Below the pieces are notes generated by a model. The model searched no databases. It was not told the origin of the DNA and was given only the letters and a program-made list of their open reading frames with translations. Both the position numbers and the translations under genes were made by a program. DNA of 64,000 nucleotides from Ferrovibrio sp. GTDB taxonomy: Bacteria > Pseudomonadota > Alphaproteobacteria > Ferrovibrionales > Ferrovibrionaceae. This document shows, one piece after another, positions 1-64,000 of this stretch (position 1 is the stretch's first letter; each line of letters begins with the position of its first letter). Location: assembly GCF_002796975.1 (NCBI RefSeq), contig NZ_PEKV01000004.1:201597-265596 (forward strand), in the 5' to 3' direction.

Positions 1-2423
1 AAATCGGCTGCCGCGCCGCCGTGGTGCTGACCGCAGGCCTGTCGACGCAGATGGCACCGGACGGCCGTACCCTGCAGCAAGCCATGCTGGATGCCGCCAA
101 GCCCCATCTGCTGCGCATCCTCGGCCCCAATGGCATCGGCACGATGATTCCCGGCCTGAAGCTGAATGCCAGCTTCGCCCACACCGAAGCGCAGCCCGGC
201 CAGCTGGCCTTCGTCAGCCAGTCGGGTGCGCTCTGCACTATCGTGCTCGACTGGGCCAGGCAGCATGGCATCGGCTTCAGCCATTTCCTCTCGGTCGGCG
301 ATTCTGCCGACGTCGATTTCGGCGACATCATCGACTATCTCGCTTCCGATCCGCAGACGCGCGCAATCCTGCTCTACATCGAGTCCGTCAAGAATGCGCG
401 CAAGTTCATGTCGGCGGCGCGCGCGGCGGCGCGCAACAAACCAATCGTGGCGGTGAAATCCGGCCGCAATGCCCGCGCCGCCCAGGCCGCCGCCTCGCAT
501 ACCGGCGCACTGGCCGGCGGCGACGATGTCTATACCGCAGCGCTCAGCCGCGCCGGCATCCTGCGTGTCGATGGCGTCGAGGAACTGTTCGATACCGTTG
601 AGACGCTGGCGCGCAGCCGCCGCCTGCCCGGCGAGCGGCTGGCCATCATCACCAACGGCGGCGGACCCGGCGTGATGGCGGTGGACGAACTGATCGAACG
701 CGGCGGCATGCTTGCCGATCTGCAGTCAGAAACGCTGGCGGCACTGGATAAGGTGCTGCCGCCGACCTGGTCGCATGGCAATCCGGTCGACATCATCGGC
801 GACGCGCCGAGCCAGCGTTACACCGATGCGCTGAAGATCGTGCTGGCCGATACGAATGTGGATGCCGTGCTGGTGATGCATGCGCCGACCGCCATCGTGC
901 CATCGCTGGAACCGGCGCAGGCGGTGATTGCGGCGGCGCGCAACTCACCGAAAAATGTTCTGACCTGCTGGTCGGGTGGCGAAGCCGTACAAGCGGCACG
1001 GCGCGCCTTTGCCGAAGCCGGGCTGGTCTCTTACGAGACCCCCGATGCAGCAGCGCGCGCCTTCATGCATATGGTGAACTATCGCCGCAATACGAAGAAC
1101 CTGATGGAAATTCCGGCTGAGCTGCCGGAGGATTTCGCACCCGACCATGCATCCGTGCGCGCAGTGATCGGCACCGCGCTGGCCGAAGGCCGCAGCATGC
1201 TGAACGAGATCGAAGGCAAGCGGATTCTCGCTGCCTATGGCATTCCGGCGGTGGCGACCGAGGCCGCTGCCGATCCGGCCTCTGCGGCAGTGGCGGCACA
1301 TCGCATCAGCTATCCGGTGGCGCTCAAGATCCTGTCGCCCGATATCACGCATAAATCCGATGTCGGCGGCGTGGCTCTGAATTTGAGCAGCGAGGCCGAG
1401 CTGGTCACCGCCGCCGAGGCCATGCTGACCCGCGTGCGCGAACGCCGACCCGACGCACGCATCGACGGCTTTGCCATTCAGGCAATGATTCGCCGGCCGC
1501 GCGCACATGAGTTGATCGTCGGTGCGCTGACCGATCCGATCTTCGGTCCCGCCATCATGTTCGGCCAGGGTGGCGTCGGCGTCGAGGTGATCGGCGACCG
1601 CGCCGTGGCCCTGCCGCCACTGAACATGCATCTGGCGCTCGACCTGATCGACCGCACCAAGGTGAGCCGCCTGATGGCCGGCTATCGCGACTTCCCGCCG
1701 GTCGACCGCAATGCGCTGGCCGCCTTGCTGATCCGCGTGGCGCAGATGATTTCCGACCATGCCGAGATCGCCGAATGCGACATAAACCCGCTCTATGCCG
1801 ACGATCAGGGCATGCTGGCCCTGGATGCCCGCATGGTGATCCGGCCAAGCGCCGTGGTGGGCCATGACCGGCTGGCGATCCGCCCCTATCCGAGCGGACT
1901 GGAAGAAAACTTCACCCTCCGCAGCGGCGAGACCGTGCTGCTGCGTCCGGTGCGGCCGGAAGACGAGCCGGCGCATGAGGATTTCGTACACAGGGTTTCG
2001 GCCGAGGATTTCCGCCTGCGCTTCTTCTCGCCGCTGCGCCAGTTGCCGCATACCGAGATGGCGCGTTTTACCCAGATCGACTACGAACGCGAGATGGCCT
2101 TCATCGCAACGCGCTCGGTCGACGATCGCAGCGAGACCCAGCATTCAGAAACATTGGGCGTGGTGCGGGCCATTACCGATCCCGACAACCTGCGCGCCGA
2201 ATTCGCCGTGCTGGTGCGCACCGACATGAAGGGCCAGGGCCTGGGCGAGGCTCTGATGCGGAAAATCATCGCCTATTGCCGGCAGCGCGGCACGCGCGAG
2301 ATCGTCGGCGACATCCTGCGCGAGAACCAGGCCATGCGCGCCCTGGCCTCCGAACTCGGCTTCCATCCGGTTGGTGCCGCAGGGTCCGACGTATTGGAAG
2401 TGCGGCTGCCTCTGCAGGGCTGA
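1..2423 (+). CDS. Acyl-CoA synthetase (NDP-forming)/GNAT fusion, Pat-like protein acetyltransferase (5' truncated)
   Basis: The frame is open from the window edge, so the true start and most of the N-terminal CoA-binding domain lie outside; the ORF-track GTG at base 21 is internal. Order of domains: remainder of the CoA-binding and ligase-CoA domains with the SHTGA phospho-histidine loop near residue 160 of the visible protein, an ATP-grasp region around 400-620, and a C-terminal GNAT domain from about 635 with an acetyl-CoA loop of the form KGQGLGEAL. This architecture is that of Pat/YfiQ-type enzymes, which acetylate lysines of proteins such as acetyl-CoA synthetase, often under metabolic control. 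An acyl-CoA-synthesising role cannot be excluded because the SHTGA histidine is kept. Confidence 0.85.
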   Translation, partial: IGCRAAVVLTAGLSTQMAPDGRTLQQAMLDAAKPHLLRILGPNGIGTMIPGLKLNASFAHTEAQPGQLAFVSQSGALCTIVLDWARQHGIGFSHFLSVGDSADVDFGDIIDYLASDPQTRAILLYIESVKNARKFMSAARAAARNKPIVAVKSGRNARAAQAAASHTGALAGGDDVYTAALSRAGILRVDGVEELFDTVETLARSRRLPGERLAIITNGGGPGVMAVDELIERGGMLADLQSETLAALDKVLPPTWSHGNPVDIIGDAPSQRYTDALKIVLADTNVDAVLVMHAPTAIVPSLEPAQAVIAAARNSPKNVLTCWSGGEAVQAARRAFAEAGLVSYETPDAAARAFMHMVNYRRNTKNLMEIPAELPEDFAPDHASVRAVIGTALAEGRSMLNEIEGKRILAAYGIPAVATEAAADPASAAVAAHRISYPVALKILSPDITHKSDVGGVALNLSSEAELVTAAEAMLTRVRERRPDARIDGFAIQAMIRRPRAHELIVGALTDPIFGPAIMFGQGGVGVEVIGDRAVALPPLNMHLALDLIDRTKVSRLMAGYRDFPPVDRNALAALLIRVAQMISDHAEIAECDINPLYADDQGMLALDARMVIRPSAVVGHDRLAIRPYPSGLEENFTLRSGETVLLRPVRPEDEPAHEDFVHRVSAEDFRLRFFSPLRQLPHTEMARFTQIDYEREMAFIATRSVDDRSETQHSETLGVVRAITDPDNLRAEFAVLVRTDMKGQGLGEALMRKIIAYCRQRGTREIVGDILRENQAMRALASELGFHPVGAAGSDVLEVRLPLQG

Positions 2424-2534
2424 AAACACGCGGAATCACGGCTTTTCCCCAGCTTTCCGTAGGGTTGCCCCTGCCCTGTCGGCCCACTATCTTAAGTCAT
2501 CAGCCGGGCGGTGGGCCCGAAGCAGCAGTGCCTC

Positions 2535-3527
2535 ATGATCGATCCTTTCGGCCGTTCGATTTCCTACCTTCGCGTATCGGTCACCGACCGCTGCGACTTC
2601 CGTTGTGTCTACTGCATGGCGGAAGACATGACTTTCCTGCCCAAAGCCGATCTGCTCAGTCTGGAAGAACTCGACCGACTCTGCTCGGCTTTCGTTCGCA
2701 TGGGCGTCCGCAAGCTGCGCCTGACCGGCGGCGAGCCGCTGGTGCGGCGCGGCATCATGACGCTGATCGACAGCCTGGGCCGCCACCTGAAGACCGGCGC
2801 GCTGGACGAACTGACGCTGACCACCAATGGCAGCCAGCTGGAGAAATACGCCGACGGTCTTGCTGCCGCCGGTGTGAAGCGCATCAACGTCTCTCTCGAC
2901 ACGCTGGATGCAGAAAAATTCACCGAGCTGACCCGCTGGGGCAAGCTCGACAAAGTGATGGCCGGATTGCAGGCAGCAAAACAAGCCGGCCTGCAGGTCA
3001 AGATCAATGCCGTCGCGCTGCGCGGCGTCAACGACATGGAATTCAACGACCTGATCGCCTGGTGCGGCGCCGAAGGCTTCGACCTCGTCTTCATCGAAGT
3101 GATGCCGATGGGCGAGATCGGCGAAGAGGCCCGCATAGACCAGTATATGCCGTTGTCGATGGCGCGCGCCCAGATCCAGCGTAAATGGACACTGGAAGAG
3201 ACCGATTACAAGACCGGCGGGCCGGCGCGCTATTACACCGTCGCCGAAACCGGGCGACGCCTCGGTTTCATCACGCCGCTGACGCATAACTTCTGCGAAA
3301 GCTGCAATCGCGTGCGATTGACCTGCACCGGCACGCTGTATATGTGCCTGGGCCAGAATGATGCCGCCGATCTGCGCGGCCCCCTGCGCGCATCACAGAG
3401 CGATGATCTGCTGGAAGACGCGATCCGCGCCGCCATTGCGCGCAAGCCCAAGGGCCACGACTTCATCATCGACCGCCGTCACGCTCCCACCGCGGTGCCG
3501 CGGCATATGAGCGTGACGGGCGGTTGA
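2535..3527 (+). CDS. moaA: GTP 3',8-cyclase MoaA (molybdenum cofactor biosynthesis)
   Basis: Radical-SAM enzyme that rearranges GTP in the first step of molybdopterin synthesis, with MoaC acting next. The N-terminal CDFRCVYC cluster motif binds the SAM [4Fe-4S] centre, the GGEP motif follows, a second cysteine set (CESC plus a later Cys) binds the GTP-site cluster, and the protein ends in the conserved Gly-Gly tail. Length is 330 residues, normal for the family. The ATG at 2535 is preferred over the upstream GTG at 2511 because family homology begins at MIDPFGR. No other moa gene is present nearby. The 110-base gap upstream shows no convincing Moco riboswitch. Confidence 0.95.
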
Positions 3528-3530
3528 CGC

Positions 3531-5105
3531 TTAGTCTTTGCTCACGCCGTTGGCCAGCGTGTACTGGTCGGCGCGTGCCTTGTAGCTGAAGCCCTTGCGC
3601 AGGCCCCAGCTGGTCACTTCCGTATGCAACGGAATCAGCGCCTGGTCATCCAGCGCCATCTTCGAGCTCTGCTGCAACAACGCCTCGCGCTTGGCATTGT
3701 CCACCGTCGTGATCGCCTGTTCGATGATGGCATCGAGCTTCGGATTGGAATAGCGCGTCTTGTTGGCGGCGCCGAACCCCTTGTCGCGATTCATCGTGGC
3801 CACGATGGAGCGTAGCGGGTTCGACATCTCGCCGGTGCCAGCTGCCCAACCGACCAGGCCAGCGGAATACTTATACTGGTCGCGGTTCTTGAAGAAGACC
3901 GTAGCATTCACCGCTTCCACCTTGGTCTTCACGCCGATGCGCGTCCATTGCGACGCCACTGCCTGCGCCACTTCGGCATCGTTGATGTAGCGGTTGTTGG
4001 GTGAGCCCAGCGTGATCGAGAAGCCGTTCGGATAGCCGGCATCGGCCAGCAGCTTCTTTGCCGCATCCGGATTATAGGTCTCGGGCTTGGCGTCCTTGCG
4101 GGTGCCGAACATCGGGCTGGGCAGGAAATCGCCGGCGGGCGTGCCCAGGCCTTCCATGATGCGGCTGGTAATCGCGTCGCGATTGATCGCCATGGAGAGC
4201 GCCTTGCGCACGCGCACATCCTTCAGGGGATTCTTGCCATCTGCATCCGGAATACCGGCGGTCGGCTCGCTCTGGTCGAGCGAGATGTAGATCAGCCGGT
4301 TCGAGACCGTGTCGCTGATCTTCACATTCGGATTGTCGCGCAGCTTCTTCATATCGGCTGGCGGCGGATTCTCGATCATGTCGACATCGCCGGCCAGCAA
4401 TGCAGCGACGCGGGCCGCATCATTTGACATCGGGCGGTAGATGACCTGCTGCCACTTCGGCTTGCCGCCCCAGTAATCCGGGTTCGCCACCAGCACCAGC
4501 CGATTGCCACGCGTCCATTCCGCGAATTTATACGGACCCGTGCCGACCAGACCCTGGCCATGATTCAGTGCCTCCGTGGTCATGCCCTCGGCGACATCGG
4601 CCTTGGCAGCCTTCGCCGACATGATCGCCACGCGGCTGAGATCGTTGGGCAGCAGCGGCGTCGGCACCTTGGTGATGAAGTGCACGGTGAAGTCGTCGAT
4701 CGCCTTTACTTCGCTGGCGGTGCGGGTGAACAGCGTGAAGGGTGATGGGCTGTTCGGCACCTTGGCCGGACGCGCCATCGAGAAGACGACGTCGGCGGCG
4801 GTGAACGGCGAGCCGTCGTGGAATTTCACACCGCGGCGCAGCTTGAACTCCCAGGTCGTCTCGTTGATCGCCCGCCAGCTCTCGGCCAGGCTGGGCGTCA
4901 GCTGCTGCGTCTCGTCCTGCTGAATCAGCGTGTTGAAGATCGTATAAGCGATCTGGTTGTTGACCGTCAGGTTGAAGTAATGCGGGTCGAGCGAATTCAG
5001 GTCCGTCGAAAGCCCGATCCGCAGTTCCTGCGCCTGCACGCCAGTAGCCACGCCAGCTGCCAGAATCGCCGCCGCCGTCAGCTGTCGCCAATCCAGACTC
5101 ATCAT
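3531..5105 (-). CDS. Family 5 extracellular solute-binding protein of a peptide-type ABC transporter (copy 1)
   Basis: Periplasmic binding protein of the DppA/OppA type (SBP_bac_5). A signal peptide of about 26 residues ends in VQAQ, followed by the family segments AESW, TWEFKLRRGVKFHDG and a C-terminal LHTEV-like stretch. It captures small peptides or other solutes for an ABC importer, but no permease or ATPase gene is adjacent, so it is an orphan. It is strongly similar along its whole length to the gene at 6580-8163, which points to a local duplication now separated by nadK and one unknown gene. Three candidate starts (GTG, ATG, ATG) lie in tandem behind an AGAGGG ribosome-binding site; the first ATG is used. 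Substrate unknown. Confidence 0.9.
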   Translation of the reverse strand: MMSLDWRQLTAAAILAAGVATGVQAQELRIGLSTDLNSLDPHYFNLTVNNQIAYTIFNTLIQQDETQQLTPSLAESWRAINETTWEFKLRRGVKFHDGSPFTAADVVFSMARPAKVPNSPSPFTLFTRTASEVKAIDDFTVHFITKVPTPLLPNDLSRVAIMSAKAAKADVAEGMTTEALNHGQGLVGTGPYKFAEWTRGNRLVLVANPDYWGGKPKWQQVIYRPMSNDAARVAALLAGDVDMIENPPPADMKKLRDNPNVKISDTVSNRLIYISLDQSEPTAGIPDADGKNPLKDVRVRKALSMAINRDAITSRIMEGLGTPAGDFLPSPMFGTRKDAKPETYNPDAAKKLLADAGYPNGFSITLGSPNNRYINDAEVAQAVASQWTRIGVKTKVEAVNATVFFKNRDQYKYSAGLVGWAAGTGEMSNPLRSIVATMNRDKGFGAANKTRYSNPKLDAIIEQAITTVDNAKREALLQQSSKMALDDQALIPLHTEVTSWGLRKGFSYKARADQYTLANGVSKD

Positions 5106-5121
5106 CACACCCTCTGCTTGA

Positions 5122-5631
5122 TTATTTCAGTGCAATCCGATGCGCAAAGTTCTGCCCATCGGAAATGGTCAGTTCGTCGAAACCCAGCATGCGCGCCAGA
5201 TCGAGGAAGGTAAACATGTCCTGTACATTATTTTCACGGAAGATCGGGCTGGTGCGCGCGATGCTGGTCATCTGCGCCAGCACGGCGCGCGCCTGGTAGA
5301 TGCCGCGGAAGCCGTTGCTGCCGATGCCAACGATGATCAGCCGTTCGAACTGCTCGCCTTTGGCAAACATCACGAAGCTGGGCGGATAGGGCCGCTGATT
5401 TTGCTGGTAGGCCAATCCGGTGATGAAATTGAGCCGCAGATCGCTGCTCGCCTCGGGCATCACCACGGCACGCGCCTTGTAGACCTCGCGCGAGGTGATC
5501 GGCGGATAGTAGTAGCCGGCATGGCGGTCGTTCTCGGCCGCCGCCCCAAACGACCACATGGTGGCCGGCAGCAGCAGGATCGCAAACCCTGCCGCCAGCA
5601 TGATGCGCCGTATCGCGTTTCGATTTGCCAT
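5122..5631 (-). CDS. Exported protein of unknown function
   Basis: Protein of 169 residues. An N-terminal hydrophobic segment after basic residues ([19 protein letters not shown]) looks like a signal peptide or anchor. The mature part has aromatic-rich stretches such as YYYPPITS and a C-terminal [16 protein letters not shown] segment. I do not recognise the family. The start at 5631 is chosen because a strong GGGGGAGAG ribosome-binding site precedes it and the signal peptide begins there; the ORF-track start is 34 codons too far upstream. It is only 16 bases from the downstream solute-binding-protein gene on the same strand, so the two may be co-transcribed. It is divergent from nadK. Confidence 0.75.
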
Positions 5632-5741
5632 TCTCTCCCCCAGTTCCCCGTCCCCGACGTGCAGTCCGGGGCTTCCGCCCCCCGTGTCACTGGTTATACT
5701 GGCCGGGATTTTACCCCCCTCCAGGCCGGGCACGTATTCGA

Positions 5742-6512
5742 ATGACGCATGTTAGCAAGATCGCCTTTGTCGCGGCCAGAGGCGATACCGCCGAGGCGGC
5801 GCGCGAACGGCTGGCCTCCCGCTACGGCGACTGTCCGGCCAAGAAAGCCGAGGTGATCGTGGCACTGGGCGGCGATGGCTTCATGCTGCAGACCCTGCAC
5901 CAGCATATGATGGCCGACATCCCGATCTATGGGATGAACCAGGGCACCGTCGGCTTCCTGATGAACGAATACAGCGAAGACGGCCTGCCCGAACGGCTGG
6001 CGGATGCGCAGTCGGCCCGGCTGCACCCGTTGCGCATGCGCGCCGTCAGCGTGACAGGCACCAGCCATGAGGCGCTGGCGATCAACGAGGTGGCGCTGCT
6101 GCGCCAGACCCGCCAGAGCGCCAAGCTGCGTATCTCGATCGACGGCACCGTGCGAGTGCCCGAACTGGTCTGCGACGGCGCCATGGTGGCGACGCCGGCG
6201 GGCTCCACCGCCTACAACCTCTCCGCCCATGGCCCGGTTCTGCCACTCTCAGCCGGCGTGCTGGCGCTGACACCGATCAGCGCCTTCCGCCCGCGACGCT
6301 GGCGCGGCGCCCTGCTCGGCCGCTCGGCCACGGTGAAGATCGAGGTGCTGGAAACCGACAAACGCCCGGTTTCGGCTACGGCGGATTTCGACGAAGTGCG
6401 CAAGGTAGCCAGCGTGGAGATCGCCGAGGCGCCGGAGATCAGCCTGCGTCTGCTGTTCGATGCCGGCCATGGCCTCGAAGAGCGCATTCTGAACGAACAG
6501 TTCCTCACTTAA
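5742..6512 (+). CDS. nadK: NAD kinase
   Basis: Cytoplasmic enzyme phosphorylating NAD+ to NADP+ with ATP or polyphosphate. The family signature GGDG (in [10 protein letters not shown], about residue 42) and the substrate-binding [10 protein letters not shown] and NE..LLRQ blocks are visible, as is the later glycine/serine-rich TPAGSTAYN motif. Length is 256 residues, the short form typical of alphaproteobacteria. The ORF-track start at 5625 would add 39 unlikely residues; the ATG at 5742 begins the homologous [11 protein letters not shown] segment. It is transcribed divergently from the unknown exported-protein gene and is followed by a strong bidirectional hairpin. Confidence 0.95.
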
Positions 6513-6527
6513 AGGCCGCCGGAAAAG

Positions 6528-6558
6528 AAAACGCCGCGGCATTGCTGCCGCGGCGTTT
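6528..6558. terminator. Bidirectional intrinsic terminator between nadK and solute-binding protein copy 2
   Basis: A perfect 12-base inverted repeat, AAACGCCGCGGC / GCCGCGGCGTTT, with a six-base loop (ATTGCT) and A/T runs on both sides. It lies between two converging genes and can end transcription from either strand. Confidence 0.85.
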
Positions 6559-6579
6559 CTGTCTACGATGTGACCGCGA

Positions 6580-8163
6580 TCAGTTGCGCGTCACGCCATT
6601 GGCAAAGGTGTACTGATCGGCGCGCGCCTTGTAGCTCAGGCCCTTGCGGGTGGCCCAGGGCGTCACTTCGATATGGATCGGGATCAGCGCCTGATCGTCG
6701 AGTGCCATTTTCGAGGCCTGCTGCAGCAGGGCCTCGCGCTTGGTATCGTCCACGGTCTTCAGCGCTTCTTCCAGCACCGCATCCATCTTCGGATTGGAAT
6801 AGCGGCCCTTGTTGGTGGTGCCCATGCCCTTGTCCTTGTTGGGCGTGGCGACCAGCGCACGCAACGGATCCGACATCTCGCCGGTGCCGGCACCCCAGCC
6901 CGCGAGATAAGCTGAATAGGCATGGGAGTCGCGGTTCTTGAAGAATACGGTCTTGGTCACGGCTTCAACCTTGGTCTTCACCCCGATGCGGGTCCATTGC
7001 GAGGCCACCGCCTGCGAGATTTCCGCGTCGTTGATATAGCGGTCGTTCGGCGTACCGAGCGTGATCGAGAAGCCGTTCGGATACCCGGCTTCCGCCAGCA
7101 GCTTCTTTGCCTGATCCGGGTCGTACTTGTCCGGCTTGGCATCCTTGCGGGTACCGAACATGGGATAAGGCAGGAAGTCGCCAGTCGGCTGGCCGAGGCC
7201 TTCCATGACGCGATCGGCGATCGCCTGCCGGTTGATGGCCATCGACAGCGCCTTGCGCACGCGCACATCCTTCAGCGGGTTCTTGCCGTTCGCGTCCGGG
7301 ATGCCGACGGTGGTCGGATCCGAGAAGCTGTCGAGATGGATGTAGATCAGGCGGTTCGAAACGGCCTGGCTGATCTTCACATTCGGATTGGCGCGCAGCT
7401 TCTTGAGATCGGCCGGCGGCGGATTCTCGACCATGTCGACATCGCCCGACAGCAAGGCGGCAACGCGCGCGGCATCGTTCGACATCGGACGGTAAGTCAC
7501 CTTCTCCCAGTTCGGCTTGCCGCCCCAGTAGGTTTTGTTGGCTTCGACCACCAGCCGGTTGCCGCGCACCCATTCGACATACTTGTACGGACCGGTGCCA
7601 ACCAGGCCCTCGCCCTTCGACAGGGCCTCGGTGGTCATGCCTTCGGCGACGCCGCTCTTGGCGGCCTCGGCCGACATGATGGCGACACGGCTGAGATCGG
7701 TCGGCAGCAGCGGATACGGCGCCTTGGTGACGAAATGAATCGTGTAATCGTCCACCACCTTCATTTCGGCGATCGAGCGCGTGAAGATGATCATCGACGA
7801 CGGACTGTTCGGCACCTTGGCCGGGCGGTTGATCGAGAACACCACGTCGGCGGCATTAAACGGCGTACCGTCATGGAATTTCACGCCCTTGCGCAGCTTG
7901 AATTCCCAGGTGGTTTCGTTGATCGGCTTCCAGCTCTCGGCCAGACCCGGCACCAGCTTCTGGTTCTCATCCTGCAGGATCAGCGTGTCGAAGATCGTAT
8001 AGGCGATCTGATTGTTCGGACCGAGATTGTGGTAATGCGGATCGAGCGCGCTCGGCTCGGCCGACAGTCCGATCTTGAGCTCCTGCGCCAGTACCGGACC
8101 CGCCATCAGGCCGGCCGACAGCGCGACAGCCGCGGTCAGCGTTTTCCATCGCATCATCATCAT
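6580..8163 (-). CDS. Family 5 extracellular solute-binding protein of a peptide-type ABC transporter (copy 2)
   Basis: Second DppA/OppA-type periplasmic binding protein, 527 residues, with a signal peptide ending near GPVLAQ. It matches the 3531-5105 gene closely from the first mature residues (ELKIGLS against ELRIGLS) to the C-terminal YKARADQYT..NGV, with conserved gene length. As with copy 1, no permease or ATPase gene is present, so the transport partner must be encoded elsewhere or be shared. Four ATG codons stand in tandem at the start behind a GGGGAG ribosome-binding site. The two copies probably differ in ligand preference; this is inference. Confidence 0.9.
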   Translation of the reverse strand: MMMMRWKTLTAAVALSAGLMAGPVLAQELKIGLSAEPSALDPHYHNLGPNNQIAYTIFDTLILQDENQKLVPGLAESWKPINETTWEFKLRKGVKFHDGTPFNAADVVFSINRPAKVPNSPSSMIIFTRSIAEMKVVDDYTIHFVTKAPYPLLPTDLSRVAIMSAEAAKSGVAEGMTTEALSKGEGLVGTGPYKYVEWVRGNRLVVEANKTYWGGKPNWEKVTYRPMSNDAARVAALLSGDVDMVENPPPADLKKLRANPNVKISQAVSNRLIYIHLDSFSDPTTVGIPDANGKNPLKDVRVRKALSMAINRQAIADRVMEGLGQPTGDFLPYPMFGTRKDAKPDKYDPDQAKKLLAEAGYPNGFSITLGTPNDRYINDAEISQAVASQWTRIGVKTKVEAVTKTVFFKNRDSHAYSAYLAGWGAGTGEMSDPLRALVATPNKDKGMGTTNKGRYSNPKMDAVLEEALKTVDDTKREALLQQASKMALDDQALIPIHIEVTPWATRKGLSYKARADQYTFANGVTRN

Positions 8164-8248
8164 CAGATTCGTCTCCCCTCAATGGGCGCCTCGTTGCGCC
8201 AGACTGGGAGGCAGCTTGCCGATTCAGGCGAAGCGAGACAAGGGTCGG

Positions 8249-8896
8249 CTAAATGACGAGTGCGATTGCGAACAGGATCAGGATCAGGCCCGCAATGCGG
8301 TTGATCCCGCGGCGCATTTCTGCACCCACGCGATGCCGCAGCGCGGCGATTCCGCCACTCAGCAGTGCCCACCACAGCAGCGAACCGATGAAAACTCCGG
8401 CAACCGCACTGGTCGCCGCGGCGAGGCTGGGATCGGCCGCGAGACCCAGGCCGGCGAACAGTGCCGCGAAAGAAAGAATTGTCGCCGGGTTGCTCATGGT
8501 CAGCGCAAAGGTGACGGCGAACAGCCGCAGCGGACTTCCCTGGCCGAATTGCTCTTGATTGGGCGCATTCGCAGCATCTTCCGTCGCCTGTGCCGACGAA
8601 AAAGTGCGCCAGCCGAGCCAGGCGATGAACAGCGCTCCGCCCCATTGCAGAATCTGCTGAACCGGCACCGGACCGGCCGTGCCGAGATTTCCGCCGAGCA
8701 GCACGGCGAAACCGGCAGCAGCCAGCGCGGCATAAAGCGCATCGGCGACTGCCGTACCGATTCCGCCGCTGAATCCGGTCCAGAATCCGCCAGCGAGGCT
8801 GCGCTGGATACACAGCACGCCGATCGGCCCCACGGGTGCTGCCACGGCAAGCCCGAGCAGGATGCCGCGCAGGAACAGATCCGCCTCCGGTATCAT
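8249..8896 (-). CDS. LysE/RhtB-family amino-acid exporter
   Basis: Inner-membrane exporter of 215 residues with about six hydrophobic segments. The N-terminal signature GLAVAAPVGPIGVLCIQR is the typical LysE-type Gx3-GPxxx-R region. It is expected to export amino acids or amino-acid-like metabolites. The start at 8896 overlaps the stop of the upstream Lrp-family gene as ATGA, so the two are translationally coupled, and the regulator is the obvious candidate to control export. The ORF-track entry starting at 9082 is an in-frame extension through the regulator gene. Confidence 0.88.
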   Translation of the reverse strand: MIPEADLFLRGILLGLAVAAPVGPIGVLCIQRSLAGGFWTGFSGGIGTAVADALYAALAAAGFAVLLGGNLGTAGPVPVQQILQWGGALFIAWLGWRTFSSAQATEDAANAPNQEQFGQGSPLRLFAVTFALTMSNPATILSFAALFAGLGLAADPSLAAATSAVAGVFIGSLLWWALLSGGIAALRHRVGAEMRRGINRIAGLILILFAIALVI

Positions 8897-9357
8897 GTTG
8901 GCTGCGACAGATGCACCGGCACCGCGGCGGTTTCCTTGGCGGTCGACATCACGATGATGCTCTGGCTGCGCGGGATGCCCGGCAGCGCCTTGATCTTGCG
9001 CGCCACCAGTTCCTCCAGCGCCAGCAGGCTCGCCGTCCGCACCTTCAGCAGATACGACCAGTCGCTGGCGACATGGTGGCATTCCTGGATCGCCGGCTCG
9101 TCGCGCACCAGCGCATGGAAGGCCGCCTCGTGTTCCGGCCGCTCGATCAGTACATAGACGAAGGCGAGCACGCCGTTGCCGGCCGCCAGCGGGTCGATCC
9201 GCGCCGTCCAGCCGGCAATCACACCCTGCTTTTCCAGCTTTTTCAGCCGCTCGTTCACCGCCGAGACCGAGAGACCGACAGCTCCGCCGATCTCGGCATA
9301 CGAACTACGGCCGAAATGCTGAATATGCCATATAATTTTCTGGTCTAACTCGTCCAT
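8893..9357 (-). CDS. Lrp/AsnC-family transcriptional regulator
   Basis: Protein of 154 residues. An N-terminal winged helix-turn-helix (MDELDQKIIWHIQ..GRSSYAEIGGAVGLSVSAVNERLKKLE) is followed by the RAM ligand-binding domain. The family regulates amino-acid metabolism and export in response to amino-acid ligands. It is fused by an ATGA overlap to a downstream LysE exporter, which suggests that it controls export of its own ligand. There is no Shine-Dalgarno sequence; a perfect palindrome touches the start codon instead, see the separate entry. Confidence 0.92.
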   Translation of the reverse strand: MDELDQKIIWHIQHFGRSSYAEIGGAVGLSVSAVNERLKKLEKQGVIAGWTARIDPLAAGNGVLAFVYVLIERPEHEAAFHALVRDEPAIQECHHVASDWSYLLKVRTASLLALEELVARKIKALPGIPRSQSIIVMSTAKETAAVPVHLSQPT

Positions 9358-9375
9358 GCCGGAAATATATCCGGC
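9358..9375. promoter_or_regulatory. Palindrome abutting the lrp start codon (probable autoregulatory operator)
   Basis: Six-base arms GCCGGA and TCCGGC flank an AATATA centre and end directly against the ATG of the Lrp-family gene. Lrp/AsnC regulators commonly bind such dyads near their own promoters. In RNA the same bases could form a hairpin next to the start codon. Function is inferred from position. Confidence 0.5.
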
Positions 9376-9399
9376 AGATAGCCAAAAGTTAAGAAAAAC

Positions 9400-10062
9400 T
9401 TACGGCGCGACACCCAAGCCGATCGGGCAGGACACGCCAGTACCCCCTAACCCGCAGTATCCGTTGGGATTCTTGGCCAGATACTGCTGGTGATAGTCCT
9501 CGGCATAATAGAAATCCGGCGCGGCGATGATCTCGGTGGTGATCTTGGCCCGCTTCGCTTTAGTCAGTGCCGCCTGATAGGCATCGCGCGAGGCCTCGGC
9601 CGCCTGCTTCTGCGCCGGCGTGGTGACATAGATGCCCGAGCGGTACTGCGTGCCGACGTCGTTGCCCTGACGCATGCCATGGGTGGGATCGTGACTCTCC
9701 CAGAACAGCTTGAGCAGTTCGCTGTAGCTGATCAGCTTCGGATCGAAAACCACCTGCACCACTTCATTGTGGCCGGTCAGGCCGGAACAGACCTCTTCAT
9801 AGGTCGGATTGGGCGTGTAGCCGCCGGTATAGCCGACCGACGTGCTGTAGACGCCGGGCCCGGCCTGCCAGAATTTGCGCTCGGCACCCCAGAAGCAGCC
9901 GAGGCCGAAAACCGCAACCTCCATGCCTTCGGGGAACGGCCCCTTCAGCGGATTGCCATTCACATCATGCTTTGCCGGTACCGGCATGACCTCGGCCCGG
10001 CCGGGCAGCGCGCGGTCGCGCGGCGGCATCTCGACTTTATGGCGTGGCGCCTGGAACCACAT
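9400..10062 (-). CDS. msrA: Peptide methionine (S)-sulfoxide reductase MsrA
   Basis: Repairs oxidised methionine in proteins, using thioredoxin as reductant. The catalytic GCFWG motif is near residue 54, the substrate-binding VGYTGG follows, and resolving cysteines are present in the C-terminal GYCGLGG..SCP tail. Length of 220 residues is normal for the longer MsrA type. A perfect GGAGGA ribosome-binding site eight bases upstream of the ATG at 10062 fixes the start. No signal peptide, so it is cytoplasmic. It is divergent from the EamA transporter gene. Confidence 0.95.
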
Positions 10063-10169
10063 GGCATCCTCCGAAGTATGTTGCAGCGCCCCTGGAAGGC
10101 AGAGACCTGCGTTTCGCTCAGCCCTGCCCTGCGGCGACCTGCCTTGCGGCGGGGTGAATAAAAGGTAGT

Positions 10170-11171
10170 GTGCCTGATCAAGGAAATCAAAAGCACAACA
10201 CCGCTTTCGCCGCCTTCTCCCCTCATTTCGTGTCTGTCGTCATCCCCGTGCCCCCCACGCCCTTTTATTCCCGCCTGTTCGGTACCGGCACCCGTCGCGG
10301 CATCACCTCGATGGTGCTCGGCATGGCCGCCTTCGTCACCAATGATTCGCTGATCAAGCTGGCCAGCACCACCGTGCCGACCGGCCAGCTGATCTCGACG
10401 CGCAATGTGCTGACCGCCGCGCTGCTGCTCCTGCTGTTGCTGGCGACCGGCCAGGCCGCACAACTGCGCCGCTGCATGGATCGTGCGGTGATAACCCGCA
10501 GCGCCATCGATGTGGTGGCCACGATCCTTTATCTGATCGCGCTGTTCCATATGCCGATCGGCAATGTTACGGCGATCAACATGAGCACGCCGCTGCTGCT
10601 CACCGCAGTGGTTGCCATCTTCCTGCATATCCCCGTCGGCTGGCGACGCTGGACAGCCGTCGTCTTCGGCTTCGTCGGCGTTACGCTGATCGTGCAGCCG
10701 CGCGCAGAAGGTTTTAACGCCTATGCGCTGGTGGCGCTCGCATCCACGATCTTCATCGTCGCCCGTGACCTCAGCACGCGGCGGATCGACAAGACTGTGT
10801 CCTCGCTGGCGGTGGCGCTGGCCAATGCGATCTTCGTTCTGGTCGGCGCGCTGGCGCTCTCGGCCTTCGAGGGCTGGGTGGCGGTCGGCTGGCGCGAGAT
10901 GCTGCTGCTCGGCGGCGCCAGCCTGTTCCTGATCGTCGGATATCTGCTGATCGTCGATGCCTTCCGCCATGGCGACATCGCCACCATCAGCCCCTTCCGC
11001 TATACCGGCCTGATCTGGGCGTTGGGTGCGGGCTACCTGGTCTGGGGCGATATCCCCAACACACTCGCCTTTGCCGGCATCGTCATTGTGGTGGGCAGCG
11101 GACTCTACGTGCTGCACCGCGAGCGCATCAAGGCGCGCGACGAGGCGCTTCGAAGCGAACCGGTGGAATAA
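10170..11171 (+). CDS. EamA/DMT-superfamily transporter
   Basis: About 300 residues of hydrophobic protein with roughly ten membrane segments in two EamA repeats, the layout of drug/metabolite transporters (RhaT/RarD-like). Substrate is not predictable. The start is uncertain: the GTG at 10170 has an AAAGG-like site just upstream, but a GTG at 10230 or the ATG before [11 protein letters not shown] would still leave the complete membrane domain. It ends 27 bases before the DUF1491 gene on the same strand. Confidence 0.85.
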
Positions 11172-11198
11172 TTTCTCCAGCTGGTGCAGCCTGAGGCC

Positions 11199-11534
11199 AT
11201 GACCGAACCTCGCCTGAAAGCCCGGCTGCTGGTGCAGGCCATCCTGCGTCGCTACGACCTGGAAGCGATCCCCGCCTATATCCGGCGCAAGGGCGATCCC
11301 GATTCCGGCACGGTGCTGCTGAAGATTGCGCTCGGACCGCGAGAGGCCCTGCTGTTAAGCCAGGCGCGCGATGCCGAAGGCCGGCCCGGCTGGCTGCGTC
11401 AGGGTGGTGGCGCGATTGCAGAGGCCGATGCCGAGGCGGCTATCGAGAAGGCCGTGAAACGCGATCCCGATGTCTATGTGATCGAAGTGGAAGACGGCAA
11501 AGGCCGCATCTTCGTCGAAGGGCCGCTGCTGTAA
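11199..11534 (+). CDS. DUF1491 family protein
   Basis: Small soluble protein of 111 residues with the family pattern RLKARLLVQAILRR near the N-terminus and a C-terminal VIEVEDGKGRIFVEG strand. DUF1491 proteins are widespread in alphaproteobacteria and have no known function. The ATG at 11199 is chosen over the GTG at 11184 because homology starts at MTEPRLKA. The gene ends one base before the end of the converging cysG, leaving no room for a separate terminator. Confidence 0.8.
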   Translation: MTEPRLKARLLVQAILRRYDLEAIPAYIRRKGDPDSGTVLLKIALGPREALLLSQARDAEGRPGWLRQGGGAIAEADAEAAIEKAVKRDPDVYVIEVEDGKGRIFVEGPLL

Positions 11535-12887
11535 CTAGGCGACCTTTTCAATGCTGCCCGCAGCAACGCGCGCGGTAGCAAACACCTGCCCGATCCCGAC
11601 CAGCACCGGTTGTTCGACACCCATCCGCAACAGCGCATCGCCAAGCTCCGAGAGTAGCCCGGTCCAGCGCACCTCATCGCGGCGCGACACGGCGCTGACA
11701 GCCACCACCGGCGTCGACGCCGGCAGGCCCTCCCGCATCAGGCGCGCCGCAAAGGCGCCGCCGGTGCGACCGCCCATATAGACCATCAGCGACGTTTCCG
11801 CGTCCGCCAACCCACGCCAGTCAAGGTCGTCGGGCAGCGCGCCCTGTCGCGAATGACCGGTGACGAAGCGTACCGAATGCGCCGTATCGCGATGGGTGAG
11901 CGACACGCCGAGGCTGCTGGCCGCAGCCAGCGCCGCCGTAATGCCAGGGACGACAGCGACCGGAATACCGGCGGACTCTAACGCTGCAATCTCCTCGCCG
12001 GCACGGCCGAACACCATCGGATCGCCGGACTTCAACCGCACGACGCGTTTGCCCTGGCGTGCCAGCTTGATCATCAGCGCGTTGATGTCTTCCTGTTGGC
12101 AACTCACCCGGCCGCCGCGCTTGCCCACCATCATGCGCCTGGCCTCGCGGCGCGCGAGTTCCAGCACTTCATCCGATACCAGATCGTCGAACAGGATCAC
12201 ATCGGCCGATTGCAGCGCGCGCATCGCTTTCAGCGTCAGCAGTTCGGCATCGCCCGGACCGGCACCCACCAGCGTGACATGGCCGCCTGCAGATTTCATC
12301 GGTGCGATCTCGATATCGGTCGGCACGGTCGGTTCGATAAAGGCACGCTCAGCAAAGCGTTCCCAGAAAGCGCGGCGCAGACCGCCAGCCGGCAGCCGTT
12401 CGGCCATCTTCTTGCGAATGCGTTTGGCCACCGACGCCCAGGCGCCGAGCGAGGCCGGCAGCAGCGTTTCGATGCGACGGCGGATCGCCTGCGCCAGAAT
12501 GGGCGCCGCACCATCGGTGGAAATGCCGATCACCACCGGTGAGCGGTTGACGATAGCGCCGAATTGCACGTCGCAATGATCCGGCTTGTCGATGGCCGAG
12601 CAGATCGCACCGGCCGCTTTCGCCGCCGCACGGAACGCAGCGGCCTCGGCCGCATCCGCCGCATCAATCACGACCAGCGTGGCGCCGGTCAGATCCTCGG
12701 CCCGCCAGCCGCGTGCGATACACACCACATCCGCGCCGGCCGCCGCCAGAAGTTCCGCCTTCCAGGCGGCAGCCGGCGTATCGCCAACCACAACGACGCG
12801 CCTGCCCTGCAGGTCGAGAAAGACCGGCAGTTTGGCAAGCGGACCGATGCGCTGCGGTGCAGGCAGAATGCTGCGGGTTTCCGTCAT
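11535..12887 (-). CDS. cysG: Siroheme synthase CysG (precorrin-2 dehydrogenase/ferrochelatase plus uroporphyrinogen-III methyltransferase)
   Basis: Makes siroheme, the prosthetic group of NirB, from uroporphyrinogen III. The N-terminal half (about 1-200) is the NAD-dependent dehydrogenase/ferrochelatase with the ISTDGAAP segment; the C-terminal half is the SAM methyltransferase with VTLVGAGPGDAELLTLKA, RLKSGDPMVFGR and VVPGITAA. Length is 450 residues. The dinucleotide loop reads VVVVGDTPAAAWKAELL instead of the enterobacterial GGGxVAxRK. The start follows the nirD stop after one base (TGACATG), so translation is coupled. It is last in the nasS-nirB-nirD-cysG operon, a placement that matches siroheme supply to demand. 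Confidence 0.95.
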   Translation of the reverse strand: MTETRSILPAPQRIGPLAKLPVFLDLQGRRVVVVGDTPAAAWKAELLAAAGADVVCIARGWRAEDLTGATLVVIDAADAAEAAAFRAAAKAAGAICSAIDKPDHCDVQFGAIVNRSPVVIGISTDGAAPILAQAIRRRIETLLPASLGAWASVAKRIRKKMAERLPAGGLRRAFWERFAERAFIEPTVPTDIEIAPMKSAGGHVTLVGAGPGDAELLTLKAMRALQSADVILFDDLVSDEVLELARREARRMMVGKRGGRVSCQQEDINALMIKLARQGKRVVRLKSGDPMVFGRAGEEIAALESAGIPVAVVPGITAALAAASSLGVSLTHRDTAHSVRFVTGHSRQGALPDDLDWRGLADAETSLMVYMGGRTGGAFAARLMREGLPASTPVVAVSAVSRRDEVRWTGLLSELGDALLRMGVEQPVLVGIGQVFATARVAAGSIEKVA

Positions 12888-12888
12888 G

Positions 12889-13230
12889 TCATGCCGCTTT
12901 GACAGCGGGGACGGCCGGCCAGGATAGCTGGATGCGGCCATCCTGCAGCCGCACCGCGATGGTCCGGGTGCAACCTTGGTCGGCGCCCTGAGCTTCGCCG
13001 GTTTTCAGACTGATCACCCAGTTATGTAAAGGGCAGGTCACGGACTCGCCCTGAACGATGCCCTGCGACAGCGGCCCGCCCTTATGCGGGCATTTGTCGT
13101 CAAGCGCGAAGACCTGATCGTCCATGGTGCGGAAGATGGCGATATCGCCACGCGCAGTCTTCACCACGCGCGCGCCGCGCTTCGGGATATCGTCCAGCCT
13201 GCCGATCTCGAGCCAGTCGGTGGTGTTCAT
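12889..13230 (-). CDS. nirD: Nitrite reductase (NAD(P)H) small subunit NirD
   Basis: Rieske-like small subunit of assimilatory nitrite reductase, 113 residues. Unlike many NirD proteins that lack the cluster, it keeps the complete Rieske pattern: CPHKGG, then CPLH 18 residues later, so it probably binds a [2Fe-2S] centre. The start at 13230 (MNTTDW) is preferred over the ORF-track start five codons upstream. It lies 11 bases after nirB and one base before cysG, in the same operon. Confidence 0.93.
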   Translation of the reverse strand: MNTTDWLEIGRLDDIPKRGARVVKTARGDIAIFRTMDDQVFALDDKCPHKGGPLSQGIVQGESVTCPLHNWVISLKTGEAQGADQGCTRTIAVRLQDGRIQLSWPAVPAVKAA

Positions 13231-13241
13231 CGCAATACTCC

Positions 13242-15689
13242 TCATTCAGCCGCGCTGGCCAGCCGCAGATCGGCCAGCGGCTTGAATTCATGCCCGAAGG
13301 CACCGTTGACGCGCTCGGCCCAGGGATCGATCTGCGCGAACTTCTGCGCATGTACGAAGCGGGCGAACAGGGCGCGGCGGCGCTCGTGGTCCTCGACGAT
13401 CTGTTTTTTCACCGTGTCGAGGCCGACGCGGTGCAGCCATTTGTGGATGCGGTCGAGGTAATGCGCCTGCTCGCGATAGAGCTGCATAAGGGCACCGGTA
13501 TATTCCAGCACCTCTTCCTCGGTCTCCAGCCTGCATAACAGAACCGTGGCTTTCACCTCCATCCCGGCGGCGCCGCCGATATGAAACTCGTAGCCAGAGT
13601 CGATGCAGACGATGCCGATGTCTTTCACTGTCGCTTCGGCGCAATTGCGCGGACAGCCTGAGACCGCGAGTTTCACCTTGTGCGGCGTCCAACTGCCCCA
13701 GGTGAATTTCTCCAGTTTGATGCCGAGCCCGGTCGAATCCTGCGTACCGAAACGGCACCATTCGCTGCCGACACAGGTTTTCACCGTGCGCAAACCCTTG
13801 GCATAGGCATGGCCCGAAACCATGCCGGCGGCATTGAGATCGGCCCAGACGCCGGGCAGGTCTTCCTTCTTCACGCCCAGCAGGTCGATACGCTGCCCGC
13901 CGGTCACCTTTACAGAAGGGATATTGAACTTGTCGGCCACGTCGGCGATGGCGCGCAGTTCGGCGGCGCTGGTCATGCCGCCCCACATGCGCGGGATCAC
14001 CGAATAGGTGCCGTCCTTCTGGATGTTGGCATGCGCGCGTTCGTTGATATAACGCGACTGGTTGTCGTCGACATAGTCACCGGGCCAGGTGGCGAGCAGA
14101 TAGTAGTTCAGCGCCGGGCGGCATTTGCTGCAGCCGCAGGAGGTTTTCCACTCCAGCTCCTGCATCACCGCCGGGATCGACTTCAGCTCCTTGGCCACGA
14201 TCAGCCGGCGGATATCGTCATGGCCGAGATCGGTACAGCCGCAGGCCGCCTTGCTGGTCTTCGGCGCGTAAGAGTCGCCGAGCGTAAGCCCGATCAGCTT
14301 CTCGACCAGGCCGGTGCAGGAACCGCAGGAAGCGGAGGCTTTGGTAACAGCGCGCACTTCCTCAAGGTTGGTCAGGCCATTGGCCGTGATCGCGCCGGTG
14401 ATCTTGCCCTTGCACACGCCGTTGCAGCCGCAGATCTCCGCGTCATCCGGCAAGGCGGCGATGGCCGCCATCGGATCCAGCTTGGCGCCACCGGCATAAC
14501 CCTGCCCGTAGATCAGCGTCTGGCGCATCTCGGTGATGTCGGCGCCTTCGCGCAGCAATTGGAAGAACCAGGCGCCGTCTTCCACATCGCCGTAAAGCAC
14601 GGTGCCGATGATCTTGCCATCCTGCAGCACCAGCCGCTTGTAGACGCCGCGGGCGGCATCGCGCAGCACAATCTCCTCGCGATCCTTCGCCTCGGCGAAA
14701 TCTCCGGCCGAGAACAGGCTGATGCCGGTGACCTTCAGCTTGGTGGCGGTGACCGAGCCGTTATAGGCGGCCGGTTCGTCGATCAGCGTTTTGGCCAGCA
14801 CGCCGGCCATCTCGTAAAGCGGCGCGACCAGACCATAGGTGGCACCGCGGTGCTCGACGCATTCGCCCAGAGAGAAAATGTCGGGATCGGACGTACGCAT
14901 CTGGTCATCGACCACGATGCCGCGGTTCACTGTCAGACCGGCTTCCTTGCCGAGCCAGCCATTCGGCCGGATACCGACCGCCATCACCACCAGCGCGGCC
15001 GGAATCACCGTGCCGTCTTCCAGTTGCACGCCTTCGACGCGATTGCTGCCGAGAATCGCCTTGGTATTGGCGCCGGTGATCACCTTGATGCCGCGGCTCT
15101 CGATTTCCTTCTTCAGCAGATAGCCGGCATTGGCATCCAGCTGGCGCTCCATCAGCGTCGGCATCAGATGCACGACAGTGACATCCATGCCCTGTTCGGC
15201 CAAACCCGCAGCGGCTTCCAGCCCGAGCAGCCCGCCGCCGATCACTACCGCATTGCCGCGCGCTTTCGACGCCAGGATCATCGCATCGACATCGTCGAGA
15301 TCGCGGTAGCTCAGCACACCGGGCAGATTATGGCCCGGCACCGGAATGATGAAAGGCACCGAGCCGGTGGCGATCACCAGCTTGTCGTAGCTTTCGACCA
15401 GGCCGTTGTCGGTGCTGATGGTTTTGGCTGCGCGGTCGATGCCGACCACCTTGGTGCCCTTGTGCAGGGTAATGCCGTTCTTGATGTACCAGCCGTCGCC
15501 ATGAATAACGATCTGCTCGTAGTTCTTCTCACCCGACAGCACCGGCGACAGCATGATGCGGTCGTAGTTCACACGTGGCTCGGCATTGAAGATGGTGATG
15601 TCGTAGCGGCCCGGCGCTTTCTCCAGCAGATGCTCCAGCATCCGCCCCGGTGCCATGCCATTACCGACGATGAGTAATCTCTCAGCCAC
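13242..15689 (-). CDS. nirB: Nitrite reductase (NAD(P)H) large subunit NirB
   Basis: Six-electron reduction of nitrite to ammonium in the cytoplasm, 815 residues. Domains in order: FAD/NAD(P)-binding oxidoreductase (about 1-390, VGNGMAPGR and VVIGGGLLGLEAA), BFD-type [2Fe-2S] segments (CGCNGVCKG at about 415, and a second set ending in TSCGCSKCRPALNYY), nitrite/sulfite reductase ferredoxin-like half domain, and the siroheme/[4Fe-4S] domain (CVGSEWCRFG and SGCPRNCAEA). The start is GTG and overlaps the end of nasS by eight bases. All catalytic and cluster cysteines seem intact. Electron donor NADH or NADPH cannot be told from sequence. Confidence 0.96.
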   Translation of the reverse strand: MAERLLIVGNGMAPGRMLEHLLEKAPGRYDITIFNAEPRVNYDRIMLSPVLSGEKNYEQIVIHGDGWYIKNGITLHKGTKVVGIDRAAKTISTDNGLVESYDKLVIATGSVPFIIPVPGHNLPGVLSYRDLDDVDAMILASKARGNAVVIGGGLLGLEAAAGLAEQGMDVTVVHLMPTLMERQLDANAGYLLKKEIESRGIKVITGANTKAILGSNRVEGVQLEDGTVIPAALVVMAVGIRPNGWLGKEAGLTVNRGIVVDDQMRTSDPDIFSLGECVEHRGATYGLVAPLYEMAGVLAKTLIDEPAAYNGSVTATKLKVTGISLFSAGDFAEAKDREEIVLRDAARGVYKRLVLQDGKIIGTVLYGDVEDGAWFFQLLREGADITEMRQTLIYGQGYAGGAKLDPMAAIAALPDDAEICGCNGVCKGKITGAITANGLTNLEEVRAVTKASASCGSCTGLVEKLIGLTLGDSYAPKTSKAACGCTDLGHDDIRRLIVAKELKSIPAVMQELEWKTSCGCSKCRPALNYYLLATWPGDYVDDNQSRYINERAHANIQKDGTYSVIPRMWGGMTSAAELRAIADVADKFNIPSVKVTGGQRIDLLGVKKEDLPGVWADLNAAGMVSGHAYAKGLRTVKTCVGSEWCRFGTQDSTGLGIKLEKFTWGSWTPHKVKLAVSGCPRNCAEATVKDIGIVCIDSGYEFHIGGAAGMEVKATVLLCRLETEEEVLEYTGALMQLYREQAHYLDRIHKWLHRVGLDTVKKQIVEDHERRRALFARFVHAQKFAQIDPWAERVNGAFGHEFKPLADLRLASAAE

Positions 15690-16992
15690 TGCTCTTACTC
15701 CCCACTGCGTCGCGACCGGCGACGTCCTCCCATGCTATGGTCCGATCCGTCGGTGCGGCGGCCGTACTGACATCTGCGTGCGCCACCGGCCGCGCCGAGG
15801 ACACGTAAGACCCGTCGAAGAACAGATCGGCGCCCATCGGGATCGGCGCGCTGGCCTGCGCCAGCGTCCAGGGACCGGCATGCAGGCCCTCCGGCTTGCG
15901 GTCGATCAGCGGAAACGGCTTGCCGAGTGCGGCGGCTGCCTCGCGGTAGAGATCCGTGCGGTAGACGCAGTCCGCGACCGCCGCGATATCGGTGGCGGGA
16001 TCGATCAGCTTCCAGCGCCGCATCTCGGTCAAGTACCAGTCGGCCTGGCTGCGCCAGGGGAAGTTTGCGCTGTAGCGGCCGAAGACGAAGAAATCCGGTA
16101 TCTGCTCCGGGCTGACATCGAGGCCGTAACGCAGCATGCCGAGCATGCCGAGGCGGATCGCTTCAACTGCTTCCGGCCCGATATAGTCGGGCTTGGCCAT
16201 GATCTCGACGCCTTCCAGACGGTTCTCCGGCCGGTCGAGCCATGCGGCAGCCTCAAGCAGCGCCATCAGCATCTGTTTGTGAGTGAGCGGGTTGCGCTCG
16301 ACCCAGTCGCGATTGGTGCCGATCACCTTTTCGATGCGGTTGTTCCAGATTTCATAGCCGGTGATCAGGATGCGGCCGACGCCGCGCAGCACAGCGAGCG
16401 AATTCCACGGATCGCCGACGCAGAAGCCGTCGATCTCGCCGAGTGCCAGGCGATCCGTCATCTGCGGCGGCGGCACGATCACCAGCTGCACGTCGCGATC
16501 CGGATCGATGCCGGCCGAAGCCAGCCAGTAGCGCAGCTGGATCTGGTGCGAGGAATAGTTGAACACGGTGGCGAAGGTGAGCTGCGGCCGTCCCGCCTTG
16601 CGGTCGGCGGCGATCAGGCGGCGCAGGGCATTGCCGGCTTCGTGACGATCCTGCACCAGTGCCGGCTCGGCATCGGCCAGACGGTTCCACAGGCGCGTCG
16701 AGATGGTGACGGCATTGCCGTTCAGGTTGAGCGCAAACGACGTGATCTGCTGCTGTTTCCAGCCGCCGGCGCCCAGCGTGGCAGCGAGCGGCATCGGTGC
16801 CAGCATGTGGGCTGCATCCAGCGCACCGAGCGCCACCTTGTCGCGCAGGTTGGCCCAGCTGGGTTCGCGCTGCAGCGTGACGTCGAGCCCATGCCGTTCG
16901 AAGAAGCCCTTCTCCTTCGCCACGATCAGCGGCGCGCAGTCGGTCAGTGCGATGAAACCGATCCGCATGGCCGTGAGCGTCGTGGTCTGCAT
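15682..16992 (-). CDS. nasS: NasS-type nitrate/nitrite sensor (NrtA/CmpA-like binding protein without signal peptide)
   Basis: Protein of 436 residues belonging to the NrtA/CmpA/NasS substrate-binding family (RIGFIALTDCAPLIVAKEKGFFERHGLDV, then GDPWNSLAV). It has no signal peptide or lipobox, which separates the cytoplasmic sensor NasS from periplasmic NrtA. In known systems NasS holds the ANTAR protein NasT inactive until nitrate or nitrite binds. Here it is the first gene after the leader terminator and overlaps nirB by eight bases, while nasT lies upstream of the leader. The start is set by GGAAGGA seven bases before the ATG at 16992. Alternative: an unlinked transport component; the nasT neighbour argues against this. 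Confidence 0.85.
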   Translation of the reverse strand: MQTTTLTAMRIGFIALTDCAPLIVAKEKGFFERHGLDVTLQREPSWANLRDKVALGALDAAHMLAPMPLAATLGAGGWKQQQITSFALNLNGNAVTISTRLWNRLADAEPALVQDRHEAGNALRRLIAADRKAGRPQLTFATVFNYSSHQIQLRYWLASAGIDPDRDVQLVIVPPPQMTDRLALGEIDGFCVGDPWNSLAVLRGVGRILITGYEIWNNRIEKVIGTNRDWVERNPLTHKQMLMALLEAAAWLDRPENRLEGVEIMAKPDYIGPEAVEAIRLGMLGMLRYGLDVSPEQIPDFFVFGRYSANFPWRSQADWYLTEMRRWKLIDPATDIAAVADCVYRTDLYREAAAALGKPFPLIDRKPEGLHAGPWTLAQASAPIPMGADLFFDGSYVSSARPVAHADVSTAAAPTDRTIAWEDVAGRDAVGSKSSG

Positions 16993-17022
16993 GCACTGGT
17001 CCTTCCGCCTGCTGCGGCCAAT

Positions 17023-17074
17023 AAAAAAGCGTCCCTCGACATCGGCCCTGTGAAGAGGCCACATCGCGGGACGC
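17023..17074 (-). terminator. Attenuator terminator in the nasS-nirBD-cysG leader
   Basis: On the minus strand GCGTCCC and GGGACGC form a perfect 7-bp stem base, extended by a partly paired arm (CGATGT against ATGTCG), directly followed by six T. The 5' arm shares the GTCC bases that close the second AATGGC hexaloop, so the hexaloop and terminator structures exclude each other. This is the design of ANTAR-controlled antitermination leaders. Confidence 0.85.
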
Positions 17075-17082
17075 CATTGTCC
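17069..17082 (-). promoter_or_regulatory. ANTAR target hairpin 2 (hexaloop AATGGC)
   Basis: Minus-strand RNA GGAC-AATGGC-GTCC: a short stem closing a six-base loop with A at position 1 and G at position 4, the ANTAR recognition pattern. Outside the 4-bp core a C.C mismatch is followed by one more pair. It overlaps the 5' arm of the downstream terminator. Confidence 0.8.
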
Positions 17083-17145
17083 GGTCCGGGACCGGTCGCC
17101 TCTGAGACAAGCCTGGGGAGGCCCTGCTTGGAGGATCCGGTCGAT

Positions 17146-17167
17146 CCCGCTGCGCCATTGCAGCGGG
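17146..17167 (-). promoter_or_regulatory. ANTAR target hairpin 1 (hexaloop AATGGC)
   Basis: Minus-strand RNA with a perfect 8-bp stem CCCGCTGC/GCAGCGGG closing the loop AATGGC, identical to the loop of hairpin 2. Paired hexaloops with A1 and G4 are the binding site for dimeric ANTAR antiterminators such as NasT and AmiR/EutV. It lies just downstream of the predicted sigma-54 start site. Confidence 0.85.
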
Positions 17168-17184
17168 AAGCTCGATCTTTAATT

Positions 17185-17200
17185 AGCAGGAAGTGTGCCA
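17185..17200 (-). promoter_or_regulatory. Sigma-54 type -24/-12 promoter of the nasS-nirBD-cysG operon
   Basis: Minus strand reads TGGCACACTTCCTGCT, matching the RpoN consensus TGGCACG-N4-TTGCW at the GG and GC doublets with exact spacing; mismatches are at positions 7 and 12 only. Transcription would start about 11-12 bases further on, just before ANTAR hairpin 1. An imperfect inverted repeat TGTGC..GCACA overlaps the -24 region, and GTGCAG repeats lie upstream, where an NtrC-type activator could bind. Confidence 0.75.
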
Positions 17201-17284
17201 GCCTCTGGCTGCACAGATAGTCGGAAAAACCGCGGCAGCTTCACTGCACTGCACAAATTTCAGGCGGATGCCGCGGCGGACTGC

Positions 17285-17890
17285 CTACTTCTTCTTCAGC
17301 ACGTCGGCAAAGGCGAGCAGCGCCTCCGCCACCTCGACCAGACGCTGCTGGCGATCCATCGCCAGCTTGCGCAGGGCGGCATGCGCCTCATCTTCGCTGA
17401 GCTGGCGTTCGCGCATGAGAAGCCCCTTGGCGCGCTCGATCAGCTTGCGCTCCGACAGCGTCGCCTTGGTCTTTTTCAGCTCGTCGCGCAGCGCCTGGAA
17501 TTCGCGGAAGCGCGCAACGGCAACATCGATGACCGGCTTCACCCGCTTCGGATTCATACCGTCGATCACATAGGCGGAAACCCCGGCCTGCATGGCGTCG
17601 CGGATCATGCCGTCGTCGGATTCATCGACGAACATCACGATCGGACGCGGCTGGTCGGCGTTGATCTGGCGCATGCTGTCGATGGTGTCGCGCGACGGGC
17701 TTTCCATGTCGACGATGATCACGTCGGGCGCGATCTCCTGCACACGCTTGGCCGAGACCTCGCCGGGCGTCAGCTGCGCCACCAGCGTATAGCCCTCGCC
17801 CTGCAGCGCCGCGGCCAGCACGACGGCGCGATCGGGATTTTCGTCGATCAGAAGCAGGCGAATGGTAGGGGTGGCGACGGACATCAGCAT
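17285..17890 (-). CDS. nasT: NasT-type ANTAR response regulator (transcription antiterminator)
   Basis: Protein of 201 residues. It has an N-terminal receiver-like domain (RLLLIDENPDRA, putative phospho-site segment VIIVDMESPSRDTID, MFVDESD) and a C-terminal ANTAR RNA-binding domain from about 140 (SERKLIERAKGLLMRERQLSEDEAHAALRKLA). NasT binds paired hexaloop hairpins and prevents terminator formation when it is not held by NasS. A leader with exactly this layout follows the gene within 290 bases, ahead of nasS-nirBD-cysG, so the target is in cis. The start may be ATG 17890 or 17884. nasT is not translationally linked to nasS; the attenuator separates them. Confidence 0.92.
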   Translation of the reverse strand: MLMSVATPTIRLLLIDENPDRAVVLAAALQGEGYTLVAQLTPGEVSAKRVQEIAPDVIIVDMESPSRDTIDSMRQINADQPRPIVMFVDESDDGMIRDAMQAGVSAYVIDGMNPKRVKPVIDVAVARFREFQALRDELKKTKATLSERKLIERAKGLLMRERQLSEDEAHAALRKLAMDRQQRLVEVAEALLAFADVLKKK

Positions 17891-17961
17891 TGGGTACCGG
17901 ACGGGAACTGGTCCCTGTCACGTAGCAAGATGCGTACCGGATCGAATGAAGGGAGGTTTAG

Positions 17962-18037
17962 TGGTGGCTGGAGGCGGATTTGAACCGCCGACCCAGGGCT
18001 TATGAGTCCCTTGCTCTACCAACTGAGCTATCCAGCC
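17962..18037 (-). tRNA. tRNA with CAT anticodon (elongator tRNA-Met, or tRNA-Ile2)
   Basis: Complete 76-base cloverleaf on the minus strand with encoded CCA: acceptor GGCTGGA/TCCAGCC, D-arm AGCTCAGTTGGTAGAGC, anticodon loop CTCATAA, T-arm GGCGG-TTCAAAT-CCGCC, discriminator A. The anticodon stem AGGGA/GCCCT has one A.G mismatch next to the loop. CAT can mean methionine or, if the C is modified to lysidine, isoleucine; elongator Met is favoured by the GGC start. Initiator Met is excluded because the acceptor first pair is matched. Confidence 0.93.
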
Positions 18038-18071
18038 ACACTAAAGACCCCGGGAAGCCCGGGAGGCGCAT

Positions 18072-18100
18072 GAAATACGGGGCCGGCCCGATTCTGTCAA
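18072..18100 (-). promoter_or_regulatory. Probable promoter of the tRNA(CAT) gene
   Basis: Minus strand: perfect -35 TTGACA, 17-base spacer, weak -10 TATTTC, placed about 35 bases before the tRNA 5' end. A GC-rich repeat CCCGGG-CTT-CCCGGG stands between them and may also end mnmA transcription. Confidence 0.5.
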
Positions 18101-18121
18101 GCGGGCCGCAAGCCCTTGTTT

Positions 18122-19285
18122 TCAGGCCGCTAATCCGGCGCCTTCAACGCCCTCGGCACGCGCGATCCAGCCGCCGCCGAGCAGGCGGTCGCCGGCGTAG
18201 ACCACACCGGCCTGACCGGGTGCGACGCCGTATTCGGCCGAATAGAGTTCAAGGCGGGCGGTCGCCTTTTCGCTGGCCGCGAAAATCCGCGCCGCGACCG
18301 CCGGCTGCGCCGACCGCAGCTTCACGGTCACATCCAGTCCTTCAGCCGGGATCGGGCCCGACAGCCAGTTCAGTTCACGCAGGGCCACGACCTTGCGCGC
18401 CAGCGCCTCGCGCGGGCCGACCACGACGCGGCGCGTGGCGGCATCGAGCCTCACCACGTAAAGCGGTTCGGCGGCGGCGATACCAAGCCCCTTGCGCTGA
18501 CCGACCGTGAAATGGATCACGCCGTCATGCTTGCCCAGCACGCTGCCGTCGACATGCAGGATCTCGCCCGGCTCGGCCGCTTCGGGCCGCAGCTTGCTGA
18601 CCACCGACGCATAGTCGCCATTGGGCACGAAGCAGATATCCTGGCTGTCCGGCTTGTCGGCGACGATGAGCCCGAATTCTTCCGCCAGCTTGCGCACGTC
18701 GGGCTTTTCCAGATGGCCCAGCGGGAAGCGCAGGAAATCGAGCTGCTCCTGCGTCGTGGTGTAGAGGAAATAGCTCTGGTCGCGGCGCGGATCGCTGCCG
18801 CGCAGCAACTGCCCGCGGCCATCCTCACCGACCACGCGCTGCACATAATGGCCGGTGGCGAGGCAGTCGGCCTCGAGATCGCGCGCGGTCTCCAGCAGGT
18901 CGCGGAACTTGACGCGCTGGTTGCAGCGGATGCAGGGGATCGGCGTCTCGCCACGCACATATGAGTCGGCGAATTCGTCGATCACCGCTTGGCGGAAGCG
19001 GCTTTCGTAATCCAGCACGTAATGCGGAATGTTCAGCCGCTCGGACACCATGCGCGCGTCGTGGATATCCTGGCCGGCGCAGCAGGCGCCTTTTTTCGCA
19101 ATCGCCGCGCCGTGGTCATAGAGCTGCAGCGTAATGCCGATGACGTCATAGCCCTGGCGCTTGAGCAGCCCGGCGACCACGGAGGAATCGACCCCGCCCG
19201 ACATGGCGACGACCACGCGCGTGTCCGCCGGGGCTTTGGCAAAGCCCAGCGAATTGACGGCAGTGGTGGCGGTCGTGGCGGTCAT
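18122..19285 (-). CDS. mnmA: tRNA-specific 2-thiouridylase MnmA
   Basis: Thiolates U34 of tRNA-Lys, -Glu and -Gln, using sulfur relayed from IscS. The PP-loop SGGVDSS lies near residue 30, catalytic cysteines are in the [12 protein letters not shown] and [10 protein letters not shown] motifs, and the C-terminal beta-barrel contains VGQRKGLGI. Length is 387 residues. The ATG at 19285 is preferred to the ORF-track start 19 codons upstream because the extension is not conserved in character. The gene precedes the tRNA(CAT) on the same strand. Its upstream region holds an unusual phased repeat. Confidence 0.95.
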
Positions 19286-19634
19286 TGATCTGCGGCGTTT
19301 TGGCGTGCGGGCGGAATATAACGGCCGTTCCGCCCATAACAAGTTGAGAGTCCAACATAACTCCGGCCTTAAAGGAGCGTCTGGCCGATCTTGGGAGCGT
19401 CCTGGAGCGGCTTACAGCGTGCTTATTTCATCTTATAGGATGCTTATATTGGCTTATTTAGTGCTTATTTTAAGCGGACTTAGCGGTTTCGCGTGTTTTT
19501 CGACTGCTGGTTTTCGGAGTTTGAACATACATCTGTATGCGGTGGTGGGCCGCCGCGAGAATGCCTCGACAGGCGGTCCGTCTTATGAGAACATATCACG
19601 AACTCGACATTCCGGCAAGCGGAGGACGCGCCAC
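19286..19634. other. Intergenic region of 349 bases between mnmA and the SRPBCC gene
   Basis: Divergent promoter region, clearly more AT-rich than its neighbours around 19420-19520. It contains the phased GCTTAT array (separate entry) and an imperfect dyad GTTG..CAAC near 19342-19355. One plus-strand frame is open through it (a leucine-rich stretch), but its codons (CTT, TTA, ATA) are unlike the genome's usage, so it is not called as a gene. No tRNA or rRNA-like structure was seen. Confidence 0.6.
19410..19468. repeat. Helically phased GCTTAT array
   Basis: Six copies of [GT]CTTA[TC] start at 19410, 19421, 19431, 19442, 19452 and 19463, giving steps of 11, 10, 11, 10 and 11 bases, one DNA helical turn each. 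Copies 2, 4, 5 and 6 are exactly GCTTAT. Two GGAGCG copies 11 bases apart (19394, 19405) lead into it. All sites therefore face the same side of the helix, as in multi-site operators or bent DNA. Confidence 0.65.
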
Positions 19635-20033
19635 ATGTCAGCCCTGCCCTGCAAGCACCTTTCGGTCTCGATCCCGCAGCCCTTCGAGCTGGTGAATGCC
19701 TTTCTGGCCGATCCGGAGAACTGGAAGCACTGGGCCAGCGGGCTTGGCGCGATGCAGTTCGATGCGGCGACCGGCGCCTGGACCGCGCAACAGGACGGCG
19801 TCGGCCTGGTGACAATTGTATTCACCCCGCCGAACGCCTTCGGGATTCTGGACCACCGCGTGACCTTGCCCGATGGCAGCGTGGTGATCGTGCCGATGCG
19901 CGCGATTGCGAATGGCGACAGCACCGAAGTGATCTTCACGCTGTTCCGCCAGCCCGGCATGGATGACGCGACGCGGACGCGGGATGAGGAGTGGGTGAAG
20001 AGGGATTTGGAGAAGTTGAAGCGGCAGTTTTAG
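19635..20033 (+). CDS. SRPBCC-like domain protein
   Basis: Small protein of 132 residues. It looks like a helix-grip (START/Bet v1/AHSA1-like) fold: SVSIPQPFELVNAFLADPENWKHWASG is the typical first strand plus helix segment, then alternating strands, and a C-terminal amphipathic helix (EEWVKRDLEKLKRQF). Such proteins bind hydrophobic ligands or act as minor enzymes; the function here is unknown. The ATG at 19635 is supported by GGAGG ten bases upstream. The ORF-track entry from 19161 reads through the opposite-strand mnmA gene. Confidence 0.7.
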   Translation: MSALPCKHLSVSIPQPFELVNAFLADPENWKHWASGLGAMQFDAATGAWTAQQDGVGLVTIVFTPPNAFGILDHRVTLPDGSVVIVPMRAIANGDSTEVIFTLFRQPGMDDATRTRDEEWVKRDLEKLKRQF

Positions 20034-20058
20034 CTGCGGCACCAAACCACCCAAAGAC

Positions 20059-20158
20059 CGTCATCCTCGGGCTTGACCCGAGGATCCATTCCCCTTCCGG
20101 CGCGGCCATGACCAGGCAGCAATGGAGATGGATGCCCGGGACAAGCCCAGGCATGACG
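20059..20158. repeat. REP-like inverted pair A
   Basis: Two hairpin-forming elements in inverted orientation: the left begins CGTCATCCTCGGGCTTGACC and ends in ATCCAT; the right begins ATGGATGCCCGGGACAAGCC and ends in ATGACG. Each has its own stem and the outer ends pair with each other, as in BIMEs. It is the same family as the elements near 23.9, 31.7 and 38.0 kb. Confidence 0.8.
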
Positions 20159-20248
20159 ATTGTGGGTAGCTGCCCGGCATCAGTGCCGCCACATGCCAGC
20201 CTCCCATCATCCCAGCCGGCCCAGCCTGCACAATAATAATCCTTGCGT

Positions 20249-20274
20249 CCGGAAGTATATCGGCATATATCCGG
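20249..20274. promoter_or_regulatory. Palindrome just upstream of the marR-type gene
   Basis: Outer arms CCGGA (20249-20253) and TCCGG (20270-20274) enclose inner arms TATAT and ATATA around CGGC, ending four bases before the ATG. MarR-family proteins commonly bind dyads of this size at their own promoter. No experimental support. Confidence 0.5.
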
Positions 20275-20278
20275 CCGC

Positions 20279-20734
20279 ATGCCCAAGGATGACCCCGCCT
20301 TTTCCGCTCTGCTGCGGCTGTTTCGCAGCGCTGCCTGGCTCGACGCCCGCTTCAGCCCCGAGCTGGGGTCCGTGCATGGCCTGGCGCTGAACGAGCTGCT
20401 GTTCCTGCTGCAGCTGTCGCGCGCGCCGCTGCAGCGGCTGCGCCGCGTCGATCTTGCCAACCGGCTGCATACCAGCCAGTCCACCATCACGCGCATGGCC
20501 CTGCCGCTGGAAAAGTCCGGCCTGGTGAAGCGCGAGGCCGATCCGCGCGATGCCCGTGTGGCCTATGTGACGCTGACCCGGACCGGCCGCACGCGCATTG
20601 CCGAAGCCGAAGCCACATTCCGTCGCATGGCGACCGATCTATTCAGAGCCGGCTGGAGCGACAGGGACATCGCACAGCTGTCCTCCCTGCTCGGCCGCTT
20701 CACCGCCATACTGCCCGGCGACATCACTGAATAG
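20279..20734 (+). CDS. MarR-family transcriptional regulator
   Basis: Protein of 151 residues with a winged helix: RVDLANRLHTSQSTITRMALPLEKSGLVKREADPRDARVAYVTLTRTGR is the MarR recognition helix and wing. The family senses small ligands or oxidants and usually represses its own operon. The SDR gene starts 23 bases downstream on the same strand, so it is the likely regulated enzyme. A palindrome touches the start region. The start is not certain: TTG at 20243 is also open. Confidence 0.88.
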   Translation: MPKDDPAFSALLRLFRSAAWLDARFSPELGSVHGLALNELLFLLQLSRAPLQRLRRVDLANRLHTSQSTITRMALPLEKSGLVKREADPRDARVAYVTLTRTGRTRIAEAEATFRRMATDLFRAGWSDRDIAQLSSLLGRFTAILPGDITE

Positions 20735-20757
20735 AAATACGAAAAAGGACCAGGATC

Positions 20758-21597
20758 ATGAAACTCATGCCAGACCAGGTGGCCGTCATCACCGGCGGCG
20801 CCAGCGGCATCGGCAAGGCGCTGGCCCGCGCGCTGGCCGGGCGCGGGCTGCATCTCGCGCTGCTGGATGTCGAACAGCCGGCGCTGGATGCGACGGCTGA
20901 ACAGTTGCGCGCCGAGGGTGCGAAAGTCGAGGCGCTGGTCTGCGATGTCAGCGATGCGGAGGCCATGCAGGCCGCCGCCAGCGAAATCCTGTCGCGCTGC
21001 AATCGCATCGATCTGCTGGTCAACAATGCCGGCGTCGGTGGCTCGCTCGGGCCGCAATGGCTGAGCCAGCCGCAGGACTGGCAATGGGTGTTCAACGTCA
21101 ATGTCTTCGGCGTCGCCAACGGCATCCGCGCCTTCGTGCCGGCCATGCTGATGCAGCCGGGCCGACCCGCGCATGTGGTCAACACCTCGTCGGTAGCGGG
21201 CGTCACCTCGCCGCCTTTCCTGTCGCCCTATGTGGCCGCCAAGCATGCCGTGGTCGGTATGTCGGAATCGCTGGCCACCGAATTGCAGTATATGGCGCCG
21301 CATATCCGCGTTTCGGTCGTCTGTCCGGGCGGCGTGCAGAGTCAGATCATGCACTCGGAGCGCAACCGCCCGGCAGACCTCACCGTTATCTCGCGCACAC
21401 CGCCTGAGATGCGCGACAGGATCAAGGCCGCTTTCGAGAAGCTGATGGCCGACCCGATGCCGGCCGACAGGCTGGCGCAGATCGTACTGGCCGGGGTCGA
21501 ACGCGACGAACCGCTGATCGTCACCCACGCCGATCATGCGCCTGAAGTTCTGGCACGGGCCGAACGGGTGGCGGCTGCAGCAAAGGCAGCAGCGTAA
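20758..21597 (+). CDS. Short-chain dehydrogenase/reductase (classical SDR)
   Basis: NAD(P)-dependent oxidoreductase of 279 residues. It has the cofactor loop TGGASGIGKA, VNNAG, the catalytic serine in NTSSVAG and the YVAAK catalytic pair. Substrate unknown. AAAGGA precedes the ATG by about ten bases. It is co-directional with and close to the MarR-type gene, so ligand-responsive control is plausible. A hairpin repeat follows the stop codon. Confidence 0.9.
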   Translation: MKLMPDQVAVITGGASGIGKALARALAGRGLHLALLDVEQPALDATAEQLRAEGAKVEALVCDVSDAEAMQAAASEILSRCNRIDLLVNNAGVGGSLGPQWLSQPQDWQWVFNVNVFGVANGIRAFVPAMLMQPGRPAHVVNTSSVAGVTSPPFLSPYVAAKHAVVGMSESLATELQYMAPHIRVSVVCPGGVQSQIMHSERNRPADLTVISRTPPEMRDRIKAAFEKLMADPMPADRLAQIVLAGVERDEPLIVTHADHAPEVLARAERVAAAAKAAA

Positions 21598-21615
21598 CGG
21601 CTGGACAGCAGATCG

Positions 21616-21642
21616 CCATCCTCGGGCCTGTCCTGAGGATGG
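21616..21642. repeat. Single REP-like hairpin after the SDR gene
   Basis: Inverted repeat CCATCCTC / GAGGATGG around GGGCCTGTCCT, resembling the core of the dispersed REP-like family. It lies 18 bases after the SDR stop and could serve as a transcript end, though no T-run follows. Confidence 0.6.
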
Positions 21643-21688
21643 TGGTTTACAGGGTAGCGGCGATTGTGGCTCGTTGTGCTCGCCGCAA

Positions 21689-22567
21689 TTACGCCACCCT
21701 CTTCCCACCCTTCTTCAATATCTCCGCCAGCGCTGACACCTTCGCCTGCGGCTGGTCCCTGCGCCACACCAAGAGCGTCTTCGCGCGCTGGAACGGCGCC
21801 GGCAGTTTGTGTTCGCGCAGCTTGCTGCGCCCGACATAGCCCTCCAGCACGCTGCGCGGCATCAGCGCCGATCCCATGCCGGCTGCCACGCAGCCGAGCA
21901 TCACATGATACGACGCCAGTTCCACCGTGCGCGCGATCTCGCGGCCGCCCTGGCCGAACCAGCGCTCCAGCCGCTCGCGATGCGGACAGCCGGGATGGAA
22001 CACCAGCACGCTGGCTTCGCCACGGATATCGCCCGGTTTTTTCACCGGCGGATGATCCGCGGCCGTCACCAGCACCAGTTCCTCGTCGAACACCGGCAGG
22101 GTGGCGAGGCGCGGCTCACTCACTGGCTCGGTCACCATCGCCGCATCGCTCTCGCCTGCCAGCACTTTCGCCATCAGCTCGCGCGGTGAACCGGTATGCA
22201 GTTCGACGCGCACGTCCGGATACTTGCGATGATATTCGGCCAGCGGCCCGGGCAGGCGCACGCCGGCGGTGCTTTCCATCGTGCCCAGTGTGAGCAGGCC
22301 GCGCGGCGGCGCGTCAGTCTGCAATGCCGCGCGCGCTTCTTCGGCCAGCGCCAGCAGGCGATGCGCATAGTCCAGCAAGGTGCGGCCGGCTGGCGTGATC
22401 TGCAGCCGCTTGCCCGCACGCGTGAACAGCGGCGTGCCGAGATCCTCTTCCAATTTCTGGATGCGCGCCGTCACATTCGACTGCACGCGATGCAGCTTGT
22501 TGGCGGCGGCCGTGACGCCGCCAGCTTCTACAACTGTACGAAAGACATGCAGGTCGGTCAGGTCCAT
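21689..22567 (-). CDS. LysR-family transcriptional regulator
   Basis: Protein of 292 residues. An N-terminal helix-turn-helix (DLHVFRTVVEAGGVTAAANKLHRVQSNVTARIQKLEEDLGTPLF) is followed by the LysR substrate-binding domain from about 90. Similar in layout to CysL/YusT-like regulators. It is transcribed divergently from the small monooxygenase-type gene at 22693, with a T-N11-A dyad in between, so that gene, and perhaps the converging TSUP permease, are candidate targets. Confidence 0.9.
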   Translation of the reverse strand: MDLTDLHVFRTVVEAGGVTAAANKLHRVQSNVTARIQKLEEDLGTPLFTRAGKRLQITPAGRTLLDYAHRLLALAEEARAALQTDAPPRGLLTLGTMESTAGVRLPGPLAEYHRKYPDVRVELHTGSPRELMAKVLAGESDAAMVTEPVSEPRLATLPVFDEELVLVTAADHPPVKKPGDIRGEASVLVFHPGCPHRERLERWFGQGGREIARTVELASYHVMLGCVAAGMGSALMPRSVLEGYVGRSKLREHKLPAPFQRAKTLLVWRRDQPQAKVSALAEILKKGGKRVA

Positions 22568-22573
22568 GGATAT

Positions 22574-22588
22574 ATCTCGTTTTGAGAT
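22574..22588. promoter_or_regulatory. LysR-type T-N11-A dyad between the lysR and monooxygenase genes
   Basis: ATCTC-GTTTT-GAGAT is a perfect 5-bp dyad of the T-N11-A form recognised by LysR regulators. It starts seven bases upstream of the regulator start codon and lies in an AT-rich divergent promoter region. Confidence 0.55.
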
Positions 22589-22692
22589 TATATTGATCAG
22601 TATTATTCATTTTACGGGATATATGGCGGGATGCAAGATGGCGCGCATCGCCTCCCCAGGCATCGACATCCCAACAAGAAACGAGCCCCGCC

Positions 22693-23043
22693 ATGATCCT
22701 TGTCGCCTTCCGCAGCCGCCTGCGGCCCGAAGCCACCGACGCCTACGCCACCATGGCGCAACAGATTGGCCCGCTGGCCATGGCCGTGCCCGGCTATGTC
22801 TCGCACAAGGCCTATACCGCCCCCGATGGCGAGCGCGTCACGCTGGTGGAATACGAGTCAGAGGATGCCGTGCGGCTCTGGTCGCGCGACCGCCAGCACG
22901 CCTTGGCAAAGAAGGCCGGGCATGCCGAGTTTTTCTCCTGGTTCCGTATCCAGGTCTGCCAGGTGCTGCGCGAGCGCAGCCATGATGCGGCCGACGCGCG
23001 CCCGGCTGCACCGGTACGGCCGGCGATCTCGCGCTATTACTGA
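22693..23043 (+). CDS. Antibiotic biosynthesis monooxygenase (ABM)-fold protein
   Basis: Protein of 116 residues with the dimeric alpha/beta barrel pattern: MILVAFRSRLRPE start, PGYVSHKAYTAPDGERVTLVEYES middle. Members include small monooxygenases and heme-degrading enzymes; key catalytic residues cannot be assigned here. It is divergent from a LysR regulator. Its last seven bases overlap the end of the converging TSUP gene. Confidence 0.75.
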   Translation: MILVAFRSRLRPEATDAYATMAQQIGPLAMAVPGYVSHKAYTAPDGERVTLVEYESEDAVRLWSRDRQHALAKKAGHAEFFSWFRIQVCQVLRERSHDAADARPAAPVRPAISRYY

Positions 23044-23804
23044 ACGATCCACCGCGCCACGATATAGCCGCCAAGCAGCAGCAGCGATCCGTAGAACACT
23101 TTCTTGAAGCCGGTTTCCGACAGGCGGTCGCGCAGCCGGCGGCCGAGGCTCATGCCCAGCAAAGCCGGCAGCACGCAGATGCCCGAGAGCACAAGCAGGT
23201 CGACGCTCAGCATGCTGCGTCCGCCGAGGCTGACACCGAGGCCGAGCGTCGAGGCCATGAACAGCATGCCCATCGCCTGCACCAGCTGGTCGCGCGTGAA
23301 CCCGAGCGCCTGCAGATAGGGTACGCCGGGCACCACGAAGCTGCCGGTCAGGCCGGTGAGCACGCCGTTGAGTCCGCCCACGAGAGGCCCGGCCCAGATT
23401 TCGTGGCGCGGCGACAGGCTGAGCGGCGGCCGCAGCAGGCCGAGCAGTGCATAGACCGCCAGCAGAAGCCCGAGCAGCGCGCCGAGCGCCTTCGCATCGA
23501 CCAGATCGAGCGCCGCGCTGCCGAGCCAGATCGCCACGGCGGCGCAGAGCAGAAACAGCCAGAGCCGTTTCAGCAGCATCCTGAAATGGCCGCCGGTGAA
23601 GGCCTGCCACAGGTTGGTGACCACATTCGGCGCCAGCAGCAGGATCATCGCCAGTTTGATATCCATCGTGGCCGCCAGCAGCCCGAGCGAGATGCTGGGC
23701 AGGCCAAGCCCGATGGTGCCCTTCACTGTGCCGGCCAACAGGAAGACTGCGCCGACCCAAAGCAGCAGCACGGGCTCGAACGGCAAGGCGACGGGGAAAG
23801 ACAT
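23037..23804 (-). CDS. TSUP family (TauE/SafE) membrane transporter
   Basis: Membrane protein of 255 residues with about eight hydrophobic segments in two repeats, each with the family G-rich motif (GTVKGTIGLGLP at about 25; GGLNGVLTGLTGSF at about 150). TSUP proteins export sulfite, sulfoacetate or other organosulfur anions. The ORF-track start at 24107 runs through a repeat region; the ATG at 23804 gives the proper N-terminus. Substrate is unproven. Confidence 0.85.
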   Translation of the reverse strand: MSFPVALPFEPVLLLWVGAVFLLAGTVKGTIGLGLPSISLGLLAATMDIKLAMILLLAPNVVTNLWQAFTGGHFRMLLKRLWLFLLCAAVAIWLGSAALDLVDAKALGALLGLLLAVYALLGLLRPPLSLSPRHEIWAGPLVGGLNGVLTGLTGSFVVPGVPYLQALGFTRDQLVQAMGMLFMASTLGLGVSLGGRSMLSVDLLVLSGICVLPALLGMSLGRRLRDRLSETGFKKVFYGSLLLLGGYIVARWIVQ

Positions 23805-23910
23805 ATCGGGGAAACTCCGGTGTTTTTTGATTCTGTACAGGCCGGAGTATGGCAGGCGGTGGGCGGCGAATGCTTCGGCGGTGGCCGAAGTATTTGGCTG
23901 AGAAAATGGG

Positions 23911-23933
23911 ACCCTCGGGTCAAGCCCGAGGGT
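23911..23933. repeat. REP-like hairpin (single element)
   Basis: ACCCTCGGG-TCAAG-CCCGAGGGT, a perfect 9-bp stem with the TTGACCC/GGGTCAA core of the dispersed family, followed by GTGACG. It lies 16 bases before the next inverted pair. Confidence 0.75.
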
Positions 23934-23949
23934 GACGTATATTAGAACT

Positions 23950-24018
23950 CGTCGTCCCCGCGAAAGCGGGGACCCAGTCGAGCCGTTGTTCTGGGTCCCC
24001 GCTTTCGCGGGGACGACG
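23950..24018. repeat. REP-like inverted pair (perfect 28-bp arms)
   Basis: The left arm, starting CGTCGTCCCCGCGAAAGCGG and ending in CCCAG, is exactly inverted in the right arm CTGGG...GACGACG, separated by 13 bases. Each arm also folds on itself (CCCCGC-GAAA-GCGGGG type). It sits three bases after the DUF1304 stop codon on that gene's strand, so it probably shapes that transcript's 3' end. Confidence 0.88.
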
Positions 24019-24021
24019 ATG

Positions 24022-24384
24022 TTAGCTAAGCCACAGCAGCGCCAGCGCAATCGCGGCCGGTACGGTCTGGATATAGAGAATCTTCTTCGCCGCCGTCGCT
24101 GCGCCATACACGCCGGCCACCGCCACGCAGACCAGGAAGAAGCTCTTGATATGCAGCGCGGCGGGTTCTGCCGGATACAGCAGGCCGAAGATCAGTCCTG
24201 CCGTAAGGAAACCGTTATAGAGCCCCTGGTTGGCAGCAAGCACTGCCGTGTCGCGCGCTTTCTCGGGTGTCTGGCGGAAAGCTTTCAATCCGGCCGGCTG
24301 CGTCCAGAGAAACATCTCCAGCACCAGGATCCAGACATGCAGAACTGCCACCAGCGCAACGGCGATAGTCGCGATCAGACTCAT
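24022..24384 (-). CDS. DUF1304 family membrane protein
   Basis: Protein of 120 residues with four predicted membrane helices. The family pattern is clear: HVWILVLEMFLWTQPAGLKAF, then ANQGLYNGFLTAGLIFGL. DUF1304 proteins are common small inner-membrane proteins of unknown function. It is directly followed by a perfect inverted repeat. The next upstream gene on the same strand encodes a CMD-family protein 85 bases away. Confidence 0.85.
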   Translation of the reverse strand: MSLIATIAVALVAVLHVWILVLEMFLWTQPAGLKAFRQTPEKARDTAVLAANQGLYNGFLTAGLIFGLLYPAEPAALHIKSFFLVCVAVAGVYGAATAAKKILYIQTVPAAIALALLWLS

Positions 24385-24469
24385 GCGATGCCCCCTTCTC
24401 TCGTTTCTTCTTTCTCACCACCCTCACCCTCCCGCTTCGCGGGCGCCCATTGCGGGTCGAGGGTCTTAC
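24385..24469. other. Short gap with a CCCTC/GAGGG hairpin
   Basis: Between the CMD-family and DUF1304 genes. It contains ACCCTC..GAGGGT arms enclosing a second CCCGC-TTC-GCGGG hairpin, similar in style to the dispersed repeats, with a C/T-rich stretch. It may end the CMD-family transcript. Confidence 0.4.
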
Positions 24470-24835
24470 TTACTCTCCGGCCTTCGCCGCCTGCACCGTC
24501 GGATGCTGCGCCACCGCGTCGAGCGCGCGAGCGGAATAGACCAGCGCCGCACCGGCGCTGATCGAGATCGCCACGTTGCAGGCCTCGGCGATCTCGTCCT
24601 TCGTCGCGCCATGGCGGATCGCCGCGTCGGTATGCACGGTGATGCAACCGTCGCAGCGCAGGGCCACGCCGACCGCAATCGACATCAGTTCGCGCGTTTT
24701 CGCATCGAGATGGCCGCTGTCCTTATAGGCGGTGGCGATGGTGCGATAGCCGTCCATCGTGCCGGGGCTGAGCTTGCCCAGGTCGCCCATCGTGGTTTTG
24801 AGCTGGCGGCGGTAGTCGTTCCAGTCGAGCATCAT
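24470..24835 (-). CDS. Carboxymuconolactone decarboxylase (AhpD-like) family protein
   Basis: Protein of 121 residues with the family core ELMSIAVGVALRCDGCITVHTDAAIRHGATKDEIAEA. The CDGC..H arrangement is the AhpD-type redox pair with its conserved histidine, so a peroxidase- or thiol-related role is more likely than decarboxylation. No AhpC gene is adjacent. It is divergent from the DUF4010 gene. Confidence 0.85.
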   Translation of the reverse strand: MMLDWNDYRRQLKTTMGDLGKLSPGTMDGYRTIATAYKDSGHLDAKTRELMSIAVGVALRCDGCITVHTDAAIRHGATKDEIAEACNVAISISAGAALVYSARALDAVAQHPTVQAAKAGE

Positions 24836-24915
24836 GGCCTTCTCCCCGGTGTGATGTTAGAACGAACGCTCGGCCGGCGCCGTTGCACTGTCAACCATTC
24901 CGCAGGGAAAGCTGC

Positions 24916-26184
24916 ATGATCGACCCGGAGGTCATCCATTTCGTCACGGCGCTGGGCATCGGCCTGCTGATCGGGGCCGAACGCGAACGCCGCAAGGGCG
25001 CGCGCTCGCCCGCCGGCATCCGCACCTTCACCCTGGCCGCGCTCGCCGGCGCCACCGGCCAGACCATCGGCGGCGATCTGCTTCTGGCAATGGTGGTGGG
25101 TATCACCGCGCTGTTCTGCGCTGTGGCCTATTACCGCCAGATGGCCGCGCCGCCCGCCGCCGGTGAAACCGACGCGGCAGCGGAAGCGCGCGATGCCGAC
25201 CGGACTTACGGCCTCACCTCCGAGATCGCGCTGGTGCTGACGGTGCTGCTGGGCGGGCTCTGCCTTGAGCATCCGGCGCTGGCGGCCGGTGTCGGCGTCA
25301 CCACTGCGGTATTGCTCGCAGCGCGCAGGCCGATGCATGCCTTCGTGCGCCATGTGCTGACCACCGGCGAATTGCGCGATGCGCTGATCTTTGCGGCATC
25401 GACGCTGGTGATCCTGCCATTGCTGCCCAACCAGGCGATGGGGCCTTTCGCCGCCTTCAACCCGGCGAAACTCTGGATCGTGGTGATCCTGGTGATGGCG
25501 ATCGGCGCCATCGGCTATATCGCCATCCGCCTGTTCGGCGCGAAATACGGCATGGTGCTGGCAGGTTTCGCCGGCGGCTTCATCTCCAGCACCGCCACCA
25601 TCGGCGCGATGGGCCAGCGCGCGCGCAAGGCCGAGCGCGACCGCAGCGCCGCCGTCGCCGGCGCCGTGCTGTCCACGGTGGCGACCGTGGGGCAGATGGC
25701 GCTGGTGCTGGCCGCCACCAGCCTGCCAGTGCTGCGTCAACTCGCGATCCCGCTCGCGCTGGCCGGCATCGCCGCACTGGCCTATGGCGCGATCTTCACC
25801 ATCGCCGCGCTGCGCGAGGCGCATGAGAGCGGGAAACCGCCCGGCCGCGCCTTCCGGCTGAGCGGCGCGCTGGTTTTCGCCGGTATCCTGGCGATCATGC
25901 TGTTTGCCTCGGCGGCGCTGCAGCATGTCTATGGCGATGCCGGCGTGCTGGTGGCGGCCATGCTCGCCGGCTTCGCCGACACGCATGCACCGGCCATTTC
26001 GGTGGCGTCACTGCAGATCGAACCGCAGGCGGCGGCGCTGCCGATCCTCGCCGCCTTCAGCACCAATTCGATCAGCAAGGCGGTCTTCGCCTGGATCGGC
26101 GGCGGCGCCGGTTATGCGCTGCGCGTCATTCCGGGTCTGGTGCTGGTGGCCGTGGCGGCGTGGTGCGGATTGCTGCTGGTTTAA
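24916..26184 (+). CDS. MgtC/SapB-type DUF4010 membrane protein
   Basis: Protein of 422 residues with about twelve hydrophobic segments. The N-terminal block [33 protein letters not shown] is the MgtC/SapB signature; the C-terminal half is the DUF4010 region ([12 protein letters not shown]). Function is unknown; MgtC relatives affect magnesium stress and ATP synthase control. The start at 24916 has AGGGA about eight bases upstream. The stop codon overlaps that of the converging der gene (TTAA). Confidence 0.85.
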
Positions 26185-27596
26185 TCGTCTTTGTCGACGA
26201 AGGGATTCTTGCCCTTGCGCAGATGCATGCGCACCGGCACGCCCTGCAGGTTGAAATGCTCGCGCAACCCGTTGATCAGGTAGCGCAGATAGGATTCCGG
26301 GATGTATTCGGCGCGCGGGGCAAACAGCGCCACCGTCGGCGGCCGTGCCTTCACTTGCGTGGCATACCGGATATTCACGCTGCGCCCGCCGGCCAGCGGC
26401 GGCGCATTGCGCTGGGTCATCTCGCTCAGCCAGCGATTGAGCCGCGAGGTCGGGATGCGGGTGTTCCAGCGATGGTACTGCTGCATCACGGCGGGCAGCA
26501 GGCGGTCGAGATGCCGGCCGGTCAGCGCCGACAGCGTGACGACAGGAACGCCGCGCGCCTGCGGCAGCGAACGCTCCAGCCGGTCCTCGATCTCCTTCAG
26601 CGCCAGCGCGCGATCTTCTACCGCATCCCATTTGTTGATGGCGATGACCAGCGAACGGCCTTCCTGCAGGACGTGGTCGGCGATGGTGAGATCCTGCTTG
26701 TCGAAGCCCAGTGCGCCATCCAGCACCAGCACGACAACCTGCGCCAGACGAATGGTGCGCAGGGAGTCAGCCACCGACAGCTTTTCCAGCTTCTGCTCGA
26801 CGCGCGCCTTGCGCCGCATGCCGGCGGTATCGACCAGCTTCACCTTGCGGCCGTCGTATTCCCACTGAATCGCGATGGCGTCGCGCGTCAGGCCCGGCTC
26901 CGGTCCGGTCAGCAGCCGGTCACTGCCGATCAGTGCATTCACCAGGGTCGACTTGCCCGCGTTCGGCCGGCCGACGATGGCAAGCTGGATCGGCTTGCTC
27001 GGATCGTCGATCAGCGGCGTTTCATTCTCGGGATCGAGATCGATATCGACCTCGACGAGATCGAGTTCGTCGCCGTCGTCGCCGAGAGCACCGCCGCTGC
27101 GGCCGCCGATATGCTCGATCAGCGCCACGGCCAGATCGTACATGCCCTCGCCATGTTCGGCAGAGACGGGCAGCGGATCGCCCAGTCCCAGCGCATAAGC
27201 CTCGCCCACGCCGCTCTTGCCGGCGCCGCCCTCGCATTTGTTGGCCACCAGGATCACCGGCGTCTTCTGCTTGCGCAGCCAGTTGGCGAAGTGGGAGTCG
27301 AGCGGCGTGACGCCGGCGCGGCCGTCGATCACGAACAGCACCGCATCGGCTTCCTGCACCGCTGCTTCGGTCTGCAGGCGCATGCGGCCGGTCATGCTCT
27401 CGACGTCGGAGTCTTCCAGGCCGGCGGTGTCGACGGCGGTGAATTCCAGATCGCCCAGCATGGCGGCGCCTTCGCGCCGGTCGCGCGTCACGCCCGGCGT
27501 GTCGTCGACAATGGCGAGCCGCTTGCCGACCAGACGATTGAACAGCGTCGACTTGCCGACGTTGGGCCGGCCGACGATGGCTACTTTAGCAGACAT
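26181..27596 (-). CDS. der: Ribosome-assembly GTPase Der (EngA)
   Basis: Essential GTPase for 50S subunit maturation, 471 residues, with two tandem G domains. First domain: [20 protein letters not shown]. Second domain: [21 protein letters not shown]-terminal KH-like domain follows, ending in the basic LRKGKNPF segment. All nucleotide-binding motifs are intact. bamB lies 23 bases upstream in the same direction, an order kept in many proteobacteria. Confidence 0.97.
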
Positions 27597-27619
27597 GATC
27601 TTCTTTCAGCGGCGCCCGA

Positions 27620-28978
27620 TCAGCGTAATGCTGTCAGTTGCGCATCTTCCGTCACGATATAAACAGTGCCGTCAGCCACGACCGGCTGCAGCGCAGCCTT
27701 GTCGGAAAGCTCCATCGCGCCGATCAGATCGCCGGTATAGGGCGAGATGGCCAGCATGCGTTCGTCGCTGGAGGCAACCAGCAGGCGGTCGCCGGCCAGC
27801 ACCGGGCCCCACCAGGTGATCACGCCCTTGTTGGTGCGTGCCTTGGGATCGAGATAGCGGCGCAGCTGGCGGATCCACTTCACCTTGCCGTCGCGGCGCG
27901 ACAGGCAGAGGATTTCGGAATCGATGGTGATGGCATAGATGAAATCGCCGGCGATCCAGGGCGTCTGGATGCTGGGGATCACGCGCTCCCAGATGCGTTC
28001 GCCGGTGCGCAGATCGAGCGCCACGAAGCGGCCCGACTGACTGACGGCGTAGACGCGGCCGCGGTCGATCACCGGGCGGCCGTTGATGTCGTTCAGCGCG
28101 CCGGCCTGGCTGAAACGGCCGCTGGCGCGCACCAGCTGCTCGCCCCAGGCGACGGTGCCGGTATCGGCGCGCAGCGCGAGGATTTCGCCCGACGAATACG
28201 GCGCCACCACGGTGTTGCCCTCGACCGCCGGATTGGCGGCGCCGAGGAAACCGGCCGGTTCGGCGATGCCGGCATGGGTCCACAGTTCGGCGCCGCGCTC
28301 GATGTCGAGCGCATGGATCTGGTTGTCCTGGGTGATGACGAAGACGCGGCCGGCATCGGCAGTCGGCGCGCCGCGGATCGGCTGCTTCAGCTGCGTCGCC
28401 CAGTAGGCGCGGCCGGTGGACGGCTCGAGCGCCACGACATCGCCGTAGCCGGTGGCGACGAACAGCCTGTCGGCATGCCAGGCCAGCCCGCCGCCGGTGG
28501 CGCCGCTTTCCTCGCGGCGCGGCGTGAGGTCGACGCGCCACAGCCGCTTGCCGGTTTTGGCATCGAAGGCGCTGATATGGGCGGCGGCATCCATGGCAAA
28601 GACGCGGCCGCCGGCGATCACCGGCTGGGCCAGGATCTTCTGTTCTTCATCGGCCTCTTCGCCAAGATCGGCAGTCCAGGCGGTGCGCAGCTTGTCGCCG
28701 AGTTCAAGATGCTGCATCGCATGGCCAGGATAGCCGCCGGCCTGCGGCCAGTCGGGATTGCGCCACGGCTTGGGCAAAGCCACCGGCGTTTCGGCCAGCT
28801 GCGGATCGGGATCGAGCTGACTGTCGAACGCCAGCACCGAGATGCGTTCACCGGTCGCCTCGATCTTCTGTTCGTTGTCGAACCAGCTGCCGATGGTCTC
28901 GCAGCCCGCAAGGCCGAGCGCCACGACCGCGAGGATGGCGAGACGCTGCTTGGTCCGTATGGTCACCTGGCCGATCAT
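27620..28978 (-). CDS. bamB: Outer-membrane protein assembly factor BamB
   Basis: Lipoprotein of the BAM complex, 452 residues. The signal sequence ends in a lipobox LGLAGC, so the mature protein is lipidated at Cys. The rest is a PQQ-type eight-bladed beta-propeller with repeated AxDxxTGxxxW-like strands (FDAKTGKRLWRV, LRTGERIWERV). It helps deliver outer-membrane proteins to BamA. The ATG at 28978 is used; the ORF-track start 55 codons upstream lies inside the preceding gene. It stands between der and a YfgM-like gene. Confidence 0.93.
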   Translation of the reverse strand: MIGQVTIRTKQRLAILAVVALGLAGCETIGSWFDNEQKIEATGERISVLAFDSQLDPDPQLAETPVALPKPWRNPDWPQAGGYPGHAMQHLELGDKLRTAWTADLGEEADEEQKILAQPVIAGGRVFAMDAAAHISAFDAKTGKRLWRVDLTPRREESGATGGGLAWHADRLFVATGYGDVVALEPSTGRAYWATQLKQPIRGAPTADAGRVFVITQDNQIHALDIERGAELWTHAGIAEPAGFLGAANPAVEGNTVVAPYSSGEILALRADTGTVAWGEQLVRASGRFSQAGALNDINGRPVIDRGRVYAVSQSGRFVALDLRTGERIWERVIPSIQTPWIAGDFIYAITIDSEILCLSRRDGKVKWIRQLRRYLDPKARTNKGVITWWGPVLAGDRLLVASSDERMLAISPYTGDLIGAMELSDKAALQPVVADGTVYIVTEDAQLTALR

Positions 28979-29000
28979 TGAGCTGCCCCGATGCGTCGTT

Positions 29001-29651
29001 TTACTGGACCGGACCGCCGAGCGCGGCCAGCAACTCGGTGGCGCGGCCACGCAGGCCGGTCGGCACCAGCGGATCGTCGGCCAGCGCGGTGAGCTGGCGG
29101 CGCGCCTCTTCGGTATTGCCGGCCTTGAGTTCGGCCACGGCATTCAGTTCGCGCGCATTGTAGGACCAGGGGCTGTCGCTGGTGATGCCGGCCAGGCGCT
29201 GCTTCACCTGGTCGGGCGCCAGCGTGCCGAGGCCATGGAAGACGGCGAGATAACGGGCGAGGTCGCGGAAGCGCGGCGCATTGCTGCTGTCGGCGGCAAT
29301 AGCGTCGTAAACGGCGACCGCGCCGGCGATGTCCTTGGCTTCGACCAGGTTGGCGGCCTGCTGGAACCGCGCGAGCTGCGCGTAACCGTCGGCACCGCCC
29401 TTGGAAAGATCGGCAAAGGCGGTGGCGGCATCGGCCGGCTTGCCGGACTGGGCCATGGTAAGCGCGCTGCTGAAGCGGGCGCCGGCGGCGGCGATCTTCT
29501 CGGCCTGCCAGCCCTTCCACAATTCATACCCGGCGACACCGGCCAGGATCACAAACACCAGGCCGAAGATGACGGGGCTCCAGCGTTTCCAGAACTTTTC
29601 CGCCTTGTCGCGGCGGACTTCCTCGTCGACTTCCTCGATAAAATTGGCCAA
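29001..29651 (-). CDS. YfgM-like tetratricopeptide membrane protein
   Basis: Protein of 216 residues: a short cytoplasmic start (NFIEEVDEEVRRDKAEKFWKRW), one membrane helix (SPVIFGLVFVILAGVAGYELW), then a periplasmic helical-repeat region (TPR_21/YfgM type). YfgM works with periplasmic chaperones near the Sec translocon and is classically encoded next to bamB. The start is probably the TTG at 29651, with a GGAGTAGGGG purine-rich site just before it; an in-frame ATG at 29717 is less likely. It is first of the yfgM-bamB-der unit. Confidence 0.85.
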   Translation of the reverse strand: MANFIEEVDEEVRRDKAEKFWKRWSPVIFGLVFVILAGVAGYELWKGWQAEKIAAAGARFSSALTMAQSGKPADAATAFADLSKGGADGYAQLARFQQAANLVEAKDIAGAVAVYDAIAADSSNAPRFRDLARYLAVFHGLGTLAPDQVKQRLAGITSDSPWSYNARELNAVAELKAGNTEEARRQLTALADDPLVPTGLRGRATELLAALGGPVQ

Positions 29652-29794
29652 GCCCCTACTCCGCAGACACGAATCGCCACATCCGGTTCGCAGGCGAACC
29701 GAAAACAGCGCGCACATTACCCGGATCGCCCGGCGATAGCAAAGCCCGGAAGACTCCCAATTTTTAAGGTAACCATTTGATAATACTTAGACTC

Positions 29795-29823
29795 TTGGCA
29801 AGTCTGACGAAATCGCCTAATCT
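29795..29823 (+). promoter_or_regulatory. Probable promoter of the 29891 gene
   Basis: TTGGCA, 17-base spacer, TAATCT; -35 matches 5 of 6 consensus bases, -10 is weaker. It lies about 67 bases before the start codon in a relatively AT-rich stretch. Confidence 0.4.
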
Positions 29824-29890
29824 CTGCCCGCATTCGCCACCGAGGGCTGCGGCCCGTTTCGCCATAAGGCGTCGCTGAGGGGGAAGTTCG

Positions 29891-30547
29891 ATGCGTCGAT
29901 TTTGGATTGCGGCGATCACGGTTGTGATCTGCGCCAGTGCTGCCGGAGTCGCTTCCGCCCAATCGAAGAAGGGCGCCAAGCCGACTGCCCTGATTCCCTT
30001 CGAGATCGAACGCGCCAAGGAGCGCGGCGGCAGCAGCGGCATGATCCGGCTGAACGACGACGTCGCCCGCATGTCGGCCACGCGCATCATCGAGATGCCG
30101 GTGGTGGACGGCCGCATGGGCGACCACGCCCGGCTCGACAACCTGGAACTCTTCTTCCCCTATGGCAGCGTCGTGCTGGCCACGGCGGAATTCCACAAGT
30201 ACCGCCCGGCGCTGCTGGCTGCCAGTAACAACGCGGTGCCTGAATTCAATCTCGATCCGCATTACGACCGGGTGAAAACCTTCGATAGCCAGCTTGGCCG
30301 TGTCTGCGCGACCGAGAACTTCGCCGATGGTCGCCGCACCGAGATGCGCATCAGCTCCGACCGCGTGATGTCGGTGGTGCATGTTACGCCGGCGAAATAT
30401 GCCGGCCCGGGCGCACAGGAGAATCCCTCCTACAAGGTGGTCAGCGGCCTGGAGATACGCTTCCTGTCGTTCAAGGAGCCGGAAGCCGAGCGGCTCTATC
30501 GCCAGTGCCAGCGCCCGAGCGGGGCGAAGGTTTCGTCGGCGAAGTAA
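29891..30547 (+). CDS. Exported protein of unknown function
   Basis: Protein of 218 residues. A cleavable signal peptide is clear (MRRFWIAAITVVICASAAGVASAQ). The mature part is soluble, with charged segments such as IERAKERGGSSGMIRLNDDVARMS, two cysteines about 165 residues into the chain and near the end (RVCATEN, RQCQRP) that could pair in the periplasm, and no recognisable domain. GGGGGAAG stands five bases before the ATG. A 55-residue membrane-protein gene follows after 19 bases. Confidence 0.75.
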   Translation: MRRFWIAAITVVICASAAGVASAQSKKGAKPTALIPFEIERAKERGGSSGMIRLNDDVARMSATRIIEMPVVDGRMGDHARLDNLELFFPYGSVVLATAEFHKYRPALLAASNNAVPEFNLDPHYDRVKTFDSQLGRVCATENFADGRRTEMRISSDRVMSVVHVTPAKYAGPGAQENPSYKVVSGLEIRFLSFKEPEAERLYRQCQRPSGAKVSSAK

Positions 30548-30566
30548 TCGCCACCCGCTTTCCCCC

Positions 30567-30734
30567 ATGACTGGTTCGGATTGGTTACAGCTGGCCGCCA
30601 TCCTGATGGCAGCCTTGCTGATTCTGCCGGCTGCGCTTCGGTTACCGTGGAAAAACACACGGATACTGGCCTTTGCCGCGATCTGGCTGGCGATCTTCGC
30701 CGGCATCGCCCTGCTCTGGCGCCTGCTGAACTAG
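30567..30734 (+). CDS. Small two-helix membrane protein
   Basis: Protein of 55 residues, visible only as the tail of a longer ORF in the track. Two hydrophobic segments (WLQLAAILMAALLILPAAL and ILAFAAIWLAIFAGIALLW) are joined by a basic turn. Hydrophobicity and a start just after the preceding gene's stop support it as real; no strong ribosome-binding site is seen, so coupling to the upstream gene is likely. Function unknown. Confidence 0.6.
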   Translation: MTGSDWLQLAAILMAALLILPAALRLPWKNTRILAFAAIWLAIFAGIALLWRLLN

Positions 30735-30817
30735 CCGCGCTTTCTCACGCAATTTTTATCAGGGTCTGGTGCAGTGCTGCCGCTATCCTGCGGCATCCTG
30801 CAACCGGAGAAAACCCG

Positions 30818-31675
30818 ATGAATGCCGATCTGCTCAGTCTCATGCCGAAGGTGGACTTCTCCCGCCGCGGCTTCATGGCCACCAGCCTGATCACCGGCTT
30901 TACCGTCGCTGCCGGTCCGGTGATGGCCCAGACCGCCATCAAGACCGACACCACCGGGCTGACCGCGGGCGAGGTCGACATCCCGGTGCCGGGCGGCACG
31001 ATGAAGGCCTATCGCGCCCAGCCTTCGGGCGCCGGTCCCTTCCCCACCATCCTGGTGGTGCAGGAAATCTTCGGCGTGCACGAATACATCAAGGATACCT
31101 GCCGCCGCTTCGCCAAGCAGGGTTTCCAGGCGATCGCCGGCGACCTCTATGCACGCCAGGCCGACATGAGCAAGGTGACCGACATGCAGGGCGCCGTCGC
31201 CGTTGCCGGCAAGGTACCGGACAAGCAGGTGATGGCCGATCTGGACGCCACCGCCGCCTGGGCCGCCAGGAACGGCGGCAACCCGAACAAGTTGGGCATC
31301 ACCGGTTTCTGCTGGGGCGGCCGCATCACCTGGCTCTATGCAGCGCATAATCCGAAGGTGAAGGCCGGCGTGGCCTGGTATGGCCGACTGGTCGGCAATT
31401 CGACCGAACTGACGCCGAAGCATCCGATCGATCTGGTGAAGGATCTGAAAGCGCCGGTGCTGGGTCTTTACGGCGGCGCCGACCAGGGCATTCCGGTCGC
31501 CACCGTGGAACAGATGAAGGCGGCGCTGGACGCCAACAAGAAGTTCAACACCTTCTACGTCTATCCCGACACGCCGCATGCCTTCCATGCCGACTACCGC
31601 CCGAGCTATCGCAAGGAGCAGGCGGAAGACGGCTTCGGCAAAGCCGTGGCCTTCTTCAAGCTGCATATGGGGTAA
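30818..31675 (+). CDS. Dienelactone hydrolase family protein with Tat signal
   Basis: Alpha/beta hydrolase of 285 residues. The N-terminus carries a twin-arginine signal (SRRGFMATSLITGF..GPVMAQ). The catalytic nucleophile cysteine is in GFCWGG, with E in VVQEIFGVHEY, D in YGGADQGIP and H in DTPHAFH, so the triad is complete. Family members open dienelactones or related esters; most are cytoplasmic, while Tat export places this one in the periplasm as a folded enzyme. The ATG at 30818 is preferred to the ORF-track start. An inverted repeat pair and a terminator follow. Confidence 0.9.
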   Translation: MNADLLSLMPKVDFSRRGFMATSLITGFTVAAGPVMAQTAIKTDTTGLTAGEVDIPVPGGTMKAYRAQPSGAGPFPTILVVQEIFGVHEYIKDTCRRFAKQGFQAIAGDLYARQADMSKVTDMQGAVAVAGKVPDKQVMADLDATAAWAARNGGNPNKLGITGFCWGGRITWLYAAHNPKVKAGVAWYGRLVGNSTELTPKHPIDLVKDLKAPVLGLYGGADQGIPVATVEQMKAALDANKKFNTFYVYPDTPHAFHADYRPSYRKEQAEDGFGKAVAFFKLHMG

Positions 31676-31683
31676 ATATTCTT

Positions 31684-31747
31684 CGTCGTTCCCGCGAAGG
31701 CGGGAACCCAGTGGGTGGACTGGATCCCCGCTTTCGCGGGGATGACG
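31684..31747. repeat. REP-like inverted pair E
   Basis: Left arm CGTCGTTCCCGCGAAGGCGG.. ending CCCAG; right arm CTGGATCCCCGCTTTCGCGG.. ending ATGACG, separated by eight bases. The arms are imperfect inverts of each other and the same type as the pair at 23950, with CCCGC-GAA-GCGGG cores. Confidence 0.85.
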
Positions 31748-31760
31748 AGAAGATAAAGAA

Positions 31761-31784
31761 AAGGCCCGCCGGAAGGCGGGCCTT
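31761..31784 (-). terminator. Intrinsic terminator of the HU gene
   Basis: AAGGCCCGCC-GGAA-GGCGGGCCTT, perfect 10-bp stem. On the minus strand it is followed by TTCTTTATC, 25 bases after the HU stop codon. It can also stop plus-strand transcripts from the hydrolase gene. Confidence 0.85.
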
Positions 31785-31809
31785 ATGCTTTGCGCGTCTG
31801 CGCGAAGTC

Positions 31810-32079
31810 TTACAGCCGGCCCTTCAGTGCGGTCGACGCCTTGAAGCGTACCGACTTGCTGGCTGCGATCTTGATCGCTTCGCCGGTCTGCGGATTGCGG
31901 CCCTTGCGCGCGGCGCGTTTGGAAACCTTGAAGGTGCCGAAGCCGACGATGGTGAAGCTGCCTTCCTTCTTCAGCGCTTTCGCCATCGCCTCGAACACCG
32001 CATCGACCGCCTCGCCCGACGCAGCCTTGGTGGCGCCGGTGGTTTCGCGCACGATTTCGATCAGATCAGCCTTGTTCAT
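31810..32079 (-). CDS. hup: HU-family DNA-binding protein
   Basis: Nucleoid protein of 89 residues that bends DNA as a dimer. Full HU pattern: MNKADLIEIVRE, GFGTFKVSKRAARKGRNPQTGE for the DNA-gripping arm, and AASKSVRFKASTALK at the end. The GRNPQTGE arm tip is intact. GGAGGGG stands close upstream of the ATG. HU rather than IHF is favoured by the arm sequence and length. Single gene with its own terminator. Confidence 0.95.
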   Translation of the reverse strand: MNKADLIEIVRETTGATKAASGEAVDAVFEAMAKALKKEGSFTIVGFGTFKVSKRAARKGRNPQTGEAIKIAASKSVRFKASTALKGRL

Positions 32080-32239
32080 ATTCCCCTCCAGTTTCTGCGG
32101 ATCGTACCCGCCATACAGAATCGGACGATCCGCAGCGGGTGAAAGCAGTTACTCATATCCCCGCCGGCAAACAAGCCGCAACGGCGGCAGAACAGGCTTG
32201 ATTTGCGCGGCGAATCAGAGCTTCAGCGAGTCGGAACGA

Positions 32240-32253
32240 TTGATCGAGATCAA
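32240..32253 (+). promoter_or_regulatory. FNR/FixK-type binding site
   Basis: TTGATCGAGATCAA is a perfect TTGAT-N4-ATCAA palindrome, the site of FNR/FixK/Anr-type regulators. Its centre lies 41.5 bases before a start point placed by a TAGACT -10 box (32276-32281), the exact class II activator geometry. The next gene is the 35-residue protein at 32317. Confidence 0.8.
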
Positions 32254-32275
32254 GGTTGCGCGACAGAGAGCGATT

Positions 32276-32281
32276 TAGACT
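32276..32281 (+). promoter_or_regulatory. -10 box of the FNR-type class II promoter
   Basis: TAGACT matches TATAAT at four of six positions and sits where a class II FNR site centred at 32246.5 requires. No -35 box is needed in this promoter class. Transcription would begin near 32288, giving a leader of about 29 bases with GGAG. Confidence 0.6.
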
Positions 32282-32316
32282 TCAGGGAGTATCCGGCGAC
32301 AAACACGGAGTCTCCC

Positions 32317-32424
32317 ATGCCGCTCGCACAAGCCCTGTTCCTGGTCGCCGTAATCGGCGCCTTCATCCTGTTCGGCGTGACACTGGCCTTCTGCCGCGCG
32401 ACGTCGAAAGACCTGCCGAAGTAA
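32317..32424 (+). CDS. 35-residue single-pass membrane microprotein
   Basis: Seen in the track only as the end of a longer ORF. The protein is MPLAQALFLVAVIGAFILFG followed by VTLAFCRATSKDLPK: one membrane helix with a short basic tail. GGAG lies eight bases before the ATG, and an FNR/FixK-type promoter is correctly spaced upstream, which argues strongly that this is a gene expressed under low oxygen. Small proteins of this kind often join respiratory or stress complexes; no partner is encoded next to it. It ends three bases before the converging hutH end. Confidence 0.72.
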   Translation: MPLAQALFLVAVIGAFILFGVTLAFCRATSKDLPK

Positions 32425-32427
32425 CGC

Positions 32428-33954
32428 TCAGTACAGCAGCGCAGCGGGCAGCAGGCGGCGCAACTCGCCCGACCGCACCAAAGCCTTGGCTGCAGCCAGA
32501 TCGGGCGCGAGATAGCGATCCTGCGCCATGAACGACACCTGAGCCCGCAGCAGCGCCTGCGCCGCCAGCAGTTTGTCGGAGGTCACCAGCGGCGCGCGCA
32601 GATCCACGCCCTGCGCGGCACAAAGCCATTCGACCGCAACGATGCCGGCGGCATTCTCGGCCATGGCCAGCAGGCGATAGCCGGCATGCGCCGCCATCGA
32701 GACATGATCCTCCTGATTGGCCGAAGTCGGGATCGTATCGATGCTGGCCGGATGGGCACGCTGCTTATTCTCGGAGGCCAGCGCCGCCGCCGTCACCTGC
32801 GCGATCATGAAACCGGAATTGATGCCAGGATCTGGGGCGAGGAAAGCAGGCAGCCCACTGAGCACCGGATCGACCAGCAGCGAGATGCGGCGCTCCGAGA
32901 TATTGCCGGTCTCGGCCAACGCGATCGCGATCATGTCGGCGGCAAAGGCCACCGGTTCGGCATGGAAGTTGCCGCCCGACAGAATCGCACCGTCGTCGAA
33001 CACCAGCGGATTATCGGAAACACCGTTGGATTCGATCCCCAGCGTAACGGCCACATTGCGCAGCATATCCAGCACCGCGCCCATCACCTGCGGCTGGCAG
33101 CGCAGGCAATACGGATCCTGCACGCGTTCGTCGCCCTGGCGGTGCGAGGCGCGGATCGCCGAACCTTCCAGCAGATGCAGCAGCAGATCGGCCACCGCGA
33201 TCTGGCCGGGCTGACCGCGCGCGGCATGGATGCGGGGATCGAAGGGCGTGTCGCTGCCGGCGGCGGCATCGGTGCTGAGCGCACCGCAAACCAGCGCTGC
33301 CGCGATCACGTCTTCCGTGGCAAACAATCCGGCCAGCGCGAGCGCGGTGGAAACCTGTGTGCCGTTGAGCAGGGCCAGGCCTTCCTTGGCGCCGAGCGTG
33401 AGCGGCGCAAGGCCGGCCTGCTTCAGGCCGTCGAGGGCGCACATCTCCACGCCGCCGATGCGCACACTGCCCTCGCCGAGCAGCGGCAGCACCAGATGTG
33501 CCAGCGGCGCCAGATCGCCCGAAGCGCCGACCGACCCTTGCGCTGGAATGCAGGGCAGCACATCGGCATTCAGCAATGCCTGCAGCGCGGCAATGGTGGT
33601 CCACTGCACGCCGGAGAAGCCCTGCGCGAGGCTGTTGATCTTGAGCAGCAGGATCAGGCGCACCACGGCATCGGGCAGCAGCGGCCCGGTGCCGACCGCA
33701 TGACTGAGCACCAGCCGGCGCTGCAGTTCCGCCACCTGATCGGGCGGAATGCGCACCTTGGCGAGTTTGCCGAAACCGGTATTGATGCCGTAGACCGGCG
33801 CATCGCCGGCAGCCGCGGCTGCCACCAGCGCGGCGGATTTATCCACAGCCGGGCGTACTGCCGCCGGTTCCAGGGTCACAGTCATCCGGCCGCCGCGATA
33901 CAGCGCGGCGATCTCTGACAGCGACAGTTTCCCGGGCAGCAATCGGCAGGACAT
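32428..33954 (-). CDS. hutH: Histidine ammonia-lyase
   Basis: Deaminates histidine to urocanate, 508 residues. The MIO prosthetic group forms from the Ala-Ser-Gly in [22 protein letters not shown] supplies the catalytic tyrosine region. The selectivity pair is Ser-His (LVLSHAVG), as in histidine lyases and unlike tyrosine or phenylalanine lyases. The start at 33954 follows AGGAG. No hutU, hutI, hutG or hutC gene lies in the window, so this is an isolated copy. It is divergent from an ABC-transporter operon, with a GntR/HutC-like dyad between. Confidence 0.93.
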
Positions 33955-34027
33955 GGATGCACTCCTGTCGTCTATGGGCCTGTTTTCTGGGCAGTTCGAT
34001 CCTAGCACGGTACGGCGGCGAACTTCA

Positions 34028-34041
34028 CTTGTCTATACATG
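34028..34041. promoter_or_regulatory. CTTGT-N4-ACATG dyad, possible HutC/GntR-type operator
   Basis: CTTGTCTATACATG in the hutH-ABC divergent gap is one mismatch from a CTTGT-N4-ACAAG dyad, the general form bound by GntR-family regulators of the HutC type. Position between hutH and the transporter fits joint control. Assignment is inference. Confidence 0.4.
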
Positions 34042-34141
34042 CATATTTGACTTGCCGGCTTTCGCGGCAGGGTCTTAGATTGTGCAGCTGCGAATGGCCA
34101 TGACGGCTGTTCGCTCAGACCTAGAGCGGGGGTTTTAGGAT

Positions 34142-35092
34142 ATGACGAAGACTTGGATTGCGGGCGTTGCTGCGGCAGCCGCCCTTTTCGCGGCACCTGC
34201 CATGGCGCAGAATATGCCGAAGGTCGTGCTGGGCATGAGCGGCTGGACCGGCTTTGCGCCGCTGACGCTGGCTGCCGAAGCCGGCCTGTTCAAGAAGCAC
34301 GGCGTGGATGTCGAGATCAAGTTCATCCCGCAGAAGGACCGTCACCTGACGGTGGCCGCCGGCGCGACGCAGGCGGTTGCCACCACGGTCGACACCTATG
34401 TGGCCTGGACTTCGGCCGGCATTCCGCTGACCCAGGTGCTGCTGCTCGACAAGTCGAAGGGCGGCGACGGCGTGGCCGTGCGCAACAACATCAACAGCAT
34501 CAAGGAACTGAAGGGCAAGACCATCGCCGTCGATGGCGCCGGCACCACGCCGTATTTCGTGCTGATGGTAATGCTGCATCGGAACGGCATGGGCCCGAAG
34601 GACGTGCAGATGGCCACACTGGCACCGAATCCGGCCGCACAGGCTTTCGTGGCCGGCCAGTATGATGCCGCCTCGACCTATGAGCCGTATCTGTCGTCGA
34701 TCCGCAATGCGCCGGACAAGGGCAAGATCCTGCACACCACGATCGAATATCCGGTGGTGGTCGACATGGTTGCTTTCCAGCCCGACTTCATCAAGAAGAA
34801 CCGCAAGACCGTGCAGGGTGTGGTTGACGGCTATTTCGACGCGCTGGCGATGATCAAGACCCAGCCCGACAAGTCCTACGAGATCATGGGTGCCAAGGTG
34901 AAGCAGACCGGCCCGGATTTCGCCAAGTCGGCCTCGTTCATCGCCTGGCAGGACAAGGCCGCCAACCAGGCCTATTTCAAGGGCGATCTGCAGGCCTTCA
35001 TGAAGGAAGCCGCCGACATCCAGCTTGAATCCGGCGTGATCAAGAAGATCCCGGACCTCAAGGCTCTGGTCGACGACAGCTTTATCAAGTGA
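34142..35092 (+). CDS. ABC transporter substrate-binding protein, NitT/TauT family
   Basis: Periplasmic binding protein of 316 residues. A signal peptide (MTKTWIAGVAAAAALFAAPAMAQ) is followed by the NMT1/SsuA-like fold (GWTGFAPLTLAAEAGLFKKHGVDVEI, then AVATTVDTYVAWTSAGIP). The family binds nitrate, sulfonates, thiamine precursors and similar compounds; the specific ligand is not deducible. It is first of a three-gene importer unit and divergent from hutH, which hints at a nitrogenous or imidazole-type substrate; this is inference. Confidence 0.9.
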   Translation: MTKTWIAGVAAAAALFAAPAMAQNMPKVVLGMSGWTGFAPLTLAAEAGLFKKHGVDVEIKFIPQKDRHLTVAAGATQAVATTVDTYVAWTSAGIPLTQVLLLDKSKGGDGVAVRNNINSIKELKGKTIAVDGAGTTPYFVLMVMLHRNGMGPKDVQMATLAPNPAAQAFVAGQYDAASTYEPYLSSIRNAPDKGKILHTTIEYPVVVDMVAFQPDFIKKNRKTVQGVVDGYFDALAMIKTQPDKSYEIMGAKVKQTGPDFAKSASFIAWQDKAANQAYFKGDLQAFMKEAADIQLESGVIKKIPDLKALVDDSFIK

Positions 35093-35102
35093 GCCTGCTT
35101 TA

Positions 35103-35882
35103 GTGTTCGATCCGCTTAAGCCTGTTTCCCCGGGGCGGCGCACCGCCCTGGGGATTCTCTTTTTCGTGGTGTTCCTCGCCGGCTGGGCCGGGATCACGCT
35201 GGGCGGCATCGTGCCGCCGCTGTTTCTGGCCGATCCGCTCAAGGCGGCGAAATCCGGTGTGGAGCTCTTCACCGAATATGGTTTCGCCGGCGATGTCGGC
35301 GTCACCATCTGGCGCGTGGTCGGCGGCTTTGTGATCGCCGCGGTCTTCGCCGTGCCGCTCGGCATCCTGATGGGCGCCTTCAAGAGCGTCGAAGCCTTCT
35401 TCGAGCCTTTCATCTCCTTCGCCCGCTACCTGCCCGCCTCCGCCTTCATCCCGCTGCTGATCCTGTGGGCCGGCGTCGGCGAAGCGCAGAAGCTGGCGGT
35501 CATCATCATCGGTTCCTTCTTCCAGATCGTGCTGATGGTCGCCGTCATCGTCGGCGGCAGCCGCATCGACCTGGTCGAGGCCTCCAAGACACTGGGCGCC
35601 AAACGCGCCGGCATCGTGCTGCGCGTGCTGTTGCCCGGGGCTGCCCCTCAGATTGCGGAAACACTGCGCCTGGTGCTGGGCTGGGCCTGGACCTATGTGA
35701 TCGTCGCCGAACTGATCGGCGCGCAGAGCGGCATCGGCCATATGATCATGGACAGCCAGCGCCTGCTCGATACCGGACAGATGATCTTCGGCATCTTCAT
35801 CATCGGCCTGATCGGACTCATTTCCGATTTCCTGTTCAAGCAGGCCAACGCGCGCCTCTATCCCTGGTATTTCATCAAGTGA
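35103..35882 (+). CDS. ABC transporter permease, NitT/TauT family
   Basis: Inner-membrane permease of 259 residues with about six hydrophobic segments. The cytoplasmic coupling loop EASKTLGAKRAGIVLRVLLPGAAPQI is the EAA motif that docks on the ATPase. Start codon GTG, ten bases after the binding-protein stop. Its TGA overlaps the GTG of the ATPase gene (GTGA), so the two are translationally coupled. Confidence 0.92.
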   Translation: MFDPLKPVSPGRRTALGILFFVVFLAGWAGITLGGIVPPLFLADPLKAAKSGVELFTEYGFAGDVGVTIWRVVGGFVIAAVFAVPLGILMGAFKSVEAFFEPFISFARYLPASAFIPLLILWAGVGEAQKLAVIIIGSFFQIVLMVAVIVGGSRIDLVEASKTLGAKRAGIVLRVLLPGAAPQIAETLRLVLGWAWTYVIVAELIGAQSGIGHMIMDSQRLLDTGQMIFGIFIIGLIGLISDFLFKQANARLYPWYFIK

Positions 35883-36667
35883 GCAAGCTTCGCATCGAGA
35901 ATGTCAGCCGGGTTTTCCCGGGTGTGCGCGGCGGTGAACCGACCCGTGCGCTGGAACCGACGAATTTGAGCGTCGAAGACAACGACTTCATCACCATCCT
36001 CGGGCCGTCCGGTTGCGGCAAAAGCACGCTACTGCGCATCGTTGCCGGTCTGGATCAGCCCACGACGGGCCAGGTATTGCTGGATGGCCAGGCGGTGCGC
36101 GAGCCGGGCCCGGATCGCGGCATGGTGTTCCAGAGCTACACGCTGTTTCCGTGGCTGACCGTACGGGAAAACATCTGCTTCGGCCTGCGCGAAAAGAACG
36201 TACCGGACAGGCAACAGGCCGAGATCGCTGACCATTTCATCAACCAGGTCGGCCTGCGGGGGTTCGAGAACCACTTCCCCAAGCAACTGTCAGGCGGCAT
36301 GCAGCAGCGCACGGCGCTGGCACGTGCGCTGGCCAACGACCCGAAGATCATGCTGCTGGACGAGCCCTTCGGCGCGCTCGACAACCAGACCCGCGCATTG
36401 ATGCAGGAGCTGCTGCTCGGCATCTGGGAAGCGGCGAAGAAGACCGTGCTGTTCGTCACCCACGATATCGACGAAGCCATCTTCATGGCCAACCGCGTGC
36501 TGGTGATGACGGCGCGGCCCGGCAAGGTGAAATGCGATATCGCCATCGACCTGCCGCATCCGCGCCATTACACGATGAAGACCTCGCCGGAATTCGCGGC
36601 TTATAAGGCCCGCCTGACCGAGGAAATTCGCGTCGAGGCGATCCGCTCGGCCCAGGCGGAACACTGA
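35879..36667 (+). CDS. ABC transporter ATP-binding protein, NitT/TauT family
   Basis: ATPase of 262 residues. Walker A GPSGCGKST, Q-loop VFQSYTLFPW, signature LSGGMQQR, Walker B IMLLDEPFGALD and the H-loop FVTHDIDEA are all intact. It belongs with the permease and binding protein just upstream. The start is GTG at 35879, inside the permease stop overlap; the ORF-track entry from 35465 is an in-frame shadow. The stop overlaps the next ATG (TGATG). Confidence 0.93.
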   Translation: MSKLRIENVSRVFPGVRGGEPTRALEPTNLSVEDNDFITILGPSGCGKSTLLRIVAGLDQPTTGQVLLDGQAVREPGPDRGMVFQSYTLFPWLTVRENICFGLREKNVPDRQQAEIADHFINQVGLRGFENHFPKQLSGGMQQRTALARALANDPKIMLLDEPFGALDNQTRALMQELLLGIWEAAKKTVLFVTHDIDEAIFMANRVLVMTARPGKVKCDIAIDLPHPRHYTMKTSPEFAAYKARLTEEIRVEAIRSAQAEH

Positions 36668-37083
36668 TGGAGATTCGCACTTTCGAGGAGCGCGACCGCA
36701 GTGCCGTGATTGGGCTGTGGCAGGCCTGCGACCTGACCCGGCCGTGGAACGATCCGGACAGCGATATCAGCTTCTGCATAGGTAAACCTGAATCGACCAT
36801 TCTGGTTGGCGAGCGCGACGGGAAAGTCATTGCCAGCGTGATGACCGGCCATGACGGCCATCGCGGCTGGCTCTACTATCTTGCCGTCGATCCCACCCTG
36901 CAGAAAGGTGGCCTTGGCCGCGCCATGGTGGCTGCCGCCGAAAAATGGCTGCAGGATCGCGGCGTGCCCAAGGTGATGCTGATGGTGCGGCCGGAAAACG
37001 ACAAGGTGCGCGCCTTTTACGATGCCCTGGGTTACGAGGAAGAACCCCGTGTCATCTTCGCCCGCCGCTTCGACGGCAAGTGA
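36667..37083 (+). CDS. GNAT-family N-acetyltransferase (YpeA-like)
   Basis: Protein of 138 residues with the acetyl-CoA binding loop LQKGGLGRAMVAAAE and the preceding WLYYLAVDP strand; the C-terminal half has NDKVRAFYDALGY. It resembles YpeA, for which the substrate is not established. The ATG overlaps the stop of the ABC ATPase as TGATG, so it is translated with the transporter operon, although a role in transport is not implied. Confidence 0.88.
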   Translation: MEIRTFEERDRSAVIGLWQACDLTRPWNDPDSDISFCIGKPESTILVGERDGKVIASVMTGHDGHRGWLYYLAVDPTLQKGGLGRAMVAAAEKWLQDRGVPKVMLMVRPENDKVRAFYDALGYEEEPRVIFARRFDGK

Positions 37084-37151
37084 CGTTACGACAGTCTTGA
37101 GCGCCGCCGCGTCGCCGGCTTAGGCTCAGCCTCCCAGCACGGGAGGAAACC

Positions 37152-38024
37152 ATGGCGCAGTCTATCGCAGTACTTGGCGGCAACGGCGTCTATGCACGCC
37201 ATCTGATTCCGCGCCTGATCGCGGCCAGCCACAAGGTGCGCGCCGTGGTGCGCCGGCCGGAAGCTGCCGGGATCGCACGCGACAGCGGTGCGGAGATTTG
37301 CATCGGCGATATCTTCGACACGGCCTCAATGGCAGCAGCTTTTGCGGGCTGCGACATCGCCATCAACCTCGCCACCTCCCTGCCCGGCCCAAGCGGTCGC
37401 GGCGACTTTACCGCCAACGATAAATTGCGGGTGGAAGGCGCACCGAATTTCGTCGCTGCCAGCAATCAGGCCGGCGTGGCTCGCGCGATCCAGCAGAGCA
37501 TCAGCTTCCTGAATGCCTCGGGCAGCGACGCATGGTCGGACGAGGATCACCGCTATGTGCCACCAGGCGAAACCGTCGCAAGTAAAGCGATGGATGCCGC
37601 CGAAGCGATGGAAGCCACCATTCGCGCGTCAGGGCTCGACTGGATCATCCTGCGCGGCGGGTTGTTCTACGGACCGGGCACCGGCTTCGACGAACGCTGG
37701 TTCGCCGGGGCAGCAAGCGGCAAGCTGAAGATGCCGGGCGACGGCAGCGACTATGTCTCGCTGGTGCATATCGCCGACATGGCGGCGGCAACCGTCGCCA
37801 CGGTGGACAGATGGCCGTCGCGCCAGACGCTGATCGTCTGCGACGATATGCCGGCACAGTGGCGCGAGGTCTTCGGCTTCATCGCCGCCAGCCTCGGCCA
37901 ACCGGAACCGGCGTCCGGCGGCGCGGCCGGCTTCCCCTCGTTCCGCCTGCGCAACACGCGCGCCAGGGCGGCGCTCGACTGGCAACCGTTTTACCGGAGC
38001 TTCAGAGAGGGGCTGGCGCGGTAA
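37152..38024 (+). CDS. NAD(P)-binding atypical SDR (NmrA/NDUFA9-like)
   Basis: Protein of 290 residues with an N-terminal Rossmann motif (IAVLGGNGVYARHLIPRL; the usual GxxGxxG reads GGNGVYA, atypical at the last Gly), followed by CDIAINLATS and DWIILRGGLFYGPGTGF, as in epimerase-like atypical SDRs. Activity unknown; regulators and complex I assembly proteins also share this fold. GGGAGGAAA stands just before the ATG. An inverted repeat pair follows the stop. Confidence 0.8.
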   Translation: MAQSIAVLGGNGVYARHLIPRLIAASHKVRAVVRRPEAAGIARDSGAEICIGDIFDTASMAAAFAGCDIAINLATSLPGPSGRGDFTANDKLRVEGAPNFVAASNQAGVARAIQQSISFLNASGSDAWSDEDHRYVPPGETVASKAMDAAEAMEATIRASGLDWIILRGGLFYGPGTGFDERWFAGAASGKLKMPGDGSDYVSLVHIADMAAATVATVDRWPSRQTLIVCDDMPAQWREVFGFIAASLGQPEPASGGAAGFPSFRLRNTRARAALDWQPFYRSFREGLAR

Positions 38025-38027
38025 GAA

Positions 38028-38099
38028 ATGGGATTCCCGCTTTCGCGGGAATGACGATTAGAAATACTCCGTCATGCCGGGCTTGACCCGGCATCCCAT
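38028..38099. repeat. REP-like inverted pair F (two core types)
   Basis: Left element ATGGGATTCCCGCTTTCGCG..ATGACG carries the CCCGC-TTTC-GCGGG core; right element CGTCATGCCGGGCTTGACCC..TCCCAT carries the CCGGGC-TTGACCCGG core. Outer ends are inverted to each other. This locus links both core types seen elsewhere in the window into one family. Confidence 0.85.
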
Positions 38100-38110
38100 T
38101 TTTTTGGCGC

Positions 38111-38617
38111 TTAGCCGATATTCAGATAATCCCGCTTCACCAGCGGCAGGCCTTTGTGGCGCAGGATGTCGTAAGCCGTGACCGCGTGGAAAAAGAAATT
38201 CGGCAGCGCGAAAGACAGCAGATAATCCTGCCCGTTGAATTTCAGTTCCCCGCTGCCGGTCTTCAGCGCCACGTCGCGGGTTTCGGAACCGGCGAAAGCC
38301 GCCTCGCCGATGCCGTTGATGAACTCCAGCACGGACGTAATGCGCGCCTGCAGGTCGGCAAAACTCGTCTCCGTATCGGGATGGCTCGGCGGCGTGACGC
38401 CGGCTGGGCGCGCCGCGCCGAATTTGGCCGCATCGGCCGCCGCCTGGATCTGGCGGGTCAGGTGATACATATCCGGCGCCAGCCGCGCCTCCACCAGGTC
38501 TTCCGGCTTCAACCCATTCGCTTTGGCATGCGCCTCGGCCTTGGTCAGCAGGTTGGACAGCATCTTCAGGCTGCGGGTAAAGACCGGCACCGAGGCCTGA
38601 TACATCGAGAATGACAT
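38111..38617 (-). CDS. DUF1993 family protein
   Basis: Protein of 168 residues, helical. Family blocks: MYQASVPVFTRSLKMLSNLLTKAEAHA at the start, RLAPDMYHLTRQIQAAADAAK in the middle, and LPNFFFHAVTAYDILRHKGLPLVKRDYL at the end. DUF1993 proteins look like DinB-type four-helix proteins and have no established role. The ATG at 38617 is used instead of the ORF-track start 18 codons upstream. Confidence 0.85.
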   Translation of the reverse strand: MSFSMYQASVPVFTRSLKMLSNLLTKAEAHAKANGLKPEDLVEARLAPDMYHLTRQIQAAADAAKFGAARPAGVTPPSHPDTETSFADLQARITSVLEFINGIGEAAFAGSETRDVALKTGSGELKFNGQDYLLSFALPNFFFHAVTAYDILRHKGLPLVKRDYLNIG

Positions 38618-38707
38618 GGGATGAGTACTCCGAAAGGCGGGACGGCAGGCAGTGCCTTCCGCACTGCCCATACGCCCGCCAATACCTAGGTGCCCGCCGG
38701 CAAATGT

Positions 38708-39280
38708 CTAGCGCCCGCCGCCGCGGGCATCGTCGAAATACTTGCGCAGCAGCGGCAGCGAGTTGCCGTAATCCTGCACCACCATCACCATGTCCATGGT
38801 TTCGCCGTCGCCCCCCAGCGGCAGGCGCAGCACGCGATAGGACATCGGCTCGCCGCTGCTGGCAATCACGCTGATCTGCACATACTGCAGGCTACGCTCA
38901 CGCTGCATCTCGCAGAGGTCGTTCCACAGCCGCAGGCCATGCTGCTGCGGCACAAGTTCAAGCACCGAATGACCGGTCACTTCCACGCCGCGCAGGTCGC
39001 GGCTCATCGTGCCGGCCAGCCGGTAGCGAAAGTCGGGCGGATCCTCGATCACCTCGATCAGGATCAGGCGTGGCAGGATCGGTTTCAGTTCGACCGGGTC
39101 GAAATCGGCGCGCGCCGGCATGGCGCGGCCGGCACGTTTCGCCTGCCACAGGTCGATGGCCAGCCGACAATCCGGATTGGCCACGGCCTGCTCCGGCGCC
39201 AGGCGCGTGAACTGCGCCCGCGCATCCCGGCTGTCGATTTCGACCGGCACGTGGAATGCCACGGTATCCTCCCAGGCCAC
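38708..39280 (-). CDS. PAS_5 domain protein
   Basis: Protein of 190 residues with the alphaproteobacterial PAS_5 pattern: LAIDLWQAKRAGRAMPARADFDPVELKPILPRLILIEV, then DFRYRLAGT. There is no kinase, cyclase or DNA-binding output domain, so it is a stand-alone sensor-like domain with unknown ligand and partner. Many alphaproteobacteria carry several such proteins. Confidence 0.85.
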   Translation of the reverse strand: MAWEDTVAFHVPVEIDSRDARAQFTRLAPEQAVANPDCRLAIDLWQAKRAGRAMPARADFDPVELKPILPRLILIEVIEDPPDFRYRLAGTMSRDLRGVEVTGHSVLELVPQQHGLRLWNDLCEMQRERSLQYVQISVIASSGEPMSYRVLRLPLGGDGETMDMVMVVQDYGNSLPLLRKYFDDARGGGR

Positions 39281-39368
39281 GGCAACATGCGACCGCAGAT
39301 CGAAGCAGAATACCGCAGTTCCGTCGATCGCAGCGCTTTTTCGAAGACCGCGGCCCCGATATGGGAAT

Positions 39369-39722
39369 TTAACGTTTCAGCGCTGTTGCATAGAGATCGG
39401 GCTTGAAACCGGCCATCACCCTGCCGCCACCGTATTCCAGCATCGGTCGCTTGATCATCGAGGGCTGCGCCAGCATCAGCGCAATTGCCTTCTTCTCGGT
39501 GAGGTTCTCGCGGTCGGACTCGGGCAGTTTGCGGAAGGTGGTGCCGGCACGGTTCAGCACCGTTTCCCAGCCCAGCGCTTTGCACCAGCTTTCCAGATGC
39601 GCCCTGTCGATGGCACTGGCTTTGTAGTCGTGGAACTCGTGCTTCACGCCATGGTCGTTCAGCCAGGTGAGGGCCTTCTTCATGGTGTCGCAGTTCCTGA
39701 TGCCGTAGATGGTGACAGACAT
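39369..39722 (-). CDS. ArsC/Spx-family protein (YffB-like)
   Basis: Thioredoxin-fold protein of 117 residues. It has one N-terminal cysteine in IYGIRNCDTMKKA, an internal NRAGTTFRKLPE segment, and the MIKRPMLEYGGGRVMAGF substrate loop. This is the YffB type rather than true arsenate reductase; YffB relatives bind glutathione. No ars operon is near. It follows the sulfotransferase gene by five bases on the same strand. Confidence 0.88.
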   Translation of the reverse strand: MSVTIYGIRNCDTMKKALTWLNDHGVKHEFHDYKASAIDRAHLESWCKALGWETVLNRAGTTFRKLPESDRENLTEKKAIALMLAQPSMIKRPMLEYGGGRVMAGFKPDLYATALKR

Positions 39723-39727
39723 GCGGT

Positions 39728-40765
39728 TTACTCCAGATAACCCTGCAGGCGCATCCAGTCGCCCAGTTCGCGGTTCACCGCCTCGGTGAGCGTCGGATCG
39801 AAATCCCTGCTGCGCCCGATATTCGCCTTGTCCAGCGACACCATGGCCGTGTTGAAGCGGTTCTCGACCTCCAGGAATGCAGCGACCGCGACCACGGTCT
39901 CGTCGGTTTTATGCACGAGGTCTTCGAGCCGTACTTCCAGCAGGCTGTCGGCCGGAACGCTGTCCTTCAATGCACGGTAGCTGCGGATCATGGCGGCACA
40001 GACCGATATGGCCAGCGGCTGATCGGATGGGAACCACGGCTGGCTGGTGAAGGACGACGCCACATCGCGCGGATCGCGGATCATGTGGATGAACTTCATC
40101 TTCGGATACAGCTCGTGCAGAAAATCGAAGTTGACGAAGTTCAGCGGCGTATCGTCGACCCAGCGCGATGCCTTGGCTGCGCTCACCGGCTGCGCATACA
40201 GTTCATCGAGGAATCGCCGACATTCGGCAAGTATCGCTTCGCGTGTGAAGGTCTTCGCCATGAAGAACGGCTTGAGCAAGCCATGGCTATCGACAATGCC
40301 ATCCGGCGCTATATGCGCCGCGATCCGCAGCAGGAAGGCTTTGGTGCAGGTGATGTAATGCTCGATGCCGAAGCCCTGCCCGATGGCATGGATCGAGCCG
40401 GGAATGGTGGGATTCTCGCGCTGGACGATCTCGAAGGCCTGCTGGAAGCCGAGCTTACGCTCCTTGCGCAGCTGGTTGAGGCGCTGGTTCAGTTCCGCGA
40501 CCGGAAAGCCGAACTGCTGCATCTGCTGCGCGCGCGACAGGAAGTCCTGGATGATGAAGTGAAACCGGGTGATGTCGTACCGGCCACTCAGGCGGTCCAC
40601 GATGTCCCTGAGGCCGCCATGCTCGACGATCAGCTTGTTCTCATGGCCCGGCAGGCAGAAATCGGCATGGGTGTTGAGCAGCTTCGCCATGATCGAGGTG
40701 CCGGAACGCCCCGTTCCGCCGATAAAGACCGGTCTGTCCAATTGCATTTGTAGCCCGATTCGCAT
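39728..40765 (-). CDS. Sulfotransferase family protein
   Basis: Protein of 345 residues. The PAPS 5'-phosphosulfate loop is GGTGRSGTSIMAKLL near the start, and the 3'-phosphate region is FIHMIRDPRDVASSF around 230. It would move sulfate from PAPS to a carbohydrate, lipid or protein acceptor that cannot be named. The start is uncertain: ATG 40765 lies directly behind AGGA, while an internal ATG six codons later (MQLDRPVFI) also fits. It is next to the ArsC-like gene and divergent from the DUF899 gene. Confidence 0.88.
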   Translation of the reverse strand: MRIGLQMQLDRPVFIGGTGRSGTSIMAKLLNTHADFCLPGHENKLIVEHGGLRDIVDRLSGRYDITRFHFIIQDFLSRAQQMQQFGFPVAELNQRLNQLRKERKLGFQQAFEIVQRENPTIPGSIHAIGQGFGIEHYITCTKAFLLRIAAHIAPDGIVDSHGLLKPFFMAKTFTREAILAECRRFLDELYAQPVSAAKASRWVDDTPLNFVNFDFLHELYPKMKFIHMIRDPRDVASSFTSQPWFPSDQPLAISVCAAMIRSYRALKDSVPADSLLEVRLEDLVHKTDETVVAVAAFLEVENRFNTAMVSLDKANIGRSRDFDPTLTEAVNRELGDWMRLQGYLE

Positions 40766-40878
40766 TCCTCAGCCTTTTTATACACGATCCTTGCTTTTCG
40801 CACCGCCAGTCAATCGAGCCCGAGGAACCTGACAACACGGTGCGGGTTTATCCTGCGACATTCTGCAGGAGATGCGAC

Positions 40879-41574
40879 ATGGACAGGCTCATCCCGGCCA
40901 CCGAACTGGCTAAACTGGCAAAGACACCCTTTCCCGGCGAGTCCGATGCCTATCACGCCGCGCGCGAAAATCTGCTGGCCGAGGAGATCGAATTCCGCCG
41001 CCACATGACGCGGCTGGCGGAGCAGCGCCGCGCCCTGCCGCCCGGCCCGGTGATCGAAAAAGATTACCGCTTCAGGGACGAGAACGGTTTCGAAGTCGGG
41101 CTGACCGAGCTGTTCGGCGACAAGGACACGCTGGTGACTTATTTCTGGATGTATGGGCCCGAACGCGACCGGCCCTGCCCGATGTGCACCAACCTGCTCG
41201 GCTCGCTCAACGGAAATGCGATGGACATCAAGCAGCGCGTGGCGCTGAAAATCCTCGGCCGCAGCAAGGTCGAGCGCCAGTTCCTGTTTGCGCAGGAACG
41301 CGGCTGGCGCGACCTCGATTTCATCCAGACCGTTGGCGACGAGTATGCCAACGATCTTGGCCTGCTGCGCGACGGCTACGAATATCCTGCGCTGACAGTC
41401 TATAAGCGCGATGGCGACAAAGTGCGGCTGTTCTGGGCCAGCGAGATGACAAAGGAAATGGCCGATCCCGGACAGGATCCGCGCGACGCACCCGATCTCG
41501 GCGTGCTGTGGCCGGTGCTCGACCTCACGCCGGGCGGGCGCGGCACCGACTGGTATCCGAAGCTGCGGTACTAG
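40879..41574 (+). CDS. DUF899 family thioredoxin-like protein
   Basis: Protein of 231 residues. The family pattern includes an N-terminal helical part with LLAEEIEFRRHMTRLAEQRRALPPG, then a thioredoxin-like domain with YFWMYGPERDRPCPMCT holding a CxxC pair, and the C-terminal DWYPKLRY. Function unknown. AGGAG precedes the ATG at 40879. The ORF-track start lies 13 codons upstream. Confidence 0.85.
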   Translation: MDRLIPATELAKLAKTPFPGESDAYHAARENLLAEEIEFRRHMTRLAEQRRALPPGPVIEKDYRFRDENGFEVGLTELFGDKDTLVTYFWMYGPERDRPCPMCTNLLGSLNGNAMDIKQRVALKILGRSKVERQFLFAQERGWRDLDFIQTVGDEYANDLGLLRDGYEYPALTVYKRDGDKVRLFWASEMTKEMADPGQDPRDAPDLGVLWPVLDLTPGGRGTDWYPKLRY

Positions 41575-41585
41575 GTCAGCCCGCC

Positions 41586-42008
41586 TCAGGGACCGGGCGG
41601 GTCATCAGGATCGTCGAGTGCGGCGATCACTTCCACTTCGATCAGCAGGTCGGGATTGACCAGTGCGGTCACGCCAACCAGCGTGCTGGCCGGAAACGGC
41701 CCGTCGCCGAAACGCTTCGCCCGCGCCGCGCGCACCGGTGGCAGCAGTTCCGGTTTGAGCCCGACCACATAAGTCACCATCTTGAAGACATGCGGGAAGC
41801 CCAGGCCGACTGCGGCCAGCGCGATCTCCAGATTCCTGAATACCTGCTCGGCCTGCTTCCCAATATCGCCTTTGCCAACCACGTTGCCCTCGGCATCGAG
41901 CGCCACCTGGCCGGAGATATGCACATGCCGGCCGGCGCGCACTGCTGTGACATGCGTGTAGCCGGTCGGCTTCGACAGGCCGTCGGGATTGTGGTGGCTG
42001 ATGGGCAT
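41586..42008 (-). CDS. RidA/YjgF/Rid family protein
   Basis: Protein of 140 residues with Rid-family strands (VRAGRHVHISGQVALDAEGNVVG, LLIEVEVIAAL). Rid proteins hydrolyse reactive imines or act in related side reactions. The canonical RidA arginine near residue 105 is not obvious in NPDLLIEVEV, so it may belong to a divergent Rid subgroup without deaminase activity. The start at 42008 is used. A second Rid-type gene is at 50364. Confidence 0.85.
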   Translation of the reverse strand: MPISHHNPDGLSKPTGYTHVTAVRAGRHVHISGQVALDAEGNVVGKGDIGKQAEQVFRNLEIALAAVGLGFPHVFKMVTYVVGLKPELLPPVRAARAKRFGDGPFPASTLVGVTALVNPDLLIEVEVIAALDDPDDPPGP

Positions 42009-42068
42009 GACATATCTCCTCTGCGGCACCCTATAGAAGCAAAGCTGCCGCAAAGGTCAAGACAGGTA

Positions 42069-42470
42069 CTATCTGGTGGCGCGCTCCCGTATGGCCCAGA
42101 GGGTGAGCGCGGCAGCAATGATTGCCGGCAGTGTCACGGCGGGGAAATCCTGAACGATCACCGACGGCCCGCAAATGCCGACGGCCACTTCCCACAAATG
42201 GAACAGGGCATGGCCCCAGAGCCAGACCGCCGCCGCGCCCCACATCAGCACGCGCAGATGCGGCCGTGCGGCACCGATCAGCATGGCGCTGCCGAGGAAA
42301 AGGAAAATCAGCCCGATATCGCGGAGGAAATGCTGATTGAACGGCCCGGTTGCCGTCACGCCCGGCACGATAAAATACCAGGCTTCCGGCGCCACCAGCA
42401 TGAATACGCCATTGGCTTCCATGGCGATGCCAAGCAATATCGCCAGAGCGATACACAAAGATGCGAACAT
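42069..42470 (-). CDS. Small membrane protein of unknown function
   Basis: Protein of 133 residues with four predicted membrane helices (FASLCIALAILLGIAM; FLRDIGLIFLFLGSAMLIG; VLMWGAAAVWLWGHALFHLWEV; AVTLPAIIAAALTLWAI). Family not recognised. It stands 14 bases downstream of the NmrA-like gene on the same strand, so the two are probably co-transcribed. Confidence 0.78.
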   Translation of the reverse strand: MFASLCIALAILLGIAMEANGVFMLVAPEAWYFIVPGVTATGPFNQHFLRDIGLIFLFLGSAMLIGAARPHLRVLMWGAAAVWLWGHALFHLWEVAVGICGPSVIVQDFPAVTLPAIIAAALTLWAIRERATR

Positions 42471-42484
42471 GACCGCCTCCGGAT

Positions 42485-43237
42485 CTAGCGCTGCGCCGAC
42501 TGTGCGAGCCAGTCGCCGAAGCGCGTCGGCATGATACGGGCGCCGGCGCCGGGTGTGAGCGACTGGTCGTTCAGCAGCACACCGAAATAGGGTGCGGCCA
42601 CATCAACGACGATCTGGCGCGAATCCTTCGCGGCCGTCAGCGCCTGCTGTACCAGTTCGCTCATTGAGCGACGCTCGGGGCCGGCCACTTCAGCAATGTC
42701 GTTGATCGGCTCGGCCACAGCTACGTCGGCCAGCGCCTCGGCCACATCGTCCGAGACGATCGGCTGCATCAGTGCCGATGTCAGGCGTACGGTATCGCCC
42801 TGCGTGCCTGCCTGGGCAATGCCGCCCATGAATTCGAAGAACTGCGTGGCGCGCAGGATCGTATAGGGCACCTTGCCAGCCTTGATCAGGTCTTCCTGCA
42901 CCATCTTGGCGCGGAAATAGCCGCTGTCGAGCAGCCGTTCCGTACCGACGACTGACAGCGCAACATAATGCGCAACACCGGCGGCCGTTGCCGCCGCCAG
43001 CAGATTGCAGCTCGAGGCCTGGAAGAATTCCAGCACCGCCCTGTCCTCGAACGACGGCGAATTCGCCACATCGACCACGACCTGCGCGCCGGCAAGCGCA
43101 GTGGCGAGCCCTTCGCCGGTGACGGCGTTGATCCCGGTGGAGGGCGATGCGGCGATCACCTCATGGCCCTTGTGGCGCAGTTTGGCGACCAGCTTGGAGC
43201 CGATCAGGCCGCTGCCGCCGATAACGACGATTTTCAT
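42485..43237 (-). CDS. NmrA-like NAD(P)-binding protein
   Basis: Atypical SDR of 250 residues with the Rossmann loop VIGGSGLIGSKLV and a following DVANSPSFED segment. The family includes NmrA-type redox sensors and NAD(P)H-dependent reductases. The ATG at 43237 is chosen because AAGGA lies seven bases before it; the ORF-track start is seven codons further upstream. The substrate is unknown. Confidence 0.85.
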   Translation of the reverse strand: MKIVVIGGSGLIGSKLVAKLRHKGHEVIAASPSTGINAVTGEGLATALAGAQVVVDVANSPSFEDRAVLEFFQASSCNLLAAATAAGVAHYVALSVVGTERLLDSGYFRAKMVQEDLIKAGKVPYTILRATQFFEFMGGIAQAGTQGDTVRLTSALMQPIVSDDVAEALADVAVAEPINDIAEVAGPERRSMSELVQQALTAAKDSRQIVVDVAAPYFGVLLNDQSLTPGAGARIMPTRFGDWLAQSAQR

Positions 43238-43408
43238 GGTGGTGTCCTTCGTTGCCATGGTAGGCGGCAGGCGCGCCCTTTTACTGGTCGAGGGCCCTGC
43301 CCGTTCATACGCAAAGACGAAGGATGATACGCCCGTGTGACAGGAAAACCGGGGAAATCTCAGGCCCGGCTAAAGCCCTGTTCCGCTTGGCAATCAGCCG
43401 AGACAACT

Positions 43409-43432
43409 GGGCTTAATCTTAATAATAAGCCC
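43409..43432 (-). terminator. Possible hairpin terminator after the AT-rich gene
   Basis: GGGCTTA and TAAGCCC form a 7-bp stem with a ten-base A/T loop ten bases after the stop codon at 43443. No T-run follows on the minus strand, so it may be only an RNA-stabilising hairpin. Confidence 0.4.
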
Positions 43433-43442
43433 CATTCTCGAG

Positions 43443-44408
43443 TTAGTCGGCATCATCAGGAAGAAAAGACCAATCAGCCTCGGGAAAAACATGCCGCATA
43501 TTCTCATCAGTCGATAATGACAAGACAACGCTCGCCAAGATGTCTCGACCAATACGAACATGGCGATGAAATTCATCGGTCTCGTCGTATAAAATCGGCA
43601 TGGCCAAACTACCATCGAATCCTTCGAAAGGAAATTGACGACTTAAAAGCAACACGGGGAATGCGAATTTAAGAAAAATATAAACCGTGTCGACTGACAG
43701 AACTGATTTGTCACCCCAAATGCCCAACCAGTTTTCATCAACATGCTTTTCTTTAGGGGTTAATGTAGTAAAGAATCCACCGGCAAAACTTGGATGCGTC
43801 AGCCCTGATAGTATCACATGAGAACTGCGCCCCCAATTTCCAAACCACTCCGCAGTATCCTCATGTCCATCAAAAAAATCTCGCCAAGCGAGAGTAACCC
43901 TTTTACGAATCTTTCCTCCCCGCAGATACGCTCTCCAGAATTCTTCAGCACCTTCCGGGGTATTGCTCTTGATGAAGTCTTCCGAAAACTCTGGCTTATG
44001 AAGCAATGCCACCAGAACTTCCATATATTCTGAAACAGACCTCAGAAGTGATCGAGAAGCTGTATCAAAGCCTAATAAAATTAGGTGACGTATTGCAGTC
44101 CCATCCGCGATGATCTTGCATAATATTAAAGTGACGGATTTCTCAAAATCCGTCATCTCCCCGGTTTTATCTCTCTTTGCATACACAAGAGTGTTTAAAC
44201 TGATGAACCAGCTCAGGCACTCATCAAAAATAGAAATCCAAAGATCAAGCGAAGGAAGAGATAAAGCATTATTTCTCTGCATCGAATGCGCAACAAGATC
44301 GCTTATCGCGACTCCGACACGCTCTCCATTCTCAATTGGGAACCCCCTATCCGCCCACATCTTCCTCAAATGAACTTCAAAATCTGCTTTACTCAGCAAA
44401 TCTCTCAT
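43443..44408 (-). CDS. AT-rich gene, protein of unknown function (possibly DUF5677-like)
   Basis: Protein of 321 residues. It has no signal peptide or clear catalytic motif; it is largely helical with a core GFDTASRSLLRSVSEYMEVL that resembles the Arg-Ser-Glu helix of DUF5677-type proteins, which is weak evidence. The base composition is strikingly lower in GC than any other gene here, with many AAA, ATA, TTA and AGA codons, which points to recent transfer. It starts 30 bases after the purT stop, in the same direction. No integrase, tRNA or flanking direct repeat was found. Function, including defence, is open. Confidence 0.7.
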   Translation of the reverse strand: MRDLLSKADFEVHLRKMWADRGFPIENGERVGVAISDLVAHSMQRNNALSLPSLDLWISIFDECLSWFISLNTLVYAKRDKTGEMTDFEKSVTLILCKIIADGTAIRHLILLGFDTASRSLLRSVSEYMEVLVALLHKPEFSEDFIKSNTPEGAEEFWRAYLRGGKIRKRVTLAWRDFFDGHEDTAEWFGNWGRSSHVILSGLTHPSFAGGFFTTLTPKEKHVDENWLGIWGDKSVLSVDTVYIFLKFAFPVLLLSRQFPFEGFDGSLAMPILYDETDEFHRHVRIGRDILASVVLSLSTDENMRHVFPEADWSFLPDDAD

Positions 44409-44438
44409 GTGAGGCGTCCTAAAGAGTTCTTCTGAATA

Positions 44439-45620
44439 TTAACCATTATACTTGATCTTCACCCTATCCGCCGCCGCCTTCGCCGCCTTGCGCGCCGTGT
44501 CGGTGTCGCCGTTTTTCGCCAGCGCCAGCGCCACGCCCATGCGGCGATAGGGCCGCGTGGTCGGTTTGTTGAAAATGCGCAAGTCGATGTCGATTCCGGC
44601 AGGTGCAGAGCCCAGCGCATCGGCCAGGCCATCCACGCTGAAATCGGTGCTGTCGCGGTCGGCCAGGATCACCGCCGAGGCGGCCGGGCCATGCTGGGTG
44701 ATGCTGGGGATCGGCAGGCCGAGAATGGCGCGGGCATGCAGGTCGAACTCGGTCAGGTTCTGCGAGATCATCGTCACCATGCCGGTGTCATGCGGGCGCG
44801 GCGACAGTTCGGAGAAGATCACTTCATCATCCTTGATGAAGAATTCGACGCCGAAAATGCCGTAGCCGCCGAGATTGTCGACCACCGCCTTGGCCTGGCG
44901 CTGCGCTTCCGCAATCGCCTTATCCGACATCGGTGTCGGCTGCCAGCTTTCCATATAGTCGCCGCGCTCCTGCCGGTGGCCGATCGGCGGGCAGAAGATC
45001 ACGCCCTGGCGCGTGCGGATGGTCAGCAGCGTGATCTCGTAGTCGAAGTCGATGAAGGCCTCGACGATCACGCGCTTGCGGTCGCCGCGCATGCCGGCCA
45101 CGGCATAGTCCCAGGCCTTGTCGATATCGCCCGGCCCCTTCACCGTACTCTGGCCCTTGCCCGAGGACGACATCACCGGCTTTACCACGCAGGGAATGCC
45201 GACCTTGGCGACAGCGTCGCGTATTTCCTCCAGGCTTTCGGCATAGAGGAATTTCGAGGTCGGCAGGCTGAGTTCATTGGCGGCAACGTCGCGGATACGG
45301 TCGCGGTTCATGGTCATCAGCGTGGCGCGCGCCGAGGGCACCACATTCTGGCCGCGATCTTCGTAGTCCTTCAGCACCTCGGTGCGGATCGCCTCCACTT
45401 CCGGCACGATGAAGTCGGGCTTGTGCTTGTCGATGGCCGCACCGAGCGCGGCACCATCCAGCATGGAGAAGACCTCGAACTCATCGGCCACCTGCATGGC
45501 GGGTGCCCCGGCATAGGCATCGCAGGCGACCACATGAGCGCCGAGCCGCTTGGCCGAGATCACGAATTCGCGGCCGAGTTCGCCCGAGCCGAGAAGGAGG
45601 ATTTTCTTGATGGCGGCCAT
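44439..45620 (-). CDS. purT: Formate-dependent phosphoribosylglycinamide formyltransferase PurT
   Basis: ATP-grasp enzyme of purine synthesis, 393 residues, making FGAR from GAR, formate and ATP. The N-terminal LLLGSGELGREFVISAKRLG is the family substrate loop; VVKPVMSSSGKGQS is the ATP-grasp lid; FSELSPRPHDTGMVT holds metal ligands. It replaces or backs up the folate-dependent PurN. The last codons are followed at once by AT-rich DNA carrying the probable acquired gene. Confidence 0.95.
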   Translation of the reverse strand: MAAIKKILLLGSGELGREFVISAKRLGAHVVACDAYAGAPAMQVADEFEVFSMLDGAALGAAIDKHKPDFIVPEVEAIRTEVLKDYEDRGQNVVPSARATLMTMNRDRIRDVAANELSLPTSKFLYAESLEEIRDAVAKVGIPCVVKPVMSSSGKGQSTVKGPGDIDKAWDYAVAGMRGDRKRVIVEAFIDFDYEITLLTIRTRQGVIFCPPIGHRQERGDYMESWQPTPMSDKAIAEAQRQAKAVVDNLGGYGIFGVEFFIKDDEVIFSELSPRPHDTGMVTMISQNLTEFDLHARAILGLPIPSITQHGPAASAVILADRDSTDFSVDGLADALGSAPAGIDIDLRIFNKPTTRPYRRMGVALALAKNGDTDTARKAAKAAADRVKIKYNG

Positions 45621-45704
45621 GGTCGCGGTTCCCTGCTTGCGTCTGCGTCAGGTCGCCGAGTCGGCGCACCCGTCCCGGGCAGGCTTATAGCAGCACAGGG
45701 GGTA

Positions 45705-45745
45705 AAAATGCAGGGCCGGCGCGGGTTTCAGACCGGCCGGCCCTG
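45705..45745 (-). terminator. Terminator of the MFS gene
   Basis: CAGGGCCGGC and GCCGGCCCTG form a 10-bp stem; on the minus strand the stem is followed by CATTTTTACC. It lies 18 bases after the MFS stop codon. Confidence 0.75.
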
Positions 45746-45762
45746 TTGATAACTTGCGGATT

Positions 45763-46986
45763 TCAGGCCGTGGCAGCCACCACCTGAGGACGACGCAGCG
45801 GCCGGAAGGTCAGGGCGATCAGCACCGCGCCCAACCCCATGGCCCAGGCGCCGACATAGAGCCAGCGGTAGCCATCGAACAGGTCGAAGATCAGGCCACC
45901 CACCAGCGGCCCGGTCGACATGCCAAGGCTGCCGGCCATGGCGATGCCGCCGATCACCGTGCCCATCATATGCAGCGGGAAATTCTCGCGCGCGATCACC
46001 GAATAGAGCGGCATCACGCCGGCATAGATGAAGCCGAACAGGGCGGCCACCGCATAGAAGGTGCCGAGATCGCGCGCGACCAGGAAGCCCAGGGCGGCGA
46101 AAGCCTGCACCAGCAGACCGAGCACCAGCACGCGCTTGGCGCCGAAGCGGTCGCCCATGATGCCGAAGCCAAGACGGCCGGCGAGGCCCGCAAGGCCTTC
46201 GACGCTGTAGATCGACACGGCGGTCAGCAGCGGAATGCCGCAGGTGACGGCATAGCTGACGGTGTGGAAGATCGGGCCGGCATGAGTCGCGCAGCAGAAG
46301 AAGTTGGTGGCCAGCAGGATGATGAAGGCCGGCGAACGCAGCACCTGGCCGAGCGTCAGGTCGCCATCAGCCGCGCCGTTGTCTTCCGTCGTTTTGGATG
46401 CGGGGCTTTGCAGCGCCGGCGCGCGGCGCACCAGCAGCGCGGCGGGAATCATCAGCACGGCGGCCAATACGGCGATCATCAGCATGGCACTGCGCCAGTC
46501 GTAAGTCGTCACCAGCCAGCCGGCCAGCGGCGACATGGTCATCGGCGCGACGCCCATGCCGGCCGAAACCAGCGAGACGGCGAGGCTGCGATGCGTGTCG
46601 AACCAGCCCGTGACCGCCGCCATCATCGGCGCGAAGATCCCCGCCGTGCCGCCGCCGACGATGAGTCCGAACACCATCTGGAACATGAGCAGCGACGAGG
46701 CATGGCTGGCCAGCGCCAGACCGGCGGCAAGAATGACGGAACCCGACAGCACCACGACACGCGGGCCGTATCGATCCGACAGGTTACCCCAGACCATGCT
46801 GCCCAGCGCCATGGCGAGGAAGGCGATGGTCATCGCCGTGGAGATGCCGGCCACCGACCAGCCGGTGTCATGCGAGATCGGCTGCAGGAAAACCGGCAGC
46901 GAAAACATCGCGCCGATGGCCACGCAGCTGAGCAGGCCGCCTGCCGCCACGATCACCCACCTGTAGTGTGACTGCAGCTTGGTCAT
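45763..46986 (-). CDS. Major facilitator superfamily transporter
   Basis: Protein of 407 residues with about twelve hydrophobic segments. The loop 2-3 motif A is GSMVWGNLSDRYGPRVVV, and a second copy is GRLGFGIMGDRFGAKRVLV. It resembles oxalate/formate-type or monocarboxylate MFS carriers; the substrate is not certain. Start at 46986 (MTKLQSHYRW) instead of the track start 19 codons upstream. Its own terminator follows. Confidence 0.9.
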   Translation of the reverse strand: MTKLQSHYRWVIVAAGGLLSCVAIGAMFSLPVFLQPISHDTGWSVAGISTAMTIAFLAMALGSMVWGNLSDRYGPRVVVLSGSVILAAGLALASHASSLLMFQMVFGLIVGGGTAGIFAPMMAAVTGWFDTHRSLAVSLVSAGMGVAPMTMSPLAGWLVTTYDWRSAMLMIAVLAAVLMIPAALLVRRAPALQSPASKTTEDNGAADGDLTLGQVLRSPAFIILLATNFFCCATHAGPIFHTVSYAVTCGIPLLTAVSIYSVEGLAGLAGRLGFGIMGDRFGAKRVLVLGLLVQAFAALGFLVARDLGTFYAVAALFGFIYAGVMPLYSVIARENFPLHMMGTVIGGIAMAGSLGMSTGPLVGGLIFDLFDGYRWLYVGAWAMGLGAVLIALTFRPLRRPQVVAATA

Positions 46987-47064
46987 CCCTCGTCTCCGTT
47001 CCTGATCAGGCGCTGGTGTAAAGACGTGCCGGTGGCATGCCATCCGACATCGCAGGCCGAAATA

Positions 47065-47487
47065 TTATGAAGATGGCGGCATTTTCTCGAATTTGGTCAA
47101 AGCCGGATCAAGCTGGTCCCAGCCATGGCCGCGGCTGGCATAGGTCACCACCTGCGGCTGGAACCGCTCCGGTTCATCCAGGCTGGCGGCATGGACGGTG
47201 ATGACATCCGGCATCGCCGGATAGGTCTGGTAGACCGGCGAACCGCAGGTGGGGCAGAAGCTGCGTGTCTTCACCTTGCCGCTGTCGGCGACCATATCCC
47301 AGGTCGTCGCCTTGCCGCTCAGCTGTACATCCTGGCGGCCGACAAAACTCAGGTAAGACCCATGACCGGTGCCGCTCTTATGCTGGCACTGACGGCACTG
47401 GCAGTGGTTGGAAAACACCGGCTCGGTCGGGATTTCATAGCGGACAGCGCCGCACATGCAGCCGCCAGTATAAGGCTTGGTCATCAT
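47065..47487 (-). CDS. GFA-family (CENP-V/GFA) zinc protein
   Basis: Protein of 140 residues with all zinc-binding cysteines of the GFA fold: GGCMCGAVRYE, HCQCRQCQHKSG and FCPTCGSPVY. Relatives include glutathione-dependent formaldehyde-activating enzyme, but most act on unknown small molecules. Single gene between MFS and AHSA1 genes on the same strand. Confidence 0.9.
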   Translation of the reverse strand: MMTKPYTGGCMCGAVRYEIPTEPVFSNHCQCRQCQHKSGTGHGSYLSFVGRQDVQLSGKATTWDMVADSGKVKTRSFCPTCGSPVYQTYPAMPDVITVHAASLDEPERFQPQVVTYASRGHGWDQLDPALTKFEKMPPSS

Positions 47488-47559
47488 GGACTCCGTTGGG
47501 CGCAGTTGTCCTGTCCGCTGGATGCCAGCGGCGGAACAGTTCAGATCGGGTGGGTTAAC

Positions 47560-48039
47560 TCAGTTCTGCTCGGCAGCCACGGTGCTGAGAGTTTGGACAC
47601 ATTTGACCCAGCCCTTGCCCATATTGGTGTAGGCCGTGTCGTTCTTCGGCAGCACGAAGCCGGAATGCTCCATGCGCAGCCGTGTGCCGGTCTGCACGCG
47701 GCGCAAGGTGAAAGTCACGACGGTGTCGAGTTTCGAACCGTAACCGACATTGCCCTCATCGCCACCGCGCCAGGCAAAGGCGAAGCGTTCGAGCGGCAGC
47801 ACTTCCAGCACTTCGCAGCGGATGAAGCCGTCCCAGGCGCCGGCCGGCGTGGTCTGGAAGGTGAAGCGGTTGCCCACCACCGGTTCGAAGCCGGTCGGCT
47901 TCATCATCCAGCGCCCCATCAGGTCGCCGTTGGTAATCGCTTTCCACAGCACCTCGGCGCCATGCGGGAAAACTTCGTCGATGACGATGGAAGTGGCGTC
48001 GGTGGACTGCATGTCGGATTTCACGGCGATGTTGTTCAT
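47560..48039 (-). CDS. AHSA1/SRPBCC domain protein
   Basis: Protein of 159 residues with the AHSA1-type pattern: VIDEVFPHGAEVLWKAITNGDLMGRWM, then TFTLRRVQTGTRLRMEHSGF. The gene overlaps the upstream ArsR-family gene by four bases (ATGA). The ArsR-AHSA1 pair is a widespread module, with the small regulator controlling the helix-grip protein; ligand and role are unknown. Confidence 0.88.
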   Translation of the reverse strand: MNNIAVKSDMQSTDATSIVIDEVFPHGAEVLWKAITNGDLMGRWMMKPTGFEPVVGNRFTFQTTPAGAWDGFIRCEVLEVLPLERFAFAWRGGDEGNVGYGSKLDTVVTFTLRRVQTGTRLRMEHSGFVLPKNDTAYTNMGKGWVKCVQTLSTVAAEQN

Positions 48040-48389
48040 GGATCGATTTCCCTGAGTACGGCACGCAGCCTGTCGAAGTTGTCGCGCCAGAAGGCGCTGT
48101 AATGGTTCATCCAGTCGGCCAGCGGCGTCAGCCCTTCCGGCTGCGCCCGGTAGTAAACGTTGCGGCCCTCGGGCCGTTCGATCACCAGGCCGGCCTGCTT
48201 CAGCGACTTCAGATGCTGCGAGATGGCGCCCTGGGTGACGCCGCTCCCCTTGGTCAGTTCGGCGACGGTGATTTCCTTGCCCCCGGCCACGCGCTCGAAC
48301 ACCGCCCGGCGGGTGGGATCGGCGAGCGCGCGCATCACGGCGGAGATATCGATAGGTTCGGCGTTCATGGACATCACATTAGTCATCAC
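48036..48389 (-). CDS. ArsR-family transcriptional regulator
   Basis: Winged helix protein of up to 117 residues (VMRALADPTRRAVFERVAGGKEITVAELTKGSGVTQGAISQHLKSLKQAGLVIERPEGRNVYY). It lacks the cysteine pairs of metal-sensing ArsR proteins, so it is of the non-metal, AHSA1-associated type. Several in-frame starts exist (48389 GTG, 48386, 48374, 48368); a promoter-like TTGACT-N17-TAATGT overlaps the first ones, which makes the ATG at 48368 attractive. A palindrome lies directly upstream. Confidence 0.9.
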   Translation of the reverse strand: MMTNVMSMNAEPIDISAVMRALADPTRRAVFERVAGGKEITVAELTKGSGVTQGAISQHLKSLKQAGLVIERPEGRNVYYRAQPEGLTPLADWMNHYSAFWRDNFDRLRAVLREIDP

Positions 48390-48390
48390 T

Positions 48391-48406
48391 TATTGATTAG
48401 TCAATA
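48391..48406. promoter_or_regulatory. Palindromic operator upstream of the arsR gene
   Basis: TATTGA-TTAG-TCAATA, perfect 6-bp arms, overlapping the -35 region (TTGACT on the minus strand). It is well placed for autorepression by the ArsR-family protein. Spacing is too short for an FNR/CRP site. Confidence 0.6.
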
Positions 48407-48499
48407 CTAATTTATAGTCCCGCAGATTATTTTCAGGCACCTGTCGGAACCGGGCTCCCGCGCACGTCCTTGGATGGACTCTGGCGAAAGGAACATCCA

Positions 48500-48976
48500 A
48501 TGCAGGTTACGCAGTGTCTGTGGTTCGACAAGGACATGGAGGCCGCGCTCCGCCTCTACACATCCCTGATCCCCGGCTCATCACTCGACTGGGGCTCGGC
48601 GCTGCCCGCTGAATCGCCCAGCGGTCCGCCCGACAGCGTGAAGATCGCCGGCTTCACCCTCGGCGACCAGCGCTACATGGCGTTCCAGGCGGCCGGACGG
48701 CCCGGTGCGTTCAATCACTGCGTTTCAATCATGATCGAATGCGACACCCAGGCCGAGATTGACCGGCTGTGGGAAGCGCTGGGCAAGGACGGCCAGTACG
48801 AACAATGCGGCTGGCTGCGTGATCGCTGGGGCCTTGCCTGGCAGATTCAGCCGAAACTGCTGGGCGAGCTGACGCGCGGCCCGGACAAGGCCGTGGCCAA
48901 GCGCGTCACCGAAGCCATGCTGAAGATGGTGAAGATCGATATCGCCGCGCTGGAAGCCGCAGCGAAGGGAAGCTAG
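48500..48976 (+). CDS. VOC-fold protein (PhnB/3-demethylubiquinone methyltransferase-like)
   Basis: Protein of 158 residues. The start QVTQCLWFDKDMEAALRLYTSLIPGS, the GQRYMAF-like strand (GDQRYMAFQAAG) and the RWGLAWQIQP end are typical of the PhnB-like VOC group. These are metal-dependent fold members with mostly unknown reactions. AAAGGA precedes the ATG at 48500. Its stop overlaps that of the converging DUF1801 gene. Confidence 0.88.
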   Translation: MQVTQCLWFDKDMEAALRLYTSLIPGSSLDWGSALPAESPSGPPDSVKIAGFTLGDQRYMAFQAAGRPGAFNHCVSIMIECDTQAEIDRLWEALGKDGQYEQCGWLRDRWGLAWQIQPKLLGELTRGPDKAVAKRVTEAMLKMVKIDIAALEAAAKGS

Positions 48977-49350
48977 GCCTTCCTGTTCAGCGCGGCGGCG
49001 GCACGCACCAATGCCTTGAATGCCGTCGCGCTGATCTTCTCGCCTTCATGAATGTCGATGGCACGGCGGGCGTTGCCTTCCAGGCTGGCGTTGAACAGGC
49101 CCTTCGGGTCTTTGACTTTCGCGCCCTTCATGAAGGTCAGCTTGACGACGGCCTTGTAGGTCTCGCCGGTGCAGAGGATGCCGTTGTGCTCCCAGACCGG
49201 CACACCGCGCCACTTCACCGTCTCGACTACATCGGGCAGCGCCGCCTTGATCAGCGCACGGACCTGCGCCAGCGTCTCGCCGCGCCAGTCGCCGAGATCT
49301 TTGATCTTCGCGTCGATCAGTTGCGCGGGTGTCGTTTCTTTTGCAGCCAT
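48973..49350 (-). CDS. DUF1801 domain protein
   Basis: Protein of 125 residues with the family segment VETVKWRGVPVWEHNGILCTGETYKAVVKLTFMKGAKVKDPKGLFN. The fold is a small TBP-like or iron-chaperone-like domain; function unknown. The ATG overlaps the stop of the upstream LysR gene (TGATG), so it is read from the same message. Confidence 0.85.
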   Translation of the reverse strand: MAAKETTPAQLIDAKIKDLGDWRGETLAQVRALIKAALPDVVETVKWRGVPVWEHNGILCTGETYKAVVKLTFMKGAKVKDPKGLFNASLEGNARRAIDIHEGEKISATAFKALVRAAAALNRKA

Positions 49351-50264
49351 CACCTGCTCCTGCCCTTGCCGGTTTCCTTCACCACATCCAGAAACGCGCG
49401 CAGGGCCGGCGGCACGGCGCGATGCCCGGGATAATACATGGCGAGCGCTTCTGCTGCCGGCATCCAGTCCGGCATTACCTGGCGCAGTTGCTTCGCCTTC
49501 AGTGCGGCGGTGACGGCGGCATCCGCCACATAGGCGATGCCAAGCCCCTGGATCGCCGCTTCTGCCATCAGCCGATCATCATCGAGAATAACTGTGCCGG
49601 GCGGATCGATCGCCAGCGTCTGCCTGCCGCGCGCGAACTCCCAGCGATAGAGCTTGCCGCCCGGCAGGCGATGCCGGATGCAGCGATGCCGCATCAGATC
49701 GTCGGGCGCCTTCGGAATGCCAGCGCGTTTAAGATAGTCCGGCGAAGCCACGCAGACGAAACCCACCGGCCGGCCGAAACGCACGGCGATCATGTCGCGC
49801 GGGACTGTATCTCCCAGGCGCAGGCCGGCATCGAAACCGCCGGCGACGATATCGACCAGCCGGCCCTCGGCGACGAGATCCACGGTGACATCGGGAAACC
49901 GCTCGGCCATGTGCGGCAGCACGTCGCGGATCAGCATGGCGACACCGAGCGGCGGCGCGTTGATCCGGACGGTGCCGGCTACCTTCCCGTTGCTGCCCTG
50001 AAACGCCGCGACGCTGTCCAGTGCCTCATCCAGCGAGGCCAGCGCCGGCTGCAGCCGCTCCAGCAGCCGGAAGCCGGCCTCGGTCGGCGAGACGCTGCGC
50101 GTCGTGCGGTTCAGCAGCCGCACGCCCAGCCGCTCCTCCAGCGCCCGCATGGCATGGCTCAGCGTGGACGGCGCCGTGCCGAGTTCATCGGCCGCGCGGC
50201 GGAAGCTGTGATGTGTGGCGACCGCCACGAAGGCGGACAGGTCATTGAAAGATGGCCGGATCAT
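49350..50264 (-). CDS. LysR-family transcriptional regulator
   Basis: Protein of 304 residues. Helix-turn-helix FVAVATHHSFRRAADELGTAPSTLSHAMRALEERLGVRLLNRTTRSV, then a GbpR/PBP2_CrgA-type ligand-binding domain. The gene is divergent from the Rid-family gene at 50364 with a T-N11-A dyad between, and is translationally coupled to the downstream DUF1801 gene. Start at 50264. Confidence 0.92.
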   Translation of the reverse strand: MIRPSFNDLSAFVAVATHHSFRRAADELGTAPSTLSHAMRALEERLGVRLLNRTTRSVSPTEAGFRLLERLQPALASLDEALDSVAAFQGSNGKVAGTVRINAPPLGVAMLIRDVLPHMAERFPDVTVDLVAEGRLVDIVAGGFDAGLRLGDTVPRDMIAVRFGRPVGFVCVASPDYLKRAGIPKAPDDLMRHRCIRHRLPGGKLYRWEFARGRQTLAIDPPGTVILDDDRLMAEAAIQGLGIAYVADAAVTAALKAKQLRQVMPDWMPAAEALAMYYPGHRAVPPALRAFLDVVKETGKGRSR

Positions 50265-50268
50265 TACT

Positions 50269-50285
50269 GGTGATTTTGCATCACC
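50269..50285. promoter_or_regulatory. LysR-type T-N11-A dyad
   Basis: GGTGA-TTTTGCA-TCACC, perfect 5-bp arms, five bases upstream of the lysR start codon and about 80 before the divergent Rid-family gene. Typical recognition site of a LysR regulator controlling itself and its divergent partner. Confidence 0.55.
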
Positions 50286-50363
50286 CCATACCGATTTCAA
50301 CGTCTAATCTACGGAATGTTGCGCCGCTATCTTCAGGTCCGTAGTCGACACAGGAGCCCTGAC

Positions 50364-50762
50364 ATGACCAAACGCGACGCCATCTTCCCCGCCAACCGGC
50401 ATGCGCTGTATGACCAGCACCAGTATTCCGCCGCGATCCGCTCCGGCGACCTGCTTTTCGTCTCGGGCCAGGTTGGCAGCCGCGGGGACGGGTTGCCCGA
50501 ACCGGATTACGCAAAACAGGTCAAACTCGCCTTCGACAACCTGAACGCCGTGCTGGCGGCGGCAGGCGCCAGCTTCGACGACGTGATTGACGTGATCAGC
50601 TTTCACACCGATCCGGAGAAACAGTTCGAGACCTTCATGGCCATCCGCGCGCAGGAACTCGGCGCAGCGCCCTGGCCGACCTGGACGGCGATCGGTGTGA
50701 ACTGGCTGGCCGGCTTCGACGTCGAACTCAAGGTGGTGGCGCGGGTGCCGGCGAAGGCCTGA
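50364..50762 (+). CDS. RidA-family protein (YoaB-like)
   Basis: Protein of 132 residues: YSAAIRSGDLLFVSGQVG, then NLNAVLAAAGASFDDVIDVISFHTDP and a C-terminal VELKVVARVP. This is the Rid fold. CAGGAG precedes the ATG at 50364. The divergent LysR regulator is the likely controller. Catalytic status is not certain. Confidence 0.88.
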   Translation: MTKRDAIFPANRHALYDQHQYSAAIRSGDLLFVSGQVGSRGDGLPEPDYAKQVKLAFDNLNAVLAAAGASFDDVIDVISFHTDPEKQFETFMAIRAQELGAAPWPTWTAIGVNWLAGFDVELKVVARVPAKA

Positions 50763-50768
50763 TATGCT

Positions 50769-51443
50769 TCAGACGGTCAGCTCTTCAACTTCCCCCTCAG
50801 GCAGCACAATCAGGATTTTGGTGAAACCCAACGGCAGGGCGATCTGCTCCCAGATGCGCCGGTAGGTTTCCGCGTGCAGATGGCCATTCTGGTTGGTGAG
50901 GACAAGCCAGCGCTCGCGCGTGGATGGCCGGGACACGCGTTTGCGCGCCACTTCGCCGATCCCGTGAACGAAGCTCTGCGTCAAATCCAGAATCGGGCCG
51001 GGATCGGTCTCCGCGTTATGCACGAAGCCGATCAGCCTCGGCATCGGCTTCGGCACGTCCGCAATGCGCCGCAGGCGAACCTGATTCCCATGAATCGTGG
51101 TGCGTACATCGCCGCGCCCCAGACCATCACAAATCCTGTCGGCAATCGCCGCGGCCGTTTTACCGCCCAGGCGCACCGGCGCCGTCACGGTGACGATGAC
51201 AGTCTGATCCGGTGCAATGATATCCGACACTGCTGCCCGCAGGTCCGCGAACAGGCGCAAAACCACCCTGTCGAACCGCAGCCTCGGTCTGTCGTCTCGC
51301 GTGGCTTTCTGACGGAGCGCGACGATCTGAAGTGCAACCTGGCGGCCCCCGAGTACCAGATACCGTCCGTCCCAGGGCGCACTATACCGGCGTGCCACCG
51401 CTGCGATGGCTGCCTGTTCCGGGCGCGATGCAGCGAACCCCAT
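50769..51443 (-). CDS. Protein of unknown function coupled to the ABC-F gene
   Basis: Protein of 224 residues with no recognised family. It has a hydrophobic strand (QTVIVTVTAPVRLGGKTAAAIAD) and a C-terminal ILIVLPEGEVEELTV. It contains no membrane helix or signal peptide. The ATG overlaps the ABC-F stop codon as TGATG, so it depends on translation of that gene. The resulting constant stoichiometry suggests a link with the ABC-F protein, but this may be incidental. Confidence 0.7.
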   Translation of the reverse strand: MGFAASRPEQAAIAAVARRYSAPWDGRYLVLGGRQVALQIVALRQKATRDDRPRLRFDRVVLRLFADLRAAVSDIIAPDQTVIVTVTAPVRLGGKTAAAIADRICDGLGRGDVRTTIHGNQVRLRRIADVPKPMPRLIGFVHNAETDPGPILDLTQSFVHGIGEVARKRVSRPSTRERWLVLTNQNGHLHAETYRRIWEQIALPLGFTKILIVLPEGEVEELTV

Positions 51444-53071
51444 CAACCGCCCGGATGCAGCCCCGGCGCTTCCTGGCCGGTACGGGCCACATATTCCGTG
51501 TAGCCGCCGGTGAACTGGTGCACGCCCTCGGGCGTCAGTTCCAGCACGCGGTTCGACAGCGCGGCGAGGAAATGGCGGTCATGCGACACGAACAGCATGG
51601 TGCCCTCGAAATCCGCCAGGGCCGTCACCAGCATCTCTTTGGTCGCCATGTCGAGATGGTTGGTCGGTTCGTCGAGCACCAGGAAGTTCGGCGGATCGAA
51701 CAGCATCATGGCCATGACCAGACGCGCCTTCTCGCCGCCCGACAGCACGCGGCAGGTCTTCTCGACGTCGTCGCCGGAGAAACCGAAACAGCCGGCCAGA
51801 GTCCGCAGCGTGCCCTGGCCTGCCTGCGGGAAGGCCTTGTCGAGGGTTTCGAACACCGTGTCGTCGCCGTCCAGCAGGTCCATCGAATGCTGGGCGAAAT
51901 AGCCCATCTTCACGCTGCTGCCGAGATTGACCGTGCCCTGGTCCGGTTTGGTATCGCCGGCGATCAGCTTCAGCAGCGTGGATTTGCCGGCACCGTTGGC
52001 ACCCAGCACGCACCAGCGTTCCGTACGCCGCACCTGGAAATCCAGCCCGGTATAGATCGACTGGCTGCCATAGCCCTTGTGCACGTCGCGGAAGTTCGCC
52101 ACATCCTCACCCGAACGTGGCGGGTTGCGGAATTCGAACTGCACGGATTGCCGCCGGCGCGGCGGTTCGATCTTTTCGATCTTGTCGAGCTTCTTCACCC
52201 GGCTCTGCACCTGCGCGGCGTGCGAAGCGCGCGCCTTGAAGCGTTCGATAAACTTGATTTCCTTGGCCAGCATGGCCTGCTGGCGCTCGAACTGCGCCTG
52301 GCGCTGTTTCTCGTTCAGCGCGCGCTGCTGATCATAGAAATCGTAATTGCCGGAATAGGTGGTGAGCGTGCCGCCGTCGATCTCGATGATCTTGCCGACG
52401 ATGCGGTTCATGAACTCGCGGTCATGCGAGGTCATCAGCAGCGCACCCTCGTAATTCTTGAGGAACGCTTCGAGCCAGATCAGGCTTTCGAGATCGAGAT
52501 GGTTGCTCGGTTCGTCGAGCAGCATGCCGTCCGGGCGCATCAGCAGAATCCGGGCCAGCGCCACGCGCATCTTCCAGCCGCCCGACAGCAACCCCACATC
52601 GCCGTCCATGCGCTCCGGACTGAAGCTCAGGCCCGCCAGCACCTCGCGCGCCCTGGCGTCCAGTGCATAGCCGTCCAGCTCCTGGAAGCGGCCCTGCACT
52701 TCGCCATAGCGCTCAATGATGGCGTCCATCTCATCGGCCCGGTCCGGGTCGACCATCGCCGCTTCGAGCTCGGCCATCTCGGCGGCCAGCGCGCTGACCG
52801 GCCCGACGCCATCCATGACGGCCGCGACCGCGCTCTGGCCCGACATCTCGCCGACATCCTGGTTGAAATAGCCGATGGTCATGCCGGTATCGATCGACAC
52901 CTGGCCATCGTCGGGCTTTTCCTCGCCGACGATCATGCGGAACAGCGTCGACTTGCCGGCACCATTCGGCCCGACCAATCCCGCCTTCTCACCCTTCTGG
53001 AGGCCCATCGACGCATCGATGAACAGAATCTGATGGCCGTGCTGCTTGCTGACGTTATCGAGGCGAATCAT
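51443..53071 (-). CDS. ABC-F family ATP-binding protein (translation factor type)
   Basis: Soluble protein of 542 residues with two ABC domains: Walker A GPNGAGKST and GANGAGKST, signatures LLSGGWKMRVALA and LSGGEKARLVMAM, Walker B MLLDEPSNHLD and VLDEPTNHLD. The linker between them is basic and helical (ERQQAMLAKEIKFIERFKAR), the P-site tRNA interaction motif region. It has no membrane domain. YbiT-like members act on the ribosome; antibiotic resistance is also possible but not indicated. Confidence 0.92.
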   Translation of the reverse strand: MIRLDNVSKQHGHQILFIDASMGLQKGEKAGLVGPNGAGKSTLFRMIVGEEKPDDGQVSIDTGMTIGYFNQDVGEMSGQSAVAAVMDGVGPVSALAAEMAELEAAMVDPDRADEMDAIIERYGEVQGRFQELDGYALDARAREVLAGLSFSPERMDGDVGLLSGGWKMRVALARILLMRPDGMLLDEPSNHLDLESLIWLEAFLKNYEGALLMTSHDREFMNRIVGKIIEIDGGTLTTYSGNYDFYDQQRALNEKQRQAQFERQQAMLAKEIKFIERFKARASHAAQVQSRVKKLDKIEKIEPPRRRQSVQFEFRNPPRSGEDVANFRDVHKGYGSQSIYTGLDFQVRRTERWCVLGANGAGKSTLLKLIAGDTKPDQGTVNLGSSVKMGYFAQHSMDLLDGDDTVFETLDKAFPQAGQGTLRTLAGCFGFSGDDVEKTCRVLSGGEKARLVMAMMLFDPPNFLVLDEPTNHLDMATKEMLVTALADFEGTMLFVSHDRHFLAALSNRVLELTPEGVHQFTGGYTEYVARTGQEAPGLHPGG

Positions 53072-53112
53072 GGGGTCTGCACTAACTGATAAAACCGACT
53101 ATGCTTGGCCGC

Positions 53113-54672
53113 TTATTCCCACTCGATGGTGCCGGGCGGCTTCGAGGTGATGTCGTAAGTCACGCGGTTGATGCCGCGCACCTCGTTGATGATGCGGGTG
53201 GCGACGCGGCCGAGGAAGTCGTGCTCGAACGGGTAGTAATCCGCCGTCATACCATCGGTCGAAGTCACCGCGCGCAGGGCACAGGCCTGATCGTAGGTGC
53301 GGCCATCGCCCATCACGCCGACGGTGCGCACCGGCAGCAGCACGGCGAAGGCCTGCCAGATCTTGTCATACAGACCCGAGCGGCGAATCTCGTCGAGATA
53401 GACAGCATCCACCTCGCGCAGCAGGTCGAGCTTCTCGCGCGTGATATCGCCCGGAATGCGGATCGCCAGCCCCGGGCCCGGGAAAGGATGCCGGCCCACG
53501 AGGCTTTCCGGCAGGCCGAGTTCGCGGCCGAGCATGCGGACTTCGTCCTTGAACAGCTCGCGCAGCGGCTCGACCAGCTTCATGTTCATGCGTGCCGGCA
53601 GCCCGCCCACATTATGGTGCGACTTGATGGTCACGCTGGGGCCGCCGGAGAAGCTGATGCTTTCGATCACGTCCGGATAGAGCGTGCCCTGGGCCAGGAA
53701 CTGCGCGCCGCCGATCTTCTTCGCTTCCTCTTCGAACACATCGATGAACAGGCCGCCGATGGTCTTGCGCTTGGTCTCCGGGTCGCTGACGCCCGCCAGC
53801 TTGCCGAGGAAGAGGTCCGAAGCATCCTTATGGATCAGCGGGATGTTGTAATAGTCGCGGAACAGCCGCACGACCTCTTCGCCCTCGCCCTTGCGCAGCA
53901 GGCCGTGGTCGACGAAGACGCAGGTGAGCTGGTCGCCGATGGCTTCATGGATCAGCACGGCCGCAACCGAACTGTCGACGCCGCCGGACAGGCCGCAGAT
54001 CACGCGGCCCTTGCCGACCTGTTCGCGGATTTTGGCGATGGCCTCGTTGCGGAAGCCCTTCATGGTCCACTCGCCGGAGCAGCCCGCCACCTTGCGCACG
54101 AAATTGCGCAGCAGCTTGGCGCCGTCCAGCGTGTGCATCACTTCGGGGTGGAACTGCACGGCGTAGATCTTGCGCACGTCGTCGGCGATGGCGGCAAAGG
54201 GCGAGCCGTCGCTGACGCCGACGGCGCGGAAGCCGGTCGGGATTTCGGTGATCTTGTCGCCGTGGCTCATCCAGACCTGGTGCTTCTCACCCTTGGCCCA
54301 GACGCCGTCGAACAGGTCGCAGTCGTCCTTGATCTCGAGGAAGGCGCGGCCGAATTCACGGTGATGGCCGGTCTCGACACTGCCGCCGAGTTGCATGCAG
54401 ATGGTCTGTTCGCCATAGCAGATGCCGAAGATCGGCAGGCCCAGCCTGAACGCACCTTCCGGCGCGCGCGGCGAGAATTCCTCCGTTGTCGACGCCGGCC
54501 CGCCGGAGAAGATGATCCCCTTCAGCGTGCCGTGGTCGTTGACGAGATCAAGGCACTTGTCCGCCTTCTGGAAGGGCACGATCTCGCAATACACACCAGC
54601 TTCGCGCACACGGCGTGCGATCAGCTGGGTCACCTGCGATCCGAAATCGATAATAAGAATGCGCTCCGCCAT
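53113..54672 (-). CDS. guaA: GMP synthase (glutamine-hydrolysing)
   Basis: Last step of GMP synthesis, amination of XMP, 519 residues. The N-terminal glutamine amidotransferase has the nucleophile in GICYGEQT; the ATP pyrophosphatase has the PP-loop [10 protein letters not shown]; the C-terminal dimerisation domain ends in GTIEWE. All motifs are intact. guaB lies about 2 kb upstream in the same direction, separated by a TPR-protein gene and an rRNA-methyltransferase-like gene. Confidence 0.97.
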
Positions 54673-54702
54673 AGGCGTTACCGAACTCCTGTGCTTTGAA
54701 AG

Positions 54703-55203
54703 TTAGCTGGGCTTGGCGGCCTTGTAGGCCGCGATCTTGGTTTTCAGTTCCGTCAGTTCCGCACAGCCGAAGGTGCAGATGCTGTCGAGGCGCTTGAGGT
54801 GTTCCTCTGCCTTGGCCACATCGTTGACCTTCAGATAGGCCTCACCGATATATTCATGTGCGCCCTTGTGACGCGGATCGATGCTCAACGCCTTCTCGTA
54901 AGCCGCAAAGGCCTTCGGATAGTCGCCTTGGTTGCGCAAGGCATAGCCGAGCCAGTTGAAGGCATCGGCATTTTTCTCATCCTTCGCCACGACCTTCTGG
55001 AACAGATCGACGGCTTTCGGCCAATCCTTGGCGTCGATGGCCTTCTTGCCGTCGGCGAAATTGGGATCGGCCGCCTTGGGTGCGCCGGCCGAGGGATCGC
55101 TGCTGCCCATGGCAACAACGGTCCGCGGCATGGCGACGCTCAGCGCAGCCAGCAGGCAGAAAGCGGCAGTGGAAATGCGGAATAGCTTGCTCGGATTGGT
55201 CAT
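54703..55203 (-). CDS. Exported tetratricopeptide repeat protein
   Basis: Protein of 166 residues with an N-terminal signal peptide (LFRISTAAFCLLAALSVAMP) and two or three TPR units (AFNWLGYALRNQGDYPKAFAAYEKALSIDPRHKGAHEYIGEAYLKVNDVAKAEEHL). Two cysteines (SICTFGCAEL) may form a disulfide in the periplasm. A strong AAAGGAG precedes the ATG at 55203. Probably a scaffold protein, partner unknown. Confidence 0.85.
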   Translation of the reverse strand: MTNPSKLFRISTAAFCLLAALSVAMPRTVVAMGSSDPSAGAPKAADPNFADGKKAIDAKDWPKAVDLFQKVVAKDEKNADAFNWLGYALRNQGDYPKAFAAYEKALSIDPRHKGAHEYIGEAYLKVNDVAKAEEHLKRLDSICTFGCAELTELKTKIAAYKAAKPS

Positions 55204-55319
55204 GGCGGGCTCCTTTGACCGGATGCCCGCCAGTATACGCCGGACCGGCTGGACGGGGCCACTGTCCCACATGGCGGGCATAAGGCGGGAGGCCGCGGAA
55301 AGCCGGTATATCCGGGGGG

Positions 55320-56597
55320 TCATGACCGCCTCACAAAAGCGGTGGCGAAGAACCCGTCGGTGCCGTGCCGATATGGCGTCAGCACCAGGCGATGGCCCGA
55401 CCGGATACGCTGATCGGTTACACCCGCCGGCCAGGCCTCAGCCAGAGGCAGCGCCGTAAACTCGGCGTGATGCGCCAGGAACCAGTCGGCCTGATCCCCA
55501 TTCTCGGCCGGCAGGATCGAACAGGTCGCATAGACCAGCCGCCCGCCCGGCCGCACCAATTTCGCACCGTCGCTGAGCAGCCCGCGCTGACGGCGCAGAA
55601 CCTCGTCAAGGCTGGCGGGATCGTAGCGCCAGCGTGCTTCGGGATTGCGCCGCCAGGTGCCGCTGCCCGAACACGGCACGTCGAGCAACACGCGATCCGC
55701 CTTGCCTTCCAGCTCGCGCAAAAGCTCCGGCATCGCATCGGCATCGCGGATCACGATGTTGCGAGCATGCGCGCGTTCCAGTCGCGGGCTGAGCCGCGCA
55801 AGCCGGCGCGGATCGTTGTCGCAGGCATGCAGCACGCCCTGATTGCGCATGGCGGCAGCCAGCAGCAGCGTCTTGCCACCGGCGCCGGCGCAGAGATCGA
55901 CGACGGTCTCATCCGGTCGCGCATCGACTAGCAGGCCGGCAAGCTGTGCGGCCTCGTCCTGCGGTTCGATCAGGCCGTCGCGGTATAAAGAATTCATATC
56001 CAGCCGCACGCGCTCGGGGATGCGAATGCCCAGCGGCGACATCGGCGTGAAAGCCGCGGCGATGCCGTCGGCACGCAGCTGCTCCAGCACCATTTCGCGG
56101 TTACCCTGCAGCATGTTCACGCGCAGATCCAGCGGTGCTCGGCCGTTCAGCGCCGCCAGTTCCATTTCGGTATCGGCACCGAAGGTGGCCTGCACCATGT
56201 CGGCCACTTCCGGCGGGAGGTTGGCGCGCGCCCAGAGCGGTGCATCTTCGTCGCTCGGCAGTTTCGACAGCGCGGCAATCTCGGTCTCGTCGAGCGCCGG
56301 CGGCGCATAGGTGCCGCTGCCGCAGAGATCGCGCCAGACATGCAGCGGCGTCGCCGCATCGGCAAAGACCAGCAGCCGCGGCGTCAGTTCGGCGCCAGCC
56401 TGAACCACACGCCAGCGCCGCATGCCCTGCTCGCGCAGCACGGCATAGACGCTGTCGGTGATCGCGCGCCGATCCTTGGCGCCGGCAAAACGGCTGCGCC
56501 GCTGCCATTCGGTGACCACACGGTCGGCGGCAGCGGCGCGCTGTAAAATCTCGGCGATGATCTCGATGCTGGCGGCGAGCCGCGCCGCAGGGGTCAT
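55320..56597 (-). CDS. RsmB-like RNA (cytosine-5) methyltransferase
   Basis: SAM-dependent methyltransferase of 425 residues. The C-terminal NOL1/NOP2/Sun domain has the SAM loop DLCAGAGGKTLLLAAAM, the PCSGSGTWRRNPE motif, and the catalytic TCS (YATCSILPAEN). The N-terminal helical part resembles the NusB-like RNA-binding region of RsmB. Likely 16S rRNA m5C967 methylation. The gene stops six bases before the downstream... the neighbouring guaB lies upstream with a six-base gap, so both are one unit. Confidence 0.88.
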   Translation of the reverse strand: MTPAARLAASIEIIAEILQRAAAADRVVTEWQRRSRFAGAKDRRAITDSVYAVLREQGMRRWRVVQAGAELTPRLLVFADAATPLHVWRDLCGSGTYAPPALDETEIAALSKLPSDEDAPLWARANLPPEVADMVQATFGADTEMELAALNGRAPLDLRVNMLQGNREMVLEQLRADGIAAAFTPMSPLGIRIPERVRLDMNSLYRDGLIEPQDEAAQLAGLLVDARPDETVVDLCAGAGGKTLLLAAAMRNQGVLHACDNDPRRLARLSPRLERAHARNIVIRDADAMPELLRELEGKADRVLLDVPCSGSGTWRRNPEARWRYDPASLDEVLRRQRGLLSDGAKLVRPGGRLVYATCSILPAENGDQADWFLAHHAEFTALPLAEAWPAGVTDQRIRSGHRLVLTPYRHGTDGFFATAFVRRS

Positions 56598-56603
56598 AGT
56601 GCG

Positions 56604-58798
<2,195 letters not shown>

Positions 58799-58901
58799 TG
58801 GCAAGGCGGCTCCTGACTGGGAGAGGGTATCCTTGCCGCGCAGGATATAGACCGTCTTTCCGGGTCGGTCCAGCCTCAAGAAAATCAGCGTTCTGAAGTG
58901 C

Positions 58902-59585
58902 TTAGCCGCGGAAGCCGGTGGCGATCACGTAAGACTCCGCCGAATCCGCGCGGGAGGCCGGCGGTTTGACATGCCGTACGGTGCGGAAATCCCGCTTCAT
59001 GGTGGCAAGCAATTCATTCTCGGTGCCACCGCGCAGCACCTTGGCCAGGAAACCGCCGCCGGGATTGAGCACACGGATGGCGAAATCCAGCGCCACCTCG
59101 CACAGCAGCATGATCCGGATATGGTCGGTCTGGCGATGCCCGGTGGCCGGCGCCGCCATGTCAGAGAAGACGAAATCGGCTTTGCCGCCCATCGCCTCGA
59201 TCACCTTCGCATCAGCGCCCTCAGCCAGGAAATCCTGCTGCATCAGCAAAGCACCGACGATGGGGTCGACCGGGTTGATGTCGACGCCCAGGACGAAGCC
59301 GCCCTTGCTGGCGTCGGACTTCACGCGCTTCACCGCCACCTGCGTCCAGCCGCCGGGCGCCGCACCCAGATCGACCACCCGCATGCCCGGCTTCAGCAGT
59401 TTGTACTTGTCATCCAGTTCGATCAGCTTGTAGGCGGCACGGCTGCGCCAGCCTTCGGTCTTGGCTGCGGCCACGTAAGGATCATTGAGCTGGCGCCGCA
59501 GCCATTTCGCCTGGCCAACCGTGCGGCCACGCGCGGTCTTCACCCTTACCTTGGCTCCGGCTTTGCGCGGTGGCTGCTTGGTCAT
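58902..59585 (-). CDS. rlmE: 23S rRNA 2'-O-ribose methyltransferase RlmE (FtsJ/RrmJ)
   Basis: Methylates U2552 in the 23S A-loop, 227 residues. The SAM loop is [15 protein letters not shown]; the K-D-K-E tetrad is spread over [33 protein letters not shown] and [10 protein letters not shown] basic N-terminal tail ([20 protein letters not shown]) is longer than in E. coli, as is common in alphaproteobacteria. Its ATG overlaps the upstream ppx/gppA stop by four bases. Confidence 0.95.
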
Positions 59586-60628
59586 CGCCGGCCTCCGCCA
59601 TTCACCTGCCGGCGCTGCCCCATCAGTTCGACCAACACGCCTTCGCGCACGCCGCGATCTGCCACGCGCAGCCGTGTGGCCGGCCAGAAGCGATACAGCG
59701 CTTCGAGGATCGCGCAGCCGGCTACCACCAGATCGGCGCGCTCCTCGCCGATGCAGGGATGCAGGGCGCGCTCAGGTACGCTGATCGAGGCAAGCCGCCG
59801 CGACTGTTCGATTACGACGGGGAATTCGAGCCAGCAGCCGTCGACATAGCGACGCTCGTAGCGCGGCAGGTTGAGATGCACGCCGGCCAGCGTGGTGACG
59901 GTGCCCGAGGTTCCGAGCACCTGGATCTGGCCCGACTGCAGCTTCTGCGACAGGCGATGTTTTTCCTCGAACGGCCGCAGCGCATCCGCCACCAGATCGA
60001 TCATCTGCGCATAGCTGCCGCTCTGCACATCGCCGGGGCCGAAGCGCTCGGTCAGGTTGACCACGCCGAAGGGCAGCGAAATCCAGTCGATCACATCAGT
60101 GCGGCCGCCGCCGAGCAGTCGCGCCCAGAGGATTTCAGTCGAGCCGCCGCCGATATCGAAAACGATGGCCTCGCGATGCGGCGGCTCCAGCAGCGGCGAG
60201 CAGCCGTTCAGTGCCAGCCGCGCCTCTTCGGCAGTCGAGATGATATCCAGACTGATGCCGGTGGCAGCCTTCACGTCATGCAGGAACTCGGCGCCGTTGG
60301 CGGCGCGACGGCAGGCCTCGGTGGCAACCGCGCGGGCCGACGACACGCTGCGGCGCGCCATCTTCTCGGAGCAGATTTTCAGCGCCTCGATGGTGCGTGC
60401 CATCGCGGCATCCGACAGGCGACCCGAATTGCTGAGACCCTCGCCCAGCCGCACGATACGGGAAAATGCCTCGATCACCCGGAAACCGCTACGCACCGGC
60501 CGCGCGATCAGCAGGCGGCAGTTGTTGGTTCCGAGGTCGATGGCAGCGTAGACCGGCGCCGGATCAGGCGCAGCCGACGCTCCGGCCGCGCCGGCGCCCG
60601 GCCGGGTAACGGAAGAATCTATGCTCAC
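59582..60628 (-). CDS. Ppx/GppA family phosphatase
   Basis: Exopolyphosphatase or pppGpp phosphatase, 348 residues. Acetate kinase/Hsp70-like fold with [30 protein letters not shown], the EARLAL catalytic glutamate region and [10 protein letters not shown]. The length is that of the shorter Ppx/GppA form without the long C-terminal HD-like domain. It may therefore act as a pppGpp phosphatase; not decided from sequence. Coupled to rlmE by ATGA. Confidence 0.9.
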
Positions 60629-60742
60629 AGAATTGGTCCTCGCGCCTGGCGGGCTTCGCAGCCTCGCGGACGGCCCAGCCGGCGCAATCAGAGTTGACGA
60701 TCATGGGACGAGTGTAGCGCGCCGTGGGCGGCACGGTAAGAC

Positions 60743-60776
60743 CCTCATCTTCCGGCCTGCGGCCAGGAAGATGAGG
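60743..60776. repeat. Inverted repeat between the LysM and ppx/gppA genes
   Basis: CCTCATCTTCC-GGCC...GGCC-A-GGAAGATGAGG, 11-bp outer arms and 4-bp inner arms. It lies 11 bases after the LysM gene stop on its strand. Only a short GGTCTTAC tail follows, so it may be a REP-like element rather than a terminator. Confidence 0.6.
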
Positions 60777-60786
60777 TCTGAAACCT

Positions 60787-61809
60787 TTAATTCGCCTTGG
60801 GGACGGCCTGACCGTTATGCTGCCCCGGCACGGCAAAAACCTGGCCAGGATAGATCATGTCCGGGTCGGTGATCTGGGCCTGGTTGGCCTTGTAAATCTC
60901 GGTATAGCGCGGGCCCAGGCCGTAAACCTGGCGCGCGATACGCCAAAGGCTGTTGCCCGGCTGCACGATGACGCTGTTGCCGCTGGCATCGAATTTGACG
61001 TCTTCGGGCCGGGCCCGGCTGAACGGCATTTCGAGGCGCGAGGCCACCTTGCCGCCCGCCTGTTCGACCTGATCGACGCGCAGCGAATAGATACCCGGAT
61101 CGACGGCCTTGTCGGGCCGCAGGCGCCAGGTGCCCTTGTCATCGGCAGTCGCAACGCCGATCGGTTCGTTGTTCAGATAGACCTGCACGGTGGAGCCCGG
61201 CTGGGAACGACCCGACAGAATCAGGTTGCCGGCCTGATCGTATTCGATGGCATCCAGCGCCAGCCCCTTGCGGGCCGGATCGAGCGGGCCGTCTGGCCGC
61301 TGCAGCAGGCGGCTCGCGCCCTTCAGCGGCGTCAGCACCGCGATCGCCTGCTCACCGCCTTCGCCCGGCTGGCATTCCGGTACGACGGCGACGACATTGG
61401 CCTCGGCCTTGATCGGCTCCTGGCCCTGCATCTGCGATTCCAGCGTGAATTCCTGGTTGCCGCGTTCCAGCGGCAGATCGGGCACCAGCACCCATTCGCC
61501 GCGCGTATCGGCCGTGACACGGCCAAGTTCACGCTGGCCGGTCTTTACCACCACGACCGAGCCGGCCATGGCGCGGCCGGCAAACACGGAGGTGCAGTTG
61601 CGACTGATGCGGACGACATCGAAGCTGGGCGGGGCCTTGGCTACGCTGTCAGGCGACGGTGCGACAGGGGCAGCCGGCACAGGCGGCGGCGGGATGTTGG
61701 CGGTTGGCGTCATGCCCCGCTTGTTGGGGTCGGCCCCAAAGAAGATGACGGCCAGGATACCCAGGACCGCTGCAGCAAGAAGGATGAAGAAGAAACGACT
61801 TCCGCGCAC
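60787..61809 (-). CDS. LysM-domain protein with N-terminal membrane anchor
   Basis: Protein of 340 residues. The N-terminal hydrophobic helix (RFFFILLAAAVLGILAVIFFG) is an uncleaved anchor or signal; a proline/alanine-rich linker, an Ig-like middle region (RVTADTRGEWVLVPDLPLERGNQEF and GSTVQVYLNNEPIGVATADDKGTWRL, two related repeats) and a C-terminal LysM (VQPGNSLWRIARQVYG..YPGQVFAVP) follow. It probably stands in the periplasm bound to peptidoglycan. Exact role unknown. Confidence 0.9.
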   Translation of the reverse strand: MRGSRFFFILLAAAVLGILAVIFFGADPNKRGMTPTANIPPPPVPAAPVAPSPDSVAKAPPSFDVVRISRNCTSVFAGRAMAGSVVVVKTGQRELGRVTADTRGEWVLVPDLPLERGNQEFTLESQMQGQEPIKAEANVVAVVPECQPGEGGEQAIAVLTPLKGASRLLQRPDGPLDPARKGLALDAIEYDQAGNLILSGRSQPGSTVQVYLNNEPIGVATADDKGTWRLRPDKAVDPGIYSLRVDQVEQAGGKVASRLEMPFSRARPEDVKFDASGNSVIVQPGNSLWRIARQVYGLGPRYTEIYKANQAQITDPDMIYPGQVFAVPGQHNGQAVPKAN

Positions 61810-61945
61810 CCGATTGTCCCGGTTAGCTATATTGTGAACGACGTGTGAGATTAAGTCCTCGCCTCGGAGGCCGCAACACCTCTAACTTGTCCAATGTTTG
61901 CAAATCCTTACGATTGCACTGCAAAAGCCCCTGGAAACTCTGCCG

Positions 61946-62629
61946 ATGATCATACAAACGCCCCGCACCGCGTCTGGTTCAGCCACTGTTAAGGTCTGGG
62001 ATCTGCCGACCCGGCTGTTCCACTGGACGCTGGTGTTGTTGGTGATCGCCATGGTCTGGACCGGCTGGACCGGCAAGCTGGACCTGCATATGACGCTGGG
62101 CCAGGCCGTGCTGTCGCTGGTGCTGTTTCGCCTCGTCTGGGGCTTCACCGGCAACCGCTATGCCCGCTTCAGCGGATTCGTTGCCGGACCGATGGCCGGG
62201 CTGCGCTATCTGGGCACGTTGTTCGGCCGTCCGGGCCCGAATTACGTCGGCCATAATCCAGTCGGCGGCTGGGCTGTGCTGGCCATGCTGGGCCTGCTGG
62301 CGCTGCAGGCCGGCACCGGTCTGTTCACCAGCGACGACATCGTCACCGACGGGCCGCTATTCTCCAAGGTCTCGGGCAGCACGGCGGCCCTGCTCGGCAG
62401 CATTCATCGGCGGACGATCTGGGTGCTGCTGGCGGTGATCGCAATCCATCTGCTGTCGAGCGTGTTCTACCTGACGATCAAGCGCGAGAATCTCGTCACC
62501 CCGATGATCACCGGCCGCAAGACCGCACCGGCTACGCTTGAGGCGCAGGGCGGTCATCCGCTGCTGGCGCTGGCGATCCTTGCCGTCTGCGCCGCTGTCG
62601 TCTTTGGCGGTATCGCCCTGGTGAAATAA
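61946..62629 (+). CDS. Cytochrome b561 family protein
   Basis: Inner-membrane diheme cytochrome of 227 residues with four core helices. Histidines suited as heme ligands are in LPTRLFHWTLVLL, DLHMTLGQAVLSL, SIHRRTIWVLL and IAIHLLSSVFY. It would pass electrons between the quinone pool and a periplasmic partner. The converging gene encodes cytochrome c-prime, a common partner. Start at 61946 (MIIQTP); the track start is 16 codons upstream. Confidence 0.9.
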   Translation: MIIQTPRTASGSATVKVWDLPTRLFHWTLVLLVIAMVWTGWTGKLDLHMTLGQAVLSLVLFRLVWGFTGNRYARFSGFVAGPMAGLRYLGTLFGRPGPNYVGHNPVGGWAVLAMLGLLALQAGTGLFTSDDIVTDGPLFSKVSGSTAALLGSIHRRTIWVLLAVIAIHLLSSVFYLTIKRENLVTPMITGRKTAPATLEAQGGHPLLALAILAVCAAVVFGGIALVK

Positions 62630-62642
62630 AGCCGGTGAAATA

Positions 62643-62671
62643 AAAAAGGCGCAGCCGGGCCGCGCCTTTTT
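62643..62671. terminator. Bidirectional terminator between cytochrome b561 and cytochrome c-prime genes
   Basis: AAAAAGGCGC / GCGCCTTTTT, perfect 10-base inverted repeat with a nine-base GC-rich loop, 14 bases after the b561 stop and 22 from the c-prime stop. Confidence 0.88.
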
Positions 62672-62692
62672 CACAATCAGACAGACCGCCGA

Positions 62693-63145
62693 TCAGTCGG
62701 CACGGAACGCCTTGTGGCAGGTGCCGCAGGCGCCGCCCATGGCACCGAAGGCAGCCTTCAGCGCCGCGGCATCGCCCGCCTTGCCGGCGGCGGCGACCGC
62801 GGTGGCCTTCATCTCGAGATCCTTCATGTTGGCCTCGAACTGCGCCCAGTTAGCCCAGATTTCCGGCTTGGCCTTGGTCTTGCCCTGGTCGGAACCGGGC
62901 GGGAAATGCTGCAGCTGCCTGGCCGCCTGCTGGGCAATCGCTTCGGCCGGCGCCACGGCACCCGCTGGCGCGGCACTGTCATCGACCACCTTCTTGATGG
63001 CGCCCGCGGATGTGCGGAACACCTGGAAGCCGTCCTTGCGGGCCTTGATGTGATCGTCTGCCGACTGGGCAACGGCCAGACCGCCAACCGATACCATCGT
63101 GAGACCCAGCGCTGCCGCCAGGAGCGCCTTATGCCAAGTAGCCAT
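62693..63145 (-). CDS. Class II cytochrome c (cytochrome c-prime)
   Basis: Periplasmic heme protein of 150 residues. Signal peptide MATWHKALLAAALGLTMVSVGGLAVAQ; four-helix bundle; heme attached at the C-terminal CGTCHK, the hallmark of this class. Cytochromes c-prime bind NO and CO and can relieve nitrosative stress; pairing with a b561 protein suggests an electron path. Start at 63145, behind AGGGGATAATAGGA. The distal pocket residues cannot be judged. Confidence 0.92.
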   Translation of the reverse strand: MATWHKALLAAALGLTMVSVGGLAVAQSADDHIKARKDGFQVFRTSAGAIKKVVDDSAAPAGAVAPAEAIAQQAARQLQHFPPGSDQGKTKAKPEIWANWAQFEANMKDLEMKATAVAAAGKAGDAAALKAAFGAMGGACGTCHKAFRAD

Positions 63146-63172
63146 TCCTATTATCCCCTCGTTGAAACCCGT

Positions 63173-63309
63173 TTGCTGGAACGGGCGATTCACTCTATAC
63201 CGGCGACGCGCGAAGGAACGACAAGTCCTTACGCCCTCACGAAAAATTTAAAACCGCTGGCCATGTCGCGGTTACTGCCGTCGTAGCTCAGGCGGAGCCC
63301 GCCTTTTTT
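63173..63309 (+). ncRNA. Candidate small RNA or leader ahead of the LOG gene
   Basis: A promoter-like TTGCTG-N17-TATACC (63173-63201) is followed by about 100 bases with three hairpins (AAGGA/TCCTT; CCGC/GCGG; GGCGG-AGC-CCGCC) and a T6 tail at 63304-63309. No protein gene on the plus strand precedes this terminator, so it must serve an RNA that starts in this gap. Either an independent sRNA or an attenuated leader of the LOG gene at 63400. Confidence 0.4.
63290..63309 (+). terminator. Intrinsic terminator upstream of the LOG gene
   Basis: A-GGCGG-AGC-CCGCC-TTTTTT: a 6-bp GC-rich stem including the closing A-T pair, then six T on the plus strand, 90 bases before the LOG start codon. It is not at the end of any plus-strand protein gene. 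Confidence 0.65.
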
Positions 63310-63399
63310 CCGGCCATTTTGACTGGCATCCCTAGGCGGAATCAGTTACCCATCCCCACCCCAAAGACATCCCGCCTCACCTTTTTCCCGGATTAGTCG

Positions 63400-63984
63400 A
63401 TGAGCGCCATTCGCTCCGTCTGCGTCTATTGCGGCTCGAGCCTCGGCGAGAGCAACGTCTACACGGCCCAGGCCCAGATTCTCGGCCAGCGCCTGGCCGA
63501 GAACGGCATCCGCCTGATCTATGGCGGCGGCCGCATCGGCCTGATGGGCGTGGTGGCCGATGCCGTCATGAAGGGCGGCGGCGAAGTCGTCGGCATCATC
63601 CCCAACCACCTGCATGACTGGGAAGTCGGCCATACCGGCCTGACCGAACTGCATGTCGTCGACAGCATGCATACGCGCAAGCGCATGATGGTCGAGATGT
63701 CGGATGCCTTCATCGCCCTGCCCGGCGGGTTGGGCACGCTGGATGAGTTCTTCGAGATCATCACCTGGCGGCAGCTCAAGCTGCACGACAAGCCTGTCAT
63801 CGTGGTCAATACCGAAGACTACTGGCATCCGCTGATGGCGCTGATCGAAACCGTGATCGAGCGCGGCTTCGCCCGCCGCACCGCCACCACGCTTTATACC
63901 GTGGTGGAGGATGCCGAAGCGGTGATTGCCGCCCTGCTGGCGGAACCGCCGCCGGAACACGCGGCCCGCACAAGTAAGATCTGA
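63400..63984 (+). CDS. LOG-family protein (TIGR00730 type)
   Basis: Lysine-decarboxylase-like Rossmann protein of 194 residues. The characteristic motifs YGGGRIGLMGVVADA and PGGLGTLDEFFE are those of LOG phosphoribohydrolases, which release free cytokinin bases from nucleotide forms and in bacteria act on AMP-like substrates. It starts near the window end and is complete. Its upstream gap carries an unexplained terminator. No ipt gene is in view. Confidence 0.92.
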   Translation: MSAIRSVCVYCGSSLGESNVYTAQAQILGQRLAENGIRLIYGGGRIGLMGVVADAVMKGGGEVVGIIPNHLHDWEVGHTGLTELHVVDSMHTRKRMMVEMSDAFIALPGGLGTLDEFFEIITWRQLKLHDKPVIVVNTEDYWHPLMALIETVIERGFARRTATTLYTVVEDAEAVIAALLAEPPPEHAARTSKI

Positions 63985-64000
63985 GCATTCCGAGGGCCCG

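Follow-up and report, generated by a model that had tools for sequence, protein, structure and literature searches.

In Pseudomonas stutzeri, the cbb3 cytochrome c oxidase contains a 36-residue subunit, CcoM (NCBIfam NF041600; PDB entry 5djq, chain N), which is described in a review as a single-transmembrane subunit of cbb3 in some Pseudomonas species, required for the stability of the complex and dispensable for its activity (PMC8267372). The cbb3 system includes two further small proteins with one membrane pass, CcoQ/FixQ (PF05545) and CcoS/FixS (PF03597), which are regulated by low oxygen, and the bd-type oxidases have the single-pass subunits CydX and CioY, with 34–40 residues (PMC11955535), so that the one-helix oxidase microprotein is a real kind of protein. 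A reconstruction of the core regulon of FNR/FixK in the Alphaproteobacteria lists uspA, the cco genes, fixK, fixJ, a CBS protein and a P-type ATPase, as well as anonymous hypothetical proteins with the IDs 2810, 3532, 5478 and 2905 (PMC2908626). In this study, a stretch of 64,000 nucleotides of Ferrovibrio sp. DNA (the window) was analysed around a gene for a 35-residue protein, which belongs to a family of small single-pass proteins predicted to be under the same type of control. As with CcoQ/FixQ and CcoS/FixS, the proteins of this family are small, span the membrane once and appear to be regulated by low oxygen; unlike fixQ and fixS, which are located in cco operons and are present as separate genes in the same genome, and unlike cydX and cioY, which follow cydAB and cioAB, the microprotein gene lies elsewhere.

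The microprotein gene and its promoter

The window contains a single perfect match to TTGAT-N4-ATCAA, which is the operator listed first in Table 1. A sequence-only reading of this DNA had described a perfect FNR-family box, a TAGACT hexamer, a GGAG and an ATG in front of a 35-residue ORF, and every one of these elements was confirmed, its coordinate of 32240 being the first base of the box. With the transcription start at 32288, which we infer, the centre of the box falls at −41.5. A canonical σ70 −35/−10 pair was searched for at this promoter and none was found, which agrees with a class II promoter that depends on an activator. The ORF does stand between the HU and hutH genes, as had been stated; however, these neighbours are kept in only five genomes, those of the closest subgroup (HU also adjoins the gene in G001, G004, G005 and G008), and the position of the gene is therefore not a conserved feature. 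The convergent stop codons of the microprotein gene and hutH (32422–32430) are 3 nt apart, and no intrinsic terminator was found between them, so that the two transcripts may overlap. Elsewhere in the window, the facing palindromes TTCCCGCGAAGGCGGGAACCCAG and GGATCCCCGCTTTCGCGGGGATGACGA (31684–31752), downstream of a dienelactone hydrolase gene, look like a REP-type extragenic element.

Table 1. Features of the microprotein locus (window coordinates) and of the regulator locus in the same genome
Feature	Position	Strand	Remarks
FNR/FixK-type operator TTGATCGAGATCAA	32240..32253	.	10/10 match; conserved upstream of homologues
−10-like hexamer TAGACT	32276..32281	+	−12 to −7 if +1 = 32288; A and T at offsets 37 and 41 from the box start conserved in 45 aligned promoters
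Predicted 5′ leader, putative start site	32288..32316	+	From sequence; contains GGAG 32307–32310
Microprotein gene, 35 residues, MPLAQALFLVAVIGAFILFGVTLAFCRATSKDLPK	32317..32424	+	ATG 32317, stop 32422–32424
HU-family DNA-binding protein gene, divergent neighbour (context only)	31810..32079	−	PF00216
Histidine ammonia-lyase gene (hutH), convergent neighbour (context only)	32428..34008	−	PF00221; 3 nt from the ORF stop
FNR/FixK-type regulator gene and two divergent uspA genes sharing one perfect box	L152 7321–10311 (G000:C2:32320–35310)

The 4.23 Mb genome has four perfect TTGAT-N4-ATCAA sites, compared with none for the reversed control pattern. The second of them is located between two divergent uspA (universal-stress-protein) genes, beside a gene for a predicted FNR/FixK-type regulator (L152:7321–8052), so that the genome encodes a putative cognate regulator of the operator. 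This protein has a C-x2-C-x7-C motif close to the N-terminus and a recognition helix with E-TVSR, and its best NCBIfam matches are FnrL (159 bits) and FixK (150 bits), both below the equivalog cut-off of 300. The third perfect box lies within an rpoH-like sigma-factor gene, and the fourth (L154 6694, equal to G000:C35:26693) separates a copper-type P-ATPase gene from a small membrane ORF, and these two form another candidate oxygen-regulated pair. The genome also encodes ccoNO, fixQ (ccoQ) and fixS. Although cco operons are usually FNR targets, no upstream box reaching 8/10 was seen for ccoN here (ccoNO region, L153 7357–10100).

Extent of the family and conservation of the operator

A search of 61 relatives found a homologue in all nine genomes of the same genus, each with an upstream box of at least 9/10. 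A first profile, built from ten homologues and applied without use of the box, found members in other families, and a second profile search extended the set further, so that the family is present in about 18 alphaproteobacterial families. The profile hits at E values of 0.001–0.01 (G026, G148, G360, G260 and G286) proved to be short ORFs whose boxes are perfect or nearly so. Weak matches inside long ORFs of other genes (L016–L019, L021–L026, L041, L042, L044–L047, L049 and L050) had neither a short ORF nor a box and were rejected, as were seven non-alphaproteobacterial hits and one hit in a Rhodobacteraceae MAG from a box-selected pattern scan, which had no transmembrane segment and were attributed to chance. 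Outside the Alphaproteobacteria, no convincing match was obtained among the sampled members of the phylum. Searches of Pfam, NCBIfam and the PDB with the family gave no matching family, and no description of it was found in the open full-text literature; it is best regarded as a new, previously unrecognised family whose members are small membrane proteins regulated by oxygen, with a gene plan like that of ccoM. The anonymous hypothetical proteins of the reconstructed regulon may or may not be members.

The operator was analysed in 38 members found by the protein profile alone, with near-duplicates removed, by searching within 250 nt upstream. A box of at least 8/10 was present in 31 of the 38, compared with 8.1% in composition-matched shuffles of the same stretches; the corresponding values were 27 and 0.67% for a box of at least 9/10, and 18 and 0.009% for a perfect box such as that found here. 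The operator is thus located upstream of the gene more often than expected by chance. The sequence-only reading had proposed a search for homologues with a conserved upstream TTGAT-N4-ATCAA and had named beforehand a lack of conservation of the ORF or the box as refuting; the opposite was found, both being conserved. Of the seven members that lack a box close by, two belong to same-strand gene runs whose first gene is preceded by one: the G351 member follows a CBS-domain gene (TTGATCTGGGTCAA, 9/10, at −915) and the G382 member a DoxX-like gene (TTGACGCAAGTCAA, 8/10, at −566). When 45 promoters were aligned on the box (including loci from the box-selected pattern scan, which were excluded from the box counts), the positions that stood out as conserved downstream, beyond the flank of the box, were an A at offset 37 and a T at offset 41 from the box start; this A-N3-T pair occurs at this offset in 27 of the 45 promoters and at any other offset in at most seven. 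These positions correspond to −11 and −7 of a −10 element with the box at −41.5, which is the class II geometry. The proposal of class II control of a real microprotein gene by FNR/FixK is strongly supported by the conservation of the ORF, the box and the box-to-−10 spacing throughout the class.

The members mostly have 29–67 residues and consist of an initial methionine, three or four polar residues (often Asp or Glu), one hydrophobic helix and a short basic tail. The helix carries the pattern [FY]L at positions 8–9, F at 19 and LA[FWY] at 23–25. Over 52 members, only four Lys/Arg residues occur within the first six positions, compared with 148 after residue 25, and this skew towards the C-terminal part predicts an N-out/C-in topology. 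An AlphaFold2 model of the 35-residue protein shows a single helix from residue 3 to residue 30 with a pLDDT of 91, a value which carries weak information for a single helix. The shortness of the ORF might suggest that it has arisen by chance or that the transcript is a non-coding RNA, as might the dN/dS of the five closest congeners, which stays under 1 in all but one of the ten pairs, but only moderately so. However, the protein profile finds homologues throughout the class independently of the box, the start codon, ribosome-binding site and transmembrane segment are conserved, and the changes among these congeners are concentrated at third codon positions (88, 80 and 136 at the first, second and third positions, respectively), which makes this explanation exceedingly improbable. 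The family and its FNR/FixK promoter are almost certainly real.

Comparison with CcoM and association with oxidases

For comparison, eleven gammaproteobacterial ccoM genes were retrieved. As in the alphaproteobacterial family, most of them are lone genes with an FNR/ANR box of 8–10/10 about 80 nt before the ATG; they have a TAATCT-like −10 element within 1–2 nt of the offset observed in the family, followed by a GGAGG, and their products of 36–53 residues have a single transmembrane segment, an acidic N-terminal end and a basic C-terminal end, as do the members of the family. Several ccoM genes (L159, L160 and L161, among L155–L163) have a second, weaker box around 50 nt further upstream. With about 36 residues, a single predicted transmembrane segment and a lone gene that is predicted to be FNR-driven, the microprotein is built like CcoM as judged from its gene plan, whereas identity with CcoM is unsupported by the sequences. 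Against the CcoM model NF041600, the best of the 52 members, which was collinear with the model and the sole member to reach it, scored 16.2 bits, and none of the 52 reached the cut-off of 40 bits. A profile comparison of the family with CcoM gave a score of 21.1 (P = 4e-4); this similarity does not exceed the null for transmembrane composition, since 19 of 150 CcoM profiles whose helix columns had been scrambled scored as high, and the FixQ profile scored higher (22.3). The similarity was therefore rejected as proof of kinship with CcoM. The Pfam models of FixQ, FixS and CydX also gave no match among the 52 members, one of which touches FixQ with an E value of 0.028. The family further differs from CcoM in that it also occurs without cbb3, and CcoM was found within the sample only in non-alphaproteobacterial genomes.

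Co-occurrence was counted over 387 genomes of the class with 40 accepted members, as raw counts which ignore phylogeny, genome size and missed short genes. On this basis, ccoO is present in 30 of the 40 member genomes compared with 140 of the 347 others (Fisher p = 3.6e-5), and the corresponding p value for CydA is 0.03. ccoO was absent from ten of the member genomes, and both ccoO and CydA were absent from six (G046, G089, G132, G205, G307 and G368), so that an obligate subunit of cbb3 or bd across the family was rejected. Such genomes would be better fitted by the main alternative, a general membrane-stress or energy-saving microprotein that is induced at low oxygen and slows metabolism by changing the bilayer or by reducing part of the proton-motive force, without a dedicated respiratory partner; its model is YohP of Escherichia coli, a small single-pass protein which lowers the membrane potential (PMC12719787). 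The tolerance of the helix to sequence change and the frequent pairing with uspA, an energy-starvation gene, agree with this explanation, but the conservation of a pattern beyond hydrophobicity, comprising the acidic or polar N-terminal end and the helix positions given above, suggests a specific contact, and we regard a YohP-like function as unlikely. The members in genomes with neither oxidase would also fit a role as subunit-like partner of one of the core respiratory complexes that all these bacteria possess (cytochrome bc1, aa3 oxidase or a supercomplex), with remodelling of that complex at low oxygen. Structures of such complexes are available for some alphaproteobacteria, and the family matches no chain in the PDB, which counts against this possibility and leaves it distinctly improbable. 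Somewhat less improbable, although still doubtful, is that the family is a class-wide accessory subunit tied not to cbb3 or bd but to a complex shared by almost all of these bacteria, with FNR/FixK remodelling a core respiratory complex at low oxygen through the addition of a one-helix subunit.

The family shares both its operator and its neighbours with the FNR/FixK core regulon. fixL and fixJ are directly downstream in G300 and fixL also adjoins the gene in G232; fixK is upstream in G145 and tail-to-tail with the gene in G021; fixK, a response regulator, uspA and a DoxX-like gene are neighbours in G382, fnrL and uspA in G405, uspA in G105 and G205, and a CBS-domain gene in G351 (FixJ and FnrL were identified above the NCBIfam cut-offs, and FixL and FixK by best match). 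ccoO is found at a distance of 5–10 kb in G405, G021 and G351; the gene is usually outside cco or cyd clusters. The proximity to fixL, fixJ and fixK in several families, as well as to the DoxX-like and CBS-domain genes, could indicate a membrane protein that regulates some other low-oxygen protein or serves as its adaptor, for instance for a transporter, a neighbour of the DoxX or CBS type or the signalling branch of FixL/FixK, and not for a respiratory complex. However, the neighbours vary and most copies stand alone, and the clustering of regulon members is already accounted for by their common control through FNR/FixK; this alternative, the next to be considered, also has a low probability. 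The suggestion of the sequence-only reading that the protein could be an unrecognised accessory oxidase subunit is thus upheld in part: the association with fixLJ, fixK, fnr and uspA, the enrichment of cbb3 and the ccoM-like plan favour it, whereas the failure of the CcoM homology in the scrambled control and the members without cbb3 or bd do not.

Proposed function

The reading preferred here, with a probability of roughly 0.45, is that the protein is induced by FNR/FixK and acts as an accessory microprotein of the respiratory chain at low oxygen, with a CcoM-like plan. As oxygen falls, the FNR/FixK-type regulator would activate the microprotein's own class II promoter, and the product would be a single-pass inner-membrane microprotein with a periplasmic N-terminus and a short basic cytoplasmic C-terminus. 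Its helix would most likely bind laterally to a membrane complex of the respiratory chain that is made or remodelled at low oxygen, and this binding may help the assembly or stability of the complex, as CcoM does for the cbb3 oxidase of Pseudomonas and CioY and CydX do for bd-type oxidases. The gene, its family, the operator and the −10 geometry, the presence of an FNR/FixK-type regulator in the genome and the topology bias are read from the sequences, whereas activation by this regulator, the start site and, above all, the partner complex are what we infer from the DNA. Because the genome encodes ccoNOQ and fixS, its cbb3 oxidase would be the first candidate partner, and an oxidase as the partner is a tentative assignment to which we give slightly less than even odds.

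In conclusion, this study describes a gene which is predicted to be under FNR/FixK-type control in many alphaproteobacterial families, often beside fixK or uspA, and which had neither a name nor a family model because it is only about 30–60 codons long. The regulons of FNR and FixK have been mapped for decades. If the microprotein is a subunit of an oxidase or of another respiratory complex, the structures and assembly models of these enzymes lack a component; a more general role would instead make it a new output of oxygen sensing.
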